Shown in pieces: positions 1-64,000 of a stretch of DNA of 64,000 bases. Under the pieces are notes generated by a model, which made no database searches, was not told the DNA's origin, and saw only the letters and a program-made list of their open reading frames with translations. This DNA is from Deltaproteobacteria bacterium. GTDB taxonomy: Bacteria > Myxococcota_A > UBA9160 > SZUA-336. Made by a program: the position numbers and the translations under genes. Location: positions 166,604-230,603 of the forward strand of contig JAJDAJ010000037.1 of the NCBI GenBank assembly GCA_029261925.1. The letters are read 5' to 3'. Each line of letters starts with the position of its first letter. Positions within the stretch are counted from its first letter, which is position 1.

Positions 1-2462
1 TCGAGGCCCGTCACCCCGTACTCACGCAGCACCCCGCGCAGCCCGTCGAGGAAGGACTCGTCGATGCCTGCGCCCTCGGCGCGGATGCGCCTGAGGTACA
101 TGGCCATCCGCGCGTCGCTCGACGGCCCCAGCTCGTCGTCGGCCAGGCGCGACGGGGTGCGGCTGAACAGCGCCTCGGTCGCGACGAACAGGCCGATCGG
201 CGCCGCCAGCTGCGAGAGCTCGGCGCGCAGCGCGCCGCCCGCGTCGTCGACCGGCGCCTCGAGCACCGCCACCAGGCGATCGGCGCGGGCCGGGTTGACG
301 TCGTAGCCCATCAGGATGCGCCGCAGCTCGACGCGCAGGGCCGCGACCGCAGCCGACCGCTGCGCGGCGGGCGCGGCGGGCGCGCGCGCCAGGTCCACCT
401 GCTCGCCGTCGAAGAGCAGGTCGAGCGGGTCGGGCTCGGGAGGCAGCTCGAGGCGCTCGCCCACGGGCGCCGCGGCCTCGCCGGCGGCCGGCTCGATCAC
501 CAGGATCACGTCGCCCGCCTGCACGCGCTCTCCGGCGCGCGCGACGACCTCGCGCACCACCCCGGAGACCGGCGCATGGAACGCGGTCTCGGTCTTCATG
601 GCCTCGAACAGGCCCAGCCGCTGGCCGGCCTCGACGTGATCGCCGGGCGCAACCGCCACCTCGATCAGCAGCGCCGGCGAGGGCGCGCGCACCTTCCCGC
701 CGACGTCGCGCTGTACCACGTGCTGGGCGCCGCTCATCTCGACGCGCAGCTCGACGTCGGTCTCGCTGTAGACGACGTTCGTGCTCGCGCCGCCCATCAT
801 CAGCACGCAGGTGTGCGGCCCGCGCTCCAGCAGGCTGACCTGCACGACCCGGTCGTCGAGATACACGCGGTAGGTCCAGCCTCCGATCGCGTAGACGCGC
901 AGCCGGTAGGCCACGCCGTCGAGCACCAGATCGACCTCGCCGCCCGACGATGCGGGCACGTTGCGCGGCCGGCCGTTCGCGGCCTCCGCGAAGAAGTTGG
1001 CCCGGACCTGGGCGCGCTCGCGCTGGTAGGACAGGATGGCCGCGGCGACCAGCACCCGGGGCGTCGCGCGCCGGGCCGCGGCGACCGGCGTGCGATCGAG
1101 CCAGCTGGTCGGGACGCCGCCGGCACGGAAGTCCGGGTGCTCGAGCACGTCGAGCAGGAAGCCCTTGTTGGTGACGCCGCCCTCGACCACCACGCGCGAG
1201 TCGCGCAGGGCCCGCACGAGGCGGGCGCGCGCCTCCTCGCGCGTGGAGCCGCGCGCGAGGATCTTGGCGACCATGGAGTCGAACTCCGCCGGGACCGATC
1301 CGCCCGCGGCGATGCCCGAGTCCACGCGGATGCCGGGACCGCAGGACAGGTCGAGCAGCGGCATGGCGCCGGGGCTGGGCGCGAAGCCGCGCGCCGGATC
1401 CTCCGCGCAGAGCCGGACCTCGATGCAGTGACCGCGCTCCGGCGGCTCCTCGACCGGGATCCGATCGCCCCGCGCGATCCGGATCTGCGTCTTGACCAGG
1501 TCGATGTCGGTGAGCATCTCGGTCACGCCGTGCTCGACCTGGAGCCGCGGATTGACCTCGAGGAAGAAGAAGCCGGCGTCGGTCACCAGGAACTCGCAGG
1601 TCGCGACGCCGACGTAGCTCGCCTCGCTCAGCAGCCGGACCGAGGCGTCGCGCATCTCGCGCTGCATGGCGAGCGGCAGGCCCGGCGGCGGACCCTCCTC
1701 GACGACCTTCTGGTGCTTGCGCTGCACGGAGCAGTCGCGCAGGCCCAGCGCCACCACGCTGCCGTGGCTGTCGGCAGCCATCTGCACCTCGATGTGGCGC
1801 GCGTCGGTGACGCAGGACTCGACGAAGAGCGTGCCGTCGCCGAACGCGTTCGCGGCCTCGCCGGTGGCGCTGTCGAACGCCGCCAGGAGCGTGGACGGAT
1901 CATTGACGCGGCGGATGCCGCGGCCGCCGCCACCGGCGGTGGCCTTGAGCATCAGCGGGAAGCCGATGCGCTCCGCCTCGCGCTCCACGCGATCGCGCTC
2001 GATGGCGCCGCCGCTCCACGGAGACACGGGCACCCGGGCGCGCTCGGCGAGCAGCTTCGAGGAGATCTTGTCGCCCAGCTGGCGCATGGTCGCCGCGCTG
2101 GGGCCCAGGAAGATCAGCTCCGCGGCCTCGAGCTTCTCGACGAACGACGGGTCCTCGGCCAGGAAGCCCCAGCCGGGCCAGACCGAGTCGGCCCGCGAGG
2201 CCCGCAGCGCGGCGAGCACGCGGTCGTGATCCAGGTAGGCGGGGCGAAGGGCGCCGCCATCCCCCGAGGCCCGCAGGGCGCTGCCGAGATCGATCGCCTC
2301 GTCGGCCTCGCGCACGAAGGGGGCGTTTCGATCGGGCTCGGTGTAGAGCGCGATCGAGACGAGGTCGCTGCCCTCCTCGGCCCGCAGCTCCGAGATGGCG
2401 CGGATGCAGCGCGTCGCGGCCTCGGCGCGGTTCAGCACCGCGATCCGCCGGGGGCCCGTCAA
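1..2462 (-). CDS. Multidomain biotin-dependent acyl-CoA carboxylase (biotin carboxylase + biotinyl domain + central region), partial, runs off window start
   Basis: Minus-strand reading from TTG at 2462: MTGPRRIAVLNRAEAATRCIRAISELRAEEG...; ATP-grasp Gly-rich LKATAGGGGRGIRRV; biotinyl motif EAMKTE at ~600 in the same frame. Absent from the ORF track because there is no stop inside the window. Confidence 0.85.
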   Translation of the reverse strand, partial: MTGPRRIAVLNRAEAATRCIRAISELRAEEGSDLVSIALYTEPDRNAPFVREADEAIDLGSALRASGDGGALRPAYLDHDRVLAALRASRADSVWPGWGFLAEDPSFVEKLEAAELIFLGPSAATMRQLGDKISSKLLAERARVPVSPWSGGAIERDRVEREAERIGFPLMLKATAGGGGRGIRRVNDPSTLLAAFDSATGEAANAFGDGTLFVESCVTDARHIEVQMAADSHGSVVALGLRDCSVQRKHQKVVEEGPPPGLPLAMQREMRDASVRLLSEASYVGVATCEFLVTDAGFFFLEVNPRLQVEHGVTEMLTDIDLVKTQIRIARGDRIPVEEPPERGHCIEVRLCAEDPARGFAPSPGAMPLLDLSCGPGIRVDSGIAAGGSVPAEFDSMVAKILARGSTREEARARLVRALRDSRVVVEGGVTNKGFLLDVLEHPDFRAGGVPTSWLDRTPVAAARRATPRVLVAAAILSYQRERAQVRANFFAEAANGRPRNVPASSGGEVDLVLDGVAYRLRVYAIGGWTYRVYLDDRVVQVSLLERGPHTCVLMMGGASTNVVYSETDVELRVEMSGAQHVVQRDVGGKVRAPSPALLIEVAVAPGDHVEAGQRLGLFEAMKTETAFHAPVSGVVREVVARAGERVQAGDVILVIEPAAGEAAAPVGERLELPPEPDPLDLLFDGEQVDLARAPAAPAAQRSAAVAALRVELRRILMGYDVNPARADRLVAVLEAPVDDAGGALRAELSQLAAPIGLFVATEALFSRTPSRLADDELGPSSDARMAMYLRRIRAEGAGIDESFLDGLRGVLREYGVTGL

Positions 2463-2550
2463 GCCGTTCTCCTTCCGCCGGGGATCTTAGCCCGCAATCG
2501 CGGACGCGTGGCGCGCAGCCCGAGCCGCCCGTCGCCCGCGCGAGGCCGGC

Positions 2551-3846
2551 CTACGAGGAGCGGGTCGGGACGGCGCCGGGGAAGACGCGGCTGAAGGTCA
2601 GGAAGCACAGGAAGAACGCCCCGATGAAGCCCGCCGCGACCCCCAGCTCGATCCAGCCCATGGGGGTGAGGGCCGCACCCTCGAAGACGGCACTCGGCCG
2701 CACCAGCGAGGGCGTCACCAGGACGTAGCGCTCCAGCCAGAAGCCGAGCACGGAGCCGAAGGCGATCGTGCCCAGGATGCCGACGGTCTTCTTGGGGCGC
2801 TGTCCCAGCAGGACCCAGAACGGGGCCACCCAGATCAGCAGCCAGACCGTCAGCGTCAGCTTCACGTACGGCTCGGTCAGCCGCTCCCAGAAGCCGCCCA
2901 GGTACCAGGTGTCCTGCAGGAACTGGGTCCCCAGGCGCGCCACCAGGAAGCCGGTCTCCTCCGGGATGTTGGCGTACCAGATCACGAAGTACTGGGACCA
3001 GAACAGGTACATCCAGAAGATGGAGAAGGCGAAGATCAGCTTGCCCAGGTCGTGCATGCGGTTCGAGGTCATGAAGCCCTCGGGCATGTCGGGCGAGTTC
3101 CGCAGCGCCAGGCAGATCAGCGTCAGCAGCGAGACCGACGAGAGGAATCCACCCCAGGAGTAGAACGCCGGGAACATGGTGCTGACCCATTCGGGCGACA
3201 GCGACATGATCATGTCGATGCCGATCAGCGAGTAGCAGATGGCGAAGGAGATCGCGACGACGGCCGCCATCTTGCGGCCGCGGCGCTCGGCCCAGTCGCG
3301 CTCGGCGATCTCCCCGCGCCACCCCCGGGTCCAGTTCGCGTAGAGCGACTGACGCCAGCCCGTGGCGGTCTCTCGCGCGCGGCCGAGCATGGGTCGGATG
3401 GTGATCCGCAGGTAGAGCACCGACACGAAGGTCACCCAGATCAGCGCGAGCGTGTCGCGCATGAACGTGAAGCCCGGCTCGAACCAGAACTCCTTGCCGT
3501 GGATCGGGTGGTGAGTCCACTCGAAGAGCTCGTGCCGGCCCGCGTACACGACCGCGAAGCCGATCAGCGACACGGGCACGAAGGCCCCCATCGAGTCGGC
3601 CACGCGCCGGATCGGGCCGGCCCAGGTCGCGTTGGTCAGACGCATGGCCGCCGAGAAGGCCAGCGCGCCGTTGGCCAGCGCCGCCCAGAGCAGCCAGTTG
3701 TGCAGGAAGACCCGGTAGGTGCGCGCGCTGCTGTCCGCGCTGGACACACCCATCACGAACGCGATGACTCCGAGCAGGAGCAGCGCGGCGAAGACCGCGG
3801 CCGGAACCGTCGGCAGGGATCTCGGCGTAGCGACGTCAGCGCTCAC
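2551..3846 (-). CDS. actF: Alternative complex III quinone-binding membrane subunit ActF (NrfD/PsrC-like)
   Basis: 431 aa multi-TM protein at the end of an act-type operon, downstream of actE. Confidence 0.8.
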   Translation of the reverse strand: MSADVATPRSLPTVPAAVFAALLLLGVIAFVMGVSSADSSARTYRVFLHNWLLWAALANGALAFSAAMRLTNATWAGPIRRVADSMGAFVPVSLIGFAVVYAGRHELFEWTHHPIHGKEFWFEPGFTFMRDTLALIWVTFVSVLYLRITIRPMLGRARETATGWRQSLYANWTRGWRGEIAERDWAERRGRKMAAVVAISFAICYSLIGIDMIMSLSPEWVSTMFPAFYSWGGFLSSVSLLTLICLALRNSPDMPEGFMTSNRMHDLGKLIFAFSIFWMYLFWSQYFVIWYANIPEETGFLVARLGTQFLQDTWYLGGFWERLTEPYVKLTLTVWLLIWVAPFWVLLGQRPKKTVGILGTIAFGSVLGFWLERYVLVTPSLVRPSAVFEGAALTPMGWIELGVAAGFIGAFFLCFLTFSRVFPGAVPTRSS

Positions 3847-3849
3847 TTC

Positions 3850-4458
3850 TCAGCTCCTCGGGAAAAGCACGCGCAGGTAGTTCACGATGTGCCAGCGGTC
3901 GTCGCTGGAGATCTGCGGGTAGGCCGGCATCATCGGCTTTCCGTAGCGGATCTTCGTGTAGAGCATCCCGTCCTCGTAGGCCGGAACGCTGGCCAGCGGG
4001 AAGGGCGGTGCACCCGCCGCGGCCAGGCGGCCCGCCACCGGCGCCTCGACCGGGCTGGCCATGCCGTCCGACGCGTGGCAGACGGCGCAGTGGACCCCGT
4101 ACAGCTTCTCGCCCCGGGCCAGGGACGCGGGCGTGGGCGCGATCGGATTGCGCAGGGCACGCGCCTCGGGCGAGTGCATCGGGTTGGCGGCCATGGGGTT
4201 GTCGGGCCGGATGCGCGGCGTGATCCCGCCCGCCGGCACGGTGTTCTCGGGAGGCACCCAGGGACCGACCAGCGGCCCGTCGCCGAGCTCGGACGTCGGC
4301 GTCCAGAGCCCCTCCTCCAGCGCCGGCGAGCGCGGCTCGAGAGCCTGAATCGCCGGCTGCTCCTTCATCTGGGAGAACCACTGCCGGTCCACCTGCTCGA
4401 AGCAGCCGGAGCCGATCACCGCCAGCAGCGCGATCGCCGTGATCTCAGGCCGAGACAA
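3850..4458 (-). CDS. actE: Alternative complex III monoheme cytochrome c subunit ActE
   Basis: Single CxxCH heme motif (CAVCHASDG), GCFEQ lipobox-like N-terminus, operon context. Confidence 0.8.
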   Translation of the reverse strand: MSRPEITAIALLAVIGSGCFEQVDRQWFSQMKEQPAIQALEPRSPALEEGLWTPTSELGDGPLVGPWVPPENTVPAGGITPRIRPDNPMAANPMHSPEARALRNPIAPTPASLARGEKLYGVHCAVCHASDGMASPVEAPVAGRLAAAGAPPFPLASVPAYEDGMLYTKIRYGKPMMPAYPQISSDDRWHIVNYLRVLFPRS

Positions 4459-4951
4459 CGCGCACCTCCGTGCAGCCGACGCTGGTCAGCAGCTCCTGCA
4501 CGCGCGAGACCTGGTCCGCATGGCAGTCCACGACGCAGCCGAACTCGTCGCCGCTGAAGCTGGGCTGGTAGGCCCCGTGGTCCCGGCGCGCGACCATCCA
4601 CATACCGTGGATCAGCAGCCCGACCACGGTCAGGATGCCCCCGAAGAGGATGTTCAGCTCGAAGCCGATGATCGTGTAGGCGGGAATCGACGCGAAGGGC
4701 TTGCCGCCGATCACGATCGGCCAGTCATAGGCCATCCAGATCTGCATGTAGTAGGCCAGGGTGACGCCGGTCAGGCAGCCGATCAGCGTGTACAGGCGCA
4801 CGATGCTCGGGCCCCGGTCGAGTGCGTGCTCGATCTCGTGGCTCGGGCAGGGCGCGTACACGTCGAGGGCGCCGAAGCCGGCGTCCTTGAGCTCGTGCAC
4901 GGCGTGCGCCGTGGCGTCGGGCGTCTTCAGTATGCCCAGGACCTGTGCCAT
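4445..4951 (-). CDS. actD: Alternative complex III subunit ActD (DUF3341)
   Basis: MAQVLGILKTPDATAHAVHELKDAGFGALDVYAPCPSHEIEHAL...; two TM segments; overlaps actC and actE. Confidence 0.85.
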   Translation of the reverse strand: MAQVLGILKTPDATAHAVHELKDAGFGALDVYAPCPSHEIEHALDRGPSIVRLYTLIGCLTGVTLAYYMQIWMAYDWPIVIGGKPFASIPAYTIIGFELNILFGGILTVVGLLIHGMWMVARRDHGAYQPSFSGDEFGCVVDCHADQVSRVQELLTSVGCTEVRVVSA

Positions 4952-6294
4952 CAGTGGGCCCCCTCCGCCCGCGTCTCGTCCTCGTAGTAGAGCTCCTTGA
5001 CCTCCTGGATCGCGATCACGGGGAACATGCGCAGGAAGATCAGGAACATGAAGAAGACCAGCGCGAAGCTCGCGACGAGGATCGTCATCTCGACCCAGCT
5101 CGGCGTGTAGTGACCCCAGGCCGCGGGGTCGTACTCGTGCGAGATGCCGGTGAGGATGATGACGTAGCGCTCGAACCACATGCCGATGTTGATGAAGATC
5201 GAGATGGTCCAGAGCACCTTCAGGTTGGTGCGCATCTTCTTGAACCAGAGCGGCAGCGGGCTGATCACGTTGCAGATGATCATGATCCAGGTGGCCCACC
5301 AGTAGTACCCGAAGCCGCGGAACCAGAACGACATCTGCTCGTAGGGGTTTGCCGAGTACCAGGCCATGAAGTACTCGATGCCGTACGAGTAGCCGACGAT
5401 CGAGGACGTGAGCAGGATCAGCTTGCCCATGTTGTCGAAGTGCTCGTCGCGCAGGTACGCCTGCAGCCCGAAGGCGTTGCGCACCGGAACGAGCACGGTG
5501 ATCACCATGGCGATGCCCGAGAAGATCGCGCCGGCGACGAAGTACGGCGCGAAGATCGTGGTGTGCCAGCCGGGCACGACCGACGTGGCGAAGTCCCAGG
5601 ACACCACGCTGTGGACCGAGAGCACCAGCGGCGTCGCCAGCCCCGACAGGTGCAGGACCGCGCGGGAGTGGGCGCGCCACTGCTCACCGGACCCGCGCCA
5701 GCCCATGGCCAGCACGCGGTACAGGTGGCGTCGCCAGTCGCGCACGCGGTCGCGCGCCGCGGCCACGTCGGGAATCAGCCCGACGCAGAAGAACAGGATC
5801 GAGATCAGCATGTAGGTGTTGATCGCGAACAGGTCCCAGACGAGCGGCGACTTGAAGTTGACCCAGAGCCCCCGCTGGTTCGGGTACGGGATGATGAAGT
5901 AGAACTTCCAGGCGCGGCCCAGGTGGAGCAGCGGGAACAGGGCCGCCACGATCACCGCGAAGACCGTCATGGCCTCGGCGCCGCGGTTGACCGCGTTGCG
6001 CCAGCGCGCGCGGAACAGGAAGAGGATCGCCGAGATCAGCGTGCCGGCGTGCGCGATGCCGACCCAGAAGACGAAGGTCGTGATGTACACGCCCCACATC
6101 ACCGGGTGGTTCAGGCCCGTGACGCCGAAGCCCTCGCGGAACTGGTAGGCGAAGGCCGCCATCCCGCAGGCCACCAGCGCGCCGCAGAAGAGCGTTCCGA
6201 GCACGTAGAGCAGGCCGGGGGGCTCCAGGACGCGCAGGATGTCGTCGTTGATCGCGTCCGCGCTCGCCGGGACGGGTTCGGTCACCGCAGCCAT
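4951..6294 (-). CDS. actC: Alternative complex III NrfD/PsrC-like membrane subunit ActC
   Basis: 447 aa polytopic protein of NrfD type; position in operon. Confidence 0.85.
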   Translation of the reverse strand: MAAVTEPVPASADAINDDILRVLEPPGLLYVLGTLFCGALVACGMAAFAYQFREGFGVTGLNHPVMWGVYITTFVFWVGIAHAGTLISAILFLFRARWRNAVNRGAEAMTVFAVIVAALFPLLHLGRAWKFYFIIPYPNQRGLWVNFKSPLVWDLFAINTYMLISILFFCVGLIPDVAAARDRVRDWRRHLYRVLAMGWRGSGEQWRAHSRAVLHLSGLATPLVLSVHSVVSWDFATSVVPGWHTTIFAPYFVAGAIFSGIAMVITVLVPVRNAFGLQAYLRDEHFDNMGKLILLTSSIVGYSYGIEYFMAWYSANPYEQMSFWFRGFGYYWWATWIMIICNVISPLPLWFKKMRTNLKVLWTISIFINIGMWFERYVIILTGISHEYDPAAWGHYTPSWVEMTILVASFALVFFMFLIFLRMFPVIAIQEVKELYYEDETRAEGAH

Positions 6295-6297
6295 CGT

Positions 6298-9200
6298 CTA
6301 TGCCTCGCCCGCTTCGAAGCGCCGGACCGCCTTCTGGTAGGAGACGCCCGGGCGTGTGTACAGGTGCTCGAGCACCCGGTAGGCGCGCGGGTCGTCGCGG
6401 AGCTCGGTCACTCGGCTCGCGGGATCCCGCAGGTTCCCGAAGGTGATTGCATCGCTCGGACAGGTCTGCGCGCAGGCCGGCGTGATGTCTCCGTCGCGGA
6501 CGAGCCGGCCCTGCGACTGCGCCAGGGTCTTGCCGTCGTGGATGCGCTGCACGCACATCGAGCACTTCTCCATGACGCCCTTCGCGCGCACCATCACGTC
6601 GGGGTTCAGGCCGAAGTTCTCCGGCTCCTCGTAGTACTCGTCGTAGCGCCAGCTATTGAAGCGCCGCACCTTGTACGGGCAGTTGTTGGAGCAGAACCGC
6701 GTGCCGATGCAGCGGTTGGGCACCATGATGTTCAGGCCCTCGTGCGTGTGGTACGTGGCGATCACCGGGCACACGTTCTCGCACGGGGCCGCGCCGCAGT
6801 GCTGGCACATCATGGGCAGGTGGCGCACGTCGGGATGGTCGTCGGTCTCCTCGACGTAGCGCTCGATGCGCATCCAGAACATCTCGCGGCCCATCAGCGA
6901 GTTGGCCGGGCCGACCACGGGCGTGTTGTTCTCCACCGCGCAGGCCGCCACGCAGGCGTTGCAGCCGGAGCAGGCGTCGACATCGACGTTCAGGCCCCAG
7001 CGATAGGGACTGTCGGCGTGCGCATCGGACGCCGGGTCATAGTCGGTCGTGACCAGGTGGCTGGCGTCGCCCTGGACCGGCAGCGGCTTGACGCCGTACA
7101 CGTCGGCCGGCGTGCCCGGGTTCGCGCCCGGCAGCGCATGCGCGTCGCCGTGACCTTCGCCATGTGCATCCCCGCCGTGAGAGGCGTCGCCGCCGTGGCC
7201 GTCGCCGTGGCCACCGCCGGAGCCATGATCCGGGTCGTGCAGCGCCGCCAGGGTCATCGATTTGGCGAAGCCGCGGTTCTCCTGGTCGAAGGTGAGCTGC
7301 GCGCGCGCGATCGGCTCGCGTGCGCCCGTGGGTCGCACGCTGGCGCGTGTCGAGTACCAGGCCAGCGCGCCGCTCGCGGAGTCGAGGCGCCCCGGGATCA
7401 GGCGGAAGGCATTGACGCCGATGCTGCGCGACTTGCCGCGGTGGTCGGGCTCGGGCTGGTCCGGGGCGAGCGGCGGGTGCCCGTTTCCGACCTGGAGCGC
7501 GACCGCGCCGCGGCGCACGCCCGAGTGCACGAAGACCGGCACCTCGACCTTGCCGGCCGAGGTGGCGAGCTCGACGACGTCGCCCGTGCGCACGCCCAGC
7601 CGCCCGGCGGTATCCGGGTGCAGCTCGGCCACGCTGCTCCAGGTCGTCTTGAGCACCGGATCGGGGATCTCGTGGAGCAGCGCGATGCGCGCGCTGCGGC
7701 CGTCGTAGAAGTGGAGCGATGGGTAGACCACCAGCGCCAGATCGTCACCGGAGCCGTCGAGCTCGGCCGCGCCGAGGTCCAGCGCCGCGATGGCGGCGGG
7801 ATCGACGGCGGCCGGGACCGGACCGGACGGACGGCCGGATCCGCCGCTGCCCAGCGCGCGGTCGAGGGCGTCGGCCCCGCCCCATGCAGCGCGCAGCGCC
7901 TCGAAGAAGCTGGCGGGCAGGCCGTCTCCGCGGCCCAGCGCGCGCGCGGCATCGAGGAGGACGTCGCCGGCCGCGCGGGTCTCGAAGATCGGACGGATGG
8001 TCGGCTGCTGGAGGCGCCGCACGCCCGCGACGGGCTCGGCGTCGCCCCAGGCCTCGTGGGGGGTGTGGTCCGGCAGCACCAGGTCCGCGAGCGCGGTGGT
8101 CTCGTCGCTGGCGCTGGAGAAGCTCACCACGAAGGGCCGCTCCATGGCGTCGGCGAAGCCGACCTGCGGCGCGCTGTAGACCGGGTCCACGCCGTGCACC
8201 AGCAGCACCTTGACGTCACCGCCGCGCATCTTGCCGGCCAGCTCGGTCAGGTCCGCGAAGCGGCCGAGACGCTCGACCCGGTGGTCGGGCCCGAAGACGA
8301 CCGTGTCATTGATCGCTCCGGCCGCGGCGTTGATCAGCATGACCGCGCCGGCGAAGGCCGCGGCGTTGGTGCCCTGCACCTCGGCGCCCGGGGGCAGCGC
8401 GAGCGGCGCCTTGGCGTCCGCGATGCGCCGCGCCAGCGCGTCGATTCGCGCGGCGTCGATCCCCGTGCGCGCGCTGGTGGCCGCGGCACGGAACTGCGCC
8501 AGCGCGCCGGCCAGGTCGCCCCGACCGCGCAGGCGCGCGACGGCGTGGGCCAGCGACAGCGCGACGAGCGCCTCGGTCCCGGGCTCGGGAGCGAGCCACT
8601 CGTCGGCGTTGCCGCCGGTCAGGCCCAGCCGCGGGCCGACGAAGGCGTGGTAGCCGTGACCGTCCTGGCGCGCGCGCATGAAGCCGCGCTGGTTCGAGAC
8701 CGGATCGAGCCAGGTCTCGAGGAAGTCGGTGCCGAACGAGACGACCAGATCTGCCTTGCCGAAGTCGAACTGCGGCACGCCGGAGCGCCCGAACAGCCGG
8801 CGGTTCGCCGCGCGCAGCGCCTCGTGCGCGAACGGCTCGTAGCGCAGGCGCTGCGGCGAGCCGAGCGCCGCCATCACCTGGTCGATCAGAGCGTCGAGCG
8901 TGCCCGTCTCGAGCCCGCCCAGGAAGAACGCCTTGCCGGGGCTCTGGCGCAGCTGCGCCACCAGCAGCTGCATGGCCTCGTCCCAGCCGATCCGCTCGAG
9001 ACCGTTCGCGCCGCGCTTCATGGGCCCGCGGAAGCGGTTGGCGTCGTACGTGCGGTACAGGCTGGACTGACCGCGAACGCAGAGCCCGCCCTCGGTGAAC
9101 GGGTCGTCGGCGCGCCCCTCGACCTTGATCGGGCGGCCTTCACGGGTGGTCACCGTGGTGGCGCACGCACCCGGACACTCCCGGCAGGTGCTGTGGTACC

Positions 9201-9345
9201 GCGTCGGGATCCCGGGGATCACCTCCTCGGGCTGGTTGAGGTACGGGATCACCTTCTCGACCGGCTCCTTGCACGCCACGGTGGCGGCGGCGCCGGCAGA
9301 GAGACCGGTGATCTTCAGGAAGTCTCGGCGATCGAGCTCGGGCAT
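6298..9345 (-). CDS. actB: Alternative complex III subunit ActB (molybdopterin-oxidoreductase-like + 4Fe-4S ferredoxin domains)
   Basis: Tat-like N-terminus MPELDRRDFLKITGLSAGAAATVACKEP; CSGCNACVAAC, CQHCGAAPCENVCP, CIGTRFCSNNCPYK, CAQTCPSDAI clusters. Confidence 0.88.
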   Translation of the reverse strand: MPELDRRDFLKITGLSAGAAATVACKEPVEKVIPYLNQPEEVIPGIPTRYHSTCRECPGACATTVTTREGRPIKVEGRADDPFTEGGLCVRGQSSLYRTYDANRFRGPMKRGANGLERIGWDEAMQLLVAQLRQSPGKAFFLGGLETGTLDALIDQVMAALGSPQRLRYEPFAHEALRAANRRLFGRSGVPQFDFGKADLVVSFGTDFLETWLDPVSNQRGFMRARQDGHGYHAFVGPRLGLTGGNADEWLAPEPGTEALVALSLAHAVARLRGRGDLAGALAQFRAAATSARTGIDAARIDALARRIADAKAPLALPPGAEVQGTNAAAFAGAVMLINAAAGAINDTVVFGPDHRVERLGRFADLTELAGKMRGGDVKVLLVHGVDPVYSAPQVGFADAMERPFVVSFSSASDETTALADLVLPDHTPHEAWGDAEPVAGVRRLQQPTIRPIFETRAAGDVLLDAARALGRGDGLPASFFEALRAAWGGADALDRALGSGGSGRPSGPVPAAVDPAAIAALDLGAAELDGSGDDLALVVYPSLHFYDGRSARIALLHEIPDPVLKTTWSSVAELHPDTAGRLGVRTGDVVELATSAGKVEVPVFVHSGVRRGAVALQVGNGHPPLAPDQPEPDHRGKSRSIGVNAFRLIPGRLDSASGALAWYSTRASVRPTGAREPIARAQLTFDQENRGFAKSMTLAALHDPDHGSGGGHGDGHGGDASHGGDAHGEGHGDAHALPGANPGTPADVYGVKPLPVQGDASHLVTTDYDPASDAHADSPYRWGLNVDVDACSGCNACVAACAVENNTPVVGPANSLMGREMFWMRIERYVEETDDHPDVRHLPMMCQHCGAAPCENVCPVIATYHTHEGLNIMVPNRCIGTRFCSNNCPYKVRRFNSWRYDEYYEEPENFGLNPDVMVRAKGVMEKCSMCVQRIHDGKTLAQSQGRLVRDGDITPACAQTCPSDAITFGNLRDPASRVTELRDDPRAYRVLEHLYTRPGVSYQKAVRRFEAGEA

Positions 9346-9367
9346 GACTCGGTGGATCCTGTCCGTC

Positions 9368-9961
9368 CTAGTAGTGGCAGGCCGCGCAGTCGTCGGGACC
9401 GGCGCGATCGAGGTGGCACTCCATGCACCAGCCCATCTCCAGCTTCGCACTCGGCAGGTAGAACGTGCGCGCAGTGTTCTGCGTATCCGGCACGAGGTAC
9501 ACGCGGTTCATGGTCTCCACGGGACCGTGGCACTTCTGGCACTCCAGGCCGGCCTGGACGTGCTTGAAGTGCTTGAACTGCACGTGCTCGGGCAGGTTGT
9601 GGATCCTGACCCACGGGATCGACTCGCCGCGCTCGTAGTACGCGTGGATCTTGGCGATCTCCGCGGCGCTGGCCTCGAGCTCCGCGGCACTGCCCGTCTG
9701 GCGCTGCTTGACGTGCTCGTGGCAGCCCATGCAGACCGACACGGCGGGAACCGTGGCGGCCTGGCTCTTCTCCGCGGCGCCGTGGCAGTACAGGCAGTCG
9801 ATCTTCAGCTCGCCGGCGTGGAGCTTGTGACTGAACGAGATCGGCTGACGCGGCCCCGCCTCCTCGGCGGATGTCAGCTCCTGCTCGTACAGCCCCGCGT
9901 GGACGATGGAAACGCCCAGTGCCAGGGCACAGATCGACGATAGGAGAACGGTTGCGCGCAT
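9368..9961 (-). CDS. actA: Alternative complex III pentaheme cytochrome c subunit ActA
   Basis: Five CxxCH motifs: CLYCH, CMGCH, CQKCH, CMECH, CAACH; signal peptide; first gene of operon. Confidence 0.85.
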   Translation of the reverse strand: MRATVLLSSICALALGVSIVHAGLYEQELTSAEEAGPRQPISFSHKLHAGELKIDCLYCHGAAEKSQAATVPAVSVCMGCHEHVKQRQTGSAAELEASAAEIAKIHAYYERGESIPWVRIHNLPEHVQFKHFKHVQAGLECQKCHGPVETMNRVYLVPDTQNTARTFYLPSAKLEMGWCMECHLDRAGPDDCAACHY

Positions 9962-10043
9962 ACGGGTTCCCTGGTTGCGGCCGTGTGATACCCGCGCGCC
10001 ATTTCAGCGTCAAGTTCGCGCGAGCGCACGCGCATCGGGTGCA

Positions 10044-10721
10044 TCAAAACGCTGCACCCGGTCCGGCATCCCCCGCCTCGCCTCCGGGGCCGAAGCGGAG
10101 CATCGGGAACGGACCGAACGCGGGCGACTCACCATAGGCGAGCACGCGCACCACGCCGCAGTGGTCGAAGCCGAACGGCACCTCGTCGCGCGTCGGCATC
10201 CCGGCCAGCATCTGCAGCGCGTAGTTCAGCAGTCCCCCGTGCGACACGACCAGGGTGAGGCCGGATTCTCCCAGCGCCGCGCGCACCAGGCCACACGCCT
10301 CGGAGGCGCGCGCCAGGAAGGCCTCGCGCGTCTCCCCGCCCGGCGCGGTGCGCCCCGACGCCGCCAGACGGGCGACCACGCTGTGCCCGCGACTGAAATC
10401 GCCGGGCCAGCGCGCGCGGGCGGCCCGGGGATCGAGCCCCGCCAGCTCCCCGTGGTCGCCCTCCGCCAGGCACGCATGGACCCGCGGCTCGAGCCCGAGT
10501 CCCGCCCCCAGGATCTCCGCGGTCTCGCGGGCGCGGCGCAGCGGCGAGCTCCAGAGCCGCTCGAAGCGCAGCGTGCCCAGGCGATCCCGGAGCGCGACCG
10601 CCTGGGCACGCCCGGCGGCGTTGAGACCCTGGTCGCCGAAGCGTCCGTCCCCGTAGGCCGCGTGCCGCACCAGCCAGACCTGTGCGGGTGCCGCCCCGCG
10701 GGGTGTGACAGGAGGACTCAT
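10044..10721 (-). CDS. Histidine phosphatase (phosphoglycerate mutase-like) family protein
   Basis: RHG-type start VWLVRHAAYGDGRFGDQGLNAAGRAQA; LWSSPLRRARETA; VVSHGG. Confidence 0.8.
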   Translation of the reverse strand: MSPPVTPRGAAPAQVWLVRHAAYGDGRFGDQGLNAAGRAQAVALRDRLGTLRFERLWSSPLRRARETAEILGAGLGLEPRVHACLAEGDHGELAGLDPRAARARWPGDFSRGHSVVARLAASGRTAPGGETREAFLARASEACGLVRAALGESGLTLVVSHGGLLNYALQMLAGMPTRDEVPFGFDHCGVVRVLAYGESPAFGPFPMLRFGPGGEAGDAGPGAAF

Positions 10722-10734
10722 GGCCCGGGCAGGT

Positions 10735-12417
10735 TCACCCGGCGTCAGGCGCCGGCGGGCGGGCGCCGGCGACGGGGCGCCGCAGCATCCGCACGCCATC
10801 GACCACCACCCACAGGGAGAGCGCCAGGATCAGCGACGCGCTGCCCGCGAGCAGCCAGTTCGCGCTGGCGACGTGCCCGCGAACCTCGCCGAGCATGGCC
10901 AGGACCGTGGCCACGAGCACCAGCACCATGGGCACGAGCGTGTACAGGTACGGCCGGCCGGCGCGGCGCAGCCAGACGCTGACCACCGTGAGCGTGAGCG
11001 CCGCCAGGATCTGGTTGGTGGTGCCGAAGAGCGGCCAGAGCAGCAGCCCGCCCTTCCCCCCGGCCTGCGTGAGCGCCAGCAGCAGCGCCGCGCCGATGCC
11101 GACGCCTGCGGCCACGTAGCGGTTGCGCAGGACCTCGATCCCGGCGCTCTCGCCCAGCTCCGACAGGATGAGCCGCAGGATGCGCGCGCCCGTGTCCAGG
11201 GACGTGGCGGCGAAGGCGATCACCATGACCGCGACGAAGGTCTCGGCCGTCGCGCGCGCGACCCCCAGCTGCGACACGAAGGTGGCCGCGCCGTGCACGA
11301 ACGCCTCGAGCTTGGGCGCGAGCCCCGACGCCGCCGACCAGCTCGCATAGTGCGCATGCCACTGGTCGGCGGTCGCGAAGCCCGCGGTGGTGGCGAGCAC
11401 CGCCAGCAGCCCGAGCGTGCCCTCGCCGAGCATGCCGCCGTAGCCGATCGGCCGCGCGTCGGTCATGCACGCGACCTGCTTGGACGTGGTTCCCGAGGCC
11501 ACCAGGCCGTGGAAGCCCGAGATCGCGCCGCACGCGATGGTGATGAACAGGAACGGCAGCAGCGGCGGAGCACCCTCCGGGTTCGGGTTGAACGCCGGCG
11601 CCGCGATCGGCGGGGCCAGGAGCATCAGGCCCCCGATCATGGCTCCCAGCCCGAGCAGCAGCTGGTGCGAGTTCAGGTAGTCACGGGGCTGCAGCAGCAG
11701 CCACACGGGCAGGACCGAGGCGGCGAAGGAGTAGATCATGAGCACCCAGACCCAGGCGCCGACGCTCACGTCGCGCAGCGCCGGGAAGGCGTCGACGAAG
11801 GCCTGGCCGTAGAAGACGGCCGTGAGCAGCAGCGCGAACCCGACCAGCGACGGCAGCAGCACCGGCACGCCCCGCCGGTAGACCAGCCAGCCCAGCGCGA
11901 TCGCGACCACGATCTGGACGTTGATCGGGAAGATCGCCGCCGGGTAGCTCACGAACAGCGTTGCGATGATGAACGCGAAGACCGCCAGCACGATCCAGAT
12001 CAGGAACGCCACCACGATCAGGAACAGACGCTTCGCCCCGGGGCTGATCACGTCGCCGGCGATGTCCCCGACCGACCTGCCGCGATGGCGCAGGCTGATC
12101 ACGAGCGCGGCGAAGTCGTGCACCGCGCCCATCGCGATCGTGCCGATCAGCACCCAGAGCAGCGCCGGCAGCCAGCCCCAGATCACCGCCAGCGCGGGGC
12201 CGACGATCGGCGCCGCCCCGGCGATCGACGTGTAGTGGTGCCCCCAGAGCAGGCCGAGCCGCGTGGGCACGTAGTCCACGCCGTCGGCGAGCTCGCGCGA
12301 GGGGACCGGCTCGTCGGCCTCGAGCGCGAACACGCGGCGCGCCAGGAAGCCGGAGTAGAAGCGGTAGGCGAGCACGTAGCTCGCCAGCACGAGCAGGGCG
12401 AGGGTCGCCGCGTTCAC
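10735..12417 (-). CDS. cstA: Carbon starvation protein CstA family (peptide/pyruvate transporter)
   Basis: GLLWGHHYTSIAGAAPIVGPALAVIWGWLPALLWVLIGTIAMGAVHDF; GFHGLVASGTTSKQ; many TM segments; GTG start proposed. Confidence 0.9.
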   Translation of the reverse strand: MNAATLALLVLASYVLAYRFYSGFLARRVFALEADEPVPSRELADGVDYVPTRLGLLWGHHYTSIAGAAPIVGPALAVIWGWLPALLWVLIGTIAMGAVHDFAALVISLRHRGRSVGDIAGDVISPGAKRLFLIVVAFLIWIVLAVFAFIIATLFVSYPAAIFPINVQIVVAIALGWLVYRRGVPVLLPSLVGFALLLTAVFYGQAFVDAFPALRDVSVGAWVWVLMIYSFAASVLPVWLLLQPRDYLNSHQLLLGLGAMIGGLMLLAPPIAAPAFNPNPEGAPPLLPFLFITIACGAISGFHGLVASGTTSKQVACMTDARPIGYGGMLGEGTLGLLAVLATTAGFATADQWHAHYASWSAASGLAPKLEAFVHGAATFVSQLGVARATAETFVAVMVIAFAATSLDTGARILRLILSELGESAGIEVLRNRYVAAGVGIGAALLLALTQAGGKGGLLLWPLFGTTNQILAALTLTVVSVWLRRAGRPYLYTLVPMVLVLVATVLAMLGEVRGHVASANWLLAGSASLILALSLWVVVDGVRMLRRPVAGARPPAPDAG

Positions 12418-12595
12418 GGCGCGACAGGCTAACACCCCGCCGGCGCGCGAACACGCCGCTGGTGTCAGCGCACCCGGCCGTCCCGGTGGCGCTGCGGCCG
12501 GGCCGCGTGCCGGCGCCGGGCGCCGGGCGGGGCCTGCGGCCGGGAGGCATCGGGCCGCCCGGGCGCGCCGCGCCCGCCGGTGCGGAGCTCGACGC

Positions 12596-13192
12596 TCATC
12601 CGCCCGCGCCGCACTCCCAGACGTAGATCGTCATCGGCGGCAGGTTCCAGAAGCCGCTGTGGCGCTCCGGCCGACCGAAGACCGGCTCGGCCAGGCGCGC
12701 GACGTGGCTGCGGAACTGGTAGGCGACGAAGCGACCGCCCGGCGCGAGGGCGCGCTCGGCGGCCTCGACCGTCTGGCGGCCCACACCCTCGTCGAGCGTC
12801 GAGAAGGGGATGCCCGAGACCACCAGATCGGCCTTCTCCAGGCCCTGCTTCGCCAGCGCCGTGGCGATCTCGGTGGCGCTGCCCTCGTACACCTCGAGCC
12901 GCGGGTCGTCGAAGTCGTCGCGCAGCATGCGGGCGAAGTCGGCATTGATCTCGATCGCGATCAGCTTGCCGTCGGCGGGCATGCGCTCGAGCAGCTGGCG
13001 CGTCAGCACCCCGGTGCCGGGGCCGAGCTCGACCACGACGCGGGCGTTGGCCACGTCGCCGCAGTCGCCGACGCGCCGCACCAGGAACGGCGAGCTGGGC
13101 CAGACCGAGGCCACCTCGCGCGGCTTGCGCAGGAAGCCGAGCAGGAAGTCGAGGGGCCGGTCACCGGAGCGCCGCGCGCGGATCTCGCTCAT
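12596..13192 (-). CDS. Class I SAM-dependent methyltransferase (phospholipid N-methyltransferase/KsgA-like)
   Basis: VVELGPGTGVLTRQLLERMP; LVVSGIPFSTLD. Confidence 0.7.
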   Translation of the reverse strand: MSEIRARRSGDRPLDFLLGFLRKPREVASVWPSSPFLVRRVGDCGDVANARVVVELGPGTGVLTRQLLERMPADGKLIAIEINADFARMLRDDFDDPRLEVYEGSATEIATALAKQGLEKADLVVSGIPFSTLDEGVGRQTVEAAERALAPGGRFVAYQFRSHVARLAEPVFGRPERHSGFWNLPPMTIYVWECGAGG

Positions 13193-13265
13193 TGTACTCC
13201 GGCTCCCCCTCGGTGCCCCTGAAGCCACGGGACGCGGCCTGTCTTACACGGGCCCCCGCGACGGG

Positions 13266-13988
13266 TCAACTGCCGGCGGGCCGTGGGGATTCCAGCACGC
13301 GTCGGGTCGCCTCCGCGAGCCTCCGGAACAGGTCGCGGGCGGCCACTTCGGCCGCGGCGGCATCGCGGGCGCTGACCGCCACACCGACCCGGCGCACGCC
13401 GGCGCCCAGCCCCACGCGGTCGCGCGTGCAGGCCTCGCGCGCGGCGTGGCCCAGCGCCCCCCCCGTGCTGAAGCGGTGCAGCGCGTTCGCCAGCAGGGTC
13501 AGCACCCGGTTGCCCCCGCTGCGCGCGGCGAACGCCGGCAGCGCCCAGAGCGCCTCGCAGAAGGCGGCGTCGGCGAGGCCCTCGTCGCCCAGCGCGGCGA
13601 GCGCGCGCTCGAGATCCGCCAGGCCGTCGCCGCGCTCGACCGCGGCCCTCAGCAGCCCGCCGGCCACGAGCTCGCGGGCATCGAGCAGGTCGCGCATCCA
13701 GTCGCCCGCGGAGTCATCAGCGAGCGAGGCCCCCACCAGCTCCAGGCTGGCGTGCTGGGGGTCCAGCACGCGCGTACCCGAGCCCTGCTGCGACTCGACC
13801 AGGCGCAGCTGCTCGAGCTTCCGCAGCGCCTCGCGCACGCTGCCGCGATTCACCGCCAGGTCCTGCGCGAGATCGCGCTCCGGCGGCAGCCGGTCGCCGG
13901 GGCGGAGCTCGCCGGTGCTGATCCGGCGCCGGAGCTGATCGGCCAGCTCGTCGGGCAGCGGGCGGCGCCGGCGCGGCTCGGGTTCCAT
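13266..13988 (-). CDS. GntR/FadR-family transcriptional regulator
   Basis: LADQLRRRISTGELRPGDRLPPERDLAQDLAVNRGSVREALRKLEQLRLVESQQGSGTRV wHTH followed by an FCD-like all-helical domain. Confidence 0.85.
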   Translation of the reverse strand: MEPEPRRRRPLPDELADQLRRRISTGELRPGDRLPPERDLAQDLAVNRGSVREALRKLEQLRLVESQQGSGTRVLDPQHASLELVGASLADDSAGDWMRDLLDARELVAGGLLRAAVERGDGLADLERALAALGDEGLADAAFCEALWALPAFAARSGGNRVLTLLANALHRFSTGGALGHAAREACTRDRVGLGAGVRRVGVAVSARDAAAAEVAARDLFRRLAEATRRVLESPRPAGS

Positions 13989-14055
13989 CGCGTCGATCAT
14001 ACGCGCCGGGCGCGGTCGCTTGCGTCCGCGCGCGACGGCCGCGCATGATGCAGGC

Positions 14056-14478
14056 ATGGCGCGATCGTACTGGCTCGCGAAGTCCGAGCCCGGCGCGTAT
14101 TCCTGGGACCGGCTGGTCGCCGACGGGTCGACCTTCTGGGAAGGGGTGCGCAATCACCAGGCCCGCAACAACCTCGCCGCCATGGGCAAGGGCGACCTGG
14201 TGCTCTTCTATCACTCGGTCAAGGGCTGCGAGGTCGTCGGCATCATGCGCGTCACGCGCGAGGCCTACGCCGACCCCACCTCCGACGACGAGCGCTGGGT
14301 CGTCGTCGACGTCGAGCCGGTGAAGCCCCTGCGCGAGCCGGTCACGCTGGCGCAGGTCAAGGCCGACCCCGAGCTCGAGGGCATCGCGCTGGTGCGCCAG
14401 TCGCGACTGTCGGTGATGCCGCTCGAGCGCGAGCACTTCGAGCGCATCCTCGAGCTGGGCAGGACGCGCGTGCGCTGA
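14056..14478 (+). CDS. EVE domain-containing protein
   Basis: YWLAKSEPGAYSWDRLVADGSTFWEGVRNHQARNNLAAMGKGDLVLFYHS. Confidence 0.9.
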   Translation: MARSYWLAKSEPGAYSWDRLVADGSTFWEGVRNHQARNNLAAMGKGDLVLFYHSVKGCEVVGIMRVTREAYADPTSDDERWVVVDVEPVKPLREPVTLAQVKADPELEGIALVRQSRLSVMPLEREHFERILELGRTRVR

Positions 14479-14480
14479 GC

Positions 14481-15380
14481 TCAGGGGCGAACGACGCGGA
14501 GCAGCAGCAGACCGTCGCCCCCGGGCGTCGCCAGCCGCCGGATCGCTCCGGGCTCGAGGTCGACGATCACGCCGTGGACCCCGCGCGCGTACAGGGCCTC
14601 GCCGAGTGCCTGCAGGATCGACTGGATCGCGGAGCCGTAGAGCTGCGCCCCGCGCGGACCGAAACGCCCCAGCTGCCAGAGCGGCACGGCCTGCACGCTC
14701 AGACCGGGGCGCGGCGCGACGTAGCCGGCCGGGATCTTGCCCGTGTCCCAGGCCAGGTCGACGTCGATGGTGAGCAGCTCGTCGAGCGGGAGCGCGAGAT
14801 CGGCCGGGCCCGTGAGATCCAGCGAGCGCACGGTGACCAGAACCGCGTCGCGGCCGAAGCGATCGCGCGAGGCGGGCAGCGAAGCCAGCGGCGCGACCGG
14901 GACCCCGGCGCGCCGCAGCTCGATCACCAGGCTGCGCTGTCCGGTGCCGGCGCGGGCCACCGCGCCGGGGCGCACGGCCGCCCCGACGCCCGCGTGCCCG
15001 CGGCGGAGGTGGGCCGACTCGACCGCATCGACCACCGCGTCGAGCGCCGAGCCGTACAGCCGCACGCCCGCCCGTCCCAGGTCGCGCAGCCGCCAGCGCC
15101 GCGCGGGCAGCCCCGGGCGCGCCGCGGCCCAGCCACCGGCGAGCCGCGACAGCTCGACGTCGAGGTCGAGCACCTCCGCGGCGCCGAGCGTACCGCCGCC
15201 GGCGCCGTGGACGACCACCGCGTCGACGTCCACGTACGCCAGGTCGGGGCCGTCGGGATCGGGCGCCGGGCGCAGCTGCGCCGCGCCGGTGGCCGGGTCG
15301 AGCCAGGCGGCCAGCCCCAGGGCCAGGAGCCATGTGCGGCCGGCGGGCCGGCGCCGCGGAAGACTCGCACGCGCGTGCAT
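14481..15380 (-). CDS. Hypothetical secreted protein with internal duplication
   Basis: Signal-like N-terminus; two copies of an LYGSA(L/I)-x10-A(H/L)...RG(H/V)xGV unit. Confidence 0.55.
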   Translation of the reverse strand: MHARASLPRRRPAGRTWLLALGLAAWLDPATGAAQLRPAPDPDGPDLAYVDVDAVVVHGAGGGTLGAAEVLDLDVELSRLAGGWAAARPGLPARRWRLRDLGRAGVRLYGSALDAVVDAVESAHLRRGHAGVGAAVRPGAVARAGTGQRSLVIELRRAGVPVAPLASLPASRDRFGRDAVLVTVRSLDLTGPADLALPLDELLTIDVDLAWDTGKIPAGYVAPRPGLSVQAVPLWQLGRFGPRGAQLYGSAIQSILQALGEALYARGVHGVIVDLEPGAIRRLATPGGDGLLLLRVVRP

Positions 15381-15434
15381 GCGTCCCGTTTCGACGCCCG
15401 GGCCGGCGCCATTGAGCCGTCGCGAGGCGGCGGC

Positions 15435-15869
15435 TCAGTCGAGCGCGCGCACCTTGCCGATGCGGCGCGCGTGACGCCCGCCCTCGAACTCCGCGTCCAG
15501 CCAAACGCGGACCCACTTGAGCAGATCCTCGGCGGCGAACTCACCCGCCCCCAGGCAGAGCACGTTCGAGCCGTGGTGCTGGCGCGTCATCTCCGCGGTG
15601 CGCTCGCTGTAGACCAGGGCCGCCACCACGCCGGGGATGCGGTTGGCGAGCATGGACATGCCGATCCCGTTGTGACACGCCAGGATCGCGCGCTCGCACT
15701 CTCCCGCGGCCACGCATCGCGCCGCGGGCTCCGCGAAGTCGGGGTAGTCGCAGGACTCCGCGGAGTCCGTGCCGAAGTCGCGCACCTCGTGGCCGGCCGC
15801 CTCGAGCTCGGCGACGAGCCGCGTCTTGAAGGCGTGTCCAGCGTGATCCGAGGCGACGGCGATCTTCAA
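15435..15869 (-). CDS. rpiB: Ribose-5-phosphate isomerase B
   Basis: MKIAVASDHAGHAFKTRLVAELEAAGHEVRDFGTDSAESCDYPDFA; CHNGIGMSMLANRIPGV. Confidence 0.92.
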   Translation of the reverse strand: MKIAVASDHAGHAFKTRLVAELEAAGHEVRDFGTDSAESCDYPDFAEPAARCVAAGECERAILACHNGIGMSMLANRIPGVVAALVYSERTAEMTRQHHGSNVLCLGAGEFAAEDLLKWVRVWLDAEFEGGRHARRIGKVRALD

Positions 15870-15886
15870 CCCGGGCGACCTCCCCG

Positions 15887-16810
15887 TCAGACGCTGGCGG
15901 CGTAGATGTCCATGACCTCGTGCAGGAGGTCGATCGCGTCGGTCTTGGAGCGCTGGAAGGAGTTGCGCCCCATGATCGAGCCGAAGGCACCACCGTCGGC
16001 GATGCCGCGGATCTCCTGGAGCACGCCCTCGCGATCCTTGGCGGGCCCGCCCGAGAAGATCACGATCCGGCGACCGGAGAAGCAGCTCTCCAGCACGTGG
16101 GCAATGCGCTGGGCCAGCGTGCCGATGGCGATGCCGTGCTGCTCGTAGACCTTGCGGGCGGCGTCCTGCTCGATGTGGTCGGTCGGCGGCTTGACCTTGA
16201 CGACGTGTGCGCCCATCTGTGCCGCGAGCTGGGCGGCGTAGGCCACCACGTCGATCGCCGTCTCGCCGTCCTTGGAGATGCCCGAGCCGCGCGGGTACGA
16301 CCAGACCACGACGGCCAGGCCGTGGGCCTTGGCCTCCTCGGTCAGCTCGCGCAGGTCCTCGTACATGGTGTTCCGGTGGGCCGAGGCCGGGTAGATCGTG
16401 TAGCCGATCGCAGCGGCGCCCAGGCGCAGCGCGTCGCGCACCGAGCCCGTGACTGCGGGGGCCGGGTCGGCGTCCGAGTACAGCGAGTCGGAGTTGTTCA
16501 GCTTCAGGATCAGCGGGACGTCACCGGCGAACTCGGCCGCCCCCGCCTCCAGGAAACCCAGCGGCGCGGCGTAGGCGTTGCAGCCCGCCGCGATCGCCAG
16601 CTCGAAGTGGTAGCGCGGGTCGTAGGCCGGCGGGTTGGGCGCGAAGCTGCGCGCCGGGCCGTGCTCGAAGCCCTGGTCGACCGGCAGGATGACCATCTTG
16701 CCGGTGCCGCCGAGGCGCCCGTGATTGAGCATCCGCGCCAGGTTGGACAGCGTCCCCGCATTGTCGTTGGAGTACCAGGACAGGATCTCCTTGACCCGCT
16801 TCGTCGTCAC
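15887..16810 (-). CDS. Class I fructose-bisphosphate aldolase (DhnA type)
   Basis: MVILPVDQGFEHGPARSFAPNPPAYDPRYHFELAI; VVVWSYPRGSG; VVKVKPP; IFSGGPAKD. Confidence 0.88.
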   Translation of the reverse strand: MTTKRVKEILSWYSNDNAGTLSNLARMLNHGRLGGTGKMVILPVDQGFEHGPARSFAPNPPAYDPRYHFELAIAAGCNAYAAPLGFLEAGAAEFAGDVPLILKLNNSDSLYSDADPAPAVTGSVRDALRLGAAAIGYTIYPASAHRNTMYEDLRELTEEAKAHGLAVVVWSYPRGSGISKDGETAIDVVAYAAQLAAQMGAHVVKVKPPTDHIEQDAARKVYEQHGIAIGTLAQRIAHVLESCFSGRRIVIFSGGPAKDREGVLQEIRGIADGGAFGSIMGRNSFQRSKTDAIDLLHEVMDIYAASV

Positions 16811-16940
16811 GATCTTCTCCCCGGCGCGGGCGGGTTCTGCGGGAGCCCGCCCTGCTGCGCCTCGTGTACCTGCATCTCGCTTCCCGCGGCGCCGATTCTA
16901 GCGCATCGAGACTGGCCGGGATCCGGGCTACCTTGGCCCC

Positions 16941-18419
16941 GTGCCACCCCGTGCCGTCCGCATCGTCTGCACCATCGGTCCCGCGAGCCGGGATCCCGAG
17001 TCCCTCGCCGCGCTGATCGGGGCGGGCATGGACGTGGCCCGGATCAACTTCGCCCACGGGACCCCGGACCAGCACCGCGAGACCGTGGCCCGGATCCGCG
17101 CCGCCGCGGCCGCGGCGGACCGCCCCGTTTCCATCCTCCAGGACCTGGCGGGCCCGAAGGTGCGCCTGGGTCAGCTCGACGGCGAGCGCGTGCGACTGGT
17201 CGCCGACCAGCAGGTCACCCTGGACTGCGGGGTCGCCAAGGCGCGGGGCGACGAGCTGCCGGTTCCCGATGCCTGGTTCGCGGGCGAGGTCCAGCCCGGC
17301 GGGCCCATCCTGATCGGCGACGGCGCCGTCGAGCTCGAGGTGCTCGACGTGGACGAGGCGCGCGTCCACTGCCGGGTCGTGGTCGGCGGCGAGATCTCGT
17401 CGGGCAAGGGGATCAACGCGCCGGGCGGCCTGTCAGAGCGCCCCCTGCTCGACGAGAAGGACCGCGCCGACATCGCCCTGGGCGTGGAGCTTGGCGTGGA
17501 CCTGGTCGGCGTCTCCTACGTGCGCAGCGCCGACGACCTGCATCTGGTGCGCGGCATCCTGCGCGACGAGCACCAGTGCGCCACGCCGCTGGTGGCGAAG
17601 ATCGAGACCGAGCTGGCGCTGCAGAACCTCGACACCGTCCTGGCCAGCTGCGAGGCCGTGATGATCGCGCGCGGCGACCTCTCGCTCGAGATCCCCTACG
17701 AGCGCGTCCCCGTGGCGCAGAAGCGGATCGTCGCGGCGGCGGTCCGCGCCGGGCGCCCGGTGATCACCGCCACGCAGATGCTGCAGTCCATGGTCTCCGC
17801 ACCGCGCCCCACGCGCGCCGAGATCACCGACGTGGCCAACGCCGTGCTCGACGGGACCGACGCGGTGATGCTCTCCGACGAGACCGCCGTGGGCATCGAT
17901 CCGGTCCGCGCCTGCCAGGCCATGTCGAAGATCGTCGTGGCCACGCTCGAGGCCTACCCCGACTTCCCCGAGACGTCGGTCGATGGCGTCGACGAGCCGC
18001 TGCGCGAGCTCGCGTTCTTCGCGCGCGCGGCCGTGCGCATCGCGGACGACCTGGCCGTGAGCGCGATCCTGACCTGGTCCCGCGGCGGACTCGCGGCGCG
18101 CCTGATCTCGCGCCAGCGGCCCACCGTGCCGATCATCGCGCCCACCCGCACCGAGCAGGGCGCCCGCCGGCTGGGGCTCTCGTACGGCGTCCACGCCCTG
18201 CCCTGCCCCGAGGGCCACCTCGACCGCAAGCGCCTCGAGCAGGCGCTGGGCTCCGTGCTCGACGACGAGGCCTCTATACTCATGGTCGGACACCTGACCG
18301 GCGAGGCGCGGCGCATCCCCTGGATGGCCCTGACGCGGGCCGTCGACAACGAGGACTGGGGCCGCGACCCGCGCGAGGGCCGCCTGGGCGGCCTGCCCGT
18401 GAGCCGGGTTCAGGAGTAG
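16941..18419 (+). CDS. pyk: Pyruvate kinase
   Basis: RIVCTIGPASRDPESLAALIGAGMDVARINFAHG; ITATQMLQSM; DAVMLSDETAVG. Confidence 0.93.
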   Translation: MPPRAVRIVCTIGPASRDPESLAALIGAGMDVARINFAHGTPDQHRETVARIRAAAAAADRPVSILQDLAGPKVRLGQLDGERVRLVADQQVTLDCGVAKARGDELPVPDAWFAGEVQPGGPILIGDGAVELEVLDVDEARVHCRVVVGGEISSGKGINAPGGLSERPLLDEKDRADIALGVELGVDLVGVSYVRSADDLHLVRGILRDEHQCATPLVAKIETELALQNLDTVLASCEAVMIARGDLSLEIPYERVPVAQKRIVAAAVRAGRPVITATQMLQSMVSAPRPTRAEITDVANAVLDGTDAVMLSDETAVGIDPVRACQAMSKIVVATLEAYPDFPETSVDGVDEPLRELAFFARAAVRIADDLAVSAILTWSRGGLAARLISRQRPTVPIIAPTRTEQGARRLGLSYGVHALPCPEGHLDRKRLEQALGSVLDDEASILMVGHLTGEARRIPWMALTRAVDNEDWGRDPREGRLGGLPVSRVQE

Positions 18420-18521
18420 ACCGGCGCGGTCGCGCCGGCGCGGAACGTCCGGCAGGCAGAGCGCATCCCAGCAGTCCTGCTCCCGGCCCGGACCCGGGCA
18501 GCGCGAGCAGGCGGAGAGATC

Positions 18522-20276
18522 ATGGCCAAGGACACGGACAAGGTCGTCAACCTGCTCGATTCCGAGCTCCCGGAGATGTCGAAGAACGAGCGCCTCAAGG
18601 TCGAGAGCGAGGGCCTGTTCTGGGTGGCGGGCAAGCAGCGCCACAGCTTCCGCTCCGAGGTCGACGCCCTGGCGCGCGGCGAGCAGGCCAGCCTCAGCGG
18701 CGACGGCAAGGAGATCTCGAAGCACTTCGGGATCTACAAGCAGCAGGAGCGAATCGACGGCCGCAAGAGCGGCGACCAGATCGTGATGGTGCGCCTGCGG
18801 GTGCCGTCGGGCGGGGAGTTCACGCCCGAGCAGTGGGCGGCCTGCTGCGAGGCCTCGGACCGCTGGGCCGACGGCAGCCTGCGCCTGACCACGCGGCAGG
18901 GCGTGCAGTTCCACCACATCGCGCCCCGCGACCTCGGCGCGATCGTGCGCTTCCTGAACCAGGAGTACCCGAGCAGCGGCTACCGAATGTCCACGCTGGG
19001 CGCGTGCGGCGACGTGAATCGCAACACCATGTGCAGCCCGATCGACGACCTGCACCCGACCCTGCCGCTGCGCTCGCGCGAGCTCGCCTTCCGGATCGCC
19101 GACGAGCTCGCCCCGCGCAGCTCCGCCTACTTCCAGGCCTTCCTCACCGACGAGGAGGGCAAGATCTCCGAGCCCCTCAGCAGCGACGAGCCGATCTACG
19201 GCAAGCACTACCTGCCGCGCAAGTTCAAGGTCGGCATCGCGCACCCCGACGACAACTCGATCGACCTGCTGACCCAGGATGTGGGACTGGCTCCGATCTG
19301 CAGCGGAAGCACGCTCGAGGGCTACGACCTGTACTCGGGCGGTGGGCTCGGCACGACGCACGGCAACGAGCGCACGCAGGCCCACCTGGCGCTCTACCTG
19401 GGCCGCATCCCCGCCGACCAGGGGCTCGAGGCCGTCAAGGCCACCGCCATCCTGCAGAAGGAGAACGGCGAGCGGAAGGACCGCAAGCAGGCGCGCTGGA
19501 AGTACACGATCCGCCGCATGGGCATCGACGCGGTGAAGCAGGCCATGCGCGAGCGCTTCGGGATCGCGCTGACCGATGCCGAGCCGCGGAAGCTCGGGCC
19601 CAACCGCTTCTTCCACGGCTGGAACGAGGAGCTCGGCGGCGCGCTATTCCTGGGGGTGCCGGTGCCGAGCGGGCGGCTGAAGGACGCCGACGGCGTGCGC
19701 CTGCGCAGCGCCGTCTCGGCGATCGTCGGCGAGCTGCGGTGCGGCGTGCGCATCACCGGAAACCAGGAACTGCTGCTCACGCACATCGACCCGGCACAGC
19801 GCGGTCGCGTCGACGAGATCCTGGACGCGCACGGCGTGCCGCAGGCGGACGCGGTGTCCGTGTTCCGGCGCCAGGCGTTCGGCTGCCCCGCCCTGCCGAC
19901 CTGCGGCCTGGCCATGACGCACGCCGAGCACGCGATCCCCGAGCTCGCCGACGCGGTCGAGAAGAACGGGCTCGGCCACGTCGACGTGGTGCTGCGCATG
20001 GCCGGATGCCCCAACCACTGCTCGCGCCCGCCGAGTGCGGAGATCGGCATCACCGGCTACGGAAAGAACGCGCACATGATCCGCGTGGGTGCGTCCCGCA
20101 ACGGCGATCGCGTGGCGCGGGTGCTCTACGAAAAGCTGGGATCCGAGCAGCTGCCCGAGGTGCTCGTCGGCCTGCTGCGCGCCATCGACCGGAACGCCGG
20201 CGACAGCCCGCCGGGCGACTGGCTCGACGCGACACCCGACGACGAGCTGCGCGCCCTGGTCGGCGTGGAGGTCTGA
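18522..20276 (+). CDS. Nitrite/sulfite reductase (siroheme, 4Fe-4S)
   Basis: LRLTTRQGVQFHHI; CPALPTCGLAMTHAE; RMAGCPNHCSRPPSAEIGI siroheme/4Fe-4S motif. Confidence 0.9.
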   Translation: MAKDTDKVVNLLDSELPEMSKNERLKVESEGLFWVAGKQRHSFRSEVDALARGEQASLSGDGKEISKHFGIYKQQERIDGRKSGDQIVMVRLRVPSGGEFTPEQWAACCEASDRWADGSLRLTTRQGVQFHHIAPRDLGAIVRFLNQEYPSSGYRMSTLGACGDVNRNTMCSPIDDLHPTLPLRSRELAFRIADELAPRSSAYFQAFLTDEEGKISEPLSSDEPIYGKHYLPRKFKVGIAHPDDNSIDLLTQDVGLAPICSGSTLEGYDLYSGGGLGTTHGNERTQAHLALYLGRIPADQGLEAVKATAILQKENGERKDRKQARWKYTIRRMGIDAVKQAMRERFGIALTDAEPRKLGPNRFFHGWNEELGGALFLGVPVPSGRLKDADGVRLRSAVSAIVGELRCGVRITGNQELLLTHIDPAQRGRVDEILDAHGVPQADAVSVFRRQAFGCPALPTCGLAMTHAEHAIPELADAVEKNGLGHVDVVLRMAGCPNHCSRPPSAEIGITGYGKNAHMIRVGASRNGDRVARVLYEKLGSEQLPEVLVGLLRAIDRNAGDSPPGDWLDATPDDELRALVGVEV

Positions 20277-20277
20277 C

Positions 20278-21045
20278 GTGGCACAGGTCGAGCTCGAGGT
20301 CGCGGACGGCATCGCCACGATCCGCATGAACCGTCCCGACGCCCTCAATGCCCTGTCGAGCACCGTGCTCGACGAGCTCAACGAGGCCGTCGCCCGCTGC
20401 GAGCGCGAGGACGCGATCCGCGGCGTGATCGTGACCGGCGCCGGACGCGCCTTCGTCGCGGGCGCCGACATCGCGGAGATCGCCGGGCTCGACGAGGTCG
20501 AGGGGCTGGCCTTCGCGCGCCGCGGACAGGGCGTCTTCTCGCGCATCGAGCGCCTGACCGTGCCCGTGGTCGCCGCCGTCAACGGTTTCGCGCTCGGGGG
20601 CGGCTGCGAGCTCGCACTCGCCTGTCACGTGCGCTTCGCGTCCACGAAGGCAAAGCTCGGACAGCCGGAGACGCGGCTCGGACTGATCCCCGGCTTCGGC
20701 GGAACCCAGCGCCTGGCGCGGCTCGTCGGCCAGGGGCGCGCCAGCGAGCTGATCCTGCGCGGCGGGCAGATCGATGCCGACGAGGCGCTGCGCATCGGAC
20801 TGGTCAACGCGGTGATCGAGCCCGGCGCGCTGCTGGAGCACGCGCGAGGCTGGCTGGCCGCCACGCTGGGCAACGGCCCGGCGGCGCTGGCCGCGTCGCT
20901 GCGCGCGATCCGCGAGGGTCTCGACGGCACCCTCGAGGACGGGCTGGACATCGAGGCACGCCTGTTCGCCGAGAGCTGCGGCAGCGCCGAGATGCGCGAG
21001 GGGACCGCGGCATTCCTGGAGAAGCGCGACCCGAAGTTTCCCTGA
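20278..21045 (+). CDS. Enoyl-CoA hydratase/isomerase family protein
   Basis: IATIRMNRPDALNALSS; GAGRAFVAGADIAEI; AAVNGFALGGGCELALACHVRFAS; GTG start. Confidence 0.9.
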   Translation: MAQVELEVADGIATIRMNRPDALNALSSTVLDELNEAVARCEREDAIRGVIVTGAGRAFVAGADIAEIAGLDEVEGLAFARRGQGVFSRIERLTVPVVAAVNGFALGGGCELALACHVRFASTKAKLGQPETRLGLIPGFGGTQRLARLVGQGRASELILRGGQIDADEALRIGLVNAVIEPGALLEHARGWLAATLGNGPAALAASLRAIREGLDGTLEDGLDIEARLFAESCGSAEMREGTAAFLEKRDPKFP

Positions 21046-21152
21046 GCCCGGCCCCGGCGACGCCAGTGCCGCGCCGGCGAGCACGCCGCGGGCTCGCGGC
21101 GGCAGTCGTGGCGAGAAATCCCGGCTAGATTCTCGCGCCGGGGGAATCGACC

Positions 21153-22505
21153 ATGGCGCAGGCGCGCGAGCAGTGGACCAGCCGGACCGGCTTCATCCTG
21201 GCGGCGGTCGGGTCGGCCGTGGGCCTGGGCAACATGTGGCGCTTCTCGTACCTGACCGCCGAGGGCGGCGGCGCCGCCTTCGTGCTGCTCTACGTGATCT
21301 TCACGCTGCTGATCGGCCTGCCGATCCTGCTCGCGGAGCTGGCGATCGGCCGCGGGGCACGCCACAGCCCCATCGGCGCGCTCGCCCACTTCGGGGGCCG
21401 CGCCTGGCGGCCGCTGGGCCTGCTCTTCGTGGCATCGGGCTTCCTGATCCTCTCCTACTACAGCGTGATCGCCGGCTGGACCGTTCGCTACCTGCTCGCG
21501 GCCTTCAGCCTGGACTGGGGCAGCGATCCCGGCAGCTATTTCGGCGGCATCAGCCAGGGCGGTCCCGCCGTCATCGCGCACGTCGGATTCATGGCGATCA
21601 CCGTGGTGATCGTCGCGGGCGGGATCCAGCGCGGCATCGAGCGCGCGGCCCTGGTGATGATGCCGGCCCTGTTCCTGATCGTCGCCGGGATCGCGGTGTA
21701 CGCCGCGCTGCTCGACGGCTCGGGCCCGGGCTACGCGTACTACCTGTCGCCCGACTTCTCCAAGCTGGGCGACCCGGAGCTCCTCACTGCCGCCGCCGGC
21801 CAGGCCTTCTTCAGTCTGAGCCTCGGCATGGGCGCCATGCTGACCTACGGCAGCTACCTGCAGCGCCACAACGACCTGCCCGCCGAGGCGACGATCATCG
21901 CCGGTGCGGACTTCGGCGTGGCGCTGCTCGCGGGCATGATGGTCTTCCCGCTGATCTTCGCGCTCGGGCTCGAAGGCCAGGTGATCGGCACCTACGGCAC
22001 GGACGCGGACATCGGCAGCGTGGGTGCGCTCTTCGTCACGCTGCCGGGTGCCTTCACGCAGATGGGACCCGCGGGCCAGATCGTCGGACCCCTGTTCTTC
22101 GTGGCGCTGCTCGTCGGCGCCCTGACCTCCGCGATCTCGCTGCTCGAGGTGGTGGTCGCGTCGGGCATCGACGTCCTGGGCTGGCAGCGCCGGACCACGA
22201 CCCTGATCGCCGGCGGCGCCATCGCCCTGCTCGGCGTGCCCAGCGCGCTGAACCTGGCCTGGCTCGACGTCGCCGACACCATCGCGAACAACCTGTTCCT
22301 GGTGGGCGGGGGACTCGGACTCGCGGTCTTCACCGGCTGGATCATGCGCGATCCGATCTCGGAGGCGGCGGGGACTGCCACCGAGCGCGCCCTGATGCGG
22401 CTCTGGCTGCCCCTGCTGCGCTTCGCGGTGCCCGCGGCGCTGCTGCTCGTGCTCTGGTACGCGGTGCCCGCGACCTGGAGCAAGCTCGTGGGCCTGCTCG
22501 GGTAG
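21153..22505 (+). CDS. Neurotransmitter:sodium symporter (NSS/SNF) family transporter
   Basis: WTSRTGFILAAVGSAVGLGNMWRFSYLTAEGGGAAFVLLYVIF. Confidence 0.93.
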   Translation: MAQAREQWTSRTGFILAAVGSAVGLGNMWRFSYLTAEGGGAAFVLLYVIFTLLIGLPILLAELAIGRGARHSPIGALAHFGGRAWRPLGLLFVASGFLILSYYSVIAGWTVRYLLAAFSLDWGSDPGSYFGGISQGGPAVIAHVGFMAITVVIVAGGIQRGIERAALVMMPALFLIVAGIAVYAALLDGSGPGYAYYLSPDFSKLGDPELLTAAAGQAFFSLSLGMGAMLTYGSYLQRHNDLPAEATIIAGADFGVALLAGMMVFPLIFALGLEGQVIGTYGTDADIGSVGALFVTLPGAFTQMGPAGQIVGPLFFVALLVGALTSAISLLEVVVASGIDVLGWQRRTTTLIAGGAIALLGVPSALNLAWLDVADTIANNLFLVGGGLGLAVFTGWIMRDPISEAAGTATERALMRLWLPLLRFAVPAALLLVLWYAVPATWSKLVGLLG

Positions 22506-22523
22506 CAAGGCGGCGCGGGGCCG

Positions 22524-24068
22524 CTACAGCAACGCCTCGACCAGGTACGGCCCCGGCGTGGCGAGCGCGCGACGCAGGCTCGCGACGAGGGCGTCGGCGG
22601 AGTCGGCGCGCTCGCCCGGCACGCCCATACCGCGCGCGAGCGAGACCCAGTCGAGCGCCGGATCCGACAGCTCGGTGAAGCGAGTCGCGGCCGGGCCCGG
22701 CTCGGCCACGCCGGCGCGCGCCAGCTCGATGCGCAGGATGCGATAGCTGCGGTTGGCACAGACGATGGTCTTCACGTCGAGCGACTCGCGCGCCTGCGTC
22801 CACAGTGCCTGGAGCGTGTACATGCCGCTGCCGTCGGCCTGCAGGTCGATCACCGGACGGTCCGGGCAGGCGATCGCGGCCCCCGTGGCGCTCGGCGGTC
22901 CCTGACCGATCGCGCCGCCGGTCAGCGCCAGGTAGGTGTGCGGCGCGGCGTTCACCGAGCCCAGCCAGTACGGCAGACCGCAGGTCAGCGCCTCTTCCAC
23001 CACGATCGCCCCCTCGGGCTGGAGCGCGGCCACCGCGGCACCCAGGCTGCGCGGATCCAGTGCCCCCGTCGGCAGGCCGGGCGGGGCCGCCGCGGCCACG
23101 GGGGGCAGGTGGGCCGCGGTCCCGAGCGCGTCGGCCAGAGCGGCCAGCGCGGCGGGCGCGTCCTGCTCCGGGCTCGCCAGCTCCAGCGCACGGCAGCCCT
23201 CGGGCACCAGCCGGCTGGCCCCCCCGGGGTAGCCGAAGAACGCGACCGGGGCGCGGGCGCCGACCAGCAGCAGGAGGTCCACGCTGGCGAGCATCTCCAG
23301 CACCTGCTCCGGGAAGTACGGGATCTTCTCGACCGCCGGCCGGCCCGCCCCGCGCTCCAGGCGCACCGGGAAGGTGTCCACCGCCAGCCGCGCTTCGCTG
23401 GCCGCGGCGACGCGCGCGGCGCACGCCAGCCCCGCCTCGTCGAGCAGCTGCGGACCCAGGAGCAGCAGCGGCCGCGCCGCCTCGCGCAGCGCGCGGGCCG
23501 CCTCGTCGACGCGTGCGCCGTCCGGAGCCGGCGCCACCGTCGGTGGCAGCGCTGCGACCGCGCGACCCCCATCGCCCCAGGCGCTGTCCGCGGGCACGAT
23601 CAGCGTCGCGACGCCGCCGGGCACCGAGCGCGCCGCCGCGAGCGCCTCGGCCGCATCGCGACCCAGCTGCGGCGCCGGTCCGGCGCGCCGCAGCCACGCC
23701 GACACCGGGCGCGCCAGCGACTCCACGTCCGATGCCAGCGGCGCGTCCGCATCCGCGTGCCACGACGCGTGGTCGCCGATCAGCACCACCTGGGGCAAGC
23801 CCGCGCGACGCGCGTTGTGCAGGTTGGCGATGCCGTTCGCGAAGCCAGGCCCCAGGTGGAGCAGGCTGAGCGCCGGGCGGCCGGCCATGCGCGCATAGCC
23901 ATCTGCAGCCCCCGTCACCACGCCCTCGAAGAGCGCCGGCACGGGGCGGATCCCGCCGACCGCGTCCAGCGCCGCCACGAGGTGCATCTCGGTCGTGCCG
24001 GGGTTCGCGAAGCAGACCTCGACTCCGCCGTCGCGCAGGCTCTGGATCGCCGCCTCGGCTCCGTTCAT
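22524..24068 (-). CDS. Thiamine-pyrophosphate-dependent enzyme, acetolactate synthase large-subunit-like
   Basis: MNGAEAAIQSLRDGGVEVCFANPGTTEMHLVAALDAV...EGVVTGAADGYARMAGRPALSLLHLGPG; C-terminal TPP-binding region. Confidence 0.85.
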   Translation of the reverse strand: MNGAEAAIQSLRDGGVEVCFANPGTTEMHLVAALDAVGGIRPVPALFEGVVTGAADGYARMAGRPALSLLHLGPGFANGIANLHNARRAGLPQVVLIGDHASWHADADAPLASDVESLARPVSAWLRRAGPAPQLGRDAAEALAAARSVPGGVATLIVPADSAWGDGGRAVAALPPTVAPAPDGARVDEAARALREAARPLLLLGPQLLDEAGLACAARVAAASEARLAVDTFPVRLERGAGRPAVEKIPYFPEQVLEMLASVDLLLLVGARAPVAFFGYPGGASRLVPEGCRALELASPEQDAPAALAALADALGTAAHLPPVAAAAPPGLPTGALDPRSLGAAVAALQPEGAIVVEEALTCGLPYWLGSVNAAPHTYLALTGGAIGQGPPSATGAAIACPDRPVIDLQADGSGMYTLQALWTQARESLDVKTIVCANRSYRILRIELARAGVAEPGPAATRFTELSDPALDWVSLARGMGVPGERADSADALVASLRRALATPGPYLVEALL

Positions 24069-24219
24069 CGCCCAGAGCCTACTCGACGCTGCGGCGGGGC
24101 AGGCCCCGGGGCCAGGGGCTGGCCGCTCGAGGGTGCCATGCACCGCCAGCAGTTCACGGACGTGAGGGCGAGCGTTGACATGGGCGGCGCCGCTCGAGGT
24201 GCCCAGGTGCCCGCCCGAG

Positions 24220-24362
24220 GTGCCAGCCACCGCCGAGAGGGCACACCTCCGTCGTCCCAGGTTCACCGCTAGAGGTGCCAGCCACCTCCCCGCTAGGGTG
24301 CCGCTAGAGGTGCCAGCCACCTCCGGGCGTTCACGCCTCCGTCGCCCCAGGTTCACTGCCAC
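24220..24362. repeat. Intergenic cluster of GAGGTGCCAGCCACC-type repeats
   Basis: CGCTAGAGGTGCCAGCCACCTCC occurs twice, a third variant CGCCCGAGGTGCCAGCCACCG; CCTCCGTCG[T/C]CCCAGGTTCAC[C/T]G occurs twice. Confidence 0.7.
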
Positions 24363-24421
24363 CAGGCCGTGCGCGCCGGAGGGCGCGGCCGGGCTCGCGC
24401 CGGTAGACTTCAGGCCGCCCG

Positions 24422-24838
24422 ATGGCCGAGTCCCTGATCCACATCGCGACCTACAGCTCGCCGATCGAGGCAGACCTGGCGCGAGCACGGCTCGAGGCCG
24501 AGGGAATCCCGGCTGTGGTGGACAATGGTCGGCTGCTCGTCCCCGAGTCGGCCGCCGAGGACGCGCACGCGCTGCTGACCGAGGAGGCCGCCGACGCCGA
24601 GGCGGCCTACACCGAGGCCAGCGGGCCCCCCGCGCCCGAGCTGCGCTGCCCGGTGTGCGGCACCACCCAGGTCGTGGCGGAGCCGGGCTCGCTGCTGGTG
24701 CGCATCGCGCTGCTGCTGATCGGCCAGTTCGTGCCGCTCGGGGACCAGAGCACGGGCCGTCGGCTGCGTTGCGAGATCTGCACGTACCGCTGGCGCGAGG
24801 GCGAGGACGCCGACGGCCGCGTGCCCTCGATCGGATGA
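24422..24838 (+). CDS. DUF2007-like putative signal-transducing protein
   Basis: IATYSSPIEADLARARLEAEGIPAVVDNGRL plus CxxC...CxxC zinc-finger-like C-terminus. Confidence 0.75.
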   Translation: MAESLIHIATYSSPIEADLARARLEAEGIPAVVDNGRLLVPESAAEDAHALLTEEAADAEAAYTEASGPPAPELRCPVCGTTQVVAEPGSLLVRIALLLIGQFVPLGDQSTGRRLRCEICTYRWREGEDADGRVPSIG

Positions 24839-25764
24839 GCGCCGCCCGCGTGCTTTCGCTGCTGCCGAGCAGCACCGAGATCGCGTGTGCGCTCGGCGCG
24901 CGCCGCGAGCTCGTGGGCCGGTCGCACGAGTGCGATCACCCCCCCGGCATCGAGGCGCTGCCGGTCGTGACCGCACCCCGGATGGACCCCGCCGGCGACA
25001 GTGCGAGCATCGACCGGGACGTGCGCCAGCTCGTGGCCGGCGGCCTGTCCATCTACCGCGTCGACGCGGAGCGCGTGCAGCAGCTGCGCCCGGACGTGGT
25101 GCTCACACAGACCCTCTGCGACGTGTGCGCGGTCACGCCCGGGGACCTGGCCGAGGCCCTCGCCGGCTGGATCGGCGCGCGTCCCGAGCTCGTGGCCCTG
25201 GCACCGCTGCGACTGGCGGACGTCCTGGGCGACATCGAGCGGATCGGCGGCGCACTGGGTCGCTCCGCGGCCGCGAGCGAGCTGGTCACCGCGATCCGCC
25301 AGCGCATGCGGCGCGCCGGCGCCATCGCCGGGGATCGTCCGGTCCGGGACCGCCCGCGGGTGCTGGCGCTGGAGTGGCTCGATCCGCTGATGAGCGGAGG
25401 CAACTGGATGCCCGAGCTCCTCCAGGCGGCCGGCGCCGAGGCCCTGCTGGCCGAGGCAGGGGCCCACTCCGCCTGGATCGAGCCCGGCCAGATCGTCGCG
25501 GCCGACCCCGATGTCGTCCTGCTCCTGCCCTGCGGCCTCGGCCTGCGCCGGACACTCGGCGAGTGGGCAGCGCTGCGCGAGCGCGAGCCGTTCGCCGGCC
25601 TCCGGGCCGCCCGCGAGGGCCGCGTGTACGCGCTGGACGGCCACTCGTTCTTCAACCGGCCCGGGCCGCGGCTGGCGGACTCGCTCGAGATCCTGGTCGA
25701 GATCCTGCATCCGGGAGCCGCGCCGCCCCGGTACCGCGGAAGCGCGTGGCGCGAGGCGCTATAG
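24835..25764 (+). CDS. Cobalamin/heme-type ABC transporter substrate-binding protein (BtuF-like)
   Basis: VLSLLPSSTEIACALGARRELVGRSHECDHPPG; PDVVLTQTLCDVCAV; ATGA overlap with previous gene. Confidence 0.82.
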   Translation: MSAARVLSLLPSSTEIACALGARRELVGRSHECDHPPGIEALPVVTAPRMDPAGDSASIDRDVRQLVAGGLSIYRVDAERVQQLRPDVVLTQTLCDVCAVTPGDLAEALAGWIGARPELVALAPLRLADVLGDIERIGGALGRSAAASELVTAIRQRMRRAGAIAGDRPVRDRPRVLALEWLDPLMSGGNWMPELLQAAGAEALLAEAGAHSAWIEPGQIVAADPDVVLLLPCGLGLRRTLGEWAALREREPFAGLRAAREGRVYALDGHSFFNRPGPRLADSLEILVEILHPGAAPPRYRGSAWREAL

Positions 25765-25771
25765 GTTGGCC

Positions 25772-27076
25772 GTGGCAAGCAACGAGAGGCAGAGCAGCCC
25801 CGGCCGCTACACGCACAGCGTCCTGATCGCGCTGGGCTCGGCGCTGCTGCTGTGGTCCGCGTGGCTCTGGATCAAGCTGATCGGCGCGCGTGGCGGTGAC
25901 GCGGCGGAGTGCGCGATCGGGGGCGGCCAGATCTGCTCCAGCGTCTGGGACTCCGCCTTCGCGAATGCCGTGCAGGACGCCACGCTGGTCCCGGTGGCCG
26001 GCTGGGGGGTCATCTGGGCTCTGGTGGCCCTGATCCTCCCGGTGTCGGCGCGCATGAGCGCCGCCGCAGAGCGCTGGTGGGACGCGCTGGTGATCCACTC
26101 CGCTGTCGGTCTCGCGGGCGTGCTGATCCTGGCGGCGGCGATGTTCACGCAGGGCGCTTTCTGCTCCGACTGCGCCGTCGCCTACGGGCTGACGATCGGC
26201 TACGCCTGGCAGGCCCTGCGCCATGCGCGTCCTCTGGGGGCGGGCAGCCTGCTCCCCGCGGCCGGACGGGCGCTGGCGGCCACCGCCATAGCCTGGGTCC
26301 TGGTGCTCTACCCCTCCTCGCACACGCCCTCGTCGCCGCGCGCCGAGGCGCTCGAGGCGCTGCGCGGACTCCAGGTACCCGCCGACGGCCCCGAGACGGA
26401 CCGCCAGCTCGCCAGCTTCCTCAAGCAGCTCGATGCCGACCAGCTCCAGGATCTCGCCGACATGATCGCGACCTGGGAGGCGGCTCCCGAGGTACCCGTC
26501 CGGCCCGCGCGAGCGCTGATCGGGCCACGGGGTGCGCGGGTCCGCGTCACCGAGTTCGCCGACGCGCTCTGCGGGCACTGCGCGCAGCTCCACGAGCTGC
26601 TCGCCAGCCTGCGCGAGAAGCTCCCCCCCGGCAGCTTCGCGGTCGAGCCGCGCCACTTCCCGCTCGACCCGGCCTGCAACCCCGAGCTCGGCGGACGGTC
26701 GCAGCACCCGGTGCGCTGCACCGCGGCACGCGTGCTGATCTGCAGCGAGCGGCAGCCCTGGGCCTTCGAGCTGGCGGGTGAGATCTTCGCGCAGCAGCGC
26801 GACCTCGACGAGGAGCGGCTCTGGCGGCTGGTCGAGCGGCACGGTCCGCGCGCCGCCATCGAGAGCTGCGCGAGCTCCGAGGTCACGCGGGCGCGACTGC
26901 GCGACGACGTGGCCTGGGCGGTCGAGCACGGCATCCAGGGCACGCCGCTGGTCCTGCTCGACGGCCGCCGCGCGCCCGCGCAGCCCAACTTCCTGATCGC
27001 GATGCTGCTCGCGGGAAGCGATCCGGACCACCCGATGCTGCGAGACCTGCCCCCGGGGCGGGTGCGGCAGGATTGA
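25772..27076 (+). CDS. Vitamin K epoxide reductase (VKOR) domain fused to DsbA/thioredoxin-like domain
   Basis: TM region with CAIGGGQICSSVWDS and CSDCAVAYG; C-terminal thioredoxin-like FADALCGHCAQLHELL; GTG start. Confidence 0.85.
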   Translation: MASNERQSSPGRYTHSVLIALGSALLLWSAWLWIKLIGARGGDAAECAIGGGQICSSVWDSAFANAVQDATLVPVAGWGVIWALVALILPVSARMSAAAERWWDALVIHSAVGLAGVLILAAAMFTQGAFCSDCAVAYGLTIGYAWQALRHARPLGAGSLLPAAGRALAATAIAWVLVLYPSSHTPSSPRAEALEALRGLQVPADGPETDRQLASFLKQLDADQLQDLADMIATWEAAPEVPVRPARALIGPRGARVRVTEFADALCGHCAQLHELLASLREKLPPGSFAVEPRHFPLDPACNPELGGRSQHPVRCTAARVLICSERQPWAFELAGEIFAQQRDLDEERLWRLVERHGPRAAIESCASSEVTRARLRDDVAWAVEHGIQGTPLVLLDGRRAPAQPNFLIAMLLAGSDPDHPMLRDLPPGRVRQD

Positions 27077-27546
27077 CCGCCCGCGCCGCGCTGTGCGCCC
27101 TGGCCCTCGTGGCCGCAGCCGCGGGCTGCGCGCCGGTCCCCCCCGACCCGGAGGAGCAGATCGCCGCCCTGCTCGACGAGATCGAGCTCGCGTCCCGGGA
27201 GAGCGACCTCCGGGGCATCAAGGCCACCCTCTCCGACGACTACGCCGATGCCGCCGGGCGGCGCAGGAGCGACATCGAGGGCCTGGTGAACGCCTACTAC
27301 CTGCGGGGCTCCCGGGTGTACCTGCTGCTGCGTCCGCAGGAGATCGACGTGACCGACGACGAGCAGCAGGCCAGCGCCCGCGTGCTCGCCGGGATGGCTC
27401 GCGTGCCGGTCGACGACTGGCAGGCCCTGCGCCGCACCCAGGGCGATGCCTACGTCTTCGACCTGGAGCTCGCCCAGGAAGATCCGGGCACCTGGCGCGT
27501 GACCTCCGCGACCTGGGAGCCCGCGACCCTCGACGACCTGCTCTGA
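27073..27546 (+). CDS. Putative lipoprotein, nuclear transport factor 2-like
   Basis: Lipobox VAAAAGC; TTG start overlapping the previous stop. Confidence 0.55.
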   Translation: MTARAALCALALVAAAAGCAPVPPDPEEQIAALLDEIELASRESDLRGIKATLSDDYADAAGRRRSDIEGLVNAYYLRGSRVYLLLRPQEIDVTDDEQQASARVLAGMARVPVDDWQALRRTQGDAYVFDLELAQEDPGTWRVTSATWEPATLDDLL

Positions 27547-27639
27547 GGCGGTCCCGGGCCTCCCGGGCGGGCCCCCTGACCTGCGCGTCCGCAGCTCGCC
27601 CGCGAAGTGAACGCCAGCTGACGAGAGCGTGAACCGTTC

Positions 27640-27676
27640 GCGGTGGCTGGCACCGAGCCAGGCACCGAGCCAGGCC
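27640..27676 (+). repeat. GGTGGCTGGCACC element followed by tandem GGCACCGAGCCA x2
   Basis: ggtggctggcaccgagccaggcaccgagccaggc; GGTGGCTGGCACC is the reverse complement of the 24.2-kb GGTGCCAGCCACC core. Confidence 0.65.
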
Positions 27677-27734
27677 GACGCCCGGAATCTTGACGCGAGA
27701 GTACGGTTTGATAGAACCCCTCCCGGAGGCGTTC

Positions 27735-28835
27735 ATGCAGATCACCGAGGCCAAGGTGCTCGACGCGCTGCGGCCGATCGAGGACCCGGACTTCCACCGC
27801 AGCATCGTCGATCTCGGGTTCGTGAAGAACCTGAGCATCGAGGGCGGGCGGGTGGCCTTCTCGATCGAGCTCACCACGCCGGCATGCCCGGTCAAGGAGC
27901 AGTTCAAGAGCGCCGCCGAGAACGCGGTCGGCGCGCTCGCGGGTGTGGAGTCGGTCGAGGTCGAGATGACCGCGCAGACGCGCGGCTCGGGCAACGCCGC
28001 CGGCGAGGCGCTCGAGGGGCTGCGCGGAGTGGCCAACGTGATCGCGGTGGCCAGCGGCAAGGGCGGCGTGGGCAAGTCGACGGTGGCCGCGAACCTGGCC
28101 GTGGCGCTGTCCGAGCGGGGTGCCCGCGTCGGGCTGCTGGACTGCGACGTCTACGGGCCCTCGGTGCCGCTGATGATGAACGCCTCGGGCCAGCCGCGCG
28201 TCACGGCGGACAAGAAGATCTTCCCGCTGAGGAGCTACGGACTCAAGCTGATGTCGATCGGCTTCCTGGCGGGCGACGACGCGCCGGTGATCTGGCGCGG
28301 TCCGATGGTGCACGGCCTGGTGCGCCAGTTTCTGGGCGACGTGCAGTGGGGCGAGCTCGACTACCTGGTGCTGGACATGCCGCCGGGCACCGGCGACGCG
28401 GCCCTGACCGTGACGCAGAGCGCGCCGCTGGCGGGCGCGATCATCGTCACCACGCCGCAGGAGATGTCGCTGATCGACGCGCGCAAGGGGCTGCGCATGT
28501 TCCAGCGCGTGAACGTTCCCGTACTGGGCCTGGTCGAGAACATGTCGTACTTCCAGGCGCCCGACACGGGCACGCGCTACGAGATCTTCGGGCCGAGCCG
28601 GGTCGACGAGACCGCCAGCGCGCTCGGCGTGCCGGTGATCGCGCGGCTGCCGATCGAGCCCGACGTGGCCGCGGCCTGCGACAGCGGCAAGCCGATCGTG
28701 CTCTCGGCGCCCGAGTCGGTCGCGGGCCGGGTGTTCCTCGAGCTGGCCGGCGAGGTGGCGCGCAAGGTCGCGCTGCTCGGTGCCGAGGCGCCGCCGGTGC
28801 TCGGGACCAACATCCAGTGGGTGAACACGCCCTGA
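27735..28835 (+). CDS. mrp: Mrp/NBP35 family iron-sulfur carrier ATPase
   Basis: MIP18/DUF59-like N-terminus; VASGKGGVGKSTVAANLAVALSERGARVGLLDCDVYGPSVPLMM. Confidence 0.93.
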   Translation: MQITEAKVLDALRPIEDPDFHRSIVDLGFVKNLSIEGGRVAFSIELTTPACPVKEQFKSAAENAVGALAGVESVEVEMTAQTRGSGNAAGEALEGLRGVANVIAVASGKGGVGKSTVAANLAVALSERGARVGLLDCDVYGPSVPLMMNASGQPRVTADKKIFPLRSYGLKLMSIGFLAGDDAPVIWRGPMVHGLVRQFLGDVQWGELDYLVLDMPPGTGDAALTVTQSAPLAGAIIVTTPQEMSLIDARKGLRMFQRVNVPVLGLVENMSYFQAPDTGTRYEIFGPSRVDETASALGVPVIARLPIEPDVAAACDSGKPIVLSAPESVAGRVFLELAGEVARKVALLGAEAPPVLGTNIQWVNTP

Positions 28836-28901
28836 GCGGCGGCCCGGCCCCCGCAGGGGCCACCCGCGGCGACCGTCGGGCGGCCCCGCCCGCCACGCTG
28901 G

Positions 28902-30149
28902 CTAGCGCGACTCCGGATCCGCCGGCGCGCGCCCGAGCAGCGCCCTGCCCTCGGAGCTGGCCGGAGGATCGATCCCGAGCAGTGCGCTGACCGTCGGCGC
29001 GACGTCGATCGCGCGCACCGCGCCCGGTCGAGCACCCGGGGTCACGCCGCGGCCCAGCGCCAGGAAGATCGCGCCCATGTCGGGGTGATCGCCGGCATAG
29101 CCGTGACCGCCCCGGGGCGCTCCGGGCAGGCGCCGGCGCCCGGCCACGAGCCGTCGCGGCGGACTCGCCAGGGCCACCACCTGCCCGCTGCGCCCGGGCG
29201 CGGCCGCGCGCAGGCCGGGAGGCAGCGCGTCGCTGGGCCAGGCCTCGACGCCGTCAAGCGCGCGGATCCGCGCCAGCGCCTCCGCCCGCTGGGCCGGGTC
29301 GTCCAGGTGCACGTAGGCCGCGCCCCCGGCGGGAACGACCCAGGCGCCGATACCCGCGTCGCGCAGCCAGCGCGCCAGATCGATCTCGTCGTCGACCGCG
29401 GTCATGCCGTGGTCACTGACCAGCAGCAGCGTGGTCCAGGACCAGGCGTCGAGCGCATCCAGACCGGCCAGCAGGCGCCCGAGCTGCGCATCCTGGCGCG
29501 CGAGCTGCTCCGCGATCCGCGGGTGATCCGGACCGTGGCGATGCCCCGCCGCGTCGGCTCCGTGCCACCACGACAGGATCAGTCCGGGTCGGGTCGCCGC
29601 CGGCCGGCGCACCCACTCCAGGATCTGATCGACCTTGGCGCGCTCCGAGACGCGGGAGCTGAACGGCGCACGCCGCTCGCTCGCCCCGGCTCCGCGCCAG
29701 TCGGTACCCGAGCCGACCCAGAAGTAGACGGCCGCGCGCACGCCCTGCCGCTCCGCGGTGACCCAGATCGGCTCCGCGCGGATCCAGGACGCGTCGTCGT
29801 CGTAGTCGAACTCGCCTCGCCCGGGATCCCGGAACCGGTTGGCCACGATCCCGTGACGGTCGACGTAGGTACCCGTGGCGAGGGAGACGTGGTTGGGAAA
29901 CGTGCTGGCCGGGAAGACCGGTACCAGGCGCTCCGCGCGCGCGCCCTCGCGCTCCATCCGCGTCATGGCCGGCAGGGGGCCCCGATCCGGATAGTCGTGG
30001 CGCGTGCCGTCCATCGAGATCACGATCACCAGCGGCGGCTGCGCGGGCGCGCGCCCGGGCGCGCAGGCGGCCAGCGCTCCCGCGAGCGCCAGCAGCAGCG
30101 CCGCCACCTCGCCGATCCCCGCACCCCGGCCCGTCTCGCCCCGCCGCAT
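28902..30149 (-). CDS. Ectonucleotide pyrophosphatase/phosphodiesterase-like alkaline phosphatase superfamily protein
   Basis: VIVISMDGTRHDYPDRGPLPAMTRMEREGARAERLVPVFPASTFPNHVSLATGTYVDRHGI. Confidence 0.88.
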   Translation of the reverse strand: MRRGETGRGAGIGEVAALLLALAGALAACAPGRAPAQPPLVIVISMDGTRHDYPDRGPLPAMTRMEREGARAERLVPVFPASTFPNHVSLATGTYVDRHGIVANRFRDPGRGEFDYDDDASWIRAEPIWVTAERQGVRAAVYFWVGSGTDWRGAGASERRAPFSSRVSERAKVDQILEWVRRPAATRPGLILSWWHGADAAGHRHGPDHPRIAEQLARQDAQLGRLLAGLDALDAWSWTTLLLVSDHGMTAVDDEIDLARWLRDAGIGAWVVPAGGAAYVHLDDPAQRAEALARIRALDGVEAWPSDALPPGLRAAAPGRSGQVVALASPPRRLVAGRRRLPGAPRGGHGYAGDHPDMGAIFLALGRGVTPGARPGAVRAIDVAPTVSALLGIDPPASSEGRALLGRAPADPESR

Positions 30150-30229
30150 CGACGCTCGACCATCCCCGCGAACGCGCGGATTGTCCGCGGCGGCCGCCGC
30201 GCCCCGCGATCGCGCTACCCTGCGCCCCC

Positions 30230-31018
30230 GTGTCCCGGCCCGACTTCCCCATCGCGCTCTCGATCGCCGGCTCCGACCCGACCGGCGGTGCCGGCCTGCA
30301 GCTCGACCTGCAGGTCTTCGCGCTGCATGGCGTTCACGGCTCGGGCATCCCGACGGCCCTCAGCGCGCAGACCACGCGCGGCGTGCACCGGACACTGCCC
30401 GCGTTTCCCGAGAACGTGCGCGAGCAGATCACCCTGCTGATCGCCGACATGAAGCCGCACGTGGTCAAGCTCGGCATGCTCGCGACCGACGACGTGCTGC
30501 TCGCCGTCTCGGTGGCCCTGGAGCGCTGGGGCCTGCCGCGGGTGGTGGACCCGGTGCTGCGCGCCAGCGACGGGGCCTGGCTGCTCGAGCGCCGGGCGCA
30601 CGGGAACCTCTGCGAGCGCCTGATCGCGGGCGCGACCCTGGTCACGCCCAACCTCGACGAGGCCGAGATGCTGACCGGCGAGCGCGATCCGGAGCGCGCC
30701 GGGCGCCTCTTCCTCGAGATGGGCGCGGGCGCCGTGCTGGTCAAGGGCGGCCACGCCGACGGCGCCCCCGACGACCTGCTGCTCGACGCGGGCGGCACGA
30801 CCTGGCTGCGCGGCACACGCCGCGACGCGAGCCCGCACGGCACCGGCTGCGCACTCTCGGCGGCGATCGCGGCGCGCCTCGCGCGCGGCGAGGCGCTGCG
30901 CGACGCGGCCGGGGCGGCCAAGGCCTGGGTCGACACCGCGATCGCGGGCGCGGTGCCCGCGGGCGGCGGGCGGCCGCTGCTGCGTCTGTCGCCCGCGCCG
31001 GAGCCCGTGATAGGGTAG
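30230..31018 (+). CDS. thiD: Hydroxymethylpyrimidine/phosphomethylpyrimidine kinase
   Basis: ALSIAGSDPTGGAGLQLDLQVFALHGVHGSGIPTALSAQTTRGV; GTGCALSAAIAARLARGE. Confidence 0.93.
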   Translation: MSRPDFPIALSIAGSDPTGGAGLQLDLQVFALHGVHGSGIPTALSAQTTRGVHRTLPAFPENVREQITLLIADMKPHVVKLGMLATDDVLLAVSVALERWGLPRVVDPVLRASDGAWLLERRAHGNLCERLIAGATLVTPNLDEAEMLTGERDPERAGRLFLEMGAGAVLVKGGHADGAPDDLLLDAGGTTWLRGTRRDASPHGTGCALSAAIAARLARGEALRDAAGAAKAWVDTAIAGAVPAGGGRPLLRLSPAPEPVIG

Positions 31019-31044
31019 CGGCGCTCGTCGGGGAGGAGTCGCGC

Positions 31045-31491
31045 ATGACCCTGAGCCTGCAGGAGATCTCGGACCGCATCGAGATCCAGGACCTGATGGT
31101 CGCGTACTCGCACGCGATCGACACCCGCGACTGGGACGCGCTCGACGAGGTGTTCACGCCCGACGCGCTGATCGACTACAGCGCCATGGGCGGTAGCAAG
31201 GGAAGCGTGCAGGAGACCAAGGACTTCCTGCGCGAGGCCATGCCGCGCTTCGCCGGCTTCCAGCACATGGTCGCCACCAGCAAGGTGAGCCTGAACGGCG
31301 ACAGCGCCGAGGGCCGCACCATCTGCCACAACCCGATGGTGCTCGAGACTCCCGACGGCGGCACGCACGTCTTCTTCTGCGGTCTCTGGTACCGCGATCG
31401 CCTGGTGCGCACGCCCGACGGCTGGCGCATTCGCGAGCGCGTCGAGGAGAAGTGCTACTTCCACAACGCGCCGCCGGAGTTCGAGACCTAG
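31045..31491 (+). CDS. NTF2/SnoaL-like domain protein
   Basis: DLMVAYSHAIDTRDWDALDEVFTPDALIDYSAMGG. Confidence 0.8.
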   Translation: MTLSLQEISDRIEIQDLMVAYSHAIDTRDWDALDEVFTPDALIDYSAMGGSKGSVQETKDFLREAMPRFAGFQHMVATSKVSLNGDSAEGRTICHNPMVLETPDGGTHVFFCGLWYRDRLVRTPDGWRIRERVEEKCYFHNAPPEFET

Positions 31492-31524
31492 GCGACCCGC
31501 TCCGCGCCGCCCGCCGGCGCCCGC

Positions 31525-32091
31525 CTACTTGACCCGCTCGACGTAGCGCTGCTCGCCCGGGTCGACCCTGATCCGGTCGCCCGCGCCGATGAACGGCGGC
31601 ACCTGGAGCGTGACCCCGTTGCTCAGGACCGCGGGCTTCGAGGACTTCGACGCGGTCTGCCCCTTCACGACCGCCTCGGCCTCGCGCACCTCCATCTCGA
31701 GGGTCTTGGGCAGCTCCAGACCGATCGGCCTCCCGTCGAGCATGGAGATCTGCACGCGCATGCCCTCGGCCAGCCACGGCGCGGCGTCGCCGACGTCCTC
31801 GTCGGCCAGCGTGATCTGCTCGTAGCTCTCGGTATCCATGAAGACCCGACCGCTGCCGTCGGCGTACAGGTACTCCATCTCGCGGGAGTCGACGTGCGCC
31901 TTCTCGAGGAACTCCTGCGCCGAGAACTTGACCTCGCGCTGGGTGCCGTCGAGCAGGCTGCGCAGCTTGGTCTGCACGAAGCCGCGCTTGTTCCCCGGTG
32001 TGCGGTGCTCGAAGCTCAGCACGCGATAGGGGTTGCCGTCGTGCAGGATCACCGTGCCGCGGCGCAGGGCCGTCGCCTGGATGTTCGCCAT
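31525..32091 (-). CDS. efp: Elongation factor P
   Basis: MANIQATALRRGTVILHDGNPYRVLSFEHRTPGNKRGFVQTKLRSL. Confidence 0.93.
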   Translation of the reverse strand: MANIQATALRRGTVILHDGNPYRVLSFEHRTPGNKRGFVQTKLRSLLDGTQREVKFSAQEFLEKAHVDSREMEYLYADGSGRVFMDTESYEQITLADEDVGDAAPWLAEGMRVQISMLDGRPIGLELPKTLEMEVREAEAVVKGQTASKSSKPAVLSNGVTLQVPPFIGAGDRIRVDPGEQRYVERVK

Positions 32092-32135
32092 CGCGGAAGC
32101 TTAGCCGACCGGCGCGCGGGCGCCCCCCGACCGCC

Positions 32136-33563
32136 TCAGCGTCGCAGCCGCCCGAGGAGCCGGTCCCAGATCCCGCCGAAGCCGCCGTTGGACATGATCA
32201 GGGCGACGTCGCGCTCGCCGTGCGTGCGCGTGACGTGCTCGATGATGTCGTCCACGTCGGGCAGGTAGTGCGCGGCCGTGCCCCCGGAACGCAGCCCCTC
32301 GACGACCTGCTCGGGACGCAGGCGGTCCCCGGGGTCCAGATCCTCCTCGCGGTAGACCCCGGCGATCAGCACCTCGTCGGCGCCCGAGAGCGCCTCGACG
32401 TACTGCTGCTCGAACCAGCGCCGCCGGCTCGTGTTGGTGCGCGGCTCGAAGATCGCGATCAGCCGGTGGCCGGCGTGCGACGCCCGGATGGCGGCGATGG
32501 TCTCGCGCACCGCCGTCGGGTGGTGCGCGAAGTCGTCGATCACCGTGACCCCGGCCTCGCTGCCGCGGACCTCCTGCCGCCGCTTGACGCCGCCGAACGC
32601 GGCCAGGCCGGCGGCGATCTCGTCGGGGGACAGACCCAGCTCGGTGCAGACCGCCGCGGCGCCCAGGCAGTTCTCGACGTTGTGGCGACCGTGCATCGGC
32701 ACGCGCAGCTGCGCGAGCCGCCGCGTGCCGCGCCAGGCGGTGAAGCTGGTCCCCGACGCGTCGAAGGCCAGGTCGCTCACGCGCCAGTCGGCCGGCTCGC
32801 GGAAGCCGTAGCCCTGCACGCGCGCCGCGGCGCCATCGACCACCTCGCGCACGCTGTCGGCGTCGGTGGCCGCCACGATGCAGCCGTCGGCGGGGACGAT
32901 CGCGACCAGCTCCCGGAATGCGTCCTGGATCTGCTCGAGCGAGTCGTAGATGTCGGCGTGGTCGAACTCGCACGAGGTCAGCAGCACGGTGCGCGGCGCG
33001 TAGTGCAGGAACTTGGGCGTCTTGTCGAAGAAGGCGGTGTCGTACTCGTCGCCCTCGATCACGAAGTGCCCGCCCTCGCCGATCCGGAAGCTGCCGCCGA
33101 AGTCCGCGGCGACGCCCCCGACCAGCACGCTCGGATCGCGGCCCGCGTGTGCCAGGATCGAACCGATCAGGCTGGTGGTGGTGGTCTTCCCGTGCGTGCC
33201 GGTGACGACCACGCTGTGCTTGCCGCGCAGGAAGAAGTGGTGCACGGCGTCGGGAAAGCTCAGGTACGGCAGGCCGGACTCGAGCGCGGCGCTCGCCTCG
33301 GGATTCTCGCGCCGGACCGCGTTGCCGATCACCACGAGGTCGGGCGGGTCCGCAGTCACGTGCTCGGGCGAGAAGCCCTTGAGCACCTCGATCCCCAGCC
33401 GCGCGAGCTGGTCGCTCATGGGCGGGTACGCGCCCACGTCGCTGCCCGTCACGCGGAAGCCGCGATCCGCGAGCATGCAGGCCAGCGAGCCCATGCCCGT
33501 GCCGGCCACCGCGATGAAGTGTACGTGGCGGATCGCCTCGAGCGGAGGGATCTCAGGCGGCAA
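32136..33563 (-). CDS. mpl: UDP-N-acetylmuramate:L-alanyl-gamma-D-glutamyl-meso-diaminopimelate ligase
   Basis: HVHFIAVAGTGMGSLACMLADRGFRVTGSDVGAYPPMSDQL; VVVTGTHGKTTTTSLI; TTG start proposed, overlaps upstream gene. Confidence 0.9.
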   Translation of the reverse strand: MPPEIPPLEAIRHVHFIAVAGTGMGSLACMLADRGFRVTGSDVGAYPPMSDQLARLGIEVLKGFSPEHVTADPPDLVVIGNAVRRENPEASAALESGLPYLSFPDAVHHFFLRGKHSVVVTGTHGKTTTTSLIGSILAHAGRDPSVLVGGVAADFGGSFRIGEGGHFVIEGDEYDTAFFDKTPKFLHYAPRTVLLTSCEFDHADIYDSLEQIQDAFRELVAIVPADGCIVAATDADSVREVVDGAAARVQGYGFREPADWRVSDLAFDASGTSFTAWRGTRRLAQLRVPMHGRHNVENCLGAAAVCTELGLSPDEIAAGLAAFGGVKRRQEVRGSEAGVTVIDDFAHHPTAVRETIAAIRASHAGHRLIAIFEPRTNTSRRRWFEQQYVEALSGADEVLIAGVYREEDLDPGDRLRPEQVVEGLRSGGTAAHYLPDVDDIIEHVTRTHGERDVALIMSNGGFGGIWDRLLGRLRR

Positions 33564-34683
33564 GGAAGGCCTCGACGACGAGGTCGTGGACCTGTGGCCG
33601 CAGCTCGAAGCGGCTCTTCTTGGCGAACTGGTGCACCCGGTTGCAGAGCAGGACCACCACCAGGTCGCGCTCCAGGTCGATCCAGAGGCTGGTGCCGGTG
33701 AATCCCGTGTGGCCGATCGAGCGCTGCGAGAAGTGCCGCCCCGAGGTCGAGTGCCCCTCGCTCGGCGTGTCCCAGCCCAGCGCCCAGTCACTGCCCAGCG
33801 GGGTGTCCTGACGGCGAAAGAACTCGCGCGCCACGGCGCCGTCGAAGATCGCGCTGGCGTCGCGATCGGCGCGCAGCATCTCGTCGGCGAAGCGCATCAC
33901 GTCGGCCGCGGCCGAGAACAGCCCCGCGTGGCCCGCCAGCCCACCCATGGCCCAGGCGTTCGAGTCGTGCACCTCTCCCCAGAGAATCTTCTCGCGCCAG
34001 ACGCACATCTCCGTCGCGGCGTAGCCGGCCCGCGCACCCTCGAAGGGCACCGGGTTGAAGTGCGTGCTCTCCATCTCCAGCGGCTCCCAGATGCGGCGCC
34101 GGCAGAACTCGTCGAGCGGCTCCCCCGCGACCTGGGCGACCAGCTCGCCCAGCACGATGAAGCCCAGGTCGCCGTAGACCGCCGCCTCGCCCGGATCGTG
34201 GACCGGAGCGCTGCGCATGATCCGCTCGACGATCGACTGGCGCCCGGCGGGCGTGCCGACCAGCGTCTCGCCCTTGCGCAGCTCGCGCTCGCGCAGATCG
34301 GCGTGATAGGCGCGCCAGGGGCGCAGGCCCGAGGCGTGCGTGAGCAGGTGGCGCAGCGTGATCTCGTCCTTGCCGCGCTCGCTGAAGGCGGGCAGCACGT
34401 CGGCCACGCGCTGCTCCGGGCGCAGCTTGCCGTCGGCCACCAGGAGCATGGCCGCGGCGGTCGTCGCCATGACCTTGGTGAGTGAGGCCAGATCGTAGAT
34501 CGTCTCGAGGCGCGCCTCGTGCCGCTCGGGAGCGATCACCGCGGCACCGAGCGCCGTCTCGTAGCGAAGCTCGCCGCCCATGCGCGCCAGCACCACGGCG
34601 CCGGGGATCTCGCCGCCGTCGATCGCCTTCTCGATCGCGCGGTCCGCCCGCTGCAGCTTCCGCCTCACCTCCGCGAGTCTCAA
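33553..34683 (-). CDS. Serine hydrolase, class C beta-lactamase/penicillin-binding-like
   Basis: YDLASLTKVMATTAAAML (SxxK); YGDLGFIVLGELV (YxN-like); HTGFTGT. Confidence 0.88.
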   Translation of the reverse strand: MRLAEVRRKLQRADRAIEKAIDGGEIPGAVVLARMGGELRYETALGAAVIAPERHEARLETIYDLASLTKVMATTAAAMLLVADGKLRPEQRVADVLPAFSERGKDEITLRHLLTHASGLRPWRAYHADLRERELRKGETLVGTPAGRQSIVERIMRSAPVHDPGEAAVYGDLGFIVLGELVAQVAGEPLDEFCRRRIWEPLEMESTHFNPVPFEGARAGYAATEMCVWREKILWGEVHDSNAWAMGGLAGHAGLFSAAADVMRFADEMLRADRDASAIFDGAVAREFFRRQDTPLGSDWALGWDTPSEGHSTSGRHFSQRSIGHTGFTGTSLWIDLERDLVVVLLCNRVHQFAKKSRFELRPQVHDLVVEAFLAA

Positions 34684-35621
34684 GCGCCTGCCTCCCGGAT
34701 CTGAACGTCCACCACCGGCTCGAGCATCCGCAGGGTCGCGGCATCGCCGTCGATCTCGGCGGCGACCCCCACCCCCAGCGCCCGGTGATCCGCGACGTGA
34801 CCGAACGGCAGGTCACAGACGACCGGGCCGTCGACCTGGTCACCGAGGATCTCGCAGACCGCATCCCGCGCCGAGATCTCAGGGTAGCGCTCCGACTCGC
34901 AGTCCACGAGACATCCGACTGCGACGCCGGCGACCTGCGCGAGCTTGCCCGCCTCGCGCAGCTGGACCAGCGAGCGGTCGAGCGCGTAGGGCTGCTCGTG
35001 GATCTCCTCGAGAAAGAGCACCGCGCCGCGCGTGTCGATCTCCCACGGTGTACCGATGCTCGAGGTCAGGACCTTGAGGTTGCCGCCCACCAGCGTGCCG
35101 CGCGCGAGGCCGGGGCGCAGCGAGGCGCCCTCGAGTGGCGCCTGTCCGTCGGGCTCGCCGCGCAGCAGCGCGAGCAGGCGCGCCCGCGCTGCGGCGTCGT
35201 GATCGGGACGCTCGAGCATCGGCCCGTGGATCGACGCCAGTCCCGCGCAGCGCCACAGGTACAGCAGCAGGCTGGTGGCGTCGCTGTAGCCGACCACCAG
35301 CTTGCGACCGGCGCGCAGCTCGTCGGGGTCGAGCCGGCCCAGGATGCGGCCCGCGCCGTAGCCGCCGCGCGCCAGGATCAGTCCGTGCACGTCGGGGTCG
35401 CGTAGCAGCTCGAGCAGGTCCCCGGCCCGCCGGTCGTCGTCGCCGGCCAGGTAGCCGCGACGGTCGAGGAGGTGGGGCGCCCGCCGCACCGCGTAGCCGC
35501 TGTGCTCGAGCCACGAGATGCAGCTCTCGAGTGCCGCGGGATCCGCCACCGGACCCGAGGGCGCGCAGACCCCGAGCGTCGATCCCGGCGGGAGCGCACG
35601 GGGCTTCAGCGCCGGCTTCAA
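34680..35621 (-). CDS. ldcA: LD-carboxypeptidase (S66 family)
   Basis: LGVCAPSGPVADPAALESCISWLEHSGYAV; ILARGGYGAGRIL; VGYSDATSLLLYLW; TTG start. Confidence 0.88.
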   Translation of the reverse strand: MKPALKPRALPPGSTLGVCAPSGPVADPAALESCISWLEHSGYAVRRAPHLLDRRGYLAGDDDRRAGDLLELLRDPDVHGLILARGGYGAGRILGRLDPDELRAGRKLVVGYSDATSLLLYLWRCAGLASIHGPMLERPDHDAAARARLLALLRGEPDGQAPLEGASLRPGLARGTLVGGNLKVLTSSIGTPWEIDTRGAVLFLEEIHEQPYALDRSLVQLREAGKLAQVAGVAVGCLVDCESERYPEISARDAVCEILGDQVDGPVVCDLPFGHVADHRALGVGVAAEIDGDAATLRMLEPVVDVQIREAGA

Positions 35622-37057
35622 AAAATCGGCTCCGGCTCCCCGCCCCACTCCCCGCCCGCGTCCAGATCGTCGGCCGGGCCGAAGCCGACCGCCGCAGGCG
35701 CGTCGTCGCGCCGCGCCAGGCTGTGGAAGCGACCGCACTCCTTGGCGAACTGCAGCTTGACGGTGCCGATGGGCCCGTTGCGCTGCTTGGCGATAATCAC
35801 CTCGGCGAGGCCGGCGTCCGGGCTCTCCTCGTCGTAGACCTCGTCGCGGTAGATGAACATGACCTTGTCGGCGTCCTGCTCGATCGCGCCCGACTCGCGC
35901 AGGTCGGCGAGCATCGGTCGCTTGTCCGGCCGGTTCTCGGGGCCGCGGTTGAGCTGCGAGAGCGCGATCACCGGCACGTCGAGATCCTTGGCCAGCAGCT
36001 TGAGCGAGCGACTGATGTCCGCGACCTGCTGCTCGCGGCGCTCCTCGCTCGAGCGCCCCTGCACGAGCTGGATGTAGTCGATCACGATCATGGTCAGCTT
36101 GTGCTCGCGGTGCAGGCGTCGCGCCTTCGCCGAGATGTCGCTCACGTTGACCGCCATGCTGTCGTCGAAGAAGAGCAGCTGCTGCTCGAGCACCGAGGCG
36201 GCGCGCGTCAGGGCGCGGAAGTCGCGGTCCGAGAGCATGCCGTTGCGGAAGCGCGAGTTGTCGATCTCGGCCTCGCCGAGCAGCAGGCGCATGACCAGCT
36301 CGCGCTTGGTCATCTCGAGCGAGAAGAAGGCCACGCAGCCGCCATCGTCGAGCGCGTGGTTGCGCGCGAAGTTCAGCGCCAGCGCGGTCTTGCCCATGCT
36401 GGGCCGGGCGGCGAGCACGATCAGCTCGCCGCCGTCGAGCCCGCCGGTACGCCGGTCGAAGTCCTCGTACCCGGTCCGGGCACCGGTGATCGCGCCGGAC
36501 TGCACCTTCTCGATGTAGTCGAAGGCGCCGCGCATCTCGTCCGACATCGAGGTGAAGCCCGAGTCGGCGTGCCCCAGCGCGATCGACAGGATCTGGCGCT
36601 CGGCCTCGCCGAGCAGCTCGCTCGCCTGATCGCCGCCGTCGTAGCCACGCGAGGCGAGCTGCTCGCAGGTGCGGATCAGCGCACGCGAGAGCGACTTCTC
36701 GCGCACGATGCGCGCGTGGTGCTCCACGTGGGCCGTGGTGACGACGGCGTCGGCGACCTCGGCCAGGAATGCGGGGCCGCCCGTGTCGGCGAGGCGCTGG
36801 TGCGTGTCGAGATAGTCGCGCAGCGTGATCAGCGTGATCGCCTGCTGCTTCGCGGCGAGCTCGATGAACGCCTCCCAGATCAGCCGGTGTCGCGGCAGGT
36901 CGAAGGAGTGCGGGCCGAGCTTGTCCTGGACCTTGTACAGGGCATCGTGGTCCAGAAGGATCGCGGCGAGGACGGCGCGCTCGGCCTCGTGGTCGGCCGG
37001 GATCGCTCGCAGACGTTCGGATCGCGTGCTCTCGCGCGCCACCACGGATCCCCCCAC
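35618..37057 (-). CDS. dnaB: Replicative DNA helicase DnaB
   Basis: IPADHEAERAVLAAILLDHDAL; LIVLAARPSMGKTALALNFARN; PVIALSQLNRGPENRPDKRPMLADLRESGAIEQDAD. Confidence 0.95.
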   Translation of the reverse strand: MGGSVVARESTRSERLRAIPADHEAERAVLAAILLDHDALYKVQDKLGPHSFDLPRHRLIWEAFIELAAKQQAITLITLRDYLDTHQRLADTGGPAFLAEVADAVVTTAHVEHHARIVREKSLSRALIRTCEQLASRGYDGGDQASELLGEAERQILSIALGHADSGFTSMSDEMRGAFDYIEKVQSGAITGARTGYEDFDRRTGGLDGGELIVLAARPSMGKTALALNFARNHALDDGGCVAFFSLEMTKRELVMRLLLGEAEIDNSRFRNGMLSDRDFRALTRAASVLEQQLLFFDDSMAVNVSDISAKARRLHREHKLTMIVIDYIQLVQGRSSEERREQQVADISRSLKLLAKDLDVPVIALSQLNRGPENRPDKRPMLADLRESGAIEQDADKVMFIYRDEVYDEESPDAGLAEVIIAKQRNGPIGTVKLQFAKECGRFHSLARRDDAPAAVGFGPADDLDAGGEWGGEPEPIF

Positions 37058-37120
37058 AGGATGCGCTGCCGGTCGAAGAACCGGCCGCCCCGGGATTCTA
37101 CACGCCGCGGCCGAGCGAGC

Positions 37121-37687
37121 TCAAGAGTCGTCTTGGTCGTCGTCTTCGTCGTCGGCCCTGCCGGAGCGCGAGAGCTCCCGGCCCGTGGGATCGAGATCGG
37201 TGGCATCCTCGATGTCCAGGATCTCCAGGGGCAGCGCTCCGGTCACCACGATCACGTTGAGCGTGATGGAGACCTCGCGGTGCAGGCGCACCTCGGCCTC
37301 GTGCAGGCCCGTCTGCTTGATGGGCTCGGTGATCTGGATCCTGCGCCGCTCGATGTCGAAGCCGTGCTCGGCCAGGCGCGCCGCGATGTCCGCGTTGGTC
37401 ACGGAGCCGAAGAGCTTGCCCTCGTCGCTGGCCTGAACCTCGAAGGTGAGGTTGAGCTGGGAGAGCTGGGCAGCCCGCTCCTCGAAGTAGCCGACGGCCT
37501 TCTTCTCCTTCTCCTCGATCACGCGGCGCTTGTGGTCGAGCTCGTTGACGCGGCCGTCGGTGGCCAGCATGGCCTTGCCCTGCGGAAGCAGGTAGTTGCG
37601 CCCGTAGCCCGCCTTCACGGTCACCACATCGCCGGCCTCACCGAGCTTGGAGATCTCCTCGGTGAGGATCACGCGCATGCTCGCCAC
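37121..37687 (-). CDS. rplI: 50S ribosomal protein L9 with acidic C-terminal extension
   Basis: MRVILTEEISKLGEAGDVVTVKAGYGRNYLLPQGKAMLAT. Confidence 0.93.
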   Translation of the reverse strand: MASMRVILTEEISKLGEAGDVVTVKAGYGRNYLLPQGKAMLATDGRVNELDHKRRVIEEKEKKAVGYFEERAAQLSQLNLTFEVQASDEGKLFGSVTNADIAARLAEHGFDIERRRIQITEPIKQTGLHEAEVRLHREVSITLNVIVVTGALPLEILDIEDATDLDPTGRELSRSGRADDEDDDQDDS

Positions 37688-37689
37688 GG

Positions 37690-38259
37690 CTAGTCCTCCT
37701 CGACCTTGTCGCGCGGAGCGCGGCCGCGATCGCCGCGGTCCCGGTCGTCGTCGCGATCGTGCCGCCCGTCGCGGTCGTCGCGGTTTCGCCCGTCGTCGCG
37801 GTTTCGCCCGTCGTCGCGGTCGTCGCCCCGACCCCGGCTCCGGACCTCCTCGGCCTCGCGCTTCTCGCGCTCCTCGCGCTCGCGCTCGCGCTCCTCGCGG
37901 CGCCGGGCCTGCTCGGCGGCCTGCTCCTTGGCCTCCTCGCGCCGCGCCTCGACGTCGCGGACCTCCGGGCTGGCCTGGATCGTCAGGAAGCGCAGCACGT
38001 CGGGATCGATCCGGAGCCGGCGCTCGATCTCGCCGACCTCGCCGCCCAGGCCCAGGTAGTTCACCTGGAAGTAGTGGCCCTTCTGGAACTTGGCGATCTC
38101 GTAGGCCAGCTTGCGCTTGCCCCAGTCGTCGCGCATCAGCACCTCGGCGCCCGAGGTCGAGGCCACCACCTCGTCGATCTTGCCGTGGATCTCGGCCTCG
38201 CGCTCCGCCTCGGCATCGGGCTGGATCACGTAGACGAGCTCGTACTCGCGCAGAATCAT
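37690..38259 (-). CDS. rpsF: 30S ribosomal protein S6 with long Arg/Asp-rich C-terminal tail
   Basis: MILREYELVYVIQPDAEAEREAEIHGKIDEVVASTSGAEVLMRDDWGKRKLAYEIAKFQKGHYFQVNYLG; tail RDDGRNRDDGRNRDDRDGRHDRDDDRDRGDRG. Confidence 0.92.
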   Translation of the reverse strand: MILREYELVYVIQPDAEAEREAEIHGKIDEVVASTSGAEVLMRDDWGKRKLAYEIAKFQKGHYFQVNYLGLGGEVGEIERRLRIDPDVLRFLTIQASPEVRDVEARREEAKEQAAEQARRREEREREREEREKREAEEVRSRGRGDDRDDGRNRDDGRNRDDRDGRHDRDDDRDRGDRGRAPRDKVEED

Positions 38260-38323
38260 GAGCTTCCTCCTGGGCGTCGGGCCCCCGGAAGCGCTCCGGG
38301 GACCGAGGAAAGGGGTCGGCAGT

Positions 38324-40368
<2,045 letters not shown>

Positions 40369-40372
<4 letters not shown>

Positions 40373-40965
40373 CTCTTCTCCTCCTCTTCGCTGCCCACCG
40401 GCGGCATCGCGTTGAACCGGTTCATGGCAGCTTCCATCCCCTCGGTGATGATCTGCTCGAGAGCCTCGGCGGCCCGGTCGATCGTCTCCGCGAATCGCTC
40501 TTGCTCGGTGCCGCCGAGCTTCCCCAGCACGTGCCCGGTGGCGTCGCGCCGGCCCTGCGGCCGGCCGATGCCCACGCGCAGGCGCGGGAAGTCGGCGGTC
40601 CCCGTCGACTCGATCACGGAGCGGATCCCGTTGTGCCCGCCGTGCCCTCCACCCTTTCGCAGCCGGAGCTTGCCGGCCGGAATGTCCATGTCATCGAAAA
40701 CCAGGATCAGGTCCGCGGGCTCCGCGGGCAGGTACCGCAGCGCCTCCGCAACGGCGCGACCGGAGAGATTCATGTACGTCTCCGGCTTGAGCACGCCCAC
40801 ATCGATTCCGCCGACCCTTCCCCTCCTGAACTGTCCCTCGAACTTGCGGACCTCGTCCGCGAGATGATTGCGCTGCGCGAAGCGATCGCAGGCGAGGAAC
40901 CCGGCATTGTGCGGTGTCTGCTCGTACCGCTTGCCCGGATTCCCCAGTCCGACGATCAGCCGCAT
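40369..40965 (-). CDS. pth: Peptidyl-tRNA hydrolase
   Basis: [57 protein letters not shown]. Confidence 0.94.
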
Positions 40966-40977
40966 CCCGCCGCGTCG

Positions 40978-41646
40978 CTACGAGTCGTCGCCGTCGCCCT
41001 CGGCCGAGGCCTCTGCCGCGGCCTGGTCGCCGTCCGGCGCCTCGCCGGCCGCGGCCTCCTCGCCCTCGGCCGCCTCCGCCTCGACCTCGACCACGCGCGG
41101 CGTGATCACGTGCACGAGCGTGCGATCGGGCTCCCCGAGCACCTCGACGCCCACGGGCAGGTCGAGATCGCGCACGTGGATCGCGTCGCCGATGTCCAGA
41201 GCGCTCACGTCCATCTCGATGCGGTCCGGGATCGCCATCGGCAGGACCTCGACCTCGAGCTCGCGAACCACGGTCTCGAGAACGCCGCCCATCTCCACAC
41301 CGTGCGGCTTGCCGGTGAACTCCAGGGGCACCGTGACCTCGATCTTCCGCTTGGGATCGATCACGTAGAAGTCGCAGTGGAGCGGCGTGCGGCGCACCGG
41401 GTCGCGCTGCAGCTCCTTGATGAGCACCAGCTTGCCCTCGGCGCCCACGGCACCCCTCAGGTCCACCAGCGCGTTGGCGCCCACGTGGGCCACGCGGTCG
41501 AGCTCCAGGCTGCCCACGACCAGCGGCACCGGGTCCACGCCGCGGCCGTAGAGGACCGCCGGCACCTGTCCGTTCACCCGAAGCTTGCGGGCCACGCCCT
41601 TGCCGGTGCCCTCGCGGGCACTCACGCTGAGCTGCTGTCTCTGCAT
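40978..41646 (-). CDS. rplY: 50S ribosomal protein L25/general stress protein Ctc
   Basis: SVSAREGTGKGVARKLRVNGQVPAVLYGRG; VLIKELQRDPVRRTPLHCDFYVI. Confidence 0.93.
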   Translation of the reverse strand: MQRQQLSVSAREGTGKGVARKLRVNGQVPAVLYGRGVDPVPLVVGSLELDRVAHVGANALVDLRGAVGAEGKLVLIKELQRDPVRRTPLHCDFYVIDPKRKIEVTVPLEFTGKPHGVEMGGVLETVVRELEVEVLPMAIPDRIEMDVSALDIGDAIHVRDLDLPVGVEVLGEPDRTLVHVITPRVVEVEAEAAEGEEAAAGEAPDGDQAAAEASAEGDGDDS

Positions 41647-41674
41647 CGGAGCTTCCCCTGACGTTCGGTCGCCG

Positions 41675-42625
41675 CTAGACGAAGAGCGAGCTGACCGACT
41701 CCTCGTTGTGGATGCGCCGGATCGCCTCGCCGAGCAGGTGCGAGATGGTCGAGACGCTGATCTTCTCGAGCGGGCCGTCCTGGGCGCGCATCGGGATCGT
41801 GTCGGTCACGATGAGCTGCTCGAGTGACGACTCCTCGATCCGCTTGAGCGCGGGCCCCGAGAGCACGGGGTGGGTGATGGCACCCAGCACGCGCCGCGCC
41901 CCCATGTCCTGGACGGCGTCCGCGGTCTGCGTGAGCGATCCCGCGGTGTCCACGATGTCGTCGACGATGATGGCGGTCTTGTCGCGCACGTCGCCGACGA
42001 TGTGCATGACCTCCGAGACGTTGGCGCGCTCGCGTCGCTTGTCGGCGATCGCCAGGCCGGCGTGCATGCGCTTGGCGAAGGCGCGCGCGCGCTCCACGCC
42101 GCCCGCATCGGGCGAGACCACCACCAGGGGCTCGTCGCGGTCGAGGCGCTCGCGGATGCCGTCGAGCAGCACGGGCATGGCGTAGAGGTTGTCCACCGGG
42201 ATGTCGAAGAAGCCCTGGATCTGGCCCGCGTGCAGGTCCACGCAGAGCAGCCGCTGCGAGCCCGTGGTGGACAGCAGGTCGGCGATCAGCTTCGCGGTGA
42301 TGGGCGAGCGCGGTCGCACCTTGCGGTCCTGGCGGCTGTACCCGTAGTACGGGGTGACCACGGTGATCCGCTTGGCCGACGCGCGCTTGACGGCGTCGAT
42401 CAGGATCAGCAGCTCCATCAGGTTCGTGTTGGCGGGCGCACAGGTCGACTGGATCAGGAACACGTCCATCCCGCGGACGTTTTCCCCCAGCTCCACGCTG
42501 GTCTCGCCGTCGCTGAACTGGCGCACCTCGGCCCGGCCCAGCTCCAGGTCCAGGTAGTCACAGATCTTCTGGGCCAGCGCCGTGTTGGCGTTCCCCGTGA
42601 AGATCTTGATGATGTTGTTGTTCAC
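41675..42625 (-). CDS. prs: Ribose-phosphate pyrophosphokinase
   Basis: IKIFTGNANTALAQKICDYLDLELGRAEVRQFSDGETSVELGENVRGMDVFLIQSTCAPANTNLMELLI; GTG start. Confidence 0.95.
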   Translation of the reverse strand: MNNNIIKIFTGNANTALAQKICDYLDLELGRAEVRQFSDGETSVELGENVRGMDVFLIQSTCAPANTNLMELLILIDAVKRASAKRITVVTPYYGYSRQDRKVRPRSPITAKLIADLLSTTGSQRLLCVDLHAGQIQGFFDIPVDNLYAMPVLLDGIRERLDRDEPLVVVSPDAGGVERARAFAKRMHAGLAIADKRRERANVSEVMHIVGDVRDKTAIIVDDIVDTAGSLTQTADAVQDMGARRVLGAITHPVLSGPALKRIEESSLEQLIVTDTIPMRAQDGPLEKISVSTISHLLGEAIRRIHNEESVSSLFV

Positions 42626-42797
42626 CTGCGCACTCTGAAAAGCGTAATGATTCCAGTAGTTTGCGTGGAGGGCGCGGACGCCGCGAGCCGCACCCCTCTG
42701 GTCGGGACCGGCGGGCGGCGAGACGATAGCAGAACGCGGCGCCGATCGGGGCTGCCGGGGGTCGACTCCCTCGCGCCCCCCCGGCCCGGGCCCGGGC

Positions 42798-45401
42798 TCA
42801 GAACTGGTAGCCGACCCTCATCCCGTAGAAGCGCGGCGGGCCGTACCAGGCGTACGGCGGCGCGCCGAACTCGCGGGGCCCCACCAGGATGTTCTGCTTG
42901 GGGGCAGCGTCCTCGATGTTCTGGATGAAGGCCTCGACCGTCCAGATCTGCTCCGGGCTGCGCCAGATCAGCTTGAAGTCGGTGAGGTGGTAGGCCTCCT
43001 GGAGATCGAACTTCTGGTTGAAGGCGCGGAAGTACGTGTCGTCCTGCCACGAGTACTGGATGCGGGGCGTCAGCGTGCCCCGGTGGCCCAGGGGGATCTC
43101 GTACTCCGCCCAGAGCGTGAACTTCCACTTGGGCGAGCGCGACAGATCGTTGCCCGAGAAGTCGTCGAGGCCGCCGAAGGGCGTGAGCCGTCCGCAGTTG
43201 GCGGGCTGACCGGCGCGGCTGAAGCAGGTGTCCAGGGCCTCGAACGGCCGCGCTCCCGGTGCGTTCTCGGCCGCCAGGTCATCCGCCAGATCGCGCGAAT
43301 CCAGCCGCAGGCGCTCGAAGGTGTTCTCCGCATTCGCCGGGTCCAGCGAGAAGTACTCGCGCGTCTCCGTCTTCAGGAAGGAGACCACCGCCGAGAGCGT
43401 CAGACCGGGGAGCGGCGTGCCGATGGCCTCGAGGTCCCAGCCGTACATCCGCGCATCGGCGTTCTCCGTGCGCAGGGCCAGGCCGTCCAGGACCACCAGC
43501 TGCATGTTGTCGTAGGAGTAGAAGAAGCCCTCCAGGTTCAGCTGCAGGCGCCGGTCGAAGAGCTCCGACTTCGTGCCCACGGCGTAGGCCCAGATCTCCT
43601 CGGGCAGGTACCCGCCGACCGTCCCGGCGCGGAAACCGCCCGACTTGTAGCCGCGGTCCATCTTCGCGTAGAGCAGGTGGTCGCCGCCGAAGGGCCTCCA
43701 GTCGATGCTCGTCCCCCACGGATTGCCGCGGAACGTCGCCTCGCAGGGGACGTTCACCCGGCGCGGTCGCTGCGGCGGGCCGAGGGTGAGGCCGAGACTG
43801 CCGGTGCAGCCCCGGAAGCGGGAGTTGACACCGTCTTCTCCACCCGACGGCACCGTGCGCAGCAGCCAGGTGGACTTCTCGTCCTTGACGAGGCGGCCGC
43901 CCAGCTCGAAGCGCACGTTGTCGGTCACGTGGAACGTCGTGTGCAGCGCGTAGCCGTAGGCCTTGTTGTCGGTGGTCTGCTGGGAGAAGACGCCGTTGTT
44001 CTGCCCCCCGAGCCCCGGGGTCGCCAGGTCACGGCTGGCCCGCTCCCATGCCCAGAAGAAGCCGGCCTGCCAGTCGAAGCGCTCGTCGAAGACGGTCCCG
44101 CCCCACTGCGCCTCGAAGCTGTTCTGCTGGGAGAAGTCGGCCAGGTCGTAGTCGAAGATCGCCCGATCCGTGGCATCGAAGTCCTGGTTGAAGGAGGTCT
44201 CGATCTTCTGCCAGCCGGCGATCAGCTTGAGTCGCGTCTCGCCGAGGCCGGGCAGGCTCGGAACGCTCCAGTCGAGCGCCGACGAGAAGCCCCAGTAGCG
44301 GTTGTCCTGCGCCGACGGAACGTCGAGATAGATCTTGCGCGGGTCGCCGTCCTCGGTCGTCGGCATGGCGATCGCGCCCCGCTCGACCTCCTGGAAGCCC
44401 CGGAAGATGCCGTTCGCGTCGAAGATCGGGGTCCGCTCCCGGTCGCTCTCGGTCCGGTAGCACGCCGCTCCCGCGGGCATGACCGTCGGCACGTTGGCGA
44501 GGCCCGTCTCCGTCCGGGCCGAGCAGGCCACCAGACGGGGGTCCGCGGGCACGATATCGGCCTGGGCCCCGTTGCCGGCCTGGCGGAAGTAGTTGTAGCT
44601 GACCAGCAGGTCCAGGCTGTCCGTGGGCGTGAGCCTGAGGTGGCCGCGCAGACCGAAGTCGTCGTTGTCGAACGGATCCCGGCTGTCGCTCACCAGGACG
44701 TTGTCCAGGTAGCCGTCCCGGTCCTCGTGGTAGACCGCGAGCCGGGCCGCGGCGAACTCGGTCAGCGGCACGTTGACCGCACCCCGGATGCGCACCCGGT
44801 CGTAGTTCCCGAACAGGACGTCGCCGCTGACCTCGTACTCCTGGTGCGGCTTCTTGGTCACCAGGTTGATCCAGCCCGAGGTCGAGTTCTTGCCGCCGCG
44901 CAGACCCTGGGGCCCCCGCTCGACCTTCAGCGTCTCCAGGTCGAAGAACGCCACGCGTGCCGCGGAGGGTCGCGAGTAGCTGATGCCGTCCACGTGGAAG
45001 GCCACCCCCGGCTCGCCCGTCAGCGAGGCGTTCTCGGTGCCCACACCGCGCAGCGTGATGATCGCCGCCGTTCCCTGCTGCCCCACGTGCAGACCCGGCA
45101 CGCTGAACGCCAGCGAGTCGACGTTGACGATGTTCGCGCGATCCAGATCCTCGGCGCTGAACGTCGTGATCGCCTGGGCCTCGTCCTGCACGTCGGTCGC
45201 GTCGATGCGCTCCCCCGTGACCTCGATCGCCTCGATGTCCCGGGGCGGCGCCTCGGCCGGTGAGACGGGTACGGGATCGGCCTCGCCCTGCGGGGCCGCC
45301 TCGGCGTCCTGCGCTCGCGCGGAGGGCATGCCACCCAGTGCGATCGCAGCCGCGAGGACCGGGACCAGGACGGCGGCGCGAAGGGCTCGATTCTTGCGCA
45401 T
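42798..45401 (-). CDS. TonB-dependent receptor (array unit 3)
   Basis: Plug: VTGERIDATDVQDEAQAITTFSAEDLDRANIVNVDSLAFSVPGLHVGQQGTAAIITLRGVGTENASLTGEPGVAFHVDGISYSRPSAARVAFFDLETLKVERGPQGLRGGKNSTSG; C-terminal aromatic GMRVGYQF. Confidence 0.92.
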   Translation of the reverse strand: MRKNRALRAAVLVPVLAAAIALGGMPSARAQDAEAAPQGEADPVPVSPAEAPPRDIEAIEVTGERIDATDVQDEAQAITTFSAEDLDRANIVNVDSLAFSVPGLHVGQQGTAAIITLRGVGTENASLTGEPGVAFHVDGISYSRPSAARVAFFDLETLKVERGPQGLRGGKNSTSGWINLVTKKPHQEYEVSGDVLFGNYDRVRIRGAVNVPLTEFAAARLAVYHEDRDGYLDNVLVSDSRDPFDNDDFGLRGHLRLTPTDSLDLLVSYNYFRQAGNGAQADIVPADPRLVACSARTETGLANVPTVMPAGAACYRTESDRERTPIFDANGIFRGFQEVERGAIAMPTTEDGDPRKIYLDVPSAQDNRYWGFSSALDWSVPSLPGLGETRLKLIAGWQKIETSFNQDFDATDRAIFDYDLADFSQQNSFEAQWGGTVFDERFDWQAGFFWAWERASRDLATPGLGGQNNGVFSQQTTDNKAYGYALHTTFHVTDNVRFELGGRLVKDEKSTWLLRTVPSGGEDGVNSRFRGCTGSLGLTLGPPQRPRRVNVPCEATFRGNPWGTSIDWRPFGGDHLLYAKMDRGYKSGGFRAGTVGGYLPEEIWAYAVGTKSELFDRRLQLNLEGFFYSYDNMQLVVLDGLALRTENADARMYGWDLEAIGTPLPGLTLSAVVSFLKTETREYFSLDPANAENTFERLRLDSRDLADDLAAENAPGARPFEALDTCFSRAGQPANCGRLTPFGGLDDFSGNDLSRSPKWKFTLWAEYEIPLGHRGTLTPRIQYSWQDDTYFRAFNQKFDLQEAYHLTDFKLIWRSPEQIWTVEAFIQNIEDAAPKQNILVGPREFGAPPYAWYGPPRFYGMRVGYQF

Positions 45402-45438
45402 TCGAGGCTCCGGATGGGTCTTCGGGGTCACGTCCCTG

Positions 45439-45473
45439 AAAAAGTGGCCGGGGCCACGGAGGGCCCCGGCCAC
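45439..45473 (-). terminator. Intrinsic terminator/attenuator-like hairpin between unit-3 Cys-rich gene and TBDR
   Basis: Perfect 12-bp arms GTGGCCGGGGCC/GGCCCCGGCCAC, 6-nt loop, followed in transcription direction by TTTTT. Confidence 0.8.
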
Positions 45474-45495
45474 ATTATCACGCTCTCCCGTGGTC

Positions 45496-47550
45496 CTACG
45501 GCACCAGCTGGCAGATCGTGCTGCAGGGACCGTTGTCGTCATTGCCCGCGCCGGCGTCGCACGCCTCACCGGTTTCGACCACGCCGTTCCCGCAGCCGCC
45601 CGGCTGGACCTGCCGGCAGGTGGCCGGTCGGCCGAAGATGCTGGCATTGTCCCGCAGGATGTCCCCGACGTCGCAGCCCGATGGCGGGTTGTCGCCCACG
45701 GCCGTGATCGAGGAGTTGTTGGAGTCGCAGGTCCGGAACAGCGGCCCGCCGAAGATGGCGTCGTTCGTGGCCAGGATGTCGCCGATGTTGACCAGACCAT
45801 CCTCGTTGATGTCGCCGCACTCGCACTCGTCGCCGCGGCCGTCGCCGTCGGCATCCGCGGTGCTATCCCACTCCGACAGCCAGGGGCACAGGTCCCCGGT
45901 GCCCCCCGGCTCGTCCGCGTCGGGCGTGCCGTCGCAGTTCGCGTCGCTGCGCTGGTCGATCCGGTAGTTGATCAGGCCGCAGTCCGAGCCCGGATCTCCA
46001 CTGATCGTGCGCCGCGGGGTGAGCGAGCACTCGGCCTGTGGCTGACCGCGCAGCACGTACAGCGAGGTGCCGCAGCACTGCGGCGCGATATCGCCGTTGG
46101 CGTTGAAGCCGCAGCGCACCTGGTTGCGATGTCCGGGCTCCCGGAAGTCGCAGGTATCGCCCAGGGCGTCGCACTCGCCGCCGCAGTTCCCCGTTCCGGG
46201 GCCCGTGCAGCACGCCGCGGGAGTGCCGCCGGCGGTGCAGGCGGTGTTGAAGGCCGGGTCGTAGCAGCCGACGAAGCGGTTGTTCTCGCACTGGCCCGTG
46301 AGCTGGCCCTCGCGCGCGAACTCCGGATCGGTGTAGAAGCGCGACTGCGCGCCGCCCGTGAAGACCCAGTCGGGCTCGACGTTCTGATCGATGATCCAGC
46401 GGCGCGGCAGCCGGCAGGTCCGGCCGATGATGTCCGGATACGTCGGCTGGGGCGACTGGAAGAGCAACGAGCAGGCGTTGTTGTTCGATGGGTTGAACTC
46501 GTTGCAGCACACGGCCGAGTCGTCGGTGTGGATGCGGAAGTTCGTGCTGTTGCGGCGTGCGGCCGCGACGGCATCGCCGTTGCTGATGGTGCAGGTGCCC
46601 GTGCCGGCGCCCGTGCAGCAGCCCACGGCGAGGCTCTCCGTGCCGCCCTGTCCGTCGGGAACCGACGCCGTGCCGGCGGCGGTGCAGAACAGGCTGTTCA
46701 CGTCCTCTGCGCGGTAGCCGTGGTCCCAGCGCAGGTACGTCTGGGTGCCCGAGCCGTCGTGGTCGGGATGGCTGGCGGGCAGCAGGAAGCGCGTGCCCAT
46801 CGAGGGCAGGGTGCGGATGTTGATGTCGAGGCAGGCCTCGCAGGCAGCCGGGTCCGCGGGGTCGATCGGCGGACAGTCCGCATCGACGTCACAGGACTGG
46901 TTGGAGCGGGTCGACAGCGCGTTGCAGGTCCGCTCCTGCGAGCTGGCCCCGAAGTTGTTGCCCGTGGCCGAGCTCAGCTGCCAGTCGCCGATGCCCGCGA
47001 AAGAGCCATTGCTGAAGGTGCTGATGAACAGCTCGCTGGTATCCGAGGGATCGTCGATGCCGGCGTCGCTGATCGGCAGCTCGACGCGGCAGCCGCCCGC
47101 CGGGCTGCAGACGCCGCCCGAGCACTCGTCCGGGTTCTTCACGTAGCCGCATGCCAGGCCGTCATCGGCCCCGCCCACGCAGGTGGGTCCCTCGGCGGTC
47201 GGCGTGCAGGTGTCGTCCTCGCGAAGCAGCACCTGCCCGGGAACCGGCAGTGCGTTGGTGTCGGTGCCGCAGGACGTGAAGTCCGTCGAGTCGCCGAAGC
47301 TGCCGCGGCTGAAGAAGTAGCTGACGCCCGTCTGGTTGTCCCCGAAGTCGTCGCGAACCCAGCGGAAGTTGTCGGTCGGGATCTCCGTCTTGCGGAAGTC
47401 GGTATTCCGGCCGAGGCCGTACTTGGTGGTCGTGCACGAGCCGCCGCTGCAGTCGAGCAGGAACGGATCCTGCGCCGACGCGTCGCCCGGCGCGGCGAGT
47501 CCGCCGAGCGCCAGGGCGAAGCCCACGGCGACAATGATGAAACGATGCAT
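45496..47550 (-). CDS. Secreted Cys-rich protein with dockerin/EF-hand-like C-terminal repeats (array unit 3)
   Basis: Signal peptide ...GDASAQ; CTTTKYGLG; RIHTDDSAVCC; GDINEDGLVNIGDILATNDAIFG and CDVGDILRDNASIFG; CGNGVVETGEACDAGAGNDDNGPCSTICQLVP. Confidence 0.8.
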   Translation of the reverse strand: MHRFIIVAVGFALALGGLAAPGDASAQDPFLLDCSGGSCTTTKYGLGRNTDFRKTEIPTDNFRWVRDDFGDNQTGVSYFFSRGSFGDSTDFTSCGTDTNALPVPGQVLLREDDTCTPTAEGPTCVGGADDGLACGYVKNPDECSGGVCSPAGGCRVELPISDAGIDDPSDTSELFISTFSNGSFAGIGDWQLSSATGNNFGASSQERTCNALSTRSNQSCDVDADCPPIDPADPAACEACLDINIRTLPSMGTRFLLPASHPDHDGSGTQTYLRWDHGYRAEDVNSLFCTAAGTASVPDGQGGTESLAVGCCTGAGTGTCTISNGDAVAAARRNSTNFRIHTDDSAVCCNEFNPSNNNACSLLFQSPQPTYPDIIGRTCRLPRRWIIDQNVEPDWVFTGGAQSRFYTDPEFAREGQLTGQCENNRFVGCYDPAFNTACTAGGTPAACCTGPGTGNCGGECDALGDTCDFREPGHRNQVRCGFNANGDIAPQCCGTSLYVLRGQPQAECSLTPRRTISGDPGSDCGLINYRIDQRSDANCDGTPDADEPGGTGDLCPWLSEWDSTADADGDGRGDECECGDINEDGLVNIGDILATNDAIFGGPLFRTCDSNNSSITAVGDNPPSGCDVGDILRDNASIFGRPATCRQVQPGGCGNGVVETGEACDAGAGNDDNGPCSTICQLVP

Positions 47551-47605
47551 GCTGTCTCCCTCCTGAGCAGGCGACGGGCCACCGCACACCCGCGCCGTGA
47601 CCGTC

Positions 47606-47636
47606 CCTGGCATGGACTGACAGCGATCATCTCATG
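47606..47636 (-). promoter_or_regulatory. Conserved 31-bp upstream element, unit 3
   Basis: + strand cctggcatggactgacagcgatcatctcatg; 55 bp upstream of the unit-3 start codon; matches elements at 52454 and 57382. Confidence 0.75.
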
Positions 47637-47800
47637 CCCGGGGGAGACCCGACAATCTTTTGTTGCCCCGGCTGGCCCGGGTGGCTCGCAGCGGACCGGC
47701 CGATATGGGGTGCCCGGCACCTCACCCGGACCCCCGGACCCGAGATCCTGAGGCCGGGGGGCGAGGCCAGGCTCACGGCCCAGCGGGCCCGGGGCCGGCC

Positions 47801-47854
47801 GGCCGGCGCGGCCGGCGCGGCCGGCGCGGCCGGCGCGGCCGGCGCGGCCGGCGG
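47801..47854. repeat. 9-bp tandem repeat (GGCCGGCGC) x6, last copy variant
   Basis: Direct reading: five exact copies plus ggccggcgg, abutting the stop codon of the unit-2 TBDR. Confidence 0.95.
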
Positions 47855-50473
47855 TCAGTACTTGAAGCCCAGGCGTGCCCCGAAGAAGCGCGGCGGGCCG
47901 TACCAGCCCAGCGGCGGCGAGCCGAACTCGCGCGGTCCGATCAGGATGTTCGACTTGGGGGCCTCGTCCTCGATGTTCTGCACGAAGACCTCCACCTCCC
48001 AGCGGTCCTCCGGGCTGATCCAGATCAGCTTGGCGTCGGTGAGGTGGTGATCCTCCTGCAGGTCGAATTCTCGGTTGAACGCCCGGAAGTAGGTGTCGTC
48101 CTGCCAGGTGTACTGGACCCGGGGGATCAGCGTGCCGAAGCGCCCGAGCGGGATCTCGTACTCGGCCGAGAAGGTGAACTTCCACTCCGGCGAGCGGGAG
48201 AGCTGGTTGCCGGTGAAGTCATCCAGCCCGTTGCGGTCGCCCAGCAGGCCGCAGGCGATGTCGCCACCCAGCTCGGTGGCCACGCAGAGCTCGCTCTCCT
48301 CGAACGGAAGGAAGCCGAGACCGGACTGGATCGAGGACTCCGACGCCTCCCGTGCCCGGAGTCTGGCGCGCGCGACATTGCTGTCCGCGGCGGCGGGGTC
48401 GATGGAGAAGTAGTCGCGCGTCTCGGTGTTCAGGTAGCTGATCACGGCGCTCAGCATGAGGCCGGGGATGGGGTTGCCCACGGCCTCGAGGTCCCAGCCG
48501 TACATGCGGGCGTCCGTGTTCTCGGTACGCAGCGACAGGCCATCGAGGATCACCAGCTGCATGCCATCGTAGGCGTAGAAGAAGCCCTCGAGGTTGATCT
48601 GCAGGCGGTCGTCGAAGACGTTGGACTTCGAGCCCAGCGCGTAGGCCCAGATCTTCTCGGGGTCGTACTCGCCGACCGTGCCCGCCCGGAAGCCGCCGGA
48701 CTTCGCCCCTCGATCGATCTTGGCGTAGAGCAGGTGGTTCCCGTCGAGGAATCCGAACTCCGGCCGCCAGTCGATCCCCGCACCCCACATGGTGTGGCGC
48801 TCTAGCTTCGAGCAGGGGTCGTTCTCGCGCAGGGGTACGGGCCCGGTGAACGTGCCGCGCGTGCCCAGGTCGCCGGTGCAGCCGCGGAAGGCGCTTCGCG
48901 GGTCATCGGACGAGGGCAGGACCGAGCGCAGCATCCAGGTGCTCTTCTTGTCCTTGATCCAGCGCCCTCCCAGGTTCAGGCGCAGGCTGTCGGTCGCGTG
49001 GAAGGTGCCGTGCAGCGCGGCGCCGTAGGACTTGTTCTCGGTGGTCTGGAAGTTCTGAACCGTGGGCCGCCCCACCGTCAGGGGCGGAACCCCGATGTCG
49101 CGCCGGGCCTGCTCGTGGGAGTAGAAGAAGCTCGACTGCCAGTCGAGCCGCTCGGCGATCTGGCCGCTCCACTGGAGCTCCGAGGAGTACTGGTCGGCCT
49201 CGGCGTCGAGGTCGAAGCTCAGCATGGGGTTGCTCGTGGCGTCGAAGTCCTGGTTGAAGATGTTCACCGTCTTCTGGAACCCGCCGAGCAGCTTGACCCG
49301 CGACTCGCCCAGCAGCGGCAGGGCCGGCGCATCCCAGTCGATCGCCGCCGTCCAGCCCCAGTAGCGGTTGTCCTGGGCGGACGGGGTGTCCACCCAGATC
49401 TTGCGAGCACTTCGATCCTCGACCGCCGGATTGGGGGTGTTCTGGCTGGGAATGAAGGGCGGGACCCGGTTCGGGTCGAAGGACGAGGGAATCACGGTCC
49501 GGAAGCAGGCCGACTGCAGCGGCATGGTCGTGAAGGTACGGCCAAAGCACGCGATGGGGTCCAGGTTCTTCGGCGTGGGCACGTTGTCGGCCTGGGGGCC
49601 GTTGCCGGTCTGCTTGAAGTAGTTCCAGCTCAGCAGCACCTGGACGGTCTCCGCGGGGTTCAGGCGCAGATGCGCGCGCATACCGAAGTCGTCGGCATCG
49701 AACGGGTCCCGGCTGTCACCGAGGAGCTTGTTGTCGAGGTAGCCGTCGCGGTCCTCGTGGAAGAACGCGAGGCGCGTGGCCGCGAACTCGCCCAGGGGAA
49801 TGTTGAGCGAGCCCCGTGCGCGCACGCGATCATAGTTGCCGAAGAGGATGTCGCCCTTCACCTCGTACTCGTCGTGCGGCTTGTTGGTGATCAGGTTGAT
49901 GTGGCCCGACGTCGAGTTCTTGCCGCCCAGCAGGCCCTGGGGGCCGCGCTTGACCTCCAGCGTCTCGAGGTCGAAGAAGGCCACCCGGGCGGCCGACGGG
50001 CGACCGAGATTGATGCCGTCCACGTGGAAGGCCACGCCCGGCTCGCCCGTGAGCGAGGCGTTCTCGGTGCCCACGCCGCGCAGCGTGATGATGGCCGACT
50101 GACCCGACTGTCCCACGTGCAGCCCGGGCACGCTGAAGGCGAGCGAGTCGACGTTGACGATGTTCGCGCGGTCCAGATCCTCGGCCGTGAAGGCGCTGAT
50201 GGCCTGTGCCTCGTCCTGCACGTCGGCCGAGTCGATCCGCTCGCCGGTGATGGCGATCAGCTCCACGTCGCCGGGGGCGGCCTCCAGGGGCTCTACCGGC
50301 TCGGGCGTCGAGGTCTGAGCCGCCTCGCTCTCCCCGGACGGCGCAGCCGCAGGGGCTTCAGGCGTCGAGTCGGCGGCTCCCGCATCCTGGGCGCTGGCGG
50401 GCCCCGCCGCGGCGACACCGAGCAGGAGGCTGCAAGCCAGGGTCAGGAGCGCGGGACCAGGAACGATGCGCAT
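47855..50473 (-). CDS. TonB-dependent receptor (array unit 2)
   Basis: ITGERIDSADVQDEAQAISAFTAEDLDRANIVNVDSLAFSVPGLHVGQSGQSAIITLRGVGTENASLTGEPGVAFHVDGINLGRPSAARVAFFDLETLEVKRGPQGLLGGKNSTSG; ends RLGFKY. Confidence 0.92.
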   Translation of the reverse strand: MRIVPGPALLTLACSLLLGVAAAGPASAQDAGAADSTPEAPAAAPSGESEAAQTSTPEPVEPLEAAPGDVELIAITGERIDSADVQDEAQAISAFTAEDLDRANIVNVDSLAFSVPGLHVGQSGQSAIITLRGVGTENASLTGEPGVAFHVDGINLGRPSAARVAFFDLETLEVKRGPQGLLGGKNSTSGHINLITNKPHDEYEVKGDILFGNYDRVRARGSLNIPLGEFAATRLAFFHEDRDGYLDNKLLGDSRDPFDADDFGMRAHLRLNPAETVQVLLSWNYFKQTGNGPQADNVPTPKNLDPIACFGRTFTTMPLQSACFRTVIPSSFDPNRVPPFIPSQNTPNPAVEDRSARKIWVDTPSAQDNRYWGWTAAIDWDAPALPLLGESRVKLLGGFQKTVNIFNQDFDATSNPMLSFDLDAEADQYSSELQWSGQIAERLDWQSSFFYSHEQARRDIGVPPLTVGRPTVQNFQTTENKSYGAALHGTFHATDSLRLNLGGRWIKDKKSTWMLRSVLPSSDDPRSAFRGCTGDLGTRGTFTGPVPLRENDPCSKLERHTMWGAGIDWRPEFGFLDGNHLLYAKIDRGAKSGGFRAGTVGEYDPEKIWAYALGSKSNVFDDRLQINLEGFFYAYDGMQLVILDGLSLRTENTDARMYGWDLEAVGNPIPGLMLSAVISYLNTETRDYFSIDPAAADSNVARARLRAREASESSIQSGLGFLPFEESELCVATELGGDIACGLLGDRNGLDDFTGNQLSRSPEWKFTFSAEYEIPLGRFGTLIPRVQYTWQDDTYFRAFNREFDLQEDHHLTDAKLIWISPEDRWEVEVFVQNIEDEAPKSNILIGPREFGSPPLGWYGPPRFFGARLGFKY

Positions 50474-50536
50474 GGAAACTCCCACACGGTGGCAAGCTGG
50501 GATGGTCGGCTCCGGACCGCGGGCGTGCCCGGTCCG

Positions 50537-50558
50537 GGAATATTCGCACGAGAATATT
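50537..50558. promoter_or_regulatory. AT-rich inverted repeat between unit-2 genes, candidate operator/promoter
   Basis: gGAATATTCgcacgaGAATATTt; AATATTC...GAATATT arms in an otherwise very GC-rich context, upstream of the TBDR. Confidence 0.4.
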
Positions 50559-50564
50559 TGCATG

Positions 50565-50600
50565 AAAAAGGGGGCCGGGGCCATGACGGCCCCGGCCTCC
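50565..50600 (-). terminator. Intrinsic terminator/attenuator-like hairpin between unit-2 Cys-rich gene and TBDR
   Basis: 10-bp perfect arms GGCCGGGGCC/GGCCCCGGCC followed in transcription direction by TTTTT. Confidence 0.8.
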
Positions 50601-50630
50601 GTTTTCTCGACTCTCTTCGCGCCGGCGGCC

Positions 50631-52397
50631 CTAGGGCACCAGCTGGCAGACCGTGTTGCACGGTCCGTTGTCGTTGTTCGCGGCGCCGTTGTCGCACTCC
50701 TCACCGAACCCGGGGTCCACGCTACCGTCGCCGCAGGTGGCCGGCTTGACGCCCACGCACGTGGTGCTGTTCGGATTGAAGATGCTGCCGTTCGCGGCCA
50801 GGATGTCCTGGATGTTGCAGTTCAGGTCGTTGTTCCCGTCACAGGTCAGGCGGACGATCGCCGGATCGAAGATCGACGCGTTGATCTGGAGGATGTCCGA
50901 GACATTGACGAAGCCGTCTCCGGTCTGGTCGCCGCACTCGCACTCATCGCCGCGTTCACCATCGCCGTCGGCGTCCGCGGCATCGTCCCACTCGCTCAGC
51001 CAGGGGCACTTGTCCACGGGTACGTCGGCCACGCCGTCGCAGTCCTGGTCGGCGCGGTGGTTGATCCCGTAGTTGATGGTCTCGCACTGCATGCCCGGAT
51101 CACCGTTGACCTCGTAGCGCGGCAGCAGCGTGCAGCCCTCGTTGGGCGTGCCGCGGACCACGTACTGCGAGCGGTTGCAGCTGGTCGGAACCGGGATGCC
51201 GTTGCCGTCGGCCAGCGGCCGGATGCGATGACCCGCCTCGGTGACGTCGCAGACGTCCGGCTGCACGCCGGCCGTGCCGGGGTCGGCGTCGAGCGTGGGG
51301 CACGGGTCGGCGCCGCCCAGGACGCAGCCCTGGAAGCGGTTCACCTTGCACACGCCCTTGGTCTGCCCCGGCGCGGTGAAGCTCGGATCCGAGTAGAACG
51401 CGGAGCCAGCGCCACCGGCGAAGATCCAGTCGTTGGTGATCGAGTCGTCGAACTGGAAGCGGCCCGTCTCGGCGCAGGAACGCTCGAGCAGCGCGGGGTA
51501 CTGGGGCGTGCCGGGGTTGATCGCGTTGCAGCTCACGCCGCCGTCAGAGCTCCAGCAGCACACGCCCGAGTCATCGGTGTGCCAGCGGAAGCGCGTCTCC
51601 TTGTCGGCGTCCCAGCGGAGGTAGGTCTGGTTGCCGCTGCCGTCGTACTCCGGATGGCTCGCCGGGAGCAGGTAGCGGGTACCGGTCTGCGGCTGCAGGC
51701 GGATGTTCTCCGGGAAGGCCTGACAGTCGGGGTTGTTCTCGTCGGACGTACCGCTGAAGGCGTTGCCCGTCGCGGCACCCAGGGACCACTGCTGGCCGTT
51801 GAACGCCAGAACGCCGCCCGCCAGCGTGAACACCCAGAGCTCGCTCGAGTCGGCGGGATCGGTGATGCCGCCATCGGTCCGCGGGATCGAGACGCGGCAG
51901 CCGCCATCCTGACCCACCGGCGGCGCGTAGTTGCACGTCGTCGGCGCAACGTCGCCGGCGAGGATGCAGTCGCTCAGGCTCGAGCACGCGGCACCGCCCT
52001 GCGCGCAGGTCCCCGAGGGGCCCTCGCTGGTCGGCGTGCAGTCGTCGCGCTCCTGCAGGATGATCTGGCCGACGAGCGGGAAGTGCCCGCGCTCGGGGCC
52101 GCAGTCCACACCGACCGGGTTCCCGACCTCGGTCCGGCTGAAGAAGTAGCTGATCGCTGGATCGCCCGGCGTGCCCACGTGCGGCCCGAAGTCCGCAGCG
52201 GACGTGGCGAACGACGCGGCCTCGCGCGCGTCGAGACCGTCCAGGTTCCAGCGGAAGTCGGGCTTCGAGCCCATTCCATACTTGGTTGTGGTGCACTCCG
52301 AGCCACCGACGCCGCAGTCGACGCCGACGCCCTCCTGGGCCTGCGCCGACGTCGCGGCAAGGGCCAGGCCGGCCACCATCACAATGAAACGCTTCAT
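50631..52397 (-). CDS. Secreted Cys-rich protein with dockerin/EF-hand-like C-terminal repeats (array unit 2)
   Basis: CTTTKYGMGSKPDFR; TRFRWHTDDSGVCC; NDWIFAGGAGSAFYSDPSF; GDQTGDGFVNVSDILQINASIFD and CNIQDILAANGSIFN; CGDGSVDPGFGEECDNGAANNDNGPCNTVCQLVP. Confidence 0.8.
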   Translation of the reverse strand: MKRFIVMVAGLALAATSAQAQEGVGVDCGVGGSECTTTKYGMGSKPDFRWNLDGLDAREAASFATSAADFGPHVGTPGDPAISYFFSRTEVGNPVGVDCGPERGHFPLVGQIILQERDDCTPTSEGPSGTCAQGGAACSSLSDCILAGDVAPTTCNYAPPVGQDGGCRVSIPRTDGGITDPADSSELWVFTLAGGVLAFNGQQWSLGAATGNAFSGTSDENNPDCQAFPENIRLQPQTGTRYLLPASHPEYDGSGNQTYLRWDADKETRFRWHTDDSGVCCWSSDGGVSCNAINPGTPQYPALLERSCAETGRFQFDDSITNDWIFAGGAGSAFYSDPSFTAPGQTKGVCKVNRFQGCVLGGADPCPTLDADPGTAGVQPDVCDVTEAGHRIRPLADGNGIPVPTSCNRSQYVVRGTPNEGCTLLPRYEVNGDPGMQCETINYGINHRADQDCDGVADVPVDKCPWLSEWDDAADADGDGERGDECECGDQTGDGFVNVSDILQINASIFDPAIVRLTCDGNNDLNCNIQDILAANGSIFNPNSTTCVGVKPATCGDGSVDPGFGEECDNGAANNDNGPCNTVCQLVP

Positions 52398-52453
52398 CTG
52401 TCTCCCTCCTGAGCAGCGCTGGCCCGCGGGGCGCACTCGTACCCTGCTTCAGC

Positions 52454-52484
52454 ACTGGCATGGACCGTCAGCAATCATTTCACG
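52454..52484 (-). promoter_or_regulatory. Conserved 31-bp upstream element, unit 2
   Basis: + strand actggcatggaccgtcagcaatcatttcacg; 56 bp upstream of start codon. Confidence 0.7.
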
Positions 52485-52838
52485 GGTGTGGGGCCCCGCA
52501 CAACGGAAATCCGCAGACCGGGTCCGGATTTCGCCGCTTTTCGGGGGTTTTCCACCTCTCCAGGGAGCAACTCGGCCGCGCCTCTCCCTGGCATCCCGGC
52601 CCAGGGGCCGGGCGACCGGGCCGGGCCGGAACGGCCCAGCCCCGGGTCATCTCCGCGGCTCCGGGATCTCCCGGCGAGGCGCAGCGTCCACCTCGCCCCT
52701 CTGCTTCAGCCGCGCGCCCGTCCCCCGGCGTCGGACCCCGAGGCGACGGGTGGCCGCATCCGGGCCCGGGCCCCAGCGGGGGCCCCAGGCGGCCGTTCCG
52801 ATCGGGGCCGCGCGAACGCCGCGCAGGACGCGTGCAGG

Positions 52839-55460
52839 TCAGTAGTTGAAGCCGACGCGGAAGCCGAAGAAGCGCGGTGGACCCCACCAGGCCAGGGGCG
52901 GCGACTTGAACTCCTGGGGCGCGACCAGGACGTTCATCTTGGGAGCCTCGTTCTCGATGTTGAGCACGAAGGCCTCGGCCTCCCAGCGGCCCTCGGGGCT
53001 GCGCCAGACCAGCTTGGCGTCGGTCTGGTGGAAGTCTTCCTGCAGGTCGAAGCTCTGGTTGAAGGCGCGGAAGTAGGTGTCGTCCTGCCACACGTACTGT
53101 ATGCGCGGCGTCAGCGTGCCCCAGCGACCGAGCGGGATCTCGTACTCGGCCCAAACGTTGAACTTCCACTCCGGGGAGCGCGAGAGCTGGTTACCGCTGA
53201 AATCGAACAGGCCGTTCGCGTCGCCCAGGTCGCCACAGCGAAAATTCGGCTGCCCGAGCGGACCGATGCATGCCGTCTTGTCCGCGTAGACGACGTTCCT
53301 GCCCTCGAGCTGCTCGATGGTGGTCTGCTCCAGGGCCTCCAGCTGGCTGAAGCACGACGAATCGGACGCACACGAGGGATCCAGGGAGAAGTAGTCGATC
53401 GTCTCCGTCTTCAGGAACGAGACCGTGGCGGAGAGCGTCAGTCCGGGAATCGGTGTGGCCAGGGCCTCGAGGTCGACGCCGTGCATGCGCGCGTCGGTGT
53501 TCTCTGTGCGCAGCGCCAGCCCGTCGAGGACCACGATCTGCAGGTCCTCGTAGGCGTAGAAGAAGCCCTCGAGGTTGAGGCGCAGCCGACCGCTGAACAT
53601 CTCGGACTTGGAGCCGAGCGCGTAGGCCCAGATCTTCTCGGGCACGTACTCACCGACGTTGCCCGCCCGGAACCCGCCGCTCTTGAAACCGCGATCGATG
53701 CTCCCGTAGAGCAGGTGATCCCCGCCGAAGGGGCGCCAGTCGAGCTTGGCGCCCCAGGTCTGGCCGCGGAAGGTCAGCGAGCACTCCGGATTGTGCTTGG
53801 CGGGGACGATCCGGTTGCCCGGCAGCTGGGCGACCCCCAGCTTGCCGATGCAGCCCCGGAACTTGGCCTCGGGGTCATTGTTCGAGATGATGTTGCGCAG
53901 GATCTGGGTCTTCTTGCGATCCTTGATCCAGCGACCGCCCAGGGCAAGCCGCACGTTGTCACTGACGTGGTAGGTGCCGTGCAGGGCCGCGCCGTAGGAC
54001 TTGTTGTCGGTGGTCTGCTTGGACTCGATGCCCTGATCCTGTCCCTGCAGCTCGCTGGCGCTCAGACCCGGCGTGGCGACGTCGCGCAGCCCCTGCTCGT
54101 GCGCGTAGAACAGGCTGCTCTGCCAGTCCAGACGCTCCGCGAGCCTGCCGCTCCACTGCAGCTCGCTGGAGTACTGGCTGGTGTCGTCGTCGAGGTTGAA
54201 CGAGACGATGTCGGCGTCCGTGGCGTCGAAGTCCTGCTCGAAGATGTTCGTGGTGCGGCGGAAGCCGCCGAGCAGCTTCAGCCGCGTCTCCCCCAGCAGG
54301 GGCAGGGTCGGAACGCTCCAGTCGATCGTCGAGGTCCAGCCCCAGTAGCGATTGTCCTGGCCCGAGGGGGTGTCCACGAAGACCTTCCGGGGGTCCCCCT
54401 CCTCGCTCGCGGGGACGAAGACGAACTCGCGCACCTCCCGGATCTGTCCGTTGATCAGCCGGAAGCTCCTCACCTCCCGCTGGGCGCAGGCGCCGACGAA
54501 CGGGATCTGGCTGTTCGCGGGTAGACCCTGGGCGACGCGGGCCTGCTGGCAGGCCTGCGTGAAGGCCGGGTTGTTGACGTCGACCGACGTGCCCGCCTCG
54601 GGCACGGGATCCGCCTGCGGGCCGTTGCCCTTCTGCCGGAACCAGTCGTAGCTCAGCGTGATGTCCAGCGAATCCGTCGGCGTCAGGCGCAGGTGCCCGC
54701 GGATCCCGAAATCCTCCGCGTCGAAGGGATCGCGGCTGTCGCTCACGGACGGGTTATCGAGGTAGCCGTCCCGGTCCTCGTAGAACATGGCGAAGCGCGT
54801 GGCGGCGTACTCGCTGAGCGGGAGATTGAGCGCGGAGCGGACCCGCACCCGGTCGTAGTTCCCGAAGAGCACGTCGGTGCTCACCTCGTACTCGTCGTGC
54901 GGCTTCTTGGTGACGAGGTTGATCGAGCCCGAGGTCGAGTTCTTGCCGCCGAGCAGGCCCTGCGGACCCCGCTTGACGTCGAGCGTCTCCAGATCGAAGA
55001 AGGCGATGCGGGCCGCGGCCGGCCGCCCCACGTTGATGCCGTCGATGTGAAAGGCGACGCCGGGCTCGCCGGTGATCGAGGAGTTCTCCGTGCCGATGCC
55101 GCGCAGCGTGATGATCGCGGCCTGGCCCGCCTGGCCCACGTGCAGCCCCGGCACGCTGAAGGCGAGCGAGTCGACGCTGGTGATGTTTGCGCGGTCGAGA
55201 TCCTCCGCGCTGAAGGCCGTGATGGCCTGGGCCTCGTCCTGCACGTCGGTCGCGTCGATGCGCTCGCCCGTCACGCTGATCGACTCCACGTCGACCGGCG
55301 CCGCCTCGATCTCGGGCGCGGGCTCCGCCACCTCCACCTCGCCCGGCACCGTCCCGGCGTCCTCGGCTCCGGCTTCCTGCGCGGACGGCCGCAGGGGCAG
55401 CAGCGCGAGCGCCGCGATCAGAACGAGGGAGGGGGCTGCGGGGCGGGAAACGAGGCGCAT
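52839..55460 (-). CDS. TonB-dependent receptor (array unit 1)
   Basis: VTGERIDATDVQDEAQAITAFSAEDLDRANITSVDSLAFSVPGLHVGQAGQAAIITLRGIGTENSSITGEPGVAFHIDGINVGRPAAARIAFFDLETLDVKRGPQGLLGGKNSTSG; ends RVGFNY. Confidence 0.92.
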   Translation of the reverse strand: MRLVSRPAAPSLVLIAALALLPLRPSAQEAGAEDAGTVPGEVEVAEPAPEIEAAPVDVESISVTGERIDATDVQDEAQAITAFSAEDLDRANITSVDSLAFSVPGLHVGQAGQAAIITLRGIGTENSSITGEPGVAFHIDGINVGRPAAARIAFFDLETLDVKRGPQGLLGGKNSTSGSINLVTKKPHDEYEVSTDVLFGNYDRVRVRSALNLPLSEYAATRFAMFYEDRDGYLDNPSVSDSRDPFDAEDFGIRGHLRLTPTDSLDITLSYDWFRQKGNGPQADPVPEAGTSVDVNNPAFTQACQQARVAQGLPANSQIPFVGACAQREVRSFRLINGQIREVREFVFVPASEEGDPRKVFVDTPSGQDNRYWGWTSTIDWSVPTLPLLGETRLKLLGGFRRTTNIFEQDFDATDADIVSFNLDDDTSQYSSELQWSGRLAERLDWQSSLFYAHEQGLRDVATPGLSASELQGQDQGIESKQTTDNKSYGAALHGTYHVSDNVRLALGGRWIKDRKKTQILRNIISNNDPEAKFRGCIGKLGVAQLPGNRIVPAKHNPECSLTFRGQTWGAKLDWRPFGGDHLLYGSIDRGFKSGGFRAGNVGEYVPEKIWAYALGSKSEMFSGRLRLNLEGFFYAYEDLQIVVLDGLALRTENTDARMHGVDLEALATPIPGLTLSATVSFLKTETIDYFSLDPSCASDSSCFSQLEALEQTTIEQLEGRNVVYADKTACIGPLGQPNFRCGDLGDANGLFDFSGNQLSRSPEWKFNVWAEYEIPLGRWGTLTPRIQYVWQDDTYFRAFNQSFDLQEDFHQTDAKLVWRSPEGRWEAEAFVLNIENEAPKMNVLVAPQEFKSPPLAWWGPPRFFGFRVGFNY

Positions 55461-55490
55461 CGTTGGTCTCGCTGGCTGTGCAATGAGGCC

Positions 55491-55520
55491 GGGGGCCGGG
55501 ACCGTGAGGTCCCAGCCCCC
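55491..55520 (-). other. GC-rich hairpin between unit-1 Cys-rich gene and TBDR (no T-tract)
   Basis: GGGGGCcGGGACC-gtga-GGTCCCaGCCCCC; positional equivalent of the 45439 and 50565 terminators but lacking a U-tract. Confidence 0.6.
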
Positions 55521-55550
55521 GACGGTTGCTGGAAGTTCCTGGATTCTCTC

Positions 55551-57326
55551 TTACGGTGCGACCGGCAGTGGCTGCACCTGGCGGCAGGTCGAGCTGCCCG
55601 GGACGAAGATCTCCAGGTTCGCGGCGAGGATGTCGCCGACATCGCAGCCCGCGTCGCCGGTGGCGTCGCAGAGCGTGCGGCCCGGCTCGATGTCGAAGAT
55701 CGAGGCGTTGGTGAACAGGATGTCCGCCACGTCGACGGTGCCCGAGAGTGTGCTGTCGCCGCACTCGCACTCGTCCCCCCGGCACAGGGGCCCGGGGCAG
55801 TCGCCGTCGGTGTCGGCCGTCTCGTCGAAGTCGGTGACGAACGGGCAGAGATCATCCGGGTTGTCGATCACGCCGTCGCAGTCCTGGTCCTTGCGCGTAT
55901 TGACCCCGAAGTTGAGGACCTCGCAGGTCGGACCTGGATCGCCGTTGACGGTGTACCGCGGATTGATCGAGCAGCCCACGTTCGGCGTGCCGCGGAAGAC
56001 GTAGCCACTCGCGGCGCAGACGGTGGTGTTGGGATCGCCGTTCGACAGCGCCGGGGGGCGGATGCGGTGGGCGATCTCCCGGAAGTCGCAGGCTCCGCCC
56101 GGCGCCACGCAGGCGTCGGAGAGGCCCAGATCCGAGAAGGCCGCACAGTCGGCCGTGCTCGCGCACGGAACCGCCCGCACCAGGTCGAAGCTGGCCTCGC
56201 AGTAGGTCGCGGCGCACTCGGTGCCGCTGACCGTGCAGGAGACTGCGCCCTGCTCCTCGCAGCGGCCCTGCTCGACGTCCGTCGGCACGTAGTGGGGATC
56301 CGAGTAGAACGCGGATCCCTGACCGTCATCGAAGATCCAGTCGTTGGTCTCGTTGGTGTCCTGGAAGATCTGGCCGTCGGCGCAGGTCCGCTTGAGCAGA
56401 TCCGGGTACTCGGGCGTACCCACGGCCAGCAGGCCGCAGACGTCGCCCGGCGCCGAAGTGCAGCAGATCGCGGTGTCGTCGGTGTGGATCCGCCAGCGGG
56501 TGTCCGGGTGATTGTCCCAGCGGAGATACGTGGGGGCCTCACCGTCGGCGTTCAGCTCGGCGAAGTCCGGGTGAGTGTTGGGCAGCAGGTAGCGCGTGCC
56601 CGACTGGGGCTCGGCCTTGACGATGTCCGGGTCGCACGCCTCGTCGTGCAGGCCCTCGATCGACCCGCCACCGATGGTGTTCCCGGTCGCTGCGGTCAGC
56701 GAGAAGGACGATCCGGCGATGACACCCGAGGCGCGCGAGGGGATCAGCAGCTCGCTCACGTTTTCCAGGTCCCACTGACAGATATCGGTTTCGTTGCCTC
56801 CGGTGCGGCAATCCGCGTCGGAGGTGCAGGCGCCCCCGAAGTCCTGACAGGTGCCGGCAGTACCCACGGCATCGATGGTCCCCTTGCCGCCGTCGCTCAG
56901 CGGGATCGAGACACGACAGCCGCCGGCCACGCCGCCGTTGGCCGCGTCATCGGGCCCGAAGGAGACCGGGACGCAGTCAGTCTGCTCTTCCAGGATGATC
57001 TGGCCCGGGACGACGCTCCAGTCGTTGGGCTTTCCGCACGGCGCCAGGAATCCCGAGCCGGGGGCCAGGGTCACGATATAGCTCGATCCCCCGATGTCGG
57101 GGCCGAAGGCGCTCGCGTCGGTCGCGAACGGGTCCAGATCCTCGATGTTGTTCGCCAGCTTGGGCAGGAAGCGGTTCATCGAAGCGATGTCCATCCCGTC
57201 GAGGCCGTACTTGGTCCTCGAACAGGGCTGGGCATCGCAATCCACCCCGACCCCGATCTGGGCCTGGACCTGCGCCGCCGCGGCGGCCATCACGAGGCCC
57301 AGTGTGAAAACAATCAGACGCTGCAT
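55551..57326 (-). CDS. Secreted Cys-rich protein with dockerin/EF-hand-like C-terminal repeats (array unit 1)
   Basis: CSRTKYGLDG; TRWRIHTDDTAICC; NDWIFDDGQGSAFYSDPHY; GDSTLSGTVDVADILFTNASIFD and CDVGDILAANLEIFV. Confidence 0.8.
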   Translation of the reverse strand: MQRLIVFTLGLVMAAAAAQVQAQIGVGVDCDAQPCSRTKYGLDGMDIASMNRFLPKLANNIEDLDPFATDASAFGPDIGGSSYIVTLAPGSGFLAPCGKPNDWSVVPGQIILEEQTDCVPVSFGPDDAANGGVAGGCRVSIPLSDGGKGTIDAVGTAGTCQDFGGACTSDADCRTGGNETDICQWDLENVSELLIPSRASGVIAGSSFSLTAATGNTIGGGSIEGLHDEACDPDIVKAEPQSGTRYLLPNTHPDFAELNADGEAPTYLRWDNHPDTRWRIHTDDTAICCTSAPGDVCGLLAVGTPEYPDLLKRTCADGQIFQDTNETNDWIFDDGQGSAFYSDPHYVPTDVEQGRCEEQGAVSCTVSGTECAATYCEASFDLVRAVPCASTADCAAFSDLGLSDACVAPGGACDFREIAHRIRPPALSNGDPNTTVCAASGYVFRGTPNVGCSINPRYTVNGDPGPTCEVLNFGVNTRKDQDCDGVIDNPDDLCPFVTDFDETADTDGDCPGPLCRGDECECGDSTLSGTVDVADILFTNASIFDIEPGRTLCDATGDAGCDVGDILAANLEIFVPGSSTCRQVQPLPVAP

Positions 57327-57381
57327 GCTCTCTCCCTCCTGAATGGCGCTGGGCGGCCACACACCCGGGCGGCGGCCCACG

Positions 57382-57412
57382 CCTGGCATGAACTGACAGT
57401 CATCATCTCATG
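57382..57412 (-). promoter_or_regulatory. Conserved 31-bp upstream element, unit 1
   Basis: + strand cctggcatgaactgacagtcatcatctcatg; 55 bp upstream of start codon; 28/31 identical to the unit-3 copy. Confidence 0.75.
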
Positions 57413-57471
57413 ACAGGGGCCCCGAATTCAGGACGAGTCAGGTCCCGGCAGCCCGCCGGGCGACCGGCAGC

Positions 57472-57546
57472 TGGTTGGGGCGGCAGGATTCGAACCTGCG
57501 ATCTACGGGTTCAAAGCCCGTTGCCTTACCGCTTGGCCACGCCCCA
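57472..57546 (-). tRNA. tRNA-Gln (anticodon TTG), CCA encoded
   Basis: Minus: TGGGGCGTGGCCAAGCGGTAAGGCAACGGGCTTTGAACCCGTAGATCGCAGGTTCGAATCCTGCCGCCCCAACCA; 7-bp acceptor TGGGGCG/CGCCCCA, anticodon loop CTTTGAA, T-loop GGTTCGAATCC. Confidence 0.95.
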
Positions 57547-58464
57547 GTCCCAGTCGGCCAGGTCGCTGCCGGGCGAGCTCACGGCCAGCGCCCGGGCCCC
57601 CGGCCGCAGCTCGAGCGCAGCTGCCGCCCGGCCGGCCTCGTCGACCGAGCCGAAGCGACCGTAGACCGTCGGACCGCTGCCGCTCATGCCGCTGATTCTC
57701 GCCCCTGCGCGCTCGAGCGCCAGCCGCGCCCGGCCGATCTCCGGATGCGCCGCGGCCGCCGCCGGCTCGAGGTCGTTGCAGGGCGCCGCGTCGAGCTCCC
57801 CTGCCGCGATCCGCGCCGCCTGGCCCGAGGCGCTGCGCGGCAGCTGGACGCGGCGCGAGGCCTCGCCATACGCCCAGGGTGTCGGGACGCCGAAGTCGAA
57901 CGCGACGAGCACCCAGTGCATCTCCGGCACCCCCGCCAGCGGCTCGAGCACGTCGCCGACCCCGCGCCCGAGCGCCGGGCGAGGATCGAGGAAGAACGGT
58001 ACGTCGGCACCCAGCGCCCGGGCGATCGAGCGGCGCCGCTCCCGCCCCAGATCCGCGCCCGCCAGCGCCTCGACCCCGAGGATCGCCATCGCCGCATCCG
58101 ACGATCCCCCCCCCAGCCCGGCAGCCACGGGAATGCGCTTGTGAAGGCGGATGCACAATCCGGCCTCCCATCCGAGCGCCTCCATCGCCGCCCGGCAGGC
58201 GCGAATCGCCAGATTGGAGGCGTCTCGGGGCACTCTAGCTCCGGTGCCACCCTCTTTTCCCACGTTGGGTGGCACCACGCCGCCGCCGGAGCCCACGAGC
58301 TCCAGGCGCACGCCCTCTGCCGGAGGTCGAGCCTCCAGCCAGAGCTCGTCGTACAGCCGAAGGGGCAGGAAGACGGTCTCGATGTCGTGGTAGCCGTCGT
58401 CGCGGCGGGCGATCAGCTCGAGCCCCAGGTTGAGCTTGGCCGGCGCGAGCAGACGCAGGCTCAT
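57526..58464 (-). CDS. ispE: 4-diphosphocytidyl-2-C-methyl-D-erythritol kinase
   Basis: LLAPAKLNLGLELIARRDDGYHDIETVFLPL; RIPVAAGLGGGSSDAAMAI; ISGMSGSGPTVYGRF. 3' end overlaps tRNA-Gln; carries an in-frame palindromic segment at 58243-58276. Confidence 0.92.
   Translation of the reverse strand: MSLRLLAPAKLNLGLELIARRDDGYHDIETVFLPLRLYDELWLEARPPAEGVRLELVGSGGGVVPPNVGKEGGTGARVPRDASNLAIRACRAAMEALGWEAGLCIRLHKRIPVAAGLGGGSSDAAMAILGVEALAGADLGRERRRSIARALGADVPFFLDPRPALGRGVGDVLEPLAGVPEMHWVLVAFDFGVPTPWAYGEASRRVQLPRSASGQAARIAAGELDAAPCNDLEPAAAAAHPEIGRARLALERAGARISGMSGSGPTVYGRFGSVDEAGRAAAALELRPGARALAVSSPGSDLADWDWGVAKR
58243..58276. repeat. Perfect inverted repeat inside ispE
   Basis: GGTGCCACCC-tcttttcccacgtt-GGGTGGCACC; 10-bp perfect arms, 14-nt loop. 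Confidence 0.9.
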
Positions 58465-58784
58465 CCGGCGGACTTGCCGAGCTCCACGTACTTGAGGCGA
58501 AGCTCGTGCAGCACGCTCTCGAGCAATCGCTCCTCGCCCTCGTCGAGGTTGCCCTGCGTCTTGGCCCGCAGGACCTCGAGGATGTCGATCGTCTGCCGCG
58601 CCAGCGGCAGGTCCACCTCGGGCTTGGGCCCGCCGGGCTCGGCCTCCATGCCCAGGTGCATCATCGCCGACGCCGAGAGCGACAGCACCAGCGTGCTGAA
58701 GCTCATCTCGGGCAGCGCGCCGGCGCCGCCGGCCGGCTCCTCGTCCATCTGGAAGCCGCGGGGTCCTCCCTGCTCCTTGCTCAC
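58461..58784 (-). CDS. DUF1844 domain-containing protein
   Basis: MSFSTLVLSLSASAMMHLG...LPLARQTIDILEVLRAKTQGNLDEGEERLLESVLHELRLKYVEL; GTG start. Confidence 0.85.
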   Translation of the reverse strand: MSKEQGGPRGFQMDEEPAGGAGALPEMSFSTLVLSLSASAMMHLGMEAEPGGPKPEVDLPLARQTIDILEVLRAKTQGNLDEGEERLLESVLHELRLKYVELGKSAG

Positions 58785-59458
58785 GTCGCTTCCTCCGGGT
58801 CGGGTTGCTCCGGCTCCGATGGTACCGCGGCGCCGGGCGCGGTCGGGTCGATGCCGGTGCGCTCCAGCTCGCGCAGGTGCGCGCGGGCGAGGCGTACGCG
58901 CTCGATCGCGGTCCAGGTCGCGGCTGCCGCAATCAGCAGCAGCGCCGGTGCCAGCCAGGTGGTCAGGCCGCCGACGATCAGCACGATGAAGCGCTCGAAG
59001 CGCCCCATCGGACCCTCGGCCAGGCTGTGGAGGTGAACCTCGGCGCGGGCCCGGGCGTAGCTGACCAGGAACGCCGCGGTCGCCGCCCACAGCGCCAGCG
59101 CGGTCAGCCACGCCCCGGCGCCCCGCGCGCCGGCCAGGGCGATGCCGCCGAAGATCAGCATGTCGCCGACGCGATCGAGGCTGGAGTCCAGGAAGCCGCC
59201 GGCCAGCGACGCGCTGCCGCGGCGCCGGGCCACCACGCCGTCGACCAGGTCGCACCAGCCCGCGACCATCAGCACGAGCGCGGCCACGATGGGGCTGCCG
59301 AGCGCGAACGCGGCGCCGGCCAGGCCGCACAAGACGGTTCCGATCGCGGTCAGGGCGTCGGGGTGGAGCTCGACGCGGTCCACGAACGGGAAGATGCGCC
59401 GGATCAGCAGGTCCGGATCGCCCCCGAGCCAGCGCTTGAAGGATGGGAGGGCACCCAC
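58781..59458 (-). CDS. CDP-alcohol phosphatidyltransferase family protein
   Basis: MVAGWCDLVDGVVARRRGSASLAGGFLDSSLDRVGD (DGxxAR-x8-G-x3-D-x3-D type motif); TM-rich. Confidence 0.88.
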   Translation of the reverse strand: MGALPSFKRWLGGDPDLLIRRIFPFVDRVELHPDALTAIGTVLCGLAGAAFALGSPIVAALVLMVAGWCDLVDGVVARRRGSASLAGGFLDSSLDRVGDMLIFGGIALAGARGAGAWLTALALWAATAAFLVSYARARAEVHLHSLAEGPMGRFERFIVLIVGGLTTWLAPALLLIAAAATWTAIERVRLARAHLRELERTGIDPTAPGAAVPSEPEQPDPEEAT

Positions 59459-59472
59459 CCGTGGCTACCTCG

Positions 59473-59742
59473 CTACAGCTCCGCGTCCAGCGGCTGCGCC
59501 GGCGGCTCGGGCAGCGCCGGCGGCTTGGGATTGCGCGCCTCCTCGATGCGCCGCTCCACGCGCTCGGCGCGCAGCTCCGCCTCGGCGAGGAGCTCCTGCT
59601 TGAGGCTCTCGAGCTCGTCGTCGTCGACCTCGCGCAGGTTGTCCGACAGGTCGGGCAGCGAGTCGAGCACGTCGGATATGTCCGAGCCGATACCCGAGCG
59701 CTGGAGCCGGTCCTGTAGGCGCCGGTCCGGGAGCGTCGACAT
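59473..59742 (-). CDS. Hypothetical small acidic/coiled protein
   Basis: 89 aa ORF in the correct strand context: MSTLPDRRLQDRLQRSGIGSDISDVLDSLPDLSDNL... Confidence 0.5.
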   Translation of the reverse strand: MSTLPDRRLQDRLQRSGIGSDISDVLDSLPDLSDNLREVDDDELESLKQELLAEAELRAERVERRIEEARNPKPPALPEPPAQPLDAEL

Positions 59743-59882
59743 GGGCGATCCTCCGCAGCAGGGGCGGCGTGGGTCAACGCCGCAGGGCGCGGGAGTCTAG
59801 CCGCGAACGCCCGCAGCGTCGAATCCGGCGGCGGCCCGGACCCTTGTGGGCCCGCGGCCGGGCCGTACACTCCGCCGTCGTC

Positions 59883-60752
59883 GTGCTGCGCAGGCCCCAC
59901 CGAGAACGCTCCCTGACCCTGCCGGGCCTCTGCCTGACGCTCGGCCTCGGCCTGGCCGCCTGCGCCAGCGACGAGCCCCCGCCACCGCCCGAGCCGGAGC
60001 CGGAGCCCACGGCCGAGGAGCACTACCAGCGCGGCCTCGAGATCCTCGAGGGCGAGCGGCTGCTCTTCTTCTTCCGCAGCGTGGACTACCCGGCGGCGAT
60101 CGAGGCCTTCCAGCAGATCATCGACAGCTACCCGTACAGCGAGTACGCGACGCTCGCCGAGCTGAAGATCGCCGACGTGCACTTCCGGCGCCGCGACTAC
60201 GAGGAGGCAGCCAGCTTCTACCAGGACTTCGTCGAGCTGCACCCCTCGCACCCGGAGGTCCCGTACGCGATCTACCGCAACGGACTGTGCAGCTTCGAGC
60301 GCATGCGGGAAGCCGACCGCGACCAGGAGCCCACGCGCCAGGCGATCGCGCAGTTCGAGGCCCTGCTGCAGCGCCATCCCGACGCCCCGGTCGCGGACGA
60401 CGCGCGTCGCAAGCTCGAGGAGGCGCGCACCCGCCTGGCCGAGCGCGAGATCCGCGTGGCCGACTTCTACTTCGACCAGGGGATCTACCACGCGGCAGTG
60501 CACCGCTACCGGCGCGCGCTCGAGGCCTATCCCCAGCACGCGGACCGCGCACTGAGCCGCGCCCGCCTGGGGATCTCGCTCGCGCGCACCAGCCGCCCGC
60601 TCGAGGCCGAGCAGCTGCTGCGCCAGGCGCTCGCGGTCGCCGAGGACGACGACCTGCGCGAGCGCATCCTGGAGGAGCTCGACCGCCTCGCCGAGCTCCC
60701 CGTCGGCCTCTCGGACGGCCGCGGTGGCGGCGGGGACTTCGTCGGCGAGTAG
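59883..60752 (+). CDS. bamD: Outer membrane assembly lipoprotein BamD/YfiO-like (TPR)
   Basis: LGLAAC lipobox; DYPAAIEAFQQIIDSYPYSEYATLAELKIADVHFRRRDYEEAASFYQDFVELHPSHPEVPYAIYRNGLC. Confidence 0.85.
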   Translation: MLRRPHRERSLTLPGLCLTLGLGLAACASDEPPPPPEPEPEPTAEEHYQRGLEILEGERLLFFFRSVDYPAAIEAFQQIIDSYPYSEYATLAELKIADVHFRRRDYEEAASFYQDFVELHPSHPEVPYAIYRNGLCSFERMREADRDQEPTRQAIAQFEALLQRHPDAPVADDARRKLEEARTRLAEREIRVADFYFDQGIYHAAVHRYRRALEAYPQHADRALSRARLGISLARTSRPLEAEQLLRQALAVAEDDDLRERILEELDRLAELPVGLSDGRGGGGDFVGE

Positions 60753-60767
60753 ACCGCGCGCCGTGCG

Positions 60768-61691
60768 CTATGCGGGATCGAGGCCCAGCGCCGGGTGACG
60801 CTCCGCCACCATGCGCCGCATGCCGTCGCGCCAGCGCACCTTGCACGGACCCGTGGCCGCGCGTCGTCGCGCCGGATCCAGGTTGAAGTGCTGGATCGCG
60901 TCGGGTGTGCGCTCGAAGACCGGCTCGATGCCGGCCAGCTCCCCGAGGTAGCGGCAGTAGTCCACCACGTCGACGGGCTCGTCGCCGCCCCAGTTGACGA
61001 GCGTGGCGGGTGAGCTGGCCGCCTCCAGTAGCCCGGGCACGTGCGCGCGGATGTCGTCGTCGTGGATCGGGCTGCAGATCGACGGGCGATCATCGAGGAC
61101 GGGGATCGGCTGCCGCTCGACGAGCAGGTCGAGCTGGTAGGCCGGCAGGCCCCCGAGGGGCCCGTACGAGACGTTCATTCGCGCGATCGTCGTGGGCAGG
61201 CCCAGGTCGCGGGCCGCGAAGCGCGCCGTGGCCTCCTGCGCGATCTTGGTGATCGGGTAGGTCGGCGAGTAGGGCTGCGAGCTGACGCCCAGCGGATCGC
61301 TCTCGACCACGGGTCCGCCGTCGACCCGCGGCTCGTACACGCCGCTGGTCGAGACCACCAGGCACGCGCTGGCGTCGCGATAGCGGCTCATCAGCAGGCC
61401 CGTGCCCTCGGCATTGATGCGCAGCGCGCGGTCGTAGTCCAGGCCCGGAGCCTGGAAGATCGCCAGGTGCAGCAGGTAGTCGAAGCCGTCGGGCAGCCCG
61501 GAGAAGTCGGGATCCTCCAGGTCGACGACCCGCGTGTGCATGCCCGCCGCCTCGCAGCGCTCGCGCGAGCCGTCCTGCGAGAAGCGTGCGATGCCCCAGA
61601 CCTCGTTGTCGCGCGCCAGCTCCCGCGCCAGCGGAAAGGCGATCTGCCCGGCGGGCCCCGTGACCAGAAGGCGCTTGCCGCGCAGCTCCAT
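60768..61691 (-). CDS. NAD-dependent epimerase/dehydratase
   Basis: KRLLVTGPAGQIAFPLARELA; STSGVYEPR...; YSPTYPITKIAQE. Confidence 0.85.
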   Translation of the reverse strand: MELRGKRLLVTGPAGQIAFPLARELARDNEVWGIARFSQDGSRERCEAAGMHTRVVDLEDPDFSGLPDGFDYLLHLAIFQAPGLDYDRALRINAEGTGLLMSRYRDASACLVVSTSGVYEPRVDGGPVVESDPLGVSSQPYSPTYPITKIAQEATARFAARDLGLPTTIARMNVSYGPLGGLPAYQLDLLVERQPIPVLDDRPSICSPIHDDDIRAHVPGLLEAASSPATLVNWGGDEPVDVVDYCRYLGELAGIEPVFERTPDAIQHFNLDPARRRAATGPCKVRWRDGMRRMVAERHPALGLDPA

Positions 61692-62122
61692 CAGCTCTCC
61701 TCCAGCGAGGCGACCAGCGCCCGCATGCCCTCGCGCACCTCCGGCGGCGCGGGCGGGTAGTCGACCGCATCGGGCTGCGGGACGCTCGCGGGCTCGATCT
61801 CGACCCACTGGTAGCCCATCGCCGTGGGCCCCGGGGCCGCCATGTCGATGCAGTCGATGTGCCGTCCCCGCTCGAACGCCTCGAGCGCCAGACGCGTGGT
61901 CTCGCGCAGCACGTCGGCGCGCTCCATGCCGTCGAACTCGTACACGGTCATGTAGCGCGCCGCCCCCGGTGCAGCGTCCGGATCCATCCAGCGTCGCGCG
62001 CCCACGAAGCCCGGCGCGCGCGACAGGTCGGGCAGGTGCACGTGGGTGTACCAGCGGTTGAACTCGTCCTCGCGCGCGGGATCCGTGCAGCGCGTGAACA
62101 TGACGTGGAGGCAGCGCGGCAT
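61691..62122 (-). CDS. EthD/dimeric alpha-beta-barrel-like protein
   Basis: HVMFTRCTDPAREDEFNRWYTHVHLPDLSRAPGFVGARRW. Confidence 0.7.
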   Translation of the reverse strand: MPRCLHVMFTRCTDPAREDEFNRWYTHVHLPDLSRAPGFVGARRWMDPDAAPGAARYMTVYEFDGMERADVLRETTRLALEAFERGRHIDCIDMAAPGPTAMGYQWVEIEPASVPQPDAVDYPPAPPEVREGMRALVASLEES

Positions 62123-62176
62123 GCCGCCAGCATATCCGCGCCGGCCCGCGACCGCGCGATCTGGTACAACGCCCCC

Positions 62177-63109
62177 ATGGACGTGCTGCGCACTCCCGAG
62201 GAGCGCTTCCGCGACCTGCCCGGCCACGACGTCGAGCCGCGCTGGGTGGAGGTCCCGGCCGCTGACGACGTCCCGCCGCTACGCATGCACCACGTCGACG
62301 AGGGTCCGCGCGACGCGCCCGTGGCCCTGCTGATGCACGGCGAGCCGACGTGGTCGTACCTGTATCGCCGCGTGGTGCCCCGCCTGGTCGATGCCGGTAT
62401 CCGCGCCGTCGCGCCCGACCTGATCGGCTTCGGGCGCTCCGACAAGCCGGCCTCGCCGCGCGACTACAGCTTCGCGCGCCACCTGGCGTGGGTGCGCTCG
62501 CTGGTCGAGCAGCTCGACCTGCGCCGCGTCACGCTCGTGTGCCAGGACTGGGGCGGGCCCATCGGCCTGGGCGTGCTGGCGGCCGCGCCCGAGCGCTTCG
62601 ACGCGGTCGTCGCGGCCAACACGATCCTGCCCACGGCCGACCCGGAGCTGACCGACGGCGTGCTGGAGTGGCGCAGCGACGCGCTGCTGTCGTGGATCGT
62701 GGGCTCGCAGCGCACGCCGGAGTTCTCCGCCGGCGAGATCGTCCGCGGCGTCTGCGCCCGCCCGGTTTCCGACGCGGTCGTCGCGGCCTACGACGCGCCC
62801 TTTCCGGACGAGCGCTACCGCGCCGGCGCGCGCCAGTTCCCGCTGCTGATCCCGATCACGCCCGACGACCCCGGGGCCGCCCTCAACCGGGAGACCTGGA
62901 AGGTGCTCCAGGGCTTCGAGCGACCCTTCGTCACCGCGTACAGTGACGGTGATCCGTCGACCGCGGGCTGGGACGCGATCTTCCGCGCGCGCGTGCCCGG
63001 CGCCCGCGGCCGCGAGAACGTCACCATCGAGCGCGCCGGCCACTTCCTGCAGGAGGACGCCGGCGAGGAGCTCGCGCAGATCATCATCGACACCGTCCGC
63101 GGCGCGTAG
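62177..63109 (+). CDS. Haloalkane dehalogenase-like alpha/beta hydrolase
   Basis: LLMHGEPTWSYLYRRVVPRLVDAGIRAVAPDLIGFGRSDKP; LVCQDWGGPIGL nucleophile elbow; AGHFLQED. Confidence 0.88.
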   Translation: MDVLRTPEERFRDLPGHDVEPRWVEVPAADDVPPLRMHHVDEGPRDAPVALLMHGEPTWSYLYRRVVPRLVDAGIRAVAPDLIGFGRSDKPASPRDYSFARHLAWVRSLVEQLDLRRVTLVCQDWGGPIGLGVLAAAPERFDAVVAANTILPTADPELTDGVLEWRSDALLSWIVGSQRTPEFSAGEIVRGVCARPVSDAVVAAYDAPFPDERYRAGARQFPLLIPITPDDPGAALNRETWKVLQGFERPFVTAYSDGDPSTAGWDAIFRARVPGARGRENVTIERAGHFLQEDAGEELAQIIIDTVRGA

Positions 63110-63131
63110 CCGGCGGGCGCAGGAGACCCCG

Positions 63132-63800
63132 GTGGAGCTCTACGAGGTCATGCGCACCACGTTCGCGGCGCGCACCTACACCGACGACCCGCTGCCCGAC
63201 GCGGTGCTGCACCGCATCCTGGACGTCGCGCGCTTCGCGCCCAGCGGCGGCAACCGCCAGGGCTGGCGCGTGATCGCCGTGCGCTCGCGCGAGACGCGCG
63301 AGGCCATCGCCGAGCTCGTCAAGCCCGTCGCCCGGCGCTACCTGGCGCAGCGCGCCGCCGGCGAGTCGCCGTTCAACACCGTGAACCCCAGCCGCGTGGA
63401 CGAGGCGACCGTCACCGCGACCGAGCCGCTCCCCGACCTGTACGAGCCGCTGCTGCGCGCGCCGGTGGTGCTCCTGGTCTGCGTGGACCTCGCGGTCGTC
63501 GCCGCGGTCGATGCGCACCTGGACCGGGTGGGCATCGCCGGCGGCGCCTCGGTGTACCCGTTCTGCTGGAACGTCCTGCTTGCGGCGCGCGCCGAGGGCT
63601 ACGGCGGCGTCATCACCACGCTGCCGATCGCGCGTGAGCCCGAGCTGCGCCCCCTGCTCCACCTGCCCGACCACGTCGCGGTCGCCGCCGTGGTGCCCCT
63701 GGGCAAGCCGGTCAAGCAGCTGACCCGCCTGCGCCGCAACCCCGTCGAGTCCTTCACCGTCCATGAGACCTGGGACGGAGACGCCTTCACGGGAAGCTGA
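63132..63800 (+). CDS. Nitroreductase family protein
   Basis: VMRTTFAARTYTDDPLPDAVLHRILDVARFAPSGGNRQGWRVIAV; GTG start. Confidence 0.88.
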   Translation: MELYEVMRTTFAARTYTDDPLPDAVLHRILDVARFAPSGGNRQGWRVIAVRSRETREAIAELVKPVARRYLAQRAAGESPFNTVNPSRVDEATVTATEPLPDLYEPLLRAPVVLLVCVDLAVVAAVDAHLDRVGIAGGASVYPFCWNVLLAARAEGYGGVITTLPIAREPELRPLLHLPDHVAVAAVVPLGKPVKQLTRLRRNPVESFTVHETWDGDAFTGS

Positions 63801-64000
63801 GCGCCCGGCCCAGCGCAAGCTACCTCCCCATCACGAGCGAGCAGGCGGATGCGCCCGATCCTGCCCGCCGCCCGGCGCGGCGCGGCGGAGTCCGACCGGG
63901 GTCGGGTCGATTCTTCCGGACGCGTTCCGGACGCGCCGCAAGGCGCACCCACGAAGCGCGCGTGAGCTCTCCCCACGTCCAGTCGGCGATCCGGAACGCG

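Follow-up and report, generated by a model that had tools for sequence, protein, structure and literature searches.

Tandem TonB-dependent receptor genes and their secreted, cysteine-rich, dockerin-like neighbours: a candidate family of extracellular partners dedicated to uptake

Within the window (the whole stretch of 64,000 nucleotides analysed), three genes for secreted cysteine-rich proteins alternate with three genes for TonB-dependent receptors (TBDRs), which raises the question of whether each receptor has its own extracellular partner and of what such a pair would do for the cell. The answer proposed here is a new family of extracellular partners, each dedicated to a TBDR, that would aid uptake, probably by capture of the substrate, and we consider the balance for and against this proposal as a whole to be even.

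The tandem array and its two components

As shown in Table 1, the array consists of three co-directional units of partner and TBDR, the six reading frames lying on the minus strand with the starts and stops given in the preliminary description, and it is surrounded by housekeeping genes. A 28-bp element was detected 57 bp upstream of the start codon of all three partner genes, with no match in 100 shuffles, and its conservation suggests that each window unit may have its own promoter/operator. As a mark of a genome-wide regulon the element was discarded, being present only at these three units in the 600 kb of the genome read, and a riboswitch in the array was also discarded, as the Rfam search gave only the tRNA and one match below threshold.

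Table 1. Coordinates of the array, its upstream elements and its borders in the window
Feature	Position	Strand	Description
Partner 1	55551..57326	-	Secreted Cys-rich protein, 591 aa; TSP3 + dockerin-like C-terminal module at about 480-582; 0 Pfam matches
TBDR 1	52839..55460	-	873 aa; PF07715 (E=5.8e-13) and PF00593 (E=4.7e-24), both above cut-off
Partner 2	50631..52397	-	588 aa; TSP3 + dockerin-like module, then Cys-rich tail
TBDR 2	47855..50473	-	872 aa; PF07715 and PF00593 above cut-off
Partner 3	45496..47550	-	684 aa; TSP3 + dockerin-like module, then Cys-rich tail
TBDR 3	42798..45401	-	867 aa; PF07715 and PF00593 above cut-off
28-bp upstream element, unit 1 (putative promoter/operator)	57383..57410	-	3 matches vs 0 in 100 shuffles
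28-bp upstream element, unit 2	52455..52482	-	Same comparison with shuffles
28-bp upstream element, unit 3	47607..47634	-	Same comparison with shuffles
tRNA-Gln(TTG)	57472..57546	-	One insertion border; immediately before prs in relatives
prs	41675..42625	-	Other insertion border; in the same-genus genome G001 it starts 52 bp past tRNA-Gln

In the Pfam search the three TBDRs of the window matched the Plug (PF07715) and barrel (PF00593) families above the curated cut-offs, with one further sub-threshold porin match and no CarboxypepD_reg or N-terminal extension domain detected. A TonB-box-like stretch precedes the motif DVQDEAQ in the alignment. The three proteins are 62-63% identical overall, in such a way that the plug stretch reaches 85-87% while the barrel segments lie at about 50-73%, bearing out the earlier claim of a conserved plug and a diverged barrel. 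Because the differences at four-fold-degenerate sites are about equal in both parts (mostly 0.35-0.55), recent gene conversion was rejected as the source of the conserved plug, which is instead attributed to selection on an old array.

Each partner begins with a signal peptide, followed by a Cys-rich domain (the two together spanning 342-535 residues) and a module of around 100 residues; most copies end in a short Cys-rich tail, in which DUF4215 was matched in 7 of the 14 paralogues. Their sizes range from 459 to 697 aa, and those of the window keep the common architecture at 39-47% identity, so the three are indeed diverged proteins on one plan, as first described. The signal peptides of the 14 paralogues have no lipobox, as judged by eye and by a simple motif scan. 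Of the 14 full-length paralogues, 11 have an even number of cysteines, or 13 once the cysteines of the signal peptide are excluded, the pattern to be expected if disulphide pairing is complete outside the cytoplasm. The genome encodes a type II secretion (T2SS) secretin, GspD, scoring over the cut-off, which is a possible secretion route for the partner. Neither single sequences nor a 14-sequence profile linked the N-terminal domain to a Pfam or NCBIfam family above threshold or to a PDB relative, and no enzyme fold was recognised in the protein; at the level of sequence, the partner family has no counterpart in these three libraries. AlphaFold runs on three-sequence alignments of partner and TBDR gave pLDDT values of 26-27, too low for either model to be used.

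The label "dockerin-like" was correct, as the module comprises one thrombospondin type 3 (TSP3) repeat and a two-loop dockerin-like domain. PF00404 was matched by 19 of 31 modules at E<=0.1 (lowest E-value 1.1e-6), the one member displayed in full falling just short of the gathering cut-off. The two Ca-binding F-hand repeats of type I dockerins were recognised through these matches, and a weak match to PDB dockerins was also found. Around 75 matches to the module were detected in the genome (for instance L094:7409-7711, L099:9839-10141 and L107:9812-10111), and in 27 of 31 non-partner examples the module ends at most 13 residues from the C-terminus. The non-partner carriers include subtilases (3/31), one reprolysin and many proteins of no assigned family. 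Elsewhere in the class, 21 genomes contain weaker relatives of the module, with the highest number in G011 (15), and in most examples read these are C-terminal too. The most fitting reading is of a generic C-terminal module that tens of secreted proteins carry and that is not peculiar to the partners.

The abundance and terminal position of these modules would suit a scaffold on which partners and tens of other secreted proteins dock, with the TBDRs taking up the products of the assembly. A precedent is the "planctosome" proposed in Planctomycetes (PMC6461901), in which TSP3 occurs with cohesin/dockerin beyond cellulosomes; the likeness lies in secreted proteins that bear dockerin-like and TSP3 modules and are not concerned with cellulose degradation, and the difference in that here no cohesin was detected and the module is carried by a TBDR partner. 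Cohesin (PF00963) gave no match at E<=1 in the assembly, and classical cellulosome-type docking was rejected, the genome having no cohesin-bearing scaffoldin by this search. Taking also into account how few module proteins carry hydrolase domains (the subtilases and the reprolysin), we regard such a scaffold as very unlikely. A broader version, in which a disulphide-bonded superfamily of TBDR partners docks by the TSP3-dockerin module in a cohesin-free surface assembly that feeds radiated cognate TonB importers, is still improbable in our view.

Paired copies in the genome and their co-divergence

The assembly searched (5.5 Mb in 111 contigs, 95% complete, 5% contamination) contains 16 TBDRs of the subfamily at 12 loci, with bit scores of 850-1510 for its own copies versus around 200 for the best relatives in the class. 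With genes called by a purpose-built codon-usage caller, a co-directional partner-type gene lies beside 15 of the 16, the remaining TBDR being on a 4.7-kb contig, and adjacency is kept at 11 of the 12 loci. The commonest order is partner, then TBDR; it is reversed at C52, a single partner adjoins two TBDRs at C91, and C85 has the order TBDR-TBDR-partner, with a remote partner identified by its module and position and not by the partner profile. At C73 (L088:6069-12945) a TBDR has a co-directional partner on either side, the two partners being close paralogues. Two tandem partners with no adjacent TBDR, one of them with its dockerin-like domain partly lost, were found at 107-110 kb of C37 (L080:7393-10743), which would allow for partners that work on their own or from a distance. 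Contamination of the bin was judged an unlikely source of these genes, since the prs of the window is 84% identical to that of the same-genus genome, the next closest being those of same-family genomes, and related modules are also present in other members of the taxonomic family.

Partner and TBDR distances are correlated over 12 pairs (Mantel r=0.85, permutation p<5e-5), and the correlation persists (r=0.83) when two of the three window pairs and the remote C85 pair are removed. The two trees have 6 of 9 splits in common, W1+W2+W3, C11+C91, C59+C70 and C73+C5 among them, versus a maximum of 4 under permutation (p<5e-5). Partners diverge faster, with around 30% identity between clades compared to around 55-60% in the TBDRs. 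The distance correlation and the common splits support that the pair evolved as one unit, and the co-divergence shows joint duplication and long-term pairing. It is also expected from joint duplication with no physical contact.

Import, export or independent action of the partner

In the proposed mechanism each unit would be a single functional module, formed by a TBDR and its dedicated disulphide-rich extracellular partner with a Ca2+ module. The partner would be exported by Sec and would then cross the outer membrane, possibly through the T2SS, and at or just outside the cell surface it would bind the substrate and present it to its own TBDR, a contact and a capture that we infer; the TBDR would then import the presented substrate with TonB energy. 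Retention of the partner at the surface through its C-terminal module is a guess. The units have multiplied and dispersed within one lineage, and would now probably serve different small or medium-sized organic substrates, a class that we likewise infer.

The preliminary description assigned no substrate, and this still holds, but other copies sit among catabolic genes that are invisible from the window alone. At 8 of the 11 TBDR loci outside the window the neighbourhood contains short-chain dehydrogenase (SDR), amidohydrolase, acyl-CoA dehydrogenase, CoA-transferase or P450-type genes. Among 79 neighbours at nine of the non-window loci we counted 9 SDRs, 11 amidohydrolases, 5 acyl-CoA dehydrogenases and 3 CoA-transferases, versus 3 SDRs, 8 amidohydrolases and 2 acyl-CoA dehydrogenases among 79 control neighbours of module-only genes, a modest enrichment and a hint only, since genes of these kinds abound in the genome and members of one cluster do not count independently. 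The closest outside TBDRs likewise have catabolic neighbours, and the two sphingomonad regions read contain such genes but no secreted partner. The neighbours of the other units and this sphingomonad context weakly suggest small organic substrates. A sphingomonad TBDR, DdvT, imports a lignin-derived aromatic (PMC6874591); the TBDRs studied here resemble catabolic receptors of this type in their neighbourhood and in their 23-30% identity to sphingomonad TBDRs, and differ from them in the secreted partner, which the two regions read do not have.

Given that the nearest outside TBDRs adjoin catabolic genes with no such partner, and that the nearest TBDRs of the class (G011 and G070) also have none beside them, the receptors might import ordinary small organics alone, the partner being a co-regulated extracellular enzyme or binding protein for the same substrate that makes no contact with them. 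We consider this unlikely, since the tight co-divergence over the 12 pairs and the matched radiation exceed what co-regulation needs, and since no enzyme fold was recognised.

The same co-divergence and the strict pairing suit equally well a cargo and its exporter. In Myxococcus xanthus, PopC, a cargo of about 50 kDa, is secreted in a TonB-dependent manner through Oar (PMC11658791), and the partners, similar in size at 459-697 aa, could be exported by their TBDRs in the same way and act away from the cell. Against this, the genome has a T2SS secretin, tens of secreted proteins bear the same C-terminal module with no adjacent TBDR in the loci read, and catabolic neighbours suit import. Oar carries a CarboxypepD_reg domain, and none was found by Pfam in the window TBDRs. 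In the Oar/PopC system, as here, a TBDR is tied to a secreted protein, by function there and by gene pairing here; unlike PopC, the partner is not a subtilase, no Oar-type N-terminal domain was detected, and each TBDR has its own paralogous partner. Export through the TBDR is quite unlikely in our judgement, and helper-assisted import is favoured both over it and over an independently acting partner.

To our knowledge, known TBDR-partner systems rest on few partner families, namely SusD, BtuG, TbpB-type lipoproteins and hemophores. The initial proposal of paralogous receptor-partner pairs stands, the pairs being real, present beyond the window, co-diverged and adjacent at nearly all loci, but not the SusD- or hemophore-like nature of the partner, which has no SusD- or HasA-type family match and no lipobox. 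As in the SusC/SusD and BtuB/BtuG systems of Bacteroidota (PMC11658791, PMC10404256), a gene for a dedicated extracellular partner adjoins the TBDR gene and many paralogous pairs coexist in one genome; by contrast, the partner here matches no SusD or BtuG by Pfam or NCBIfam, has no lipobox in its 14 paralogues, is disulphide-rich and carries a TSP3-dockerin module, and the N-terminal CarboxypepD_reg-like domain of SusC was not detected in the window TBDRs. With HasA/HasR and HphA/HphR (PMC8560813) the units have in common a two-component receptor made of a secreted soluble protein and a TBDR, but no hemophore family was matched by the partner in Pfam, NCBIfam or PDB, the paralogous pairs are many, and no heme gene was recognised beside the units read. 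The units most probably function in the manner of other two-component TBDR uptake systems, but those defining features of the SusCD and hemophore families that could be tested are absent here.

That a partner family without recognisable relatives radiated with its receptors in one lineage provides about a dozen natural matched pairs, which make pair specificity, and import with the partner versus export of it, directly testable by partner swaps. In turn, a dockerin module on tens of secreted proteins of a cohesin-free genome raises the question of what a dockerin binds where there is no cohesin.

Insertion sites and distribution

The genes ispE, tRNA-Gln, prs and rplY directly adjoin one another in the same-genus genome and in about 20 further relatives. 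From tRNA-Gln to prs the distance is around 52 bp in G001, and it is exactly between these two genes that the 14.8-kb array sits in the source genome. Another unit (C59, L086:7405-11785) splits argJ from a phosphoglycerate-mutase-like gene (pgm); these are separated by 2-3 bp in G009, G007 and G006, and are neighbours as well in G003 and, more widely spaced, in G008. Taken together, the two sites indicate at least two insertions of units into conserved junctions. A tRNA-targeted integrative element found no support, as no second 3' end of tRNA-Gln was found in the window and no gene besides the array was called between tRNA-Gln and prs.

In the class (90 further genomes) and in a draw of 378 genomes from the phylum (best four candidates per genome scored) the profile of the partner N-terminal domain gave no match, the full-length profile gave none in 59 relatives, including one same-genus genome (89% complete), and no match to the partner was found on plasmids. 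For the TBDR, a pattern scan of the 84,980 species of GTDB r220, which required exact matches to two short peptides and so misses remoter relatives, returned one relative, from Novosphingobium (29% identical), and no close one; the closest TBDRs outside the genome are those of sphingomonads (on plasmids), with 23-30% identity. Judged from the available genomes, the system looks like a lineage-specific innovation, which unsampled relatives may also carry.

One contig (C4:1-4876, L034) reads as the C-terminus of a partner, a TBDR and the N-terminus of a partner, and its ends and that of another contig (C84:1-950, L081) break partner genes at the same residue, suggesting that both may derive from a second tandem array that collapsed and was broken up in assembly.
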